The position numbers and the translations under genes were made by a program. Positions 1 to 28,410 of a stretch of 28,410 nucleotides of DNA are shown here, one piece after another (position 1 is the first letter of the stretch; each line of letters starts with the position of its first letter). This stretch comes from a virus. The stretch spans positions 1 to 28,410 of IMG/VR virus record IMGVR_UViG_3300009537_000132; one strand, given 5' to 3'. The notes beneath the pieces are model-generated. The model searched no databases, had not been told where the DNA came from, and saw only the letters and a list, made by a program, of their open reading frames with translations.

Positions 1-1
1 A

Positions 2-520
2 GAAGTAGGAGACGGCAGCGTTGAACTCCCCTCGCGGTTTTTGCGGGAAATTGAGGAAAGGGAGCCGATCCTTGCCGATACGACGGTTACTCCTCAGATA
101 GAATACAAGATCCGGAAGTTGGAGAGGGAAGATACGCGTTGGCTGATTCTTAATGCAGAGAACGGGAGGCCCCTGTACTATTCCATTACAGGGTCCATTT
201 TAGCTGGAACGCGCGGCTTTGCCACCTTCGCCCCACTTCCAGATAAGGCGTACTCCTTCCGCCTTAGTTACATACGGGGTTCTGAGGTGATTGAGGATTC
301 AACAGGTACTCTGAACCGTTGGTTGGAGGTAAAACCGAATTATCTGATGGGCCTCGCAGGAGCCATGATTGCGCGCTTTCATTTGATGAATGAGGCGCTT
401 GCAAGGGACTTCGCAGGGATGGCTGGACAGGCAAGGACAGAGTTGATTTTCTCGCATGAGGCCAGAATCCACACCAATCGCCGGTACTCAGATAGCGACC
501 AGCTAGTAGAGGAAGATTAG
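2..520 (+). CDS. virion/tail adaptor-like protein, 5' truncated
   Basis: The frame is open from the first bases of the window, so the gene begins upstream; a TTG at 41 is only an internal candidate start. About 172 residues are visible. The sequence is soluble, mixed alpha/beta, with no signal peptide or membrane segment. The C-terminal half is helical and rich in Arg, Ala and Met. Its position just before tail-fibre genes and its general look fit the small tail/connector adaptor proteins of short-tailed phages, but I recognise no diagnostic motif. It ends in TAG directly before the next ATG, and the GAGGAAG at its end serves as that gene's ribosome binding site, so the two are one transcript. 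A virion role is inferred from position; the exact function is unknown. Confidence 0.7.
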   Translation, partial: EVGDGSVELPSRFLREIEEREPILADTTVTPQIEYKIRKLEREDTRWLILNAENGRPLYYSITGSILAGTRGFATFAPLPDKAYSFRLSYIRGSEVIEDSTGTLNRWLEVKPNYLMGLAGAMIARFHLMNEALARDFAGMAGQARTELIFSHEARIHTNRRYSDSDQLVEED

Positions 521-1108
521 ATGACTCTTGAGTCCCCCATCGACTTCATTGATGATCTGGATATTACGCTGCCTCTGGAAAATGACGCAGCGGACCCCCG
601 CAGTGAGGGGGATGATCACATACGGAACATCAAGAAGGTCGTAAAGGCCTCCTTCCCGAATGTGGACGGAGCTTGCACTCCCACACCAGCGCAGTTCAAC
701 CTCCTCACAGCGGCGGATACCGGAGCGGGGGATACCCTTTTCCTCAAGGATTCCACCGGCCGGGCGAAGACCGCCTTTGGGTTGAAGGCCGTTGATCTAG
801 GTGCGACGACGACGCCAGCACTCAACCTCGCCACGAACAACCTGTATATCTCGACATCGCCCTCCTCCGCGTTAACCGCGACGGTTTCAGGGCAGCAGCC
901 CGGTCGGTGGGCCTTGTGGGCCTATCGTGAGACGACTGGGAACCCTAATCTAGGGATATCCTGGACAGGCCCGGCCACGATCTATAAGATTCCTAGTGAC
1001 GAGGCAGTAAACGCCGCCGGTAGCAGCCACGCCCTCTTTTGGATTCTGGGGATTAATTCGACTACGGTTCTCGTGGTAGCCCTCAGTACGAGGTCGCTTA
1101 ACCCATGA
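521..1108 (+). CDS. tail fibre / tail protein, paralog 1
   Basis: This 195-residue protein has the N-terminal signature found in many phage tail-fibre and collar proteins: EGDDHIRNIKKVVKASFPNV at about residues 29-48, followed by a Pro/Gln segment leading to FNLLT. This part is known as an attachment module. The rest is beta-rich (VSGQQPGRWALWAYRE, then a hydrophobic C-terminus) and is short for a fibre, with no obvious receptor-binding tip or chaperone domain. The next gene is a full-length diverged copy with the same landmarks in the same order. The start is ATG with GAGGA upstream. The stop overlaps the next start as ATGA. Tail location is well supported; whether it binds a receptor or forms a baseplate or adaptor ring is open. 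Confidence 0.8.
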   Translation: MTLESPIDFIDDLDITLPLENDAADPRSEGDDHIRNIKKVVKASFPNVDGACTPTPAQFNLLTAADTGAGDTLFLKDSTGRAKTAFGLKAVDLGATTTPALNLATNNLYISTSPSSALTATVSGQQPGRWALWAYRETTGNPNLGISWTGPATIYKIPSDEAVNAAGSSHALFWILGINSTTVLVVALSTRSLNP

Positions 1109-1668
1109 CCATAGAAAATGCAACATATATAAGTGAACTGTTGCCCGGCTACCCCGAGAGGGACGCTAAGCGGCACGAGGGAGATGATCACATCCGCTTG
1201 ATTAAGAGGGTTGTTAAGAACAGCTTCCCTAATGTCGATGCTGCTGTTAATCCAGACCCGGACGAGTTTAACCTTTTATCCTCAGTAGATACAGCGGGCA
1301 CTCTAGGGTTTTTAAGCACTCTTGGCGTCCTTACTGCAATTTTTGGCTACAGTCGGAAGGATTTGGGCTCTACTGCAGCGGTAGGAATTGACTTTGATGA
1401 GACGATATTCACCCTCTCTAAAGGAAATGCTGACACGACAGTTACGCTGTCGAACTGCGCTGAGGGAAGGTGGGCGGTGTGGCGGCACGAGGTTATTGGG
1501 ATCTCGGATAGAAGCCTGACGATCGCCGGGGTGACGACAGTACGGTATGTCCCCTCAGGCGCGAAGGTGCTGCTGCTACCCGCCAGCTCGCGGGGAGTAT
1601 GGTTGTTTGTGGGAATCACAGCGACGGAGATACTCGCTCTGGCCCTTCACAAAGAGTCGATGTACTGA
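1105..1668 (+). CDS. tail fibre / tail protein, paralog 2
   Basis: This 187-residue protein repeats the plan of its upstream neighbour: EGDDHIRLIKRVVKNSFPNV near residues 27-46, FNLLSSVDTAG after it, then a beta-rich second half with an EGRWAVWRHE segment matching PGRWALWAYRE of the first copy, and a hydrophobic end. The pair therefore looks like a tandem duplication that has diverged strongly. The start ATG overlaps the previous stop (ATGA at 1105-1108). Its TGA overlaps the ATG of the next gene (TGATG at 1666-1670), so translation is probably coupled. Two related proteins could form a heteromeric tail ring or short fibre. No receptor specificity can be read from the sequence. Confidence 0.78.
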   Translation: MTIENATYISELLPGYPERDAKRHEGDDHIRLIKRVVKNSFPNVDAAVNPDPDEFNLLSSVDTAGTLGFLSTLGVLTAIFGYSRKDLGSTAAVGIDFDETIFTLSKGNADTTVTLSNCAEGRWAVWRHEVIGISDRSLTIAGVTTVRYVPSGAKVLLLPASSRGVWLFVGITATEILALALHKESMY

Positions 1669-2777
1669 TGCGGCTGCCGGTTTCAAACTTGGGCGACGTT
1701 GGTCTGTATAAGGATCAGCCGCCCTACTCCCTTCCTCCAAATGCGTGGAGCGAGACGGATTCTGTGCGGTTTGAGGCAGGCGGTGTTACCAGCCTCAATG
1801 CACAGCGGTCTGTGTTTACCGCAGCGGGGATTACTCCTATTTGGATCCAGGCGTTTCCCCCCTTCGATGACCCTATGTGGGTATATGCAAGTGCTACCGC
1901 CATGAGGGTGTACCAGCAGGCTACGGGGCACACCGATATTACTCGGGCCTCAGGGGCCTATGCTGCGGGGGCTGACCGCTGGCACGGATTCATATTTCAA
2001 GGAGTTGGAATCTTCAATAAGCCAAGCGAGCACCCCCAATCGTGGACGAGAAGCTTGGCCGCGAAGACAGTAGATTTAGCGAACTGGATTGGGGCGTCTT
2101 ATCGAACGTGGGCGCTGCGGCCCTATAAGAATTTCCTTGTTGCACTGAGGATATTTGATGGAAGCGGCTGGTTTCCTTATAGGGTACGGTGGAGTAATGC
2201 AGCGAGTCCAGGGGCGGTCCCCGCAACCTGGACCTCTTTTGCCAATAACTTCGCGGGAGAGGTAGACATAGCGGAGACGCCCGATTATCTAGTAGATGGG
2301 ATGACTCTAGGTGATACGTTCATTGTGTATAAGGAGCGCTCGACATGGGGCTTCCAACTCGTTGGTGGCGGGCAAGTGATGCGGAACTGGAAGATCTACG
2401 ACGACATAGGCGCAATGGGGAGAGACTGCGTAGTCGCAATTCCCCAGGGCCATGTGGTAGCCACGGTGGACGATCTGGTGATTCACAACGGGCAGCCAGG
2501 AGGCGCGCAGTCGATACTGAGTACGAAGTTGAGGAAGTTCTACAACGCGAACCTTAACACCGCCTTTCTGGAGAATGTCTTTCTCTGCCCAAATCGACCA
2601 AGGAAGGAAGTCTGGCTCTTTTATCCATCAAGCGATTCGACCTTTGCTAACTCCGTTATTATGTGGAGTTGGGAGACAGGTCGCCTGGGATTCCGGTCTA
2701 TCACGGAAACTCCCTTTGCTGCAGCGGGGCCTGTAGTTCCAGCGGCTGGTAGCGACACCTGGGCATCTGGGTTCTGA
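1668..2777 (+). CDS. tail tube / DNA-stabilisation-like structural protein
   Basis: A 369-residue protein. The open frame extends 23 codons further up inside the previous gene, but the ATG at 1668, overlapping the preceding TGA, is the better start and gives MRLPVSNLGDVGLYKDQPPY. The sequence has many short beta strands with aromatic residues (WVYASATAMRVYQ, RWHGFIFQGVGIFN, TFIVYKERSTWGFQL, EVWLFYPSS), as expected of a beta-propeller. The opening line, about a feature not wanted and a pattern such as PPNAWSETDSVRFEAGGV, resembles the N-termini of tail tubular B / P22 gp10-like nozzle proteins of short-tailed phages. That assignment comes from pattern memory, not an alignment. Position after the fibre pair and before another beta-rich protein supports a tail role. 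Confidence 0.65.
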   Translation: MRLPVSNLGDVGLYKDQPPYSLPPNAWSETDSVRFEAGGVTSLNAQRSVFTAAGITPIWIQAFPPFDDPMWVYASATAMRVYQQATGHTDITRASGAYAAGADRWHGFIFQGVGIFNKPSEHPQSWTRSLAAKTVDLANWIGASYRTWALRPYKNFLVALRIFDGSGWFPYRVRWSNAASPGAVPATWTSFANNFAGEVDIAETPDYLVDGMTLGDTFIVYKERSTWGFQLVGGGQVMRNWKIYDDIGAMGRDCVVAIPQGHVVATVDDLVIHNGQPGGAQSILSTKLRKFYNANLNTAFLENVFLCPNRPRKEVWLFYPSSDSTFANSVIMWSWETGRLGFRSITETPFAAAGPVVPAAGSDTWASGF

Positions 2778-2778
2778 T

Positions 2779-3354
2779 ATGCCCTCTATCCACGGTCACG
2801 GCTACACAACGTTCTACGAGGGCCCCGATCAATCAGCGGCTCGTGAGTTTACACGTCTGACGGACTTTGCGAGTGAGGTAGAGGTCTCGATGGGGGGGAT
2901 GAGCGTTGCCATTACTGACCGTATGGGCCCTCCTATTGTTTACAGCGTACCGACTCTGCTAGATTTCACTTTTCCGATGGTATCGTCAGGGGACTGCGTT
3001 CCCTCTCCAGCTACAGATCGGATAAATATACGATATGGAGGAATGTACGCAGTAAACTTTTTCGGCTCGACCAATTTCGTACTCTATGATAGTGGCCTGT
3101 TCCAGGTTGAAATTCGGCTTAATGGAGCCCTCTTGTTACCGGCAATACGTCTTACCTTTCCCCTTCTGGGGGCCGTGGGAGGGATCGCCTACTTTACCGG
3201 CTTCAACCTTAATGGGCACGCGAGGATTCCAGATGAGTCGTATCTTGAGGTTTGGGTTGTGCCATCAATCACCTCTGCTACGGAGGTTTGGTGGGGAGAA
3301 GGAACTGGACTGCGTGTTCAAGGATTTCGTCTTTACGCAGGAGCTAGTTTTTAA
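2779..3354 (+). CDS. beta-rich fibre or spike-like virion protein
   Basis: A 191-residue protein starting at an ATG one base after the previous stop. It has no signal peptide. The region from about residue 55 onward alternates hydrophobic beta strands (DRINIRYGGMYAVNFFGS, FQVEIRLNGALLLPAIRL, GFNLNGHARIPDESYLEVWV) and ends in a Gly-rich strand, LRVQGFRLYAGASF. The GxYxVxF...V.l.vNG...f pattern recalls the C1q/TNF-like jelly-roll fold used as the trimeric head of many phage fibres. I infer a fibre head or decoration protein from this and from its place at the end of the tail block. No database-level identification is possible here. Confidence 0.55.
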   Translation: MPSIHGHGYTTFYEGPDQSAAREFTRLTDFASEVEVSMGGMSVAITDRMGPPIVYSVPTLLDFTFPMVSSGDCVPSPATDRINIRYGGMYAVNFFGSTNFVLYDSGLFQVEIRLNGALLLPAIRLTFPLLGAVGGIAYFTGFNLNGHARIPDESYLEVWVVPSITSATEVWWGEGTGLRVQGFRLYAGASF

Positions 3355-3356
3355 GT

Positions 3357-3369
3357 CCGGCCTAGCCGG
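3357..3369 (+). other. small GC-rich hairpin before the lysis/envelope block
   Basis: CCGGC-CTA-GCCGG forms a perfect 5-bp stem with a 3-nt loop in the 29-nt space between the stop of the beta-rich protein and the start of the holin-like gene. It is followed at once by the GGAAGGAGAG ribosome binding site and has no T-tract. It may be a processing or translation-control hairpin rather than a terminator, or it may be chance. Confidence 0.3.
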
Positions 3370-3383
3370 GAAGGAGAGAAGTG

Positions 3384-3611
3384 ATGGGTGCTGGATATAA
3401 GACGATGATTGTCAATGGAGTGGTGCTGTTCTACGCACTGATCAGCTACTTCTTCGGCCCTTCGGAAGATACTCCAGATGTGGAGGCAATCGCCGCGTTG
3501 GTGGATCAGGGGACAGCGGTGTGGCTGAGTCTCGTTGCTGTGGTAAACGGCATCCTGCGGATGGTCACGCGGACTCCCGTATTTTTCCGCAGCACAGGAG
3601 CGGGGTCATGA
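3384..3611 (+). CDS. holin-like small membrane protein
   Basis: A 75-residue protein starting at ATG 3384, behind a strong AAGGAGAG site; the GTG at 3381 is in frame but too close to be preferred. It has two hydrophobic stretches: roughly residues 8-25 (MIVNGVVLFYALISYFFG) and 41-58 (GTAVWLSLVAVVNGILRM). They are separated by an acidic loop rich in Glu and Asp, and a basic tail (VTRTPVFF) follows. Size, two membrane segments and basic C-terminus fit class II holins and similar phage inner-membrane proteins. The stop overlaps the next ATG (ATGA), tying it to the PagL-like gene. Holin function is inferred from topology and context; it could be another phage membrane protein. Confidence 0.6.
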   Translation: MGAGYKTMIVNGVVLFYALISYFFGPSEDTPDVEAIAALVDQGTAVWLSLVAVVNGILRMVTRTPVFFRSTGAGS

Positions 3612-4069
3612 AGCGAGCACTGATTGCAGCAATCCTGCTGCTCGTCAGTGCCTCGGCCGCGGCTTGGGACGTGCGCCTCTCCGGAGGCGTATCGTCCGCC
3701 AACTCGTGGTCGTACTTCAGTGGCGACGCAGGGGCAGCAGAGGCGAGTCTTCTGGTCGGTAATTGGGATCTCACCTCCGGCTGGATAGGAGACCAGCGGG
3801 ATGTGGTAGACAACTTTGCCTACTTCAGCGTACAAAGGGTTATCCGCATTCAGGCGGCTGGTGGGACCCCCTTTATCGGCCTTGGTGGGGCTATTCGGAC
3901 GAAGAGTGACAACATTGATCTCTTGCTACCGGAAGCTGTTAATTTCTCAATCTCCCTCGGATTCGAGTTCGGTAGGGCGTCTATCCAAGCCAGGCATATG
4001 TCTAATGGCGGGCTTGGTGATTCCCCTAATCGAGGGAATAACTGGCTACTTGCCGGGTGGAGGTTTTGA
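3608..4069 (+). CDS. PagL-like lipid A 3-O-deacylase (outer-membrane acyloxyacyl hydrolase family)
   Basis: A 153-residue protein with a clear signal peptide (MKRALIAAILLLVSASAAA, cut near residue 19). The mature part is about 134 residues of alternating strands and ends in Phe (LLAGWRF), as expected of a small outer-membrane beta-barrel. Near the C-terminus it has RHMSNGGLGDSPNRGNNW, matching the PagL-family signature H-x-S-N-[AG]-G...N-x-G. H130 and S132 correspond to the catalytic His and Ser of PagL, which removes the 3-O acyl chain from lipid A. The third PagL residue, a Glu shortly after the Asn-x-Gly, appears to be Asn here, so activity is not certain. Start ATG 3608 overlaps the holin-like stop; the next gene is coupled by TGATG. 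I infer a role in outer-membrane weakening at lysis or in changing LPS. Confidence 0.72.
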   Translation: MKRALIAAILLLVSASAAAWDVRLSGGVSSANSWSYFSGDAGAAEASLLVGNWDLTSGWIGDQRDVVDNFAYFSVQRVIRIQAAGGTPFIGLGGAIRTKSDNIDLLLPEAVNFSISLGFEFGRASIQARHMSNGGLGDSPNRGNNWLLAGWRF

Positions 4070-4437
4070 TGCGCACGCAAGCGAGATTTCTATACGCCCT
4101 GTTTGTGGCGATTGCCCTGACTGCCTGTGTGCAGCTAACGCCAGCGGCAATACTGGCAGACGGCTATGAGAAGGTTGAGAAGGTCACCAGGGCACAGAAC
4201 GACCAGCTCGAGCGGGCCATGATGCTGTACCAAACAGAGCGGAGCGACGTAGCGAGGACTCGTCTGCGCCTCGAGATTGAGAGGGCCAAGCGAGTACAGC
4301 AGTTTAAGAATGAAACCCTGCGGGTACTCGACCTTGCGGATGATGCCCTCAATGCAGGGCAGATGGCAGAGGCAATGGGCTACCTTGGGGTGGTCGATCA
4401 GATGCTTGCCTTACTGGAGGATAGAGTCAATGAGTGA
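4069..4437 (+). CDS. outer-membrane lipoprotein with coiled coil, possible spanin-type protein
   Basis: A 122-residue protein starting at the ATG that overlaps the PagL-like stop. It has a hydrophobic signal segment ending in LTAC (Cys20), a good lipobox, so it should be lipid-anchored. Residue 21 is Val rather than Asp, which favours outer-membrane sorting. After a short linker it is almost entirely helical and charged (about residues 38-115, with repeats such as RTRLRLEIERAKRVQQF), consistent with a coiled coil in the periplasm. Lipoprotein plus coiled coil beside a holin-like gene suggests an outer-membrane spanin or similar disruption factor. However, it is longer than typical Rz1 proteins and no inner-membrane partner is visible. 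The role is therefore tentative; the lipoprotein call is firm. Confidence 0.7.
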   Translation: MRTQARFLYALFVAIALTACVQLTPAAILADGYEKVEKVTRAQNDQLERAMMLYQTERSDVARTRLRLEIERAKRVQQFKNETLRVLDLADDALNAGQMAEAMGYLGVVDQMLALLEDRVNE

Positions 4438-4657
4438 CGCGGCAATTATCTCTCTGGTTCGTATGTTCATCGCAGCGGTGCTGGCCCTCAAAGCGAATCC
4501 GTCGAAGGTGGCAGAAGCGATCAAGCAGGCGGAGGCGGCTGGAAGGAAGTTTGGAGAAGACCCGAGTGATGTCGCTTCCTTTCGGGCAGGAGCCCATCAA
4601 GCTGGAGATGAGCTTGACGAGACAATTCGGAGGGCAGACGACCTGCTCAACGAATAG
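4430..4657 (+). CDS. small helical protein of unknown function
   Basis: A 75-residue protein starting at ATG 4430, overlapping the end of the lipoprotein gene by 8 bases in another frame. The N-terminus has a moderately hydrophobic helix (AAIISLVRMFIAAVLALKA), which could be membrane-associated. The rest is a charged Ala/Glu/Asp-rich helix ending in RRADDLLNE. No family is recognised. Position at the end of the lysis/envelope block suggests a related accessory role, but it may equally be a small virion or chaperone protein. It is followed by a 9-nt gap with a TAGGAG site for the next gene. Confidence 0.6.
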   Translation: MSDAAIISLVRMFIAAVLALKANPSKVAEAIKQAEAAGRKFGEDPSDVASFRAGAHQAGDELDETIRRADDLLNE

Positions 4658-4666
4658 GAGACTGAG

Positions 4667-5533
4667 ATGTCAAACGGAACTGTAACTGTCTCTGAGCCCG
4701 ACTATATCAAGGAGGCTCGAAAGGACTTAATCGACCGAACGACAGCGCTGGTTGATGAGGGAATCCCTGTCTATGAAGGAGATCGGGTCGCAGACTTCAC
4801 TCCCAATCAGCGGGCTGGACTAGATGCTCTGGCCGGATTCGCTGGGTCGCCTGGAGCGCAGCAGGGGATAGATGCTGCCCTAGCCGCGAACCTGTTCTGG
4901 AGTGATCCGGCGACGGCTCTGGATTACAGAAACATTCCGGGGCTGGCGGACGCTGAGTCGAGTATCCAGAATCAGGTTGGAACGTACCTGACGGAAACAG
5001 CCCTGCCGGCGATTGCGGAGGACGCCCTCCTTGCCGGTGGACTAGGTGGGTCGCGGCAGGGGGTCGCGCAGGGAATTGCGGTAGGGAAGACTTCGGAGGC
5101 ACTCGCCAATGAGCTAGCCCGGCTGCGGGTCAACCTCTCGAGTCAGCTGCTCGGGACACACGAAGGTGCGCTTAACCGAGTAGGGAACTTACTCACTGCC
5201 GGCACAATTCCAGGGCAAACCCTGCTAGAAGCTGGCGCCATTGAGCAGGGGCAGGAACAGACCGAGCTTCAGGGGCTCATAGACGAGTTCCAAGACAGAG
5301 CCAATGCCCCCTATTTAGGCTTAGATCAGCTGCGCGCTAGTTTGGGAGGGGCTGGTGGAAGCACGACTACATCAAGGCCGGAGGAGGGCAATCTGGCCAG
5401 TCAATTGTTGGGGTACTACATATTTGGTAGGGGCTCAGGGGTCTTCCCCAACATACCCGGTGGGGGCTCCCCGGTAGGAGGGGGCTTCGGTGGGGGCTCC
5501 AACGAATCCTACGACCTACCGTTTGCTTATTAG
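4667..5533 (+). CDS. internal/ejected virion protein
   Basis: A 288-residue protein with a good ribosome binding site (TAGGAGACTGAG before ATG). It is Ala/Gly/Leu-rich and mostly helical, with the line AGGLGGSRQGVAQGIAVGKT around residues 123-142. Similar lines occur in DNA-ejection or internal virion proteins of short-tailed phages, often just before a very large internal protein. The C-terminus (from about residue 225) is low-complexity and Gly-rich (PGGGSPVGGGFGGGS). It opens a series of five consecutive genes with the same character, which supports an internal-core or ejection role. The family call is by general resemblance and context only. Confidence 0.65.
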   Translation: MSNGTVTVSEPDYIKEARKDLIDRTTALVDEGIPVYEGDRVADFTPNQRAGLDALAGFAGSPGAQQGIDAALAANLFWSDPATALDYRNIPGLADAESSIQNQVGTYLTETALPAIAEDALLAGGLGGSRQGVAQGIAVGKTSEALANELARLRVNLSSQLLGTHEGALNRVGNLLTAGTIPGQTLLEAGAIEQGQEQTELQGLIDEFQDRANAPYLGLDQLRASLGGAGGSTTTSRPEEGNLASQLLGYYIFGRGSGVFPNIPGGGSPVGGGFGGGSNESYDLPFAY

Positions 5534-5542
5534 GAGATCAAA

Positions 5543-5986
5543 ATGCCTTTTGGACCAGGAACTTACGGACCGGGCGGACAGCCCCCAGTGGCTCAGCCGA
5601 CGATTGGGCAGCCGACGCAGCAGGGCGATCCTCGCATGCAGATGGCCCTCTTTCAAGCGCTTACACAGAGGATGGCGCAGCAGAACATCATGCAGCGGCT
5701 GATGCAGCAACGGGCCGCTATGATGCAGCAGCAACAGGCAGCAGGCGCGCAAGGCGGTCGACTCGGAGAGCAGAGGTTTCTGCAGGGTCCCCCTGGCGCT
5801 GTACCCCAGTCGTCTGTTGCTCCTCCCGGTGCAGTGCCCGCTCAACCGCAGCGACTTCCGGCGCAGGCTCCTCGAAAGGGCTTTGCCAACGCCCGGACTC
5901 GTGGCGAGGCGCAGACGAGCGTGAATCCCTCAATCGGGAGCCTGCTGGTTGGGGATCAAAGAGGTCGGGGGCAGTTCAGGAGATAG
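5543..5986 (+). CDS. Gln/Pro-rich low-complexity virion-associated protein
   Basis: A 147-residue protein behind a TAGGAG site. It starts Pro/Gly/Gln-rich, then has a Met/Gln-rich helix (about residues 30-70, including MMQQQQAAGAQ), then Pro/Ala/Gln-rich disordered sequence and a basic Arg-rich tail (RGRGQFRR). No domain is recognised. Unusual composition and placement between two internal virion proteins suggest a flexible scaffold or ejection component. The bias is strong enough that homology searches would need composition correction. Confidence 0.6.
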   Translation: MPFGPGTYGPGGQPPVAQPTIGQPTQQGDPRMQMALFQALTQRMAQQNIMQRLMQQRAAMMQQQQAAGAQGGRLGEQRFLQGPPGAVPQSSVAPPGAVPAQPQRLPAQAPRKGFANARTRGEAQTSVNPSIGSLLVGDQRGRGQFRR

Positions 5987-5990
5987 CTAG

Positions 5991-7436
5991 GTGGCCTACC
6001 TGCGTCTTGACGACGTTGATTGGAGAAACCTCGAGCAACCTCAACCACAGGTTGCTCCCGAGCAGGGTTTCTTTGGCTACTCCCCGCGAAGAAATACCTG
6101 GGAGGAGTTCAAGCCCTACCAGGTAGGCGTTCGCAAGGACGGTCGACTCCACACCTTATCGGGCGGGCGGTTTGCCAGCCGAGTATCTGCGGATGAGCTG
6201 CAACAACTCTGGAATGAGGCGACTCCAGCAGAGAGGCTCGTATATGATCGCGGATTTAGCCGTGGGGATTTTAGACAAGTAGGTTCTCTGGAACAGCAGT
6301 CACCTGATAAATGGTTTCCTGACTACGTTCGCTCGAGAGCGACGTCGCCACTCGCAGTCAACTGGACAGAAAGGGGGTTTGCCCCTAAAACGGTTACAGC
6401 GGAAGGAGGGCAAACTGTTTATGTCCCTTGGACAAGAGAGGAATTGACAGATTTTATCTACCAAGTAGTATCCCCTACTATTGAACAGTCGCTTGGTTCA
6501 GACAAGGATTGGATTAAGAACTCAGGAAGATTGTATGGGGGAATCAACTCACAGGTTGATAGGTGGCTGCAGATACAAGAGGATTTGAGTCGAAAGTACG
6601 GTGTTGAAGATCCTCGATCTGTTCTAGACTTCGGCCAGGCTTTACAGCAACAGAAATCTGACTACAACCCAGAGGGGCGAAGATTCCTTACCGACTACGA
6701 CCCGACGAGGAAGCAAGCCCGAAAAGGGCTGGAGCGCGGGTTGGTGCTGGGAGGAATTGGTGCCATTGCGGGAGTAGGAATAGGTCAATTGCTAGCGGGG
6801 GGAGGAGGAGCTGCAGCTGGCGGAGGAACCACAGCTGGAGCGCTTGCAGAGCCCAGCCTTATTGTCCCTACTCACGCACAGATTCTGGCAGGAGTAACCC
6901 CGCCTTCTCTGGGCACCAGTAGTGTAGGAGGAGCGCTTGCTGGGGCCGCACCTGGGGTGCTGGAGGAAATTGTAGTGACGGCTCCCGCAGCTGGTGGCGG
7001 CTTTGGTGGAGCCGCAGCGGGGACAGGCGCCGCCGCTGGAGTAGGTAGTATACTGGCGGGGGAGCCACCGGGTGGAATCGAAGAGGTTGTCTCCAGAACC
7101 GACCCCTACGAGCCCCCAAGTCTGCCTCCTCCAACGATTCCGGACCTTGACCCCAGCGTAGTGGATGTTCCGGAGCCGAGTATCGACTTCCCTGCGGAAG
7201 GGTCTGGTCCTCGGTTGAACCCACGGGCGCTGGCGAACCTCTTGGATTCGGGGGGATCGGGCGGGGGAGCGCTACCAAGTGCTGGCCTGCAACTTGGTGG
7301 CCCGCCCACTCGAATCCCCCCTCCATACTCTGTTGATCCTCGAGCGATAACGAACCAGATTCTGGCAGCGGCGGTGAGACAGCAGCAAGGACGCCGCCGA
7401 ATAGGTGAATTGTTAAGTGGAGGCCCTTATGGCTAA
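5991..7436 (+). CDS. internal virion protein with Gly/Ala-rich half
   Basis: A 481-residue protein starting at GTG 5991, preceded by AGGAGATAGCTAG. Residues 1-245 look folded and polar, with many Trp and Tyr residues (for example GYSPRRNTWEEFKPYQVG). Residues about 250-350 are Gly/Ala-rich and partly hydrophobic (VLGGIGAIAGVGIGQLLAGGGG), like a membrane-inserting segment. The remainder is Pro-rich and disordered. This mix of a soluble domain, a glycine-zipper-like stretch and a flexible tail is typical of proteins ejected through the tail into the envelope, but no specific family is identified. Its stop at 7436 overlaps the start of the next gene by 8 bases. Confidence 0.62.
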   Translation: MAYLRLDDVDWRNLEQPQPQVAPEQGFFGYSPRRNTWEEFKPYQVGVRKDGRLHTLSGGRFASRVSADELQQLWNEATPAERLVYDRGFSRGDFRQVGSLEQQSPDKWFPDYVRSRATSPLAVNWTERGFAPKTVTAEGGQTVYVPWTREELTDFIYQVVSPTIEQSLGSDKDWIKNSGRLYGGINSQVDRWLQIQEDLSRKYGVEDPRSVLDFGQALQQQKSDYNPEGRRFLTDYDPTRKQARKGLERGLVLGGIGAIAGVGIGQLLAGGGGAAAGGGTTAGALAEPSLIVPTHAQILAGVTPPSLGTSSVGGALAGAAPGVLEEIVVTAPAAGGGFGGAAAGTGAAAGVGSILAGEPPGGIEEVVSRTDPYEPPSLPPPTIPDLDPSVVDVPEPSIDFPAEGSGPRLNPRALANLLDSGGSGGGALPSAGLQLGGPPTRIPPPYSVDPRAITNQILAAAVRQQQGRRRIGELLSGGPYG

Positions 7437-8712
7437 TGGATCACTTGGCTTGGCGTTGCTGGGAGCGACGCCCCCACAACCCCCTGCAACTCCTGCGCAG
7501 GCAGCTCAGCCGGCGGTAGGTCCCCCACAGCCTCCCCCACAGCGGGGCGGTGTTCTAGGGGCCCTGAGCAAAGGCTACGGTCGAATTGGGCAGCTGCTAA
7601 GCGACATCGAGACCGATCCAGCGAAGCGAAGAGCCTCGCAGGTTGCTGCCTTGCAGTTGATTGGAGGTGGAAGTAGCTTCAACCGAAACCTCTCTCAGGC
7701 GGGCTTGGCGGCGCTGCAGACCTATGAGGCGGTGCAGGAGCAACAGCGCGCAATCGCCGCCCAGGAAGCAGAGCGGCTTCGACTCGAGAAAGCCGCTGAG
7801 CTGGAACGGGAGAGGTTCAAGTTCGAGCAACAGAAACTGGCCTCTGAGGAGAAGAGAGTCAAGCAGAAGGAGCGAATGGAGGCCTTTGCGAAGGCGAAGG
7901 GATACGAGCTTGACAAGGAAAGGAACGAGATCCTTCGATCGCAGGTGGCGGCGCAAAGGGCAGCTACGGCGGCAGAAAGGTCTACCGCGGAGGAGCGCCT
8001 GCTAGAGCGTAAGAGAAGGGTGCTGATCGCTGAGGGGTTGACAGAGCTTGAGGCAGACAAGCTGGTTCTTTTTGCCGGGGATACGAGGGACGCTGAGGTT
8101 GTCGCTGGGGTTGCTGCGAAGATATGGGATAGCAAGTTCAGAAATTCGCCTGATCCTCTCGCCTTCGATGATAATAAGGCAGCGGCAGACTCGATGGAAG
8201 TAGCGAAGGCGCTGTACCCGCAAGCGGGAGTGACCATAGACCAGGTCGTTGAGGCAATCAAGAAACAACGGGAAGGCGGAGCTGAGGAGCCCCCGCCAGA
8301 GAGAGAACCGCCCCCTGAGAAGGAGCCTCCACCACGGGCTCTCCCTGGGAGAGTCTCCGTTACTCCCGCTCAGCAAGAGCGGGCCGCTCGCATTGCTCGC
8401 GCAACCACCCCAGAAGAAAAGGCTCGTTTATCTCAGCTAACCCCGGCTGAGGGCGGTGGATCGGGAGGCCTCTTGCAATCTGGGTTGAGGGCTGTAGCCG
8501 GGGCTGTCTCATCTGGCTTCGATCAAGCTAGGGCCAGCCAGAAGTACGTAGGCCGTACCGTTCAGTTAGGTAGCGAAACTTGGGTAGTAGTCGCTACTGA
8601 TCCGAACACAGGAAAAGTCGTCATGCAGAACCCAGTGACGAAGGAATACGACGACACCATGCAGTATTCAACTCTTGTAGGATACCTGGAATATGCCCCA
8701 ACGGGACCTTAA
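7429..8712 (+). CDS. coiled-coil internal virion protein
   Basis: A 427-residue protein. ATG 7429 with GTGGAGG six bases upstream is preferred over the in-frame GTG at 7417. The first 45 residues are Pro/Gln/Ala-rich. Residues about 95-205 are a long, highly charged coiled coil (EERLLERKRRV and similar). A short region near 285-305 is a Glu/Pro repeat (EEPPPEREPPPEKEPPP), and the last 60 residues form a small beta-rich domain (KYVGRTVQLGSETWVVVATD). The gene overlaps the giant virion gene by 20 bases. An internal-core or ejection role is inferred from position and architecture. Confidence 0.62.
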   Translation: MANGSLGLALLGATPPQPPATPAQAAQPAVGPPQPPPQRGGVLGALSKGYGRIGQLLSDIETDPAKRRASQVAALQLIGGGSSFNRNLSQAGLAALQTYEAVQEQQRAIAAQEAERLRLEKAAELERERFKFEQQKLASEEKRVKQKERMEAFAKAKGYELDKERNEILRSQVAAQRAATAAERSTAEERLLERKRRVLIAEGLTELEADKLVLFAGDTRDAEVVAGVAAKIWDSKFRNSPDPLAFDDNKAAADSMEVAKALYPQAGVTIDQVVEAIKKQREGGAEEPPPEREPPPEKEPPPRALPGRVSVTPAQQERAARIARATTPEEKARLSQLTPAEGGGSGGLLQSGLRAVAGAVSSGFDQARASQKYVGRTVQLGSETWVVVATDPNTGKVVMQNPVTKEYDDTMQYSTLVGYLEYAPTGP

Positions 8713-11700
8713 TGCTCTAGCGCTGGAGGAGATTGGACGGCGGCGACAGGCCCAACCGGCTTCCCCAGCCACTACTCCCCAACCAGGGCGGCGAGACCTG
8801 AACGCTGCCCTGCAGCAGGAAATCCAAAACCTCTACACGCTGGAGAAGGACCGCTATGATTCTCGACTGAGGGCACAGAGCGCTCTGTCTGCGGAGGGGG
8901 CCTTCACCTCCCGCAACGATATGAACGCTCGCCCACGACCGCTGGGAATCAAGTCAGGAGACGCCGGTTGGATTGACTCCATGAGGCGGGGTGCGTTTTC
9001 AATTGGAGGCTCGGTTTACGAGGCCTTTGGAAACACGGCGGCGTCAACGCTGGAATCAGGCCGGCGGGTGTGGGATGAGGCTGTACTGGCGATCTCTGAC
9101 GATGAGAGAGATCAGGAGTACCTGCGGGAGATAACACAGCGGGAGCGAGACTTCGGTATGCGGTCGAAGTGGGCTTCGCTTATCCGAAACGCGACTCAGC
9201 TCGAACCAGATGATGTCGTGCCGGGCTTTTGGACGAGGGACCTGCCCAGCGCACTTGGCTACTCCGCAGCGTTTCTTTCAGGGGGCGTCGCGGGGGCTGC
9301 TGTGCGGATTCCCCTGTGGTTCACCACTGGCCTGTTAGGATCTGCCGTTGGCGGGCTGTCTGGCTATGAGGATGCAGTAGCGAGCGGCGCCTCGGAAGAG
9401 GACGCCTCCATGTCGTACCTGATTAATGCGGCGGCGGGCACGTCGGAAGCCTGGCCGCTATTCAGCATCGCAAAGCGGCTGAACAAGTACAGCGGCGGCA
9501 AGCTGGCAAATGTCCTTAAGGGGAAAGTCGATCAGCTGAAAATTAAGTCCTCCGTCAAAGGTTACATCGCCAAGGAAGCCGCTAAGGGCGCGCTGGAAGA
9601 GGCAATGCAAGAGGTCTTCCAAACGGGGATGCAGAACTGGACGGCAGCCGATCTGGTTGGCTACGATTCGACAAGGAAGTTGTCAGAGAATATCTGGGAG
9701 GCAGGCAGCACGGGAGGTACTGTTGGCGGGATGCTTAGCCTTCTCGCCGCTGGGGTCGGAGTAAAGATGAGGGGGACTAGGCTGCAGTCAATGGTGGACC
9801 AGCTGGGAGAGCTTGAAGAGGATCGACTCCCCCTGGATCAGGCGCAGCTGGCACTCGACGTGAAACGGAAGTGGGAGCTGATTGGCAGCTCGAACGATCA
9901 ACTCGCCTCGGAGAACGCTGAGAGACTCAACCGACTGACCGGACCCCAGCGAGTTGCCTTCAATCAGATTTCACGTATCCACATGGAAGAGGGCCCCTTC
10001 CTTTCTGACAGTAGCCATATAGAGCATGGGACTTATGAGCAGAGGTTGCGTAATCGGGAGGTTATCACCCCTGATGGGCCTATGACTTTTGATGAGTGGA
10101 GGAAGTCAGAGCATAAGGTAGCGATTAAGATAGCTGGCCCTCCAACGCAGGAAATCGTCCCCGTATTTGATGAGCTTATTGGTGACTTGGGGGAGTTCCT
10201 TGGGAAGCTCAGTGAATCGCTACGAATTATCCAGAATCCTCAAGAGAAGACCCTGATTGATTTCTCAAACACCGCGACTCGAAGCTCCCTCGGCAGTATG
10301 GAGGTTCTCAACCTCGACCAGAATGGTGAGTGGTCTCGAGACCGTGTAGACACAGGGACTACAATCATCCTCAATGGGACTCATACTGCTAAGGTTGCAA
10401 CAGCCTTTCGAATGGCTACTTTCGCGGGCGCAGAGACTCTTCAAACCGTCAAGCAAGCTATCTACGACGTTGCCCTGCATGAAACGGGACACACCTGGCT
10501 ACAAACCCATTTGCAGGGTATTCTGAGGCAAGCGGCTGTTGACGTGCTTGCAGGAAAAACGGGCACGGAGTCTGTCCGCCTGGCGCGGGCAGTTAGAGAG
10601 GGATACACGAAGTACCTGCTTGACGCCTTTGCGAATAGTGAGCGAGATTGGGTTGGCAGGAATATGGAGGCTCACATCGCTTCCCGCTTCTATGGAGGGC
10701 AGACCTTCCCCGAGTCCCTGCAGCATATTCCTAACGCGCAGTTCTCCTCTGGACCTGTGCCTTCACATAGCAACAATGGACGGCTCTACTGGCACAATAT
10801 ACACGAGTGGTGGGCGCGTTCCGTAGCAAGGACACTTTCTGGAGAGTTCGGTAAGGACGCCGCCGATTATGGGCTGGTTCCACCGGAGATGATGAAGGGG
10901 AGTACACTTGAGCAGATTCGACAAGAGCTGAAGGCAATCTACGCCGCCCTGCCCCAAGAGTACAAGATTTATCGAACGGCGGAGCAATTCATTGATGCGA
11001 TGGGAAGTCAGCTGGTCCTCCTCGATGCGGCTAAGACGCAGCGGTCGAAGGAGCTGTTCGAGGCCATACTGAAGGGAAACATTGAGGAGCGGGAACTCCT
11101 CTCTGAGCATACTGCTTGGGATACTCACCTCGACCGATACAACAAAGGTTGGCGGTGGGGAGCTACACTGCCGCAGCTCTCCTGGATCAACAAACACATC
11201 AAACAGGTAGTCAATTACGTAACTGATGTGGGCAAGTGGGATGCGCTGAGGAAGCGCCTGATGGCCTCTGCGAATACCCTCGTGTCGGAGGGGAGAGAGC
11301 TTGGGAAGGAGACGGCGAATCGTGTTTTCACTACTCTGCTGGAAGAGGTAGCAGATGAAGCGTACCTGAGTGAAAGTGAATTGGTAACGCGCCTTGGCAG
11401 CGATGAGGCACTGGCCTACTATCAAAAGGTCCGTAAGCACTTCCGAAGAATCCTGGACCAGATGGAGGAGGTGCTTGTCAACCGGACAAAGCACCTCTAT
11501 CGAGATGAGGCACTGACTCAGGGAAGGAAGATTCAGGAGATTCGGCTGCAGTTTGCTCGGCTGAGAGAGCGACCCTACTTCCCAATGATGAGGTTTGGGA
11601 AGTATGCTGTCGAGGTCAAGGATCGAGCCGGCGGGAACACTGTGTTCTACGAGATGTATGACACGGTGGAGGAACAAGAGCTCTCCTTGAATGAACAGAG

Positions 11701-13834
11701 GAATCGCCACCCGGACGATAAGTTTTCGACCTCGAAGAGAGAAGTTAGTGATATAGAGCGGGTGGCGCAGGGTATGCCACGGGACTTCATCGCCATGATG
11801 GAGGAGTCCTTCGAGCGGGCCGGAGAGCCGCTTAACGAGGAACAGCAGAAGCTGCTGAAGAACCTTGCCTTTGAGGCCCTGCCGGCGAGGTCGTTCCTGA
11901 ACCACCTGAGGAAGAGGACGGGAATTGAAGGGTTCTCCTACGACGGGCTGAGGATCATTGCAGCGTATACTCACAATGCGGCCGGCTACATCGCGAGGGC
12001 GCGGTATGGGTTCCAGATGCAGGAGCATATTCGGTCGCTGAGGCAGAACGCGAACCTGATTCGGGCGGCGGCAAGCAACGAGGTGAAAGACCTTTCCAAG
12101 AGAGACCAGATAGCGGACCACTTGGAGAGGCACTACAACTACATCATGAATCCCCAGAGTGAGTGGGCGGGCCTTCGCTCGATGGGGTTCCTCTACTACC
12201 TGGGATACAACCTGAAGTCAGCCTTCATCAACATGACCCAGGTCCCCTTCGTAACCTATCCCTATTTGGCGGCGAGGTTTGGTGATGCGCGGGCGATCAA
12301 GACACTAACCCTGGCGAACAAGCAAGCCATGGATTACCTCACCAATCCGAAGAAAGTCTCGGATGATTTGGTCGAGCTGATTCAAACCGGCATGCACGAG
12401 GGATGGATCGACGAGAGCCTCGCGACCGAGCTGGCGATGGCGAGGACGGATGGGATAGTTGATAGGATGCTGCCCTTGGACGTCAAGGGGAAGTTTCGCG
12501 CCCGTGAGCTGAGAAAGCTCGGCAAACACTTCTATTTCAAGGCGGCGCACTACGGCGCCATGCCCTTCCATACGGTAGAGAAATTTAACCGAACTGTCAC
12601 AGCGATTGCGGCATATCAGCTTAGTCGAGAGAAAGGGATCTCGCACAGCAACGCGATAGGAGAGGCGAAGGAAGCGGTGCAGAGGACTCAATACGAATAT
12701 GCACTGTGGGCTCGGCCAGAACTGATGAGGGGCAAGAAGGGAGCGCTCTTTCTCTTCAAATCGTACATGCAGGGTAGCCTGTTCTTCGCCCTGGAAGATC
12801 CAGGTGCGTGGCGCTACCTGTTGATCCTTATGGTAACGGCGGGACTACAGGGACTGCCGGGGGCGGAAGACTTTCTGGATCTGTGGGATACCTTAGGGAC
12901 GAAAGGGCGGGAGGTCGCCGGCCTGCCGGGCAGGTCCGACATTCGGAAGACCCTGCGGCAGGAATCAGCCCAGCTGGCGGAGGCCATTGGGGTCCACCCA
13001 GACATCTTCTTCCACGGTATCGCCTCGCAGTCAATGGGGTTAGGTCTGCTGGGAGAGGCGCTGGGAATCCCCATTCCTAATGTAGATCTGTCCGGCTCGC
13101 TCTCGATGGGGAATATCTTTCCAGGGACAGACATCTCGAAGAAGATCCAGGGAAGGAATACTCCGCAGGAACTGGTTGGTGAGCTGGTGGAGGACATTGG
13201 TGGTCCCTTGGGGGCGATGGGAATGGGCTTGGTGTCGCCTTTCATTCGAGACGACCCTCACGTGTGGAGGCGCTGGGAGCGGGCCCTGCCGCTGTTCATG
13301 AGGCAAGCCTCGAAGGCGACCCGGCTGCTGTCGGAGGATGGAGTGGAAACCACGCCGGGCGGTGAGGTGATTGCTAAGTTCGACCTGAACGATCCAAGGG
13401 ATATAGCGGAACTCGCTCTCACCACCTTCGGCTTCACCCCAAGGAAGCTAAGTCGGGGCTCGCAGAGATTGATTGCGGAGCTGCAAGCGGTTTCCTATTG
13501 GCAAGCGCAAAAGATGAACATTCTTCGCCAGCGCAACTACGCCATCGAGAATAGGGATCGGGAAGCCGTTGCAGACGCGCAGATAGCCGTTCGGGAGTAC
13601 AACGATCGAGTTCCCTACGGAGAGATGAAAGTCAACGCGGAGGATATGGCGAGGAGTTTGAGGAGCTACCTGGACCGCCGGCGAGTGCTCAGTCGAGGGA
13701 TGGCAACCCAGATGGAGTTCAGGCGTTTGAAGAGGGAGTACGCAGAGGCTTACGCGGGGATTCTTTCGCGGGACAGTCAGGGCACGGAAGTAGTTCCCCC
13801 AGCCGAATCTTCTCCTCCCAATAGTCAACAGTAG
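8693..13834 (+). CDS. giant polyvalent internal virion protein with HExxH metalloprotease-like domain
   Basis: A 1713-residue protein, of the size class of ejected polyvalent phage proteins. The N-terminus has two copies of an RDLNA motif (residues 4-8 and about 34-38). A Gly/Ala-rich hydrophobic region spans roughly 180-360. Residues 596-600 are HETGH, a zinc-peptidase HExxH motif in a helix; EWWAR starting at E705 could supply a third ligand. Long charged helices follow. Around 1147-1185, YIMNPQSEWAGLRSMGF... and the segment with RGKKGALFLFKSYMQG resemble the C-terminal regions of large polyvalent phage proteins. The likely role is ejection into the host with DNA, with possible proteolysis of cell wall or host targets. 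Translation starts within the preceding gene. The 3' end overlaps the convergent HTH gene by 116 bp. Confidence 0.75.
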   Translation: MPQRDLNALALEEIGRRRQAQPASPATTPQPGRRDLNAALQQEIQNLYTLEKDRYDSRLRAQSALSAEGAFTSRNDMNARPRPLGIKSGDAGWIDSMRRGAFSIGGSVYEAFGNTAASTLESGRRVWDEAVLAISDDERDQEYLREITQRERDFGMRSKWASLIRNATQLEPDDVVPGFWTRDLPSALGYSAAFLSGGVAGAAVRIPLWFTTGLLGSAVGGLSGYEDAVASGASEEDASMSYLINAAAGTSEAWPLFSIAKRLNKYSGGKLANVLKGKVDQLKIKSSVKGYIAKEAAKGALEEAMQEVFQTGMQNWTAADLVGYDSTRKLSENIWEAGSTGGTVGGMLSLLAAGVGVKMRGTRLQSMVDQLGELEEDRLPLDQAQLALDVKRKWELIGSSNDQLASENAERLNRLTGPQRVAFNQISRIHMEEGPFLSDSSHIEHGTYEQRLRNREVITPDGPMTFDEWRKSEHKVAIKIAGPPTQEIVPVFDELIGDLGEFLGKLSESLRIIQNPQEKTLIDFSNTATRSSLGSMEVLNLDQNGEWSRDRVDTGTTIILNGTHTAKVATAFRMATFAGAETLQTVKQAIYDVALHETGHTWLQTHLQGILRQAAVDVLAGKTGTESVRLARAVREGYTKYLLDAFANSERDWVGRNMEAHIASRFYGGQTFPESLQHIPNAQFSSGPVPSHSNNGRLYWHNIHEWWARSVARTLSGEFGKDAADYGLVPPEMMKGSTLEQIRQELKAIYAALPQEYKIYRTAEQFIDAMGSQLVLLDAAKTQRSKELFEAILKGNIEERELLSEHTAWDTHLDRYNKGWRWGATLPQLSWINKHIKQVVNYVTDVGKWDALRKRLMASANTLVSEGRELGKETANRVFTTLLEEVADEAYLSESELVTRLGSDEALAYYQKVRKHFRRILDQMEEVLVNRTKHLYRDEALTQGRKIQEIRLQFARLRERPYFPMMRFGKYAVEVKDRAGGNTVFYEMYDTVEEQELSLNEQRNRHPDDKFSTSKREVSDIERVAQGMPRDFIAMMEESFERAGEPLNEEQQKLLKNLAFEALPARSFLNHLRKRTGIEGFSYDGLRIIAAYTHNAAGYIARARYGFQMQEHIRSLRQNANLIRAAASNEVKDLSKRDQIADHLERHYNYIMNPQSEWAGLRSMGFLYYLGYNLKSAFINMTQVPFVTYPYLAARFGDARAIKTLTLANKQAMDYLTNPKKVSDDLVELIQTGMHEGWIDESLATELAMARTDGIVDRMLPLDVKGKFRARELRKLGKHFYFKAAHYGAMPFHTVEKFNRTVTAIAAYQLSREKGISHSNAIGEAKEAVQRTQYEYALWARPELMRGKKGALFLFKSYMQGSLFFALEDPGAWRYLLILMVTAGLQGLPGAEDFLDLWDTLGTKGREVAGLPGRSDIRKTLRQESAQLAEAIGVHPDIFFHGIASQSMGLGLLGEALGIPIPNVDLSGSLSMGNIFPGTDISKKIQGRNTPQELVGELVEDIGGPLGAMGMGLVSPFIRDDPHVWRRWERALPLFMRQASKATRLLSEDGVETTPGGEVIAKFDLNDPRDIAELALTTFGFTPRKLSRGSQRLIAELQAVSYWQAQKMNILRQRNYAIENRDREAVADAQIAVREYNDRVPYGEMKVNAEDMARSLRSYLDRRRVLSRGMATQMEFRRLKREYAEAYAGILSRDSQGTEVVPPAESSPPNSQQ

Positions 13835-13955
13835 TTCGGTTGACCCCAAGACGCTCCGCAAGTCGCATCCGAGAATAGATGCGGTTGCTGCGGAGCATCT
13901 CGTAGACGCAGCAATAATTCGCTTCCCAAGCCAAGCGTTCCATAAGGGAGGACAT
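13719..13955 (-). CDS. small helix-turn-helix protein
   Basis: A 78-residue protein. The region around residues 25-52 (IYSRMRLAERLGVNRTTVDYWEEKIR) reads as a helix-turn-helix with a typical LGVNRTTV turn. It is followed by CPDCP (Cys58, Cys61), which may be half of a metal site. The start ATG is at 13955, overlapping the helicase stop (TAATG), with AAGGA seven bases before it. An alternative ATG at 13943 has no ribosome site. The last third is antisense to the 3' end of the giant virion gene. A DNA-binding regulator or a replication-linked factor is likely; no specific family is assigned. Confidence 0.65.
   Translation of the reverse strand: MSSLMERLAWEANYCCVYEMLRSNRIYSRMRLAERLGVNRTTVDYWEEKIRLGELLPCPDCPAKESPRKPLRTPSSNA
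13853..13896. other. large inverted repeat at the convergent junction
   Basis: GCTCCGCA (13853-13860) pairs with TGCGGAGC (13889-13896). Inside it CGCATC (13864-13869) pairs with GATGCG (13878-13883), closing an 8-nt loop. This gives 14 bp of mostly G/C pairs just downstream of the late-operon stop at 13834, with no T-tract. It lies inside the HTH coding region, so it may act as a transcription barrier between converging operons or simply reflect coding sequence. Confidence 0.4.
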
Positions 13956-15157
13956 TAGCGTTCCTTCGTCAGTTGAACCAGTACCTCGCGGCCCTCCTGG
14001 GCTATATGGGTCAGACCAGAGCGGGTTCCAGCAGCGAGGGCTTTCTCGAACTCTTCCAGAGACATCTTGAAAGCAAGTCGGGAAAAGAGCTGCTCGCGAG
14101 GGAGTACTTTGTGGTAATCGAGCACCTGGACGATTTGATTCAGGTGGCGCCCCGAGCCCTCGACGCCGATGTGTTCGAAGACTCTCTCCATCGCCGGCTC
14201 GAGGCCAGTGACTAAATCGTTAGCCTCCCGCAACAGGTCTGCGGTGATGGTGAGGTCGTCCGTCCGCGCCGCGGAGAGGACCATAGCAACCTTGTGAATA
14301 TGGGTTTGCTTGCGGGCGAGGTAGGTTGAAAATCGTTCGAGTTCAGCTTTGGGCGGGTTTGTGTAGTGCTGTTCGTACCATTCCTCACCATACTTTACGG
14401 CGTCTTCGGTGATGGAAAACTCCCCAGCGAGGGTGGAGATTGCCTCGAGGTCGCGAACCAGATCTCGGCGTTGCTGCTCGAAGGAAGCGGGCAGCTCCCG
14501 GAAGGGGTAAGCGATGAGTCGGCGCTTCTTGTCAGCATAGACGAAGATGCAGCGAGAGGTGAATCCCCCGCCGATCAAGCCCTCCGGAAAGTTAAGGGCG
14601 ATCCAGGAGGGAGTGGTGCAGGAGGCCATATTGATATAGGGGTTGATGATGGTATCCTTTCCACTGGTCTTGGTCCACTTCTCCCAGGCGCCTTGCTTAC
14701 CATCCCACAGGGAGACTAGAGCGTCTATCATCTCTCTGTTGTTCGGCGCGACTAAGGTTCCAAGCTCGCCGGCGGAGATGGAGATGCAGGACATAGGGAA
14801 GAACCCTGGATGGCCGTTGACCATGAAGGGAACTTCCTCCTTGGCTTCCGCAAGGGCCTCGACGAGCACCTGCCAGGTGAGAGCCTCCGGCCCAAAGTGG
14901 ATACCGGGGATCTCACGGAGCATAGACGCTCCAATGTTCAAGCAGGTTGACTTGGAGACAATACCAGGAGGGGATACGAGGAACAGGTAAAAGTTAGGTA
15001 TCCACTGGAAGTGCCCCATACTTAAAAAGACTTTCCTCCGCAGCGCTCCGGCAATAGTCCAGACACCAACCCAATAGTTGAATTGCTCGGGAGACTCTGT
15101 TACCTTGGTAAATTCCAGGTAAGCTTTCAACCAGTCGGCGTGTATCCGCCTGGGCAT
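13955..15157 (-). CDS. DUF3987-type phage helicase/ATPase
   Basis: A 400-residue protein. N-terminal lines such as ESPEQFNYWVGVWTIAGALR and the loop VSPPGIVSKST (Gly65-Thr71) match the DUF3987 group of phage replication ATPases, which resemble RecA-fold replicative helicases. The P-loop is unusual: Ser stands where Gly normally precedes Lys. The region ITEDAVKYGEEWYEQH and the helical C-terminus are also as in that group. It likely unwinds DNA for the adjacent polymerase. ATG 15157 (MPRRIHADWL) is preferred because GGGGG lies just before it; an ATG at 15169 is in frame but lies inside the inverted-repeat element and lacks a ribosome site. The stop is coupled to the HTH gene. Confidence 0.78.
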   Translation of the reverse strand: MPRRIHADWLKAYLEFTKVTESPEQFNYWVGVWTIAGALRRKVFLSMGHFQWIPNFYLFLVSPPGIVSKSTCLNIGASMLREIPGIHFGPEALTWQVLVEALAEAKEEVPFMVNGHPGFFPMSCISISAGELGTLVAPNNREMIDALVSLWDGKQGAWEKWTKTSGKDTIINPYINMASCTTPSWIALNFPEGLIGGGFTSRCIFVYADKKRRLIAYPFRELPASFEQQRRDLVRDLEAISTLAGEFSITEDAVKYGEEWYEQHYTNPPKAELERFSTYLARKQTHIHKVAMVLSAARTDDLTITADLLREANDLVTGLEPAMERVFEHIGVEGSGRHLNQIVQVLDYHKVLPREQLFSRLAFKMSLEEFEKALAAGTRSGLTHIAQEGREVLVQLTKER

Positions 15158-15162
15158 TTCGA

Positions 15163-15190
15163 CCCCCATTATTCACGGTATAATGGCCCC
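15163..15190. promoter_or_regulatory. inverted-repeat element, copy A
   Basis: In the short space between the polymerase stop and the helicase start, CCATTAT (15166-15172) and ATAATGG (15180-15186) form an inverted repeat with a 7-nt spacer, flanked by CCCC on both sides of the plus strand. The same design, CCCCCATTAT-N6-TATAATGGCCCC, recurs at 28093-28120 on the opposite strand. A dimeric regulator site or replication element is the simplest reading. No convincing -35 box accompanies this copy. Confidence 0.55.
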
Positions 15191-15199
15191 TGTTTATGC

Positions 15200-17524
15200 C
15201 TACTCGCAGGCACCCCAACTAGGCCCTATTTTTGGCTCGGCTTTAATGGTGAGTGGGCGGGAGTAGGGAATGGAGATCTGCATGAATTTGGGAATGAGAA
15301 CTTTCGCTTCCGGTGTCTGGGTTGACGGCCACTGAAATCCAGCTGAATCGTGTGTTTGAAGTAGGAACTGCGCCCAGCGAACGTTGTGCACGACTCGGCG
15401 AATTCCCAGGTTTGTAGCAATTGCAACGGTGGACTGGGGTATCCATGCGAGGGCCTCCTTCAACAGGTTTTCGATTCTGTCGAAATAGAACCTTCGATAG
15501 CCAAAGCGGTTTTCGACGTACCGCCTCTCCATCAGTTGCCTCTCTATCCTTGTATGCCATTGTCGAACTCCAGGATGCCGCGAAAACCAATCGTCTATGA
15601 TGTAGGTTGCAAGCGATTCCTTTATGCCTAAATTGCGCGCGAGGCCATAGGGAGTGACACCGTAATTAGCGGCGTGGACGCAGGACTTTGCGATCTGTCT
15701 AGGCACTCCCCAGCGTTGCGAGTTGTCGTCGTGAAGGGGGAAACCACTTCGAATCTTTTCCAGCAAGTCCCAGTCTTCGGCTTCTGCGGCGACTACCTGA
15801 GCATCGGCAGCGGAAAGGTCGAACTCTCCGAAGTCGTACCCAGGGTCCGCGAGGAACAGCAGACGGAGGTTGGGAATTTCCAGGTCCCCGTTCTTTTCGC
15901 CCTTCGTGATGTTCTGCAGATTCGTACCAAACCCAAAGGCGTCCTCACTGGAGGAGAATCTGTAGGTTTCCGTTCCGGCGACATTATAGCTGCATCTAAT
16001 ACGCTTGTCAAGGTCGAGTGGTTGTAGGCAAAAGGCGAGGGAGCTGTAGAGTTGTCTGGTTTGGTTAATCAAGGTACAGAGATATTCAAGTAGGGGCTCA
16101 CGTTTGGCTATTACGTCGAGGGCGTCGGCGTCTGTAGTGGGGCGCTTGGTTTTATAATTGACGATTACTCGTTGGCCAAGCTGGCGGTAAAAGAGGTCTT
16201 GAAGTTGCTTTGGGGACTTGACGTTGAGGGGGGCACCAGCTATCTGGTTGATAATACCCTCCCGTTTAGCGATCTCGTCCAGGGTTTTCATAGTCAAGGA
16301 CTTTTTAAGTTCCTGATCTACGCGAACCCCCCGGAGCATAGCGGACAATACGAGAGGGAAAAGAGAAAGCTGAATCTCGTTTGGAGCGCCATGCTCGTTG
16401 GTGGGGAAGCTGAGGGATTCCAGTACAGCGCTTTGGCGCTCAGCCACTTCCCAGGTTGCTACCGCATCCTTGCAGTTGTATGTCCAAAGCTGGTCCTCAG
16501 GTGTATTCTTTGGGTTCCAGTTCTTCCCTTCATCTTTCCAATACTCGTGCCAATCGAGGTAGAGGGAGGAGAGAAAGTCGAGTCCCTTAGGCAAGCCAGC
16601 GAAGCAGACATGGTGGGTGAGCATGGTGTCTCGCCATACACGAGGGATAAGAAACAGTTGTCGGCCAAGGTATTGAAAGTCGTAGGCTAGATTTTGGCCT
16701 GAGATAAGGCAGTTGGGGTGGAGAAGAAGGGTCTGCAAGGAAAGGCCCAGCTGGCGTTCTTCCTCGAGGCTCCAGTATGACTTGTCCTCTTTAAGGATGT
16801 CGATGAAAGGGATACAGATGGCGTCCTGAGCAGACCAGGCGAGGCCAAGGCAGGCTATCTGTCGATGGCGAGTTTCAATATCGACTGAGATGTGAGTCGG
16901 CCCCGACATACAGCGGGCGGTTAATTCGTGGATTCGGGCGAGGGCTTCTGAGTAGCTGGGTCGTATAGTGAAGTGGTACTCAGGTGGCTGGATCTTCCCG
17001 GTGATAAACTTCCTCGCCCGGCGTAGGTCGTGGACTGCTATGTACCGCCAGTCCCAATTGCGGAGTATCGCTGCTGGGTGGTAGGTAGGCAGGACGACCG
17101 GGCCAGAGTCGAGTTGAAGGAGGCTGCCCCTCCACTTAGTAATTCCCCAATAACCAGTCAGGGCCCACAAAGGGGTGTTACCGAAGGCGATTATCAATCG
17201 GGGCTTGACTTCATCGACCTCAGCTTTCAGTTCTTTAATTCCCTCGACTAGGGGCGGCTTTGGGTACTTACCAGAGAGAGGCAGCAAACCGTCTGATTTC
17301 TTTCCGAAGAAGTTTTCGATCTTGTTTCGAGGAGGGCGCTCCTTGCAGGCGTTCGTGATAAAGCAATCCTGGCGGAGGAAGCCCGCTTCGTGGAGCATCT
17401 TGGTCATTTCCACGCCGGAAGGGCCGACGAACGGCTCGCCGTGAAGGACTTCTTGCTCGCCAGGGGCTTCCCCAACGACCATCACCGCGGAATTGCGAGG
17501 GCCCGCAGCAGGGACAGAGGTCAT
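15200..17524 (-). CDS. fused uracil-DNA glycosylase and family A DNA polymerase
   Basis: A 774-residue protein. Residues 1-180 form a family 4/5-like uracil-DNA glycosylase domain (GEAPGEQEVLHGEPFVGPSG at 18-37; TYHPAA at 147-152). The 3'-5' exonuclease follows, with VDIET (D215, E217), NLAYDFQYL (D282) and YNCKDAVAT (D353). Polymerase motif A is DLSAADAQV from D569, motif B is RQIAKSCVHAANYG (609-622), and motif C is HDS (725-727) in place of the cellular HDE. There is no 5'-3' exonuclease. N-terminal Cys ligands of the usual iron-sulfur cluster are missing, so the glycosylase fold may be structural or degenerate. The start overlaps the previous stop (ATGA). It is the main replicative polymerase of the phage. 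Confidence 0.92.
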   Translation of the reverse strand: MTSVPAAGPRNSAVMVVGEAPGEQEVLHGEPFVGPSGVEMTKMLHEAGFLRQDCFITNACKERPPRNKIENFFGKKSDGLLPLSGKYPKPPLVEGIKELKAEVDEVKPRLIIAFGNTPLWALTGYWGITKWRGSLLQLDSGPVVLPTYHPAAILRNWDWRYIAVHDLRRARKFITGKIQPPEYHFTIRPSYSEALARIHELTARCMSGPTHISVDIETRHRQIACLGLAWSAQDAICIPFIDILKEDKSYWSLEEERQLGLSLQTLLLHPNCLISGQNLAYDFQYLGRQLFLIPRVWRDTMLTHHVCFAGLPKGLDFLSSLYLDWHEYWKDEGKNWNPKNTPEDQLWTYNCKDAVATWEVAERQSAVLESLSFPTNEHGAPNEIQLSLFPLVLSAMLRGVRVDQELKKSLTMKTLDEIAKREGIINQIAGAPLNVKSPKQLQDLFYRQLGQRVIVNYKTKRPTTDADALDVIAKREPLLEYLCTLINQTRQLYSSLAFCLQPLDLDKRIRCSYNVAGTETYRFSSSEDAFGFGTNLQNITKGEKNGDLEIPNLRLLFLADPGYDFGEFDLSAADAQVVAAEAEDWDLLEKIRSGFPLHDDNSQRWGVPRQIAKSCVHAANYGVTPYGLARNLGIKESLATYIIDDWFSRHPGVRQWHTRIERQLMERRYVENRFGYRRFYFDRIENLLKEALAWIPQSTVAIATNLGIRRVVHNVRWAQFLLQTHDSAGFQWPSTQTPEAKVLIPKFMQISIPYSRPLTIKAEPKIGPSWGACE

Positions 17525-17769
17525 TCGTCTGCTCGCTGGCGCAGGACAGCTGCTATGAAGGTCTTGAGCCTGGTGGCTTCGTTAGCCGCAGCCTGCTGTT
17601 TGTCCATCAGATCTGTCACTCGATCCAGTTCTGTTTGCGTGTATTCTCCTATAGTGGCAGAGTTGAGAACCAGTTGGACTGCTTGATCCCTATGGAGAAG
17701 GGTATCCAAAGCAAGATTGGCGAGCTGAAGGGCTCTCCGCAGGTTGGCTATTTCTTGATCCTTAGTCAT
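17521..17769 (-). CDS. small helical protein upstream of the polymerase
   Basis: An 82-residue protein starting at ATG 17769, with CGAGGACTGAGC before it; a longer reading frame exists upstream but lacks a ribosome site. It is almost wholly helical and charged (DQEIANLRRALQLANLALDT, LDRVTDLMDKQQAAANEATR), consistent with a coiled coil. It has no signal peptide or cysteines. Its stop overlaps the polymerase start, so it is translated together with it and may be a replication accessory protein. No family is recognised. Confidence 0.65.
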   Translation of the reverse strand: MTKDQEIANLRRALQLANLALDTLLHRDQAVQLVLNSATIGEYTQTELDRVTDLMDKQQAAANEATRLKTFIAAVLRQRADE

Positions 17770-17771
17770 GC

Positions 17772-17834
17772 TCAGTCCTCGAGGTAGCCGAAGCCACCGC
17801 ACTCATGGCACTCTTCGGGTTCGTTGTTTCTCAT
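17772..17834 (-). CDS. 20-residue Cys-motif microprotein
   Basis: An ATG at 17834 is preceded by AAGGAGA with a 6-nt gap, among the best ribosome sites in the window, and reads MRNNEPEECHECGGFGYLED before TGA. ECHECGGFGY resembles one CxxCxGxG half-site of a DnaJ-type zinc finger. It overlaps the end of the zinc-ribbon gene by 32 bases and stops 2 bases before the next gene. It could be a true peptide that binds metal as a dimer, or a translated leader coupling the next gene. Confidence 0.5.
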   Translation of the reverse strand: MRNNEPEECHECGGFGYLED

Positions 17835-18051
17835 CGGGTGTCTCCTTGGGTGGTTGGTTGTTAGCGAATGTTCCATCATGCTGGGACCAGAGTCTACCCT
17901 CATGTGCCTCCCAGCGGGCACAAGCGCAGGGTTCACATAGCCAGCACCCGCAGCCCATATCATATTGCTCCTCACCGTACTCAAGCTCACGCTCACAGTC
18001 GTAGCAATAGGCGGGCTCGAGCTTGGGGTTTTCTGGTCTATCCGGGTACAT
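17803..18051 (-). CDS. small Cys-rich (zinc-ribbon-like) protein
   Basis: An 82-residue protein starting at ATG 18051, with AGGAGACTTAC immediately before it. It has cysteines at 16, 19, 34, 36, 39, 42 and 44 (YCYDCERELEYGEEQY, then CGCWLCEPCACARWE), enough for one or two zinc sites. The rest is polar, with a Lys/Arg-rich end. It resembles small phage zinc-ribbon proteins in general, but no specific family is assigned. The 3' end overlaps the 20-residue microprotein in a different frame. Likely a nucleic-acid or protein-binding early gene product. Confidence 0.62.
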   Translation of the reverse strand: MYPDRPENPKLEPAYCYDCERELEYGEEQYDMGCGCWLCEPCACARWEAHEGRLWSQHDGTFANNQPPKETPDEKQRTRRVP

Positions 18052-18106
18052 GTAAGTCTCCTATGGCGCGAGTCCAGTAATCACACCATTCCTCTACACT
18101 ACTCAC
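18038..18106 (-). CDS. possible 22-residue microprotein
   Basis: A GTG at 18106, preceded by GAGGAGGGAGCGCC, opens a 22-codon frame ending in TAG at 18038. The peptide is Trp/Asp-rich (SSVEEWCDYWTRAIGDL). It bridges the short space between two better-supported genes, overlapping the end of the first and the start of the second. It may be a real microprotein or a coupling leader. The strong ribosome site is the main support. Confidence 0.38.
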   Translation of the reverse strand: MSSVEEWCDYWTRAIGDLHVPG

Positions 18107-18587
18107 GGCGCTCCCTCCTCTTCCACCAGCGACCCGCGGAGCCGCAATCGCTTTCGTCCATACGGGCTGCGGAGGCATCTCTCACCTGGCTGCCGGTGAC
18201 CGGATTACTTTCGCGGTTGTTTGCGTAGCACCTATGAGCGGGGGGAATCCCGGTAAAGCGAACATCAACAAACTCGTACCACGCACAGTACCTGCAGATC
18301 CGCTTGTTACTCACGGCTTCCCCCTCCTCGCGCTCGGTTCTGCGCCATTCCTTCAGCAACTCGTCTATCTCACGATTGCGCTCACTTTCAAAGCGCGTGC
18401 CGGAATCTCGGCACAGGCTACGTATCAGCTTATCCGCCAGCCGCAACCGGGCGGCGGCGCGCAGTATGGCAGTACGTAAGCGCTGCCATTCCTCGCGGCT
18501 GAGGCTATGTGTAATATGTGGCCTCGCGGCTGCCGCTCCAAATAAATTATCGGCAATGCCTTCCAGTTCTTCCGGCGTGATGGTCAT
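18099..18587 (-). CDS. phage protein with C-terminal Cys cluster
   Basis: A 162-residue protein. Residues 1-90 are charged helices (REEWQRLRTAILRAAARLR and following). The C-terminal part has CRYCAWYEF, a later HRCYAN, NPVTGSQVRDA and DESDCGSAGRWWKRR. This order of CxxC, C, NPVTG, then D-E-x-x-C-G...G-R-W-W is one I recognise from small conserved phage proteins of unknown function, probably holding one metal ion. The start ATG 18587 has only a weak AAGAG site. The gene follows the DUF1508 gene closely. Confidence 0.65.
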   Translation of the reverse strand: MTITPEELEGIADNLFGAAAARPHITHSLSREEWQRLRTAILRAAARLRLADKLIRSLCRDSGTRFESERNREIDELLKEWRRTEREEGEAVSNKRICRYCAWYEFVDVRFTGIPPAHRCYANNRESNPVTGSQVRDASAARMDESDCGSAGRWWKRRERRE

Positions 18588-18593
18588 TTGCTC

Positions 18594-18827
18594 TTAGTCT
18601 TCCATCGTTCCTTCGACGATTTCAAAGTTGTCCTCCTTGATTGCCTTGATGATGTTGTTCAGGTTGCGCTTCAGGCTACCCTTTCGGGTGTATCCCTCCG
18701 ACAGGTCAAGAACGATGTTGCCGTTCTTATGTCTGACGTGGCAGTACCACTGCTCATCAAAGCCCTTGAAAATCGTGAAGCGAAGCTTCTTCTTCATATT
18801 ACCGAGGATCTTGCGTATCTTTTTCAT
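18594..18827 (-). CDS. DUF1508 (YegP-like) small protein
   Basis: A 77-residue protein. The in-frame extension upstream is dropped because ATG 18827 has TAAGGAGAT five bases before it. Residues about 16-65 (FTIFKGFDEQWYCHVRHKNG, NIVLDLSEGYTRKGSLKRN) match the DUF1508/YegP fold, a small beta-beta-beta-alpha unit that normally carries F-x-W...L...N-G and a later sEgY...a...gI pattern. The biochemical role of that family is not established. The N-terminus is very basic (KKIRKILGNMKKK). Its start overlaps the stop of a hidden 30-residue membrane peptide (ATGA). Confidence 0.75.
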   Translation of the reverse strand: MKKIRKILGNMKKKLRFTIFKGFDEQWYCHVRHKNGNIVLDLSEGYTRKGSLKRNLNNIIKAIKEDNFEIVEGTMED

Positions 18828-18916
18828 AGTAATCTCCTTAATCCCACCCTGCCGCCCACAACAACCAGAAGGAACGACAGGATTAGTGTAGATGTCAATA
18901 CTACCCTCCCTGCCAC
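18824..18916 (-). CDS. 30-residue single-pass membrane microprotein
   Basis: GTG 18916 follows AGGAGGTG with a 5-nt gap, a near-perfect ribosome site. The 30-codon frame ends in TGA overlapping the DUF1508 start (ATGA). The peptide has a basic start, a hydrophobic core (VVLTSTLILSFLLVVVGG) long enough to cross the membrane, and a basic end (RVGLRRLL). It fills what would otherwise be the main gap in this operon. A toxin-like, signalling or membrane-remodelling peptide is possible; the function is unknown. Confidence 0.55.
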   Translation of the reverse strand: MAGRVVLTSTLILSFLLVVVGGRVGLRRLL

Positions 18917-18927
18917 CGTTGCACCTC

Positions 18928-19161
18928 CTACCCCTCCGGGGGGACACCAGCCAGGCCACAATAGCCCAGCCCTCCAATCATACTTTTCCACTGCCACATC
19001 ATGCAGCCGCCCGCGAGGCAGTTAGGCAGCTGCTGTTGATCTCCTTGCTGCAGTTGATTAATTGCCGCCATAGCGAAAGTGCCAACGCCCTGCGAGCCGG
19101 TAACCATAACCCGAGCGAAAGGGCACCACTTTCTCTTGGCCTCATCTTCCTTTACGATCAC
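18928..19161 (-). CDS. conserved phage four-Cys protein
   Basis: A 77-residue protein with GTG start at 19161, with GGGAGAA upstream. It contains KWCPFARV (Cys13), NCLAGGCMMWQW (Cys48, Cys53) and GYCGLAG (Cys68). This order of WCP-arv, C-x4-C-m-x-W and G-y-C-g-l is one I recognise from small conserved phage proteins, probably a single zinc or iron-sulfur site. No function is known. The start lies inside the 41-residue membrane gene (20-bp overlap). The stop overlaps the ribosome site of the next microprotein. Confidence 0.65.
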   Translation of the reverse strand: MIVKEDEAKRKWCPFARVMVTGSQGVGTFAMAAINQLQQGDQQQLPNCLAGGCMMWQWKSMIGGLGYCGLAGVPPEG

Positions 19162-19267
19162 GCTTTTTCTCCCACTTCTCTATGAGATCTGCCAGGATTC
19201 CCATGATTCCAAAGATGGTTAGCATCACCCCTAGGAAAAAGACAACGAGGAACCAGTCACCGTTCAT
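19142..19267 (-). CDS. 41-residue membrane microprotein
   Basis: ATG 19267 overlaps the stop of the preceding exported-protein gene (TGATG), and the 41-codon frame ends with TGA at 19142. The N-terminal part is a strong membrane segment (DWFLVVFFLGVMLTIFGIMG), followed by a charged helix and a basic tail (EKWEKKRDRKGR), so N-out/C-in topology is likely. The coupling to an exported Cys-rich protein suggests they act in the same place, the inner membrane or periplasm. No family is recognised. Confidence 0.58.
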   Translation of the reverse strand: MNGDWFLVVFFLGVMLTIFGIMGILADLIEKWEKKRDRKGR

Positions 19268-19821
19268 CACCAGGCCCTGTCGGCACAGCGTACCAGGCCA
19301 ACCTCCCCTGAGCTAAGTCGAATCAGGTGCCACCAAAGAGTACTCCGGTCGCGAACCCGCCCCTTGTTTACTAAGTTCTCGCAGGGCAGGTCCTTGTCGA
19401 CGGAGCCAATTACACGTTTGAGATCTTGCGAATACACGCGGGCTCGCTCGTAACTGCGAGAGTCATAGGTCAACCCACACTTGGTTACACGCGCTTCCAA
19501 ATGAGTTGACCACATAAAGGCTCGATCGCAGGGGGTGAGGTCGGGATACTTAAGGGGCATCGGGATCTTTGCTGTTCCGGAAAGCAGCTTTATTGCTTCC
19601 GGCCACTCCACGATTAAAGCTCGCCTTGCGAGGGACCTGGAATCCACGCACCACAGATACATCAGGTCTGGGTTCGTCGCCCTCCTTCTTGCCCACCGAA
19701 GCTCTTTTATCTCGCACCACTTTGGCTCGTCTTGCCTCTGGGGTAAAGTCGCGGAAAAAGTTGGGGTGAAGGAGGCTAAGGCTAAGCTTGCCGCGAGGAC
19801 TATTTTTGAATAAGACTGCAT
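19267..19821 (-). CDS. exported six-cysteine protein
   Basis: A 184-residue protein starting at ATG 19821, with CGGAG upstream; the open frame runs 16 codons further but that start would bury the signal. The signal peptide is MQSYSKIVLAASLALASFTP and following, cut near residue 24 (TFSA). The mature protein has exactly six cysteines (36, 58, 98, 115, 147, 179), suggesting three disulfides in the periplasm. There is no lipobox. No family is recognised. As an early-arm exported protein it could alter the envelope or block superinfection. The first 272 bases also lie inside another open gene in a different frame. Confidence 0.62.
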   Translation of the reverse strand: MQSYSKIVLAASLALASFTPTFSATLPQRQDEPKWCEIKELRWARRRATNPDLMYLWCVDSRSLARRALIVEWPEAIKLLSGTAKIPMPLKYPDLTPCDRAFMWSTHLEARVTKCGLTYDSRSYERARVYSQDLKRVIGSVDKDLPCENLVNKGRVRDRSTLWWHLIRLSSGEVGLVRCADRAW

Positions 19822-19996
19822 ACAAGGCTCCGTTAAATTCCTGAAATGGGCTGTTCCACGTCCAGCCAAACCTGCGCAACAGGCGACGAAGTGACTCCTG
19901 TGTTATAGGAGTCTTTCGGGTTATCTGGATTTCCCAATAGTTCTCCCGGATCGTCGCCCGACTCCCGTCCTTTTCCAGTCGAACACGCCAAACCAT
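19550..19996 (-). CDS. protein of unknown function overlapping the exported-protein gene
   Basis: A 148-residue frame starting at ATG 19996, coupled to the previous stop (TGATG). The first 58 residues (VWRVRLEKDGSRATIRENYW, then LRRLLRRFGWTWNSPFQEFN) do not overlap any other good frame and look like real protein with mixed helix and strand. The remaining 90 residues overlap the signal-peptide gene and are basic and low in structure. Either the genes truly overlap by 272 bp, or a frameshift has extended this one. No family is recognised. Confidence 0.5.
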   Translation of the reverse strand: MVWRVRLEKDGSRATIRENYWEIQITRKTPITQESLRRLLRRFGWTWNSPFQEFNGALYAVLFKNSPRGKLSLSLLHPNFFRDFTPEARRAKVVRDKRASVGKKEGDEPRPDVSVVRGFQVPRKASFNRGVAGSNKAAFRNSKDPDAP

Positions 19997-20463
19997 CAGC
20001 TGTCCTCCCCGTTCCCTTTGGGCGTGAGAACCTGCGGCTTGCTGCCCCAGGGCTCGTTGTTCGCTTCACGTTCACGCCACTCCTTAATTCCACGAACCTT
20101 TTCAGCAGCCGTCTGATCCGTGTCGGAGGAAGCTCCCTCAAGGGCAACTTCCGCCGGCTGGGTTCCAGGGGGCCAAGCTTGTGTAGTGACCCCCACTGTC
20201 CCAGGGTGCCAGAGAACCAGTACTTCGTCGTCCAGGGTCATGTATCGCCACTTGCACTTGGGACACTCGTATTCAATGTTAGGCCCCGCGGGAGCGGCCT
20301 GAACAAACATACAGAGAGGACAGGTGTACTCCACTAGGTCGTGGGTTATTTCGTACTGATACCCGTGCCGGGCTGGATCAACTATCCTCTGCGATACGTT
20401 CCTCCTGATCCGAACGTGCTCCCACAGGGGTAGTTTCGCATGTCTCGGTGGAAGGTGTGGCAT
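19996..20463 (-). CDS. zinc-ribbon protein
   Basis: A 155-residue protein. ATG 20463 follows TAAGGAGATAGTCA, a strong site, so the 86-bp overlap with the methyltransferase gene is accepted. Cys48, Cys51, Cys67 and Cys70 (YTCPLCMF and YECPKCKW) form a zinc ribbon. The stretch before it is basic, and the C-terminal half is polar and probably disordered (VALEGASSDTDQTAAEK). DNA, RNA or protein binding is likely; the specific role is unknown. Confidence 0.65.
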   Translation of the reverse strand: MPHLPPRHAKLPLWEHVRIRRNVSQRIVDPARHGYQYEITHDLVEYTCPLCMFVQAAPAGPNIEYECPKCKWRYMTLDDEVLVLWHPGTVGVTTQAWPPGTQPAEVALEGASSDTDQTAAEKVRGIKEWREREANNEPWGSKPQVLTPKGNGEDS

Positions 20464-21763
20464 TGACTATCTCCTTAATACGGGCTTCGCAGATGGAAGC
20501 ATACTGCTCGTCCATTTCAATTCCAGTGGCATCACAGCCAGCGTCTTCGGCGGCGCGGAAAATCGAGCCCGAGCCGGCGAAGGGATCGAGCACCTTACTC
20601 CCTGGGTGACAGGACCAAGAGAGCAGTTCATACAAGAGTTCACTTGGCTTCTCGGCTGGGTGCACCTTGTGGTCGCGAAATACTGAATTGAACTGCAGCA
20701 CGTCCTGGCCTGTTTTCAGCACACGCTTCATTCCCTTGTTAGCGAATAGGATACATTCATAGGTTCGCTTGGGTCCGTAGTCTGGTTGCGGGGCGTGGGC
20801 TGTTGGCCCCTTGTACCATATCAGTGGGGTTTTCCAGACCTGCCAGCCAGCGTGGTTGAAGAGGGAACGGAGGATACCGAAGTGCTCGATTGCACAGAAC
20901 ATAAACAAGTGGCCTGTTTCCTTGAGTAGCCACTGCCCCTCTTCCGCAAGCATTTTGGCTGCTTTGAGCGCAGCTTCCTCTGTATCCTTGTATTCGTGTG
21001 CCTTGCCCAGGAAGCTCGCCCCTCCGAAAGCGTCCGCTGCTATTCCGTAGGGAGGGTCGGTCAGGATGCAATCGAACTGATCCTTGTCAAGCCCTGGGAC
21101 TACCTGAAAGGCGTCCCCAGGGATCAACGTGTGTCGCTTGCGATAGCCTCCTATATCAACCTGGCTTCCGAGCTTCGCCATCAGCTCACGCTCGATTAGC
21201 TTCTTGGCGATTCGGACAGCCTGGCCCTTGGTTCTGGCGCTCTTCACTTCAGGGTTGTCTGCGAACTGATCGAGGAGTAGCGCATCTCCCACCTCAGTTG
21301 AAAGCGCCGGATAGTGCCCTGTACCTCGCAGGTCTGCGACGGCTTTACCAGTATCGAGCTTGGTCCAGTTTGGGTTCCGCTCCTTCATCAGGCGGTGCAG
21401 CTGGGCAGTCGCTTGGGCCTGCTCGAGGTGAGACAGGTTTTTGCGGCGGATATTCTCCTCAAGTTCAATTCGGTAGAGGTCGAGATCGGAGGTGTGGTGG
21501 GTGCGGATTACTGGTACGAGGCCAGAGGGAATCCGCTCCCCGTTGTAGTGGAAGGACTCTCCAGCGTCCATCAATACCTTGATGGCTTGCCGGCGACACT
21601 CACCGGCGACCAGCACTCCATCGGGAGAAAGGACCGGCGCGTGAAGCAAACCGCTCTCCTGAATCGAAGCCGCGAGTTGTCCAATGTGCTCGCCGGGGTA
21701 GTCCTTACGCTGGCGGCTGGGCTGGAGCTTGATTGCCGCCCATTCAATAAGTTCTGTGTTCAT
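20378..21763 (-). CDS. ParB-like domain fused to beta-class DNA methyltransferase
   Basis: A 461-residue protein. Residues 5-120 are a ParB/Srx-type domain (QPSRQRKDYP, VLVAGECRRQAI; GECRR at 54-58 replaces the usual GERR). The methyltransferase follows: LTDPPYG (DPPY at 236-239), HPAEKP (368-373), then VLDPFAGSGS (393-400). The DPPY motif comes before the SAM-binding FAGSGS motif, as in beta-class N6-adenine or N4-cytosine enzymes. It probably methylates phage DNA against host restriction; the ParB part may give sequence or nucleotide binding. The start overlaps the phosphatase stop (ATGA) and has GGAGGGG upstream. Confidence 0.88.
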   Translation of the reverse strand: MNTELIEWAAIKLQPSRQRKDYPGEHIGQLAASIQESGLLHAPVLSPDGVLVAGECRRQAIKVLMDAGESFHYNGERIPSGLVPVIRTHHTSDLDLYRIELEENIRRKNLSHLEQAQATAQLHRLMKERNPNWTKLDTGKAVADLRGTGHYPALSTEVGDALLLDQFADNPEVKSARTKGQAVRIAKKLIERELMAKLGSQVDIGGYRKRHTLIPGDAFQVVPGLDKDQFDCILTDPPYGIAADAFGGASFLGKAHEYKDTEEAALKAAKMLAEEGQWLLKETGHLFMFCAIEHFGILRSLFNHAGWQVWKTPLIWYKGPTAHAPQPDYGPKRTYECILFANKGMKRVLKTGQDVLQFNSVFRDHKVHPAEKPSELLYELLSWSCHPGSKVLDPFAGSGSIFRAAEDAGCDATGIEMDEQYASICEARIKEIVNATPSTETCETTPVGARSDQEERIAEDS

Positions 21764-23352
21764 CCTCGTCCCCTCCAGCGAAAGTTCTTTGGTCTCTCCC
21801 CCTCAGTGAAACTGGCAGTTGAGCGAACAGGTGCTCGTCCACCAGGCCAGTAGATCTGGTGGGCAGCGATGGCTCCTGTGAGGTTAAGCAGGGTAACAGA
21901 CATTTGTAGCTGGTTCGGAGAGAAGTCTGCGTAGAGACACCAGTATTCATTCATCGGGGTAGGGCCCGTAGTGTATACTACCTCTGTCCCGCCCCACTTC
22001 CCGCCAGTAGCCCCGTAGGTAACGGCGTCACCTAGCAGAGGAACGTTTCCTGTTCCATTTATGGTTCCTACGCACCAGGAATCAAACGTCTCTGCTACGT
22101 TTCCTGAGTAGGCGGGTGCTCGATTCCGTGTATAGTAACCCCTATGGGTGTCTCCGTGAAAGGTAACAAGTACCCCTCGGCTGCCGTTGAGGAAGGGGCT
22201 GCTGGATATTGAAGGAAGGGCTCCCCCCTCTGCGGTGAATAGCCGCTGGTACTCACTCAGTTGGTGGTTAAAGAGGGGTTGCTGCCATCCATGAAAGTCT
22301 TGGGTTCCGAGAGGAGTTCCTAGATAGCGGATTCCTAGCGACATTCCCAGTATTTTGAACGGAAGCGGATTGTTGAGGGCGGCGAGCAGATCGTCTATCT
22401 GGTTGTTGCCAAGGATGGAGGTGAATTGTGTACTCGCGGTATCGTCAGATTGACCGGAGCCTCGGGTTATTCTGTCTATCGTTGCGAGATAGGCACACCC
22501 TAGCGTAGCTCCCCAGTGGTTTGCCGTCGTGTCAAGAAGGCGGATACTTGGGGGGAGAAGGGGAGCGAATAGAGCATCCCAAATAGTCTTGCCTACTGTG
22601 TACCAGGTGGAGCCAAGGGCGGGTAGAGGGGTTCCTGGATTGTCGGGGTCGTCGTCCCAGCCGAGGTCATTTGCAAACTCGTGGTCGCCCCACTGCATAA
22701 GCACGGGGATATTTCGAAGGCACTGGAGCCTCTCGACTCCACGGCCCCAACGAATGTTCGCTACATCTGTGTCCCCAAGGAGGCCCAGGGCGTTCGCGTA
22801 GCCGAGGGCGTAGTCGTATTCCACCAGGGGATCTTCCGACCAAGAGATGCCGGTGGACTGCCGCTGGCTTCCCGCGGAGTCATTAAGGTTCATCATGTCA
22901 ACATAGCCGAAGTCGTCCTGGAAGATAGCGTATGCCTTTCCACCTGCGTCAAGGAAGGGGGTGATGTAGTGATAGCCGTCAGCAAAGTTCCCCCCGCGCA
23001 GGTGGTAGTCGCAGGAGAGATAATAGAGACGGAACTCGTCTGTTGGACGAGGGGCTGTTAGAACGGATGCGTCTGTCTCGGTGTTGAGTCCCTGTGTGAG
23101 AGTTACAGGATAGCGCGTGAACGGCTGCAGGCCCGTCCAGGTTTCGTGCCCTGCATATAGGGCGACGGTACTGCCTCCCGGGTCTGCAACTGGCCGGTCG
23201 TCTCCCACAGCGATAAGCGAAACGGTTTTAAGTACTCCATTAATAGTCACGTCTATGTCGGTTGAAACTAGGCTGGCGACCAGCACGGTTACTGAAGTCT
23301 CCGTGGGATAGCCGCACATGAAGCCAATGTTTTTGTGTGCTCCTGTCGTCAT
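21760..23352 (-). CDS. PhoD-like metallophosphatase/phosphodiesterase
   Basis: A 530-residue protein from ATG 23352, which overlaps the previous stop (TAATG). Residues about 8-100 form a fibronectin-like N-terminal domain (GFMCGYPTETSVTVLVASL, GLQPFTRYPVTL). The catalytic part has SCDYH (113-117), QDDFGYVD (145-152), WGDHEFAND (221-229), GNNQIDDL (315-322) and HGDTH (399-403), in PhoD order. PhoD enzymes are metal-dependent phosphodiesterases, usually exported; no signal peptide is visible here, so it may act in the cytoplasm or be carried another way. Possible roles are phosphate scavenging, cleaving envelope polymers or destroying nucleotide signals. It sits between DNA-metabolism genes. 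Confidence 0.72.
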   Translation of the reverse strand: MTTGAHKNIGFMCGYPTETSVTVLVASLVSTDIDVTINGVLKTVSLIAVGDDRPVADPGGSTVALYAGHETWTGLQPFTRYPVTLTQGLNTETDASVLTAPRPTDEFRLYYLSCDYHLRGGNFADGYHYITPFLDAGGKAYAIFQDDFGYVDMMNLNDSAGSQRQSTGISWSEDPLVEYDYALGYANALGLLGDTDVANIRWGRGVERLQCLRNIPVLMQWGDHEFANDLGWDDDPDNPGTPLPALGSTWYTVGKTIWDALFAPLLPPSIRLLDTTANHWGATLGCAYLATIDRITRGSGQSDDTASTQFTSILGNNQIDDLLAALNNPLPFKILGMSLGIRYLGTPLGTQDFHGWQQPLFNHQLSEYQRLFTAEGGALPSISSSPFLNGSRGVLVTFHGDTHRGYYTRNRAPAYSGNVAETFDSWCVGTINGTGNVPLLGDAVTYGATGGKWGGTEVVYTTGPTPMNEYWCLYADFSPNQLQMSVTLLNLTGAIAAHQIYWPGGRAPVRSTASFTEGERPKNFRWRGRG

Positions 23353-23558
23353 TAAATCAGTTCCTTTTCCATTGCAAGCCACTCGGGAATCCAGATCTCC
23401 ACATCTTCGCCGGGCTCGAGAACGCCTCGCTCAAAATAGTGAATCTGCGAGATAGGAACCCAGACGCCCTCTCCCTTAAGGTTTTCAACAAGAACAGCCC
23501 GAGCACTGCGTCGCTCAATATAAACATCGAGGGAAACAGATTCCTGCTTTCGGTTCAT
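23352..23558 (-). CDS. small conserved phage protein
   Basis: A 68-residue protein starting at ATG 23558, with GGGAGGCCGAG upstream; the 26-codon in-frame extension lacks a ribosome site and runs into the terminator. It reads as a small beta-barrel-like protein with GVWVPISQIHYFE and a C-terminal PEWLAMEKELI. I recognise this V-W-[VL]-P-x-S-Q...P-E-W-L-a-x-x-k layout from small phage proteins near recombination genes; the function is unknown. The stop is coupled to the phosphatase start. Confidence 0.65.
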   Translation of the reverse strand: MNRKQESVSLDVYIERRSARAVLVENLKGEGVWVPISQIHYFERGVLEPGEDVEIWIPEWLAMEKELI

Positions 23559-23569
23559 CTCGGCCTCCC

Positions 23570-23604
23570 AAAAAGAGCTGGCCTGCCAGAGACGCCGGGC
23601 CAGC
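23570..23604 (-). terminator. rho-independent terminator
   Basis: On the minus strand GCTGGCC pairs with GGCCAGC around a 14-nt loop, possibly closed further by one G-C and one G-U pair, and is followed by TCTTTTT. It lies in the 112-base gap between the 151-residue gene and the 68-residue gene, so it would end or attenuate the recombination-gene transcript before the phosphatase and methyltransferase genes. Confidence 0.6.
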
Positions 23605-23670
23605 GCGGCGACTGTCGATGGGAAAGTGGTACACAACCAGCTTCCCAGGAGCCCTAGCTCTCCCCACTCG

Positions 23671-24126
23671 TTACGCCGCCCTCACTCGAATCACGTCAGC
23701 GTAGATGTTCTCCCCATCAATCCTGTGATCGACGAGGATAATCGCCGTCGCTCCCTCGAGCATCTTGGGACTCCAAGCTTGGCCTTCCTGATTCTGACGA
23801 ACAGCCTCACGAATTCGACCAAGGCCGGTGTTCTTCCCTTCACCTGAGTCGAGCGCGTTGGAGCCTTCCTTGAAGTCAAGGATGAAGCTCTGCCGCACGG
23901 TAGGCTGGAAGCCTAGCTCTTGCTCGACCTTGTGATCGGTGACCTGCCAGCTTATGTCCATCGCGTAGCCGGTCATTCCGGCGCGTTCACCTTTCTTGTA
24001 GGTGAAGTCTCGAAGAGCGACAGCCTTGATGAAGGCCGGCAGCTCTCCTTTCGGGCACGGCTTAACCTGAGTGGACATTGAGTCCTGGATTGTTTGATTG
24101 AGGAATTGGTCTGCGTCAAAGGACAT
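23671..24126 (-). CDS. recombination-associated phage protein, possible ssDNA-binding partner
   Basis: A 151-residue protein with an AGGAG site upstream. It is soluble and beta-rich after a helical start: FIKAVALRDFTYKKGERAGM, YAMDISWQVTDH, VRQSFILDFKEG, GATAIILVDHR. It ends in IYADVIRVRAA. Proteins of this look commonly sit directly after RecA-like ATPases in phages and are thought to bind single-stranded DNA or support annealing. Here that is inference from position and strand pattern. A terminator follows, so it probably ends the recombination unit. Confidence 0.6.
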   Translation of the reverse strand: MSFDADQFLNQTIQDSMSTQVKPCPKGELPAFIKAVALRDFTYKKGERAGMTGYAMDISWQVTDHKVEQELGFQPTVRQSFILDFKEGSNALDSGEGKNTGLGRIREAVRQNQEGQAWSPKMLEGATAIILVDHRIDGENIYADVIRVRAA

Positions 24127-24152
24127 TGGTTGTATGCTCCTAGCTTAGTTGC

Positions 24153-24998
24153 TTACTTGGCTTCACTTTCGATGATGCCACCTCTTCTTTTCCACTCATT
24201 AGCGAGGGGAACGAAGCTTGGGGGGAGTTTGGAAGCGATAGGAATGTTGCGAGCCTTCGCTGCCACCCCGTATGCTGCTGTGTCCCAGGTGAACTTGTCG
24301 CCTTCCCGGACAACTTGGATTACGTCGCTGAAATAGCGAGGAAGCTTTGGTGCGAGCTTGCGGCCGAGGGTACTGACCATCAGCTTACTACCGCCGGTGA
24401 CCTCATCAACCTCCCGCTCGATGTGAGCGGTGACGACTAGCCAGGCACGCATATCCGTCGCGAGCTTGTTGACTAGCTGCTCGATCAGGTTCTGCGCCTC
24501 GCCCCATTCGTGCTGAGCCATCACCGGCTTGAGGCCGACTGTCATTTGCCGGGCCATGTCGGAGAGGCCTGAAAGGGAGTCGATAACCAGGGCCCGATTG
24601 GTTCCCCACTCGGTCACGTCGCCCCATTGGACTCCACCCTGGCCGGTGAAGTTCTGGCACATTTTCAGCAGGGTGTAGTAGTGCTGCAATTGAGACTTGG
24701 TTCCGTCGGGTTTCTTTAGGAGGTTGTCGTAGCTCAGCGTGTTCACATCTCGAACAACGCCCTCGAGCGAAGCCCAGTTCGGTGTCGTCGGCTTGATGTA
24801 AGTCCACTTCACCTTGTCTCCGAGGTCGCTGATAACCTCCATGCCAGGCTCAGTGAAGATAACGAAGGGCTGGATACCAGCCTCTAGCAGGGTTCGGATG
24901 CAGTAAGTCTTACCCGTTCCCGACTCACCCATCAACATTATCTTGGGTGCTGGGATCGGAGACAGTGCTGGTTGGATCTTGGTTGCAGGGGTGCTCAT
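24153..24998 (-). CDS. RecA-fold ATPase, Sak4-like recombinase
   Basis: A 281-residue protein. ATG 24998 with GCGGAG eight bases upstream is preferred to an in-frame TTG at 25013. Walker A is GESGTGKT (24-31) and Walker B is ALVIDSLSGL (135-144). Later VVTAHIERE is typical of the RecA-like phage group that includes Sak4 single-strand annealing ATPases. Length is right for that family. Neighbours are a Cas4-like nuclease upstream and the possible ssDNA-binding partner downstream, a familiar phage recombination set. It overlaps the previous gene's end by 74 bases. Confidence 0.82.
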   Translation of the reverse strand: MSTPATKIQPALSPIPAPKIMLMGESGTGKTYCIRTLLEAGIQPFVIFTEPGMEVISDLGDKVKWTYIKPTTPNWASLEGVVRDVNTLSYDNLLKKPDGTKSQLQHYYTLLKMCQNFTGQGGVQWGDVTEWGTNRALVIDSLSGLSDMARQMTVGLKPVMAQHEWGEAQNLIEQLVNKLATDMRAWLVVTAHIEREVDEVTGGSKLMVSTLGRKLAPKLPRYFSDVIQVVREGDKFTWDTAAYGVAAKARNIPIASKLPPSFVPLANEWKRRGGIIESEAK

Positions 24999-25302
24999 TG
25001 ATTTGCTCCGCAAGGCAATTGAGTAGAAAGGCGAACAGAGCGAAGGGAAAGTTCAGCTGTCTCTCCTCGTAAGGGAGGAGGAGGTTCGGGTACTCGCCTG
25101 GGCAATAGATCCAAGGCGAGACCTTTTCTCCTTGGACCACCCGGTAGCCCCAAACCTCCCCCGACATGTTATCGAAGAAGGCGTAATTAAAGGGACAGTC
25201 GTAGTAGTCGCTGTCCCCTTCCTTGTCGTCGCCGTCCCAGATCTTAGTTCTGGGCCCAGAGTAGATAAGGGCGTTCTTGATAAGAACGATCTCCTCGATC
25301 AT
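24925..25302 (-). CDS. protein of unknown function in the recombination operon
   Basis: A 125-residue protein starting at ATG 25302, overlapping the nuclease stop (ATGA). It is acidic and aromatic: IWDGDDKEGDSDYYDCPFNY, YAFFDNMSGEVWGYRVVQ, PWIYCPGEYPNLLLPYEERQ. A hydrophobic helix (NFPFALFAFLLNCLAEQI) follows at about residues 84-101, and the last 20 residues are polar and disordered. It has no signal peptide. No family is recognised. Its place between nuclease and ATPase suggests a role in DNA processing. Confidence 0.6.
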   Translation of the reverse strand: MIEEIVLIKNALIYSGPRTKIWDGDDKEGDSDYYDCPFNYAFFDNMSGEVWGYRVVQGEKVSPWIYCPGEYPNLLLPYEERQLNFPFALFAFLLNCLAEQINEHPCNQDPTSTVSDPSTQDNVDG

Positions 25303-26225
25303 TCGCTGGTGCTCTTGTGTTCGAGGGGATTCCAGACGGAGACCTCGTAGTCCCCCTCAACCCAGTCGTCTGGGTTCTCGACGGAGCAGAGCTTCTGATA
25401 GGCGCAGCCTCCGTATGAGGAACAAGCGGAATCCAGGTCGTAGTCCCATTGGCCTGACTGCCAAGCGGCGATCATCGCCTTGATGTTCCGCATCGTCTGG
25501 TCATACCAGCGGGCAAGCTGCCACTTGGTTCGAAGCTGAAGCGACTCGGCGGTTCCGAAGTCGTTCTTGTAAAAGGCCAATCCCCGGACGTTCGCGCCCT
25601 CGCAGGGAAAGTCCAGTTGGCGAGCCGCCCAGACGTAGCCATCGAGCTGGGCTCGGAGGGACCATTGGGAACTCCAGGTTGGGCCGAGCTGGGAAACTGT
25701 CTTGTCGTCGTGGACAAGGAGGATGCCGCTCGAGTGTTGCGCTAGCATATCGTTCCGGCCAGCGTAGATGATCGGGTTCCCTGTTACCGGGTGCCGAATG
25801 TCGAGCGGGATTGCAAAGGTGAACTCCACCTTGTGAGTCCCATCGGGCATCTTGATTGGCTGGATCGCATCGGTGTGGAAGGGGTATCGGGTGAAGTACC
25901 AAGCGAGCCCCTCAAGGACGCGCTCAAGCCGCTTGGGGTGCGCGTTGGAAGGAATCTTGGGCGTCGCCGTCGGCTCGAAACTGCCGTAGGCCTCTAGGGC
26001 GGCGGTTGCCCCGGCGAGGAGGGCTTCATCCGGGGACAGATTTTTGTCGTAGTACGACTTGCGAGTAACCTCGCAGCCGCGAGCGAACGCCCCGCCTGCG
26101 ATCAAGTGGACCGACCCGCCCTTCGGCCGCAGGTTGCGAATGTATTGCCAGTAGAACTTACGCGGGCAGGTTGCCCACGCCCCGCGCATCGAGGAGTCAA
26201 TTACGTCTGGGAAGTCAGGTCTCAC
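25299..26225 (-). CDS. Cas4/PD-(D/E)XK-type exonuclease with iron-sulfur cysteines
   Basis: A 308-residue protein starting at GTG 26225, behind GGAGGAGACACTC. It begins with SSMRGAWATCPRKFYWQYIR (Cys20), has GRNDML (D159) and HDDKT (D173-K175) as the metal-binding nuclease core, QLDGY (193-197) as the Q-x-x-x-Y motif, and CSSYGGCAYQKLC (Cys268, 274, 280) near the end. One early plus three late cysteines match the 4Fe-4S layout of Cas4/AddB-type nucleases. It likely resects DNA ends to supply single strands for the neighbouring ATPase. There is no CRISPR array in the window. Confidence 0.83.
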   Translation of the reverse strand: MRPDFPDVIDSSMRGAWATCPRKFYWQYIRNLRPKGGSVHLIAGGAFARGCEVTRKSYYDKNLSPDEALLAGATAALEAYGSFEPTATPKIPSNAHPKRLERVLEGLAWYFTRYPFHTDAIQPIKMPDGTHKVEFTFAIPLDIRHPVTGNPIIYAGRNDMLAQHSSGILLVHDDKTVSQLGPTWSSQWSLRAQLDGYVWAARQLDFPCEGANVRGLAFYKNDFGTAESLQLRTKWQLARWYDQTMRNIKAMIAAWQSGQWDYDLDSACSSYGGCAYQKLCSVENPDDWVEGDYEVSVWNPLEHKSTSE

Positions 26226-26634
26226 GAGTGTCTCCTCCCGGTGAAATTACAAGGAGGGGCACCCGGCGCTTGGTCGCGTATCGTATGGTAGCCCAGGTTC
26301 CTGATCTCACTACCTCCAACTCTTGCTTTGGGCAGGCGATCACGCGGTCAGAGATATTAACTATTTCGTGGTTCCGCTCGAGATAGCTCTTAGCTTCTTC
26401 CTCGTAGTCGAACTCTGCGTAAGCGCGCCATGTATTTGAGTTTGGTGGGTGAGAGTGAATAAGGTAGCCCATGTTTCGGGCTATCATCGCTGCTTCCTCG
26501 TCGGCCCCTACGCAGTCTCCATGGTGGAAGACAGCGCCTCGGGCCTTCTGGTAGAAGTCATGCAGTTCGCAGGTTAATCGAATGACCTGCGCTTTGGTGA
26601 GCCCGCGTCGGGTTCCAGTGAATCCGATGTGCAT
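26215..26634 (-). CDS. SLOG-fold (YpsA/DprA-like) nucleotide-binding protein
   Basis: A 139-residue protein starting MHIGFTGTRRGLTKAQ, the typical first strand and Gly-rich loop of SLOG proteins. VFHHGDCVGADEEAAMIAR is the conserved GDCxGAD...A element, and HSHPP and a C-terminal segment (WATIRYATKRRVPLLVISP) follow. The fold binds nucleotides or nucleotide-derived signals. The ribosome site AAGGAGACCTT may be partly covered by a hairpin. Its stop overlaps the nuclease start. DNA-processing help (as DprA) or binding of defence signals are both possible. Confidence 0.78.
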   Translation of the reverse strand: MHIGFTGTRRGLTKAQVIRLTCELHDFYQKARGAVFHHGDCVGADEEAAMIARNMGYLIHSHPPNSNTWRAYAEFDYEEEAKSYLERNHEIVNISDRVIACPKQELEVVRSGTWATIRYATKRRVPLLVISPGGDTRET

Positions 26635-26641
26635 AAGGTCT

Positions 26642-26657
26642 CCTTTCCAGCGAAAGG
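26642..26657 (-). promoter_or_regulatory. hairpin overlapping the SLOG ribosome site
   Basis: In the mRNA sense, CCTTTC-GCTG-GAAAGG forms a 6-bp stem, and its right arm runs into the AAAGGAG ribosome site of the SLOG gene. It could limit translation unless ribosomes from the previous gene open it. No T-tract follows, so it is not a terminator. The stem is short and may be chance. Confidence 0.32.
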
Positions 26658-26658
26658 G

Positions 26659-26880
26659 TTATTGGAACAGCGCTTTCAACTGATCTTCAGTCATTGAGGA
26701 TTTCTTGGCCTTCGCTCGTGACTTCACCGGGTCGGCAGACTTGCGGTTGCCCCTGATGATCTGGAGGAACCGTGTGTAGTGCTCGACTGTAATTCCGTCA
26801 TTCGAGGGGCGGCCCGCGTCGGTGTTCTCTTGAACGCGCCGGCGAAGGCTGAGGATGAACTCGGATTCTTCTGGGGTCAT
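26659..26880 (-). CDS. small protein, first gene after promoter P1
   Basis: A 73-residue protein starting at ATG 26880, with TTGGAG upstream; the longer frame would run through the promoter. It is helical and charged: MTPEESEFILSLRRRVQENT, then a short DGITVEHYTRFLQIIRGNRK, then a basic Lys/Arg/Ser linker and EDQLKALFQ. The final short helix after a basic linker suggests a protein-interaction tail. No family is recognised. It is likely the leader gene of the recombination transcript. Confidence 0.65.
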   Translation of the reverse strand: MTPEESEFILSLRRRVQENTDAGRPSNDGITVEHYTRFLQIIRGNRKSADPVKSRAKAKKSSMTEDQLKALFQ

Positions 26881-26891
26881 AGTTAATTCTC

Positions 26892-26927
26892 CAATGTGCA
26901 TTATACCATGTGGTACGGGGATGTCAA
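26892..26927 (-). promoter_or_regulatory. sigma70-type promoter P1 with inverted repeat
   Basis: On the minus strand TTGACA (26922-26927) and TATAAT (26900-26905) are both perfect consensus, with a 16-bp spacer containing part of TACCA-CA-TGGTA, a 5-bp inverted repeat. Transcription should begin near 26893, just before the 73-residue gene. The repeat is placed where a repressor would block polymerase. Confidence 0.75.
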
Positions 26928-26933
26928 GCTGCT

Positions 26934-27146
26934 TCACTCCTCGCGCCAGGGCCAAACTGCCTTGAGTGCTTCGTAGGCCCCTGCCTGGACGGCGATTGAA
27001 ACAGCGGAAAACGAGGCGGGCTTGTCCACTTCACGGTCGAGCCCCATGATGCCCTGTCCTAGCAGGGAATTGTCCTTGAATATCCTGATCTCGAGTTCCA
27101 CCTCCACATCGGGGGGTAGATCAAGAAGGGTCGCTGGTGTTGGCAC
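26934..27146 (-). CDS. small protein of unknown function
   Basis: A 70-residue protein from GTG 27146, which lies inside the end of the previous gene. It is beta-rich at first (DVEVELEIRIFKDNSLLG) and helical later (FSAVSIAVQAGAYEALKAVW). It has no cysteines, signal or membrane segment. No family is recognised. It ends just before promoter P1, so it closes the small-gene unit driven from P2. Confidence 0.58.
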   Translation of the reverse strand: MPTPATLLDLPPDVEVELEIRIFKDNSLLGQGIMGLDREVDKPASFSAVSIAVQAGAYEALKAVWPWREE

Positions 27147-27324
27147 GTAGAGCCTCCAAGTCGCGGATGATAAGCTCAGTAACGTAAGAGGAGAGCGCCC
27201 CGTACTTGAAGCAGCCCGGCGACTCGCGCTGGAATAGTCGGGGGCGCTTGAGAACCAAGGCGGGCAGGATGTCCTCCGGCAGCCGTATCTTCAGGGTTAC
27301 AGATCGCTTGCTTGGACGAGGCAT
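27121..27324 (-). CDS. ribbon-helix-helix-like small protein
   Basis: A 67-residue protein behind AGGAGGTGAAGCCTA, with its ATG overlapping the previous stop. It begins with a basic strand (RPSKRSVTLKIRLPEDI) followed by two helices ending in LSSYVTELIIRDLEALR. This layout of basic strand, LPEDI and a second helix fits ribbon-helix-helix DNA-binding proteins, although a longer loop (KRPRLFQRESPGCFKYGA) separates the parts. It is a reasonable candidate for binding the inverted repeats near P1 or P2. Confidence 0.55.
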   Translation of the reverse strand: MPRPSKRSVTLKIRLPEDILPALVLKRPRLFQRESPGCFKYGALSSYVTELIIRDLEALRANTSDPS

Positions 27325-27551
27325 TAGGCTTCACCTCCTGGTTGAACTATGGAAAGATCCCTTCCAACGAGGGCGAAGAAGGAGCTTCCGTTGGAGAGTG
27401 TTACATGGAGGGAAGTAGTACCGGGGGTTCCGACGCCAGTCTCGTTGACCTCCGTGATGTAGGCCCAGGGTGGGTAGCGCTCCTCCACCTTTGCAAAGTG
27501 GAGGGCGACCTCAGCTAGCTCTCGGCAAGTTATATCGTCGGGGATCTTCAT
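27324..27551 (-). CDS. small protein of unknown function
   Basis: A 75-residue protein starting at ATG 27551, which overlaps the previous stop (TAATG) and has GAGGA upstream; the long in-frame extension is antisense noise. It has a helical start (ITCRELAEVALHFAKVEERY) and a beta-rich second half (TTSLHVTLSNGSSFFALV). No family is recognised. Confidence 0.6.
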   Translation of the reverse strand: MKIPDDITCRELAEVALHFAKVEERYPPWAYITEVNETGVGTPGTTSLHVTLSNGSSFFALVGRDLSIVQPGGEA

Positions 27552-28060
27552 TACGCTGTCCTCATATCGGCTAGACAGTGCTGGCACATTGGCACGTTGC
27601 AGTGGGTGCGCTCGAGTCTGAGCTTCAATCCGACAACGTGAAGGAAGTAGGAAAGCTCTCCTCGCCCAATCGGTCGAAGGTGGCGAGACTCTGGGTTGCG
27701 GACTTGGTGGTGGGACAGGTAGACCTGTGGGGGATGCAGGCACTCGGTTTGGGACAGGCAGTAGTCGCACTGATACTCGACCAGGTGGGCAACCAAGCCT
27801 TCCATCTGCCAACCCGGAGGCGCGGTGCCCTCGTTCAATTTCTTCATCGCGTCGAGCCGGCGCTGGCGCAGGATCTCGGCCGCCTCCTCGCGGCTTGGGG
27901 CGTTGGGATTGCGCTCCCCCGTAGGAATAAAAGCCTGCTCGCGTTTACGCCGGGAGGGCTTGCCAGCCCGGCGTTCGGCGGCTTGCCGCTTGGCGTCCGC
28001 GAGGAGCTTTTCCCAGGCGGCGTTAAGGTCGCCGGGGGATTGCGAGGTTGATTGGGTCAT
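27551..28060 (-). CDS. Cys/His-rich protein, first gene after promoter P2
   Basis: A 169-residue protein with AAGGAGACCTTA before its ATG. Residues 15-75 are charged helices rich in Arg, Lys and Ala (KRQAAERRAGKPSRRKREQA). The C-terminal half has CDYCLSQTEC (Cys98, 101, 107), YLSHHQVRNPESRH and later HCNVPMCQHC (Cys154, 159, 162), so it likely binds one or two zinc ions. An HNH-like or zinc-finger DNA-binding protein is possible, but catalytic residues cannot be assigned. As the leader gene of an early transcript it may act soon after infection. Confidence 0.62.
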   Translation of the reverse strand: MTQSTSQSPGDLNAAWEKLLADAKRQAAERRAGKPSRRKREQAFIPTGERNPNAPSREEAAEILRQRRLDAMKKLNEGTAPPGWQMEGLVAHLVEYQCDYCLSQTECLHPPQVYLSHHQVRNPESRHLRPIGRGELSYFLHVVGLKLRLERTHCNVPMCQHCLADMRTA

Positions 28061-28092
28061 TAAGGTCTCCTTGGTAGGGCGGTTGATTGATG

Positions 28093-28120
28093 GGGGCCAT
28101 TATAGCACGGATAATGGGGG
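28093..28120. promoter_or_regulatory. inverted-repeat element, copy B
   Basis: CCATTAT (28097-28103) and ATAATGG (28111-28117) with a 7-nt spacer repeat the design of the element at 15163-15190, in the opposite orientation, with the same G/C-rich flanks. TGGGGGCCAT also occurs twice here as a direct repeat (28091-28100 and 28115-28124). The element coincides with promoter P2, fitting an operator. Confidence 0.6.
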
Positions 28121-28129
28121 CCATGTCAA
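28099..28129 (-). promoter_or_regulatory. promoter P2
   Basis: On the minus strand TTGACA (28124-28129) and TATAAT (28099-28104) are both consensus; the 19-bp spacer is long, but TGC directly before TATAAT makes an extended -10. It would drive the Cys/His-rich gene and those after it. The inverted-repeat element covers the -10 box and spacer, so regulation there is likely. Confidence 0.6.
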
Positions 28130-28410
28130 GTCCCTTGATTGCGGGGAACATCCGACTTGCGGGGAACATCCGAGCGCTGGGGCGCTTGGTAGACGACAAC
28201 GAGAACTTCCCTGCCACTAGTCAAGCAGCCGGTCGTAACGTGGGTGATGTTGAGGCTGCGGTCGAGCATCCCGCTTCCATAGATGGTCTCGCGGAGTCCC
28301 TTGGCGGCGCTCGCCCTGTCCCGGCGGTCCGCTGCGTTGAGCCGGCTTGCCATAGACCTGCCGACCACGCCGAACTCGCTGAGGTCGAACACGGCGAACT
28401 GGAAGTCTGG
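28126..28410 (-). CDS. C-terminal part of a protein of unknown function, truncated by window end
   Basis: The frame is open to the last base of the window, so the gene starts beyond it; the GTG at 28392 is only internal. About 94 residues are visible: FAVFDLSEFGVVGRSMASRL, an Ala/Arg-rich helix, then a beta part (SLNITHVTTG, GREVLVVVYQAP). It ends in SDVPRKSDVPRNQGT, where SDVPR is repeated because of a 17-bp direct repeat in the DNA. Its stop lies at the -35 box of promoter P2. No family is recognised. Confidence 0.55.
   Translation of the reverse strand, partial: PDFQFAVFDLSEFGVVGRSMASRLNAADRRDRASAAKGLRETIYGSGMLDRSLNITHVTTGCLTSGREVLVVVYQAPQRSDVPRKSDVPRNQGT
28139..28173. repeat. 17-bp tandem direct repeat
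   Basis: TTGCGGGGAACATCCGA occurs at 28139-28155 and again at 28157-28173, one base apart (period 18). It lies in the 3' end of the truncated minus-strand gene and keeps its frame, giving a repeated SDVPR. It is just upstream of promoter P2 and may be a slippage duplication or a binding site. Confidence 0.8.

Follow-up and report, generated by a model that had tools for sequence, protein, structure and literature searches.

The way in which phages breach the outer membrane of Gram-negative bacteria is currently explained by spanins and a few disruptins, and the locus described here raises the question of whether a phage may use a lipid A-cutting enzyme at this step. The DNA analysed (the window) is an IMG/VR virus record of 28,410 bases from an uncultivated tailed phage, whose relatives are 44-47 kb in size. 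At 3608-4069 it carries an ORF encoding a protein of 153 aa (P0001), which the original prediction had assigned to PagL, a family of enzymes that remove a fatty acid from lipid A. All features described below lie on the plus strand unless stated otherwise. Our analysis shows that this ORF is a real, divergent, phage-encoded relative of PagL, and that it shares an operon with genes for a holin-like protein and a predicted lipoprotein.

The ATG of the PagL-like gene is preceded at a distance of 7 nt by a Shine-Dalgarno-like AGGAG (3596-3600). A signal peptide at residues 1-19 (3608-3664) is predicted from the sequence, its hydropathy and a helix at residues 2-19 of the structural model; it reads MKRALIAAILLLVSASAAA and is followed by WDV, with an AxA cleavage site (ASAAA before W20) that leaves a mature part of 134 aa. 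The motif strand, RHMSNGGLGDSPNRG, comprises residues 129-143 and contains H130 (codon 3995-3997) and S132 (4001-4003), which align with the catalytic H126 and the nucleophile S128 of PagL, respectively (alignment A1; numbering by alignment with PagL of P. aeruginosa, PDB entry 2ERV). N145 (4040-4042) is aligned in the same way with E140 of PagL, and the protein ends in WRF, that is, with Phe as the last residue. The coordinates, the reading frame, the signal peptide, the H130/S132 motif and the C-terminal Phe given in the original prediction all match the sequence, and the Asn that it had placed at the third catalytic position is real.

The Pfam family PagL (PF09411) matches the protein marginally, with 23.2 bits (E 8e-5) against a curated cut-off of 23 bits. 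A profile constructed from 47 homologs, with the protein itself left out, gave it 30.2 bits; among 2000 shuffles in which the signal peptide was kept, the highest score was 20.3 bits. No other ORF in the window was significant for this profile. When the protein was divided, the motif and last strand (27 residues) scored 18.4 bits, a value reached by 0 of 2000 shuffles, and the remaining mature part scored 3.1 bits, which is not significant and was reached by 97 of 2000. Because the score is concentrated in the motif and last strand, the case for kinship is built on a strong motif together with the fit of the protein as a whole. In the collected relatives, the motif residues were partly fixed beforehand by the search pattern; G95 and F113 are also conserved in the alignment, although they lie outside that pattern. 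Searches against PHROG and NCBIfam gave no match, and a sequence search of the PDB gave no meaningful direct match. These results support the assignment of the protein as a divergent member of the PagL family, whose sequence similarity is weak outside the motif strand.

Structure prediction by AlphaFold2 with an alignment of 48 sequences yielded a model of exactly eight strands (pLDDT 76, pTM 0.65). The same prediction without the alignment gave no fold (pLDDT 32), so the predicted fold is dependent on the PagL alignment. The top PDB matches of the model in Foldseek were chains A and B of PagL 2ERV (E 2e-4; identity about 22% in the fold alignment), and NspA, OmpX-like and other small eight-stranded barrels ranked close behind. 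H126, S128, N129, G131 and N136 of PagL correspond to H130, S132, N133, G135 and N141 of the phage protein, and E140 corresponds to N145. Compared with PagL, the phage protein has a one-residue insertion in the loop between the catalytic strands, a shorter last strand and a mostly diverged barrel; H130, S132, N133, G135, N141 and G143 are kept although the remaining sequence has diverged. The original prediction had named the lack of a barrel, or of a His/Ser alignment with PagL, as evidence that would count against it; we found eight strands and aligned His and Ser. The profile, the fold search and the mapped residues all support the claimed kinship.

The Asn at the third catalytic position could be taken as the mark of a dead enzyme. 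By scanning one genome per species for 84,980 species with a pattern that asked for Asn or Asp only at this position, we obtained at least 120 cellular loci; among the matches listed, 95 carry Asn and 25 carry Asp, and they come from Proteobacteria, Acidobacteria, Bacteroidota, Nitrospirota and other groups. Two Bordetella loci among these matches carry Asp. The PagL of Bordetella bronchiseptica is an active enzyme (PMC11401268). Judged from these sequences, the PagL family often has Asn at the third site, no frequency being given since the scan did not count Glu. Since cellular members frequently have Asn or Asp here, Glu does not strictly define the family, and we rejected Asn as an argument for a dead enzyme.

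The PagL-like gene is joined to its neighbours on both sides, as the original prediction had described. Upstream, an ATGA overlap connects it to a gene (3384-3611) encoding a protein of 75 aa with hydrophobic stretches at residues 7-25 and 36-54, which we call holin-like from its topology, the sole basis for the name; it had no match in Pfam and only a weak one in PHROG, to a family of unknown function. Downstream, a Shine-Dalgarno-like GGAGG (4059-4063) within the PagL-like gene precedes the gene for a predicted lipoprotein of 122 aa (4069-4437; lipobox LTAC20, charged mature part), which begins at the final base of the PagL-like stop codon and thus overlaps it by one base. No family matched the lipoprotein at the cut-off in Pfam, PHROG or NCBIfam. 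Its gene is overlapped by eight bases by the next one (4430-4657), for a protein of 75 aa that has a single hydrophobic stretch, at its N-terminus, and a tail rich in charges; no family match was found for it in Pfam or PHROG, and it is possibly an inner-membrane partner. The lipoprotein and this protein form a candidate outer/inner membrane pair (4069-4657). The lipoprotein may be part of a spanin in its own right; the PagL-like protein, a predicted barrel and not a lipoprotein, lies outside the definition of a spanin.

On the left, the cassette is accompanied by the gene for a virion (needle/particle) protein of 392 aa of the kind found in LUZ24/tf-like podoviruses (1599-2777; phrog_3287, E 1e-63; tblastn matches in 267 phage records), and its right flank is the gene for a DNA ejection protein (4667-5533; phrog_4287, E 9e-17). 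The cassette therefore sits in the virion region, not among early genes. In phage tf and in Mel-JY34, the slot between the needle and ejection genes holds a different protein of 144-148 aa. Mel-JY34, the nearest annotated relative, has a holin gene and a peptidase-like gene just left of the needle gene, and therefore this neighbourhood is a lysis site in Mel-JY34. No endolysin was found in the 28,410 bases of the window, which is an incomplete record. No sister phage was found in viral contigs via the needle protein or a protein of 1713 aa encoded at 8693-13834, which has no Pfam match but in its C-terminal half resembles antirestriction proteins of the DarB type and giant phage proteins. On the minus strand, a single ORF at 15200-17524 combines a uracil-DNA glycosylase domain, a 3'-5' exonuclease and a family A DNA polymerase, and a 461-aa protein encoded at 20378-21763 has a DNA methylase domain (N6_N4_Mtase) and an N-terminal part that looks ParB-like by eye.

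No close relatives of the PagL-like protein were found in phages, viral contigs or genome contigs. This protein and three other phage PagLs had no match in 50,697 phage records, a search with P0007 only returned P0007 itself, and a pattern with the exact motif spacing of the window found no phage; the matches of a looser pattern were chance matches only. Uncultivated phages, unlike cultured ones, did give matches: when 2.9 million viral contigs were scanned with a pattern, 118 loci were obtained, each encoding a PagL-like ORF. Of these, 109 are of Pseudomonas type (Glu), and the other nine, which have Asp or Asn, are diverse. The Pfam cut-off was passed by all of the proteins scanned, namely eight of the nine diverse ones and one of Pseudomonas type; the ninth diverse PagL, L042, is a near copy of L057. 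Two other candidates, L125 and L126, were rejected as chance matches, and second PagL copies in a Pseudomonas-related genus were rejected as prophage genes, for they look chromosomal and lie near efflux genes.

The original prediction had proposed a search for PagL genes beside holins in other phages, and such genes were indeed found, at locus L094 and in the Pseudomonas prophages as a group. At L094 the setting among lysis genes is clear: the PagL gene comes after one for a tail fibre, and downstream of it lie genes for a small TM protein, a lipoprotein, a further TM protein and an endolysin (phrog_465, E 8e-34). The PagL of the Pseudomonas-type prophages (L109, L013, L100 and 106 others) is PHROG 15758, annotated as of 'unknown function'; it is near-cellular, and PagL of P. 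aeruginosa was its one strong match in the PDB. Among the 74 Pseudomonas-type loci with enough flank for an upstream count, 71 have a Q-like gene on the same strand no more than 3 kb upstream of pagL. These Q-like genes belong to three unrelated families. Two of the families have matches among Q-like PHROGs, in one case a weak match, whereas phrog_3412 is called 'Q-like' by position only. Downstream, a holin-like or Rz-like (spanin-like) gene occurs within about 4 kb of pagL in 42 of 66 loci, and a holin-like, Rz-like, terminase or HNH gene in 61 of the 66. Many of these contigs are near-duplicates, and the independent events behind the counts are few, perhaps three. Phage PagL genes also occur away from lysis loci: among tail genes at L116, among small genes at L011, and near replication-type genes at L042/L057. 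Directly upstream of the prophage pagL at L101, a protein (2827-4434) resembles a LOV/PAS light sensor by eye. We found no account of a phage-encoded PagL in the open-access literature, nor a description there of the repeated association of PagL genes with lysis loci in phages.

We propose, with a probability of about 0.5, that the protein is a PagL-family outer-membrane barrel, a lipid A deacylase which loosens the outer membrane at lysis. It would be made late, when the virion genes are expressed, from a block of overlapping genes that also encodes the holin-like protein and the lipoprotein; it would be exported by its signal peptide and, as sequence and model suggest, inserted in the outer membrane. 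There H130 and S132 would most likely cut an ester-linked acyl chain from lipid A, with N145 standing in for the usual acid; this deacylase activity is inferred from homology. The position of the gene and the recurrence of PagL at lysis loci suggest that the loss of acyl chains and the release of detergent-like fatty acids may loosen the outer membrane; once the holin and endolysin had done their part, this last barrier would then yield, with the enzyme working beside spanins or partly instead of them. The protein would then work like LysB of mycobacteriophages, but on a Gram-negative outer membrane. The recurrence of PagL beside lysis genes in other, unrelated phages supports a lysis-linked role, by analogy with LysB, and the overlapping operon and the holin beside the needle gene of Mel-JY34 also speak for it.

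Against the lysis role count the phage PagL genes that lie away from lysis loci, the Q-proximal slot, which also houses morons, and the window's lack of an identified endolysin. Living bacteria tolerate deacylated lipid A, so deacylation alone may not lyse the cell. The strongest of the rival readings is that the deacylase remodels the LPS of the infected cell or lysogen, blocking the adsorption of related phages or the sticking of progeny to debris. PagL enzymes are known to alter the LPS anchor, genes in the slot after Q are often morons, and the Pseudomonas prophage copies are close to the cellular enzyme, all of which would fit; however, the gene in the window lies in the virion region and overlaps the holin-like gene, instead of standing among early genes, and PagL targets lipid A, not the outer sugars bound by most LPS phages. 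We consider LPS remodelling rather unlikely to be the explanation here.

The other readings concern the protein itself. A catalytically inactive barrel descended from PagL, serving only as a structural element or partner of the lipoprotein, would agree with the Asn at the position of E140, the loop insertion, the shorter last strand and the diverged barrel, but the retention of all six motif residues from H130 to G143 amid divergence elsewhere and the frequent Asn or Asp in cellular relatives speak against it, and we regard it as improbable. Still less credence, and very little indeed, is due to a different eight-stranded barrel with a single, fortuitous motif in common with PagL: similarity is not significant once the motif strand is taken away and NspA and OmpX-like barrels rank close in the fold search, yet shuffling did not reproduce the score of the motif and last strand, G95 and F113 are conserved outside the search pattern, and the best fold match is PagL.

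Taking the phage loci jointly, we tentatively suggest that PagL has been taken up repeatedly by phages that infect Gram-negative bacteria, to serve as an enzymatic lysis factor for the outer membrane. In the same tentative reading, such a PagL would correspond in function to LysB and would add a third route to those of spanins and disruptins. If the lysis role is true, a lipid A-cutting enzyme at a lysis locus would be an enzymatic solution to the breach of the outer membrane, and phage lysis could alter the structure of the endotoxin released. It also provides a candidate function for PHROG 15758, which is present in many Pseudomonas prophages.

Among known systems, PagL of P. aeruginosa (2ERV), a lipid A 3-O-deacylase, shares with the phage protein the signal peptide, the eight strands, the catalytic His and Ser, the Asn/Gly/Asn of the motif and a C-terminal aromatic residue, whereas the phage protein is phage-encoded and shorter, has Asn at the Glu position and bears the loop insertion. 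PHROG 15758 is likewise a phage-encoded PagL, situated between Q and the lysis/packaging genes, but it is very close to the cellular Pseudomonas enzyme and has Glu as third residue, and the protein in the window gave no match to this PHROG. Spanins (Rz/Rz1 and u-spanins) resemble the PagL-like gene, in the role proposed here, in the third step of lysis, the outer membrane as target and an adjacent lipoprotein gene; unlike the proposed deacylase they are not enzymes, they fuse membranes, and they have no sequence relation to it. LysB of mycobacteriophage Ms6, a mycolyl-arabinogalactan esterase, is a lipolytic enzyme that is encoded in a lysis cassette and attacks the outermost membrane, as proposed here for the phage PagL; its loss leads to incomplete lysis, and it acts at the spanin step and was likened to spanins by its authors (PMC5707550). 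It differs from the phage PagL in fold, substrate and host envelope, and the analogy is one of role, not of kinship. A second precedent is the release of colicins through the activated outer-membrane phospholipase A, a lipolytic barrel that acts with a small lipoprotein.
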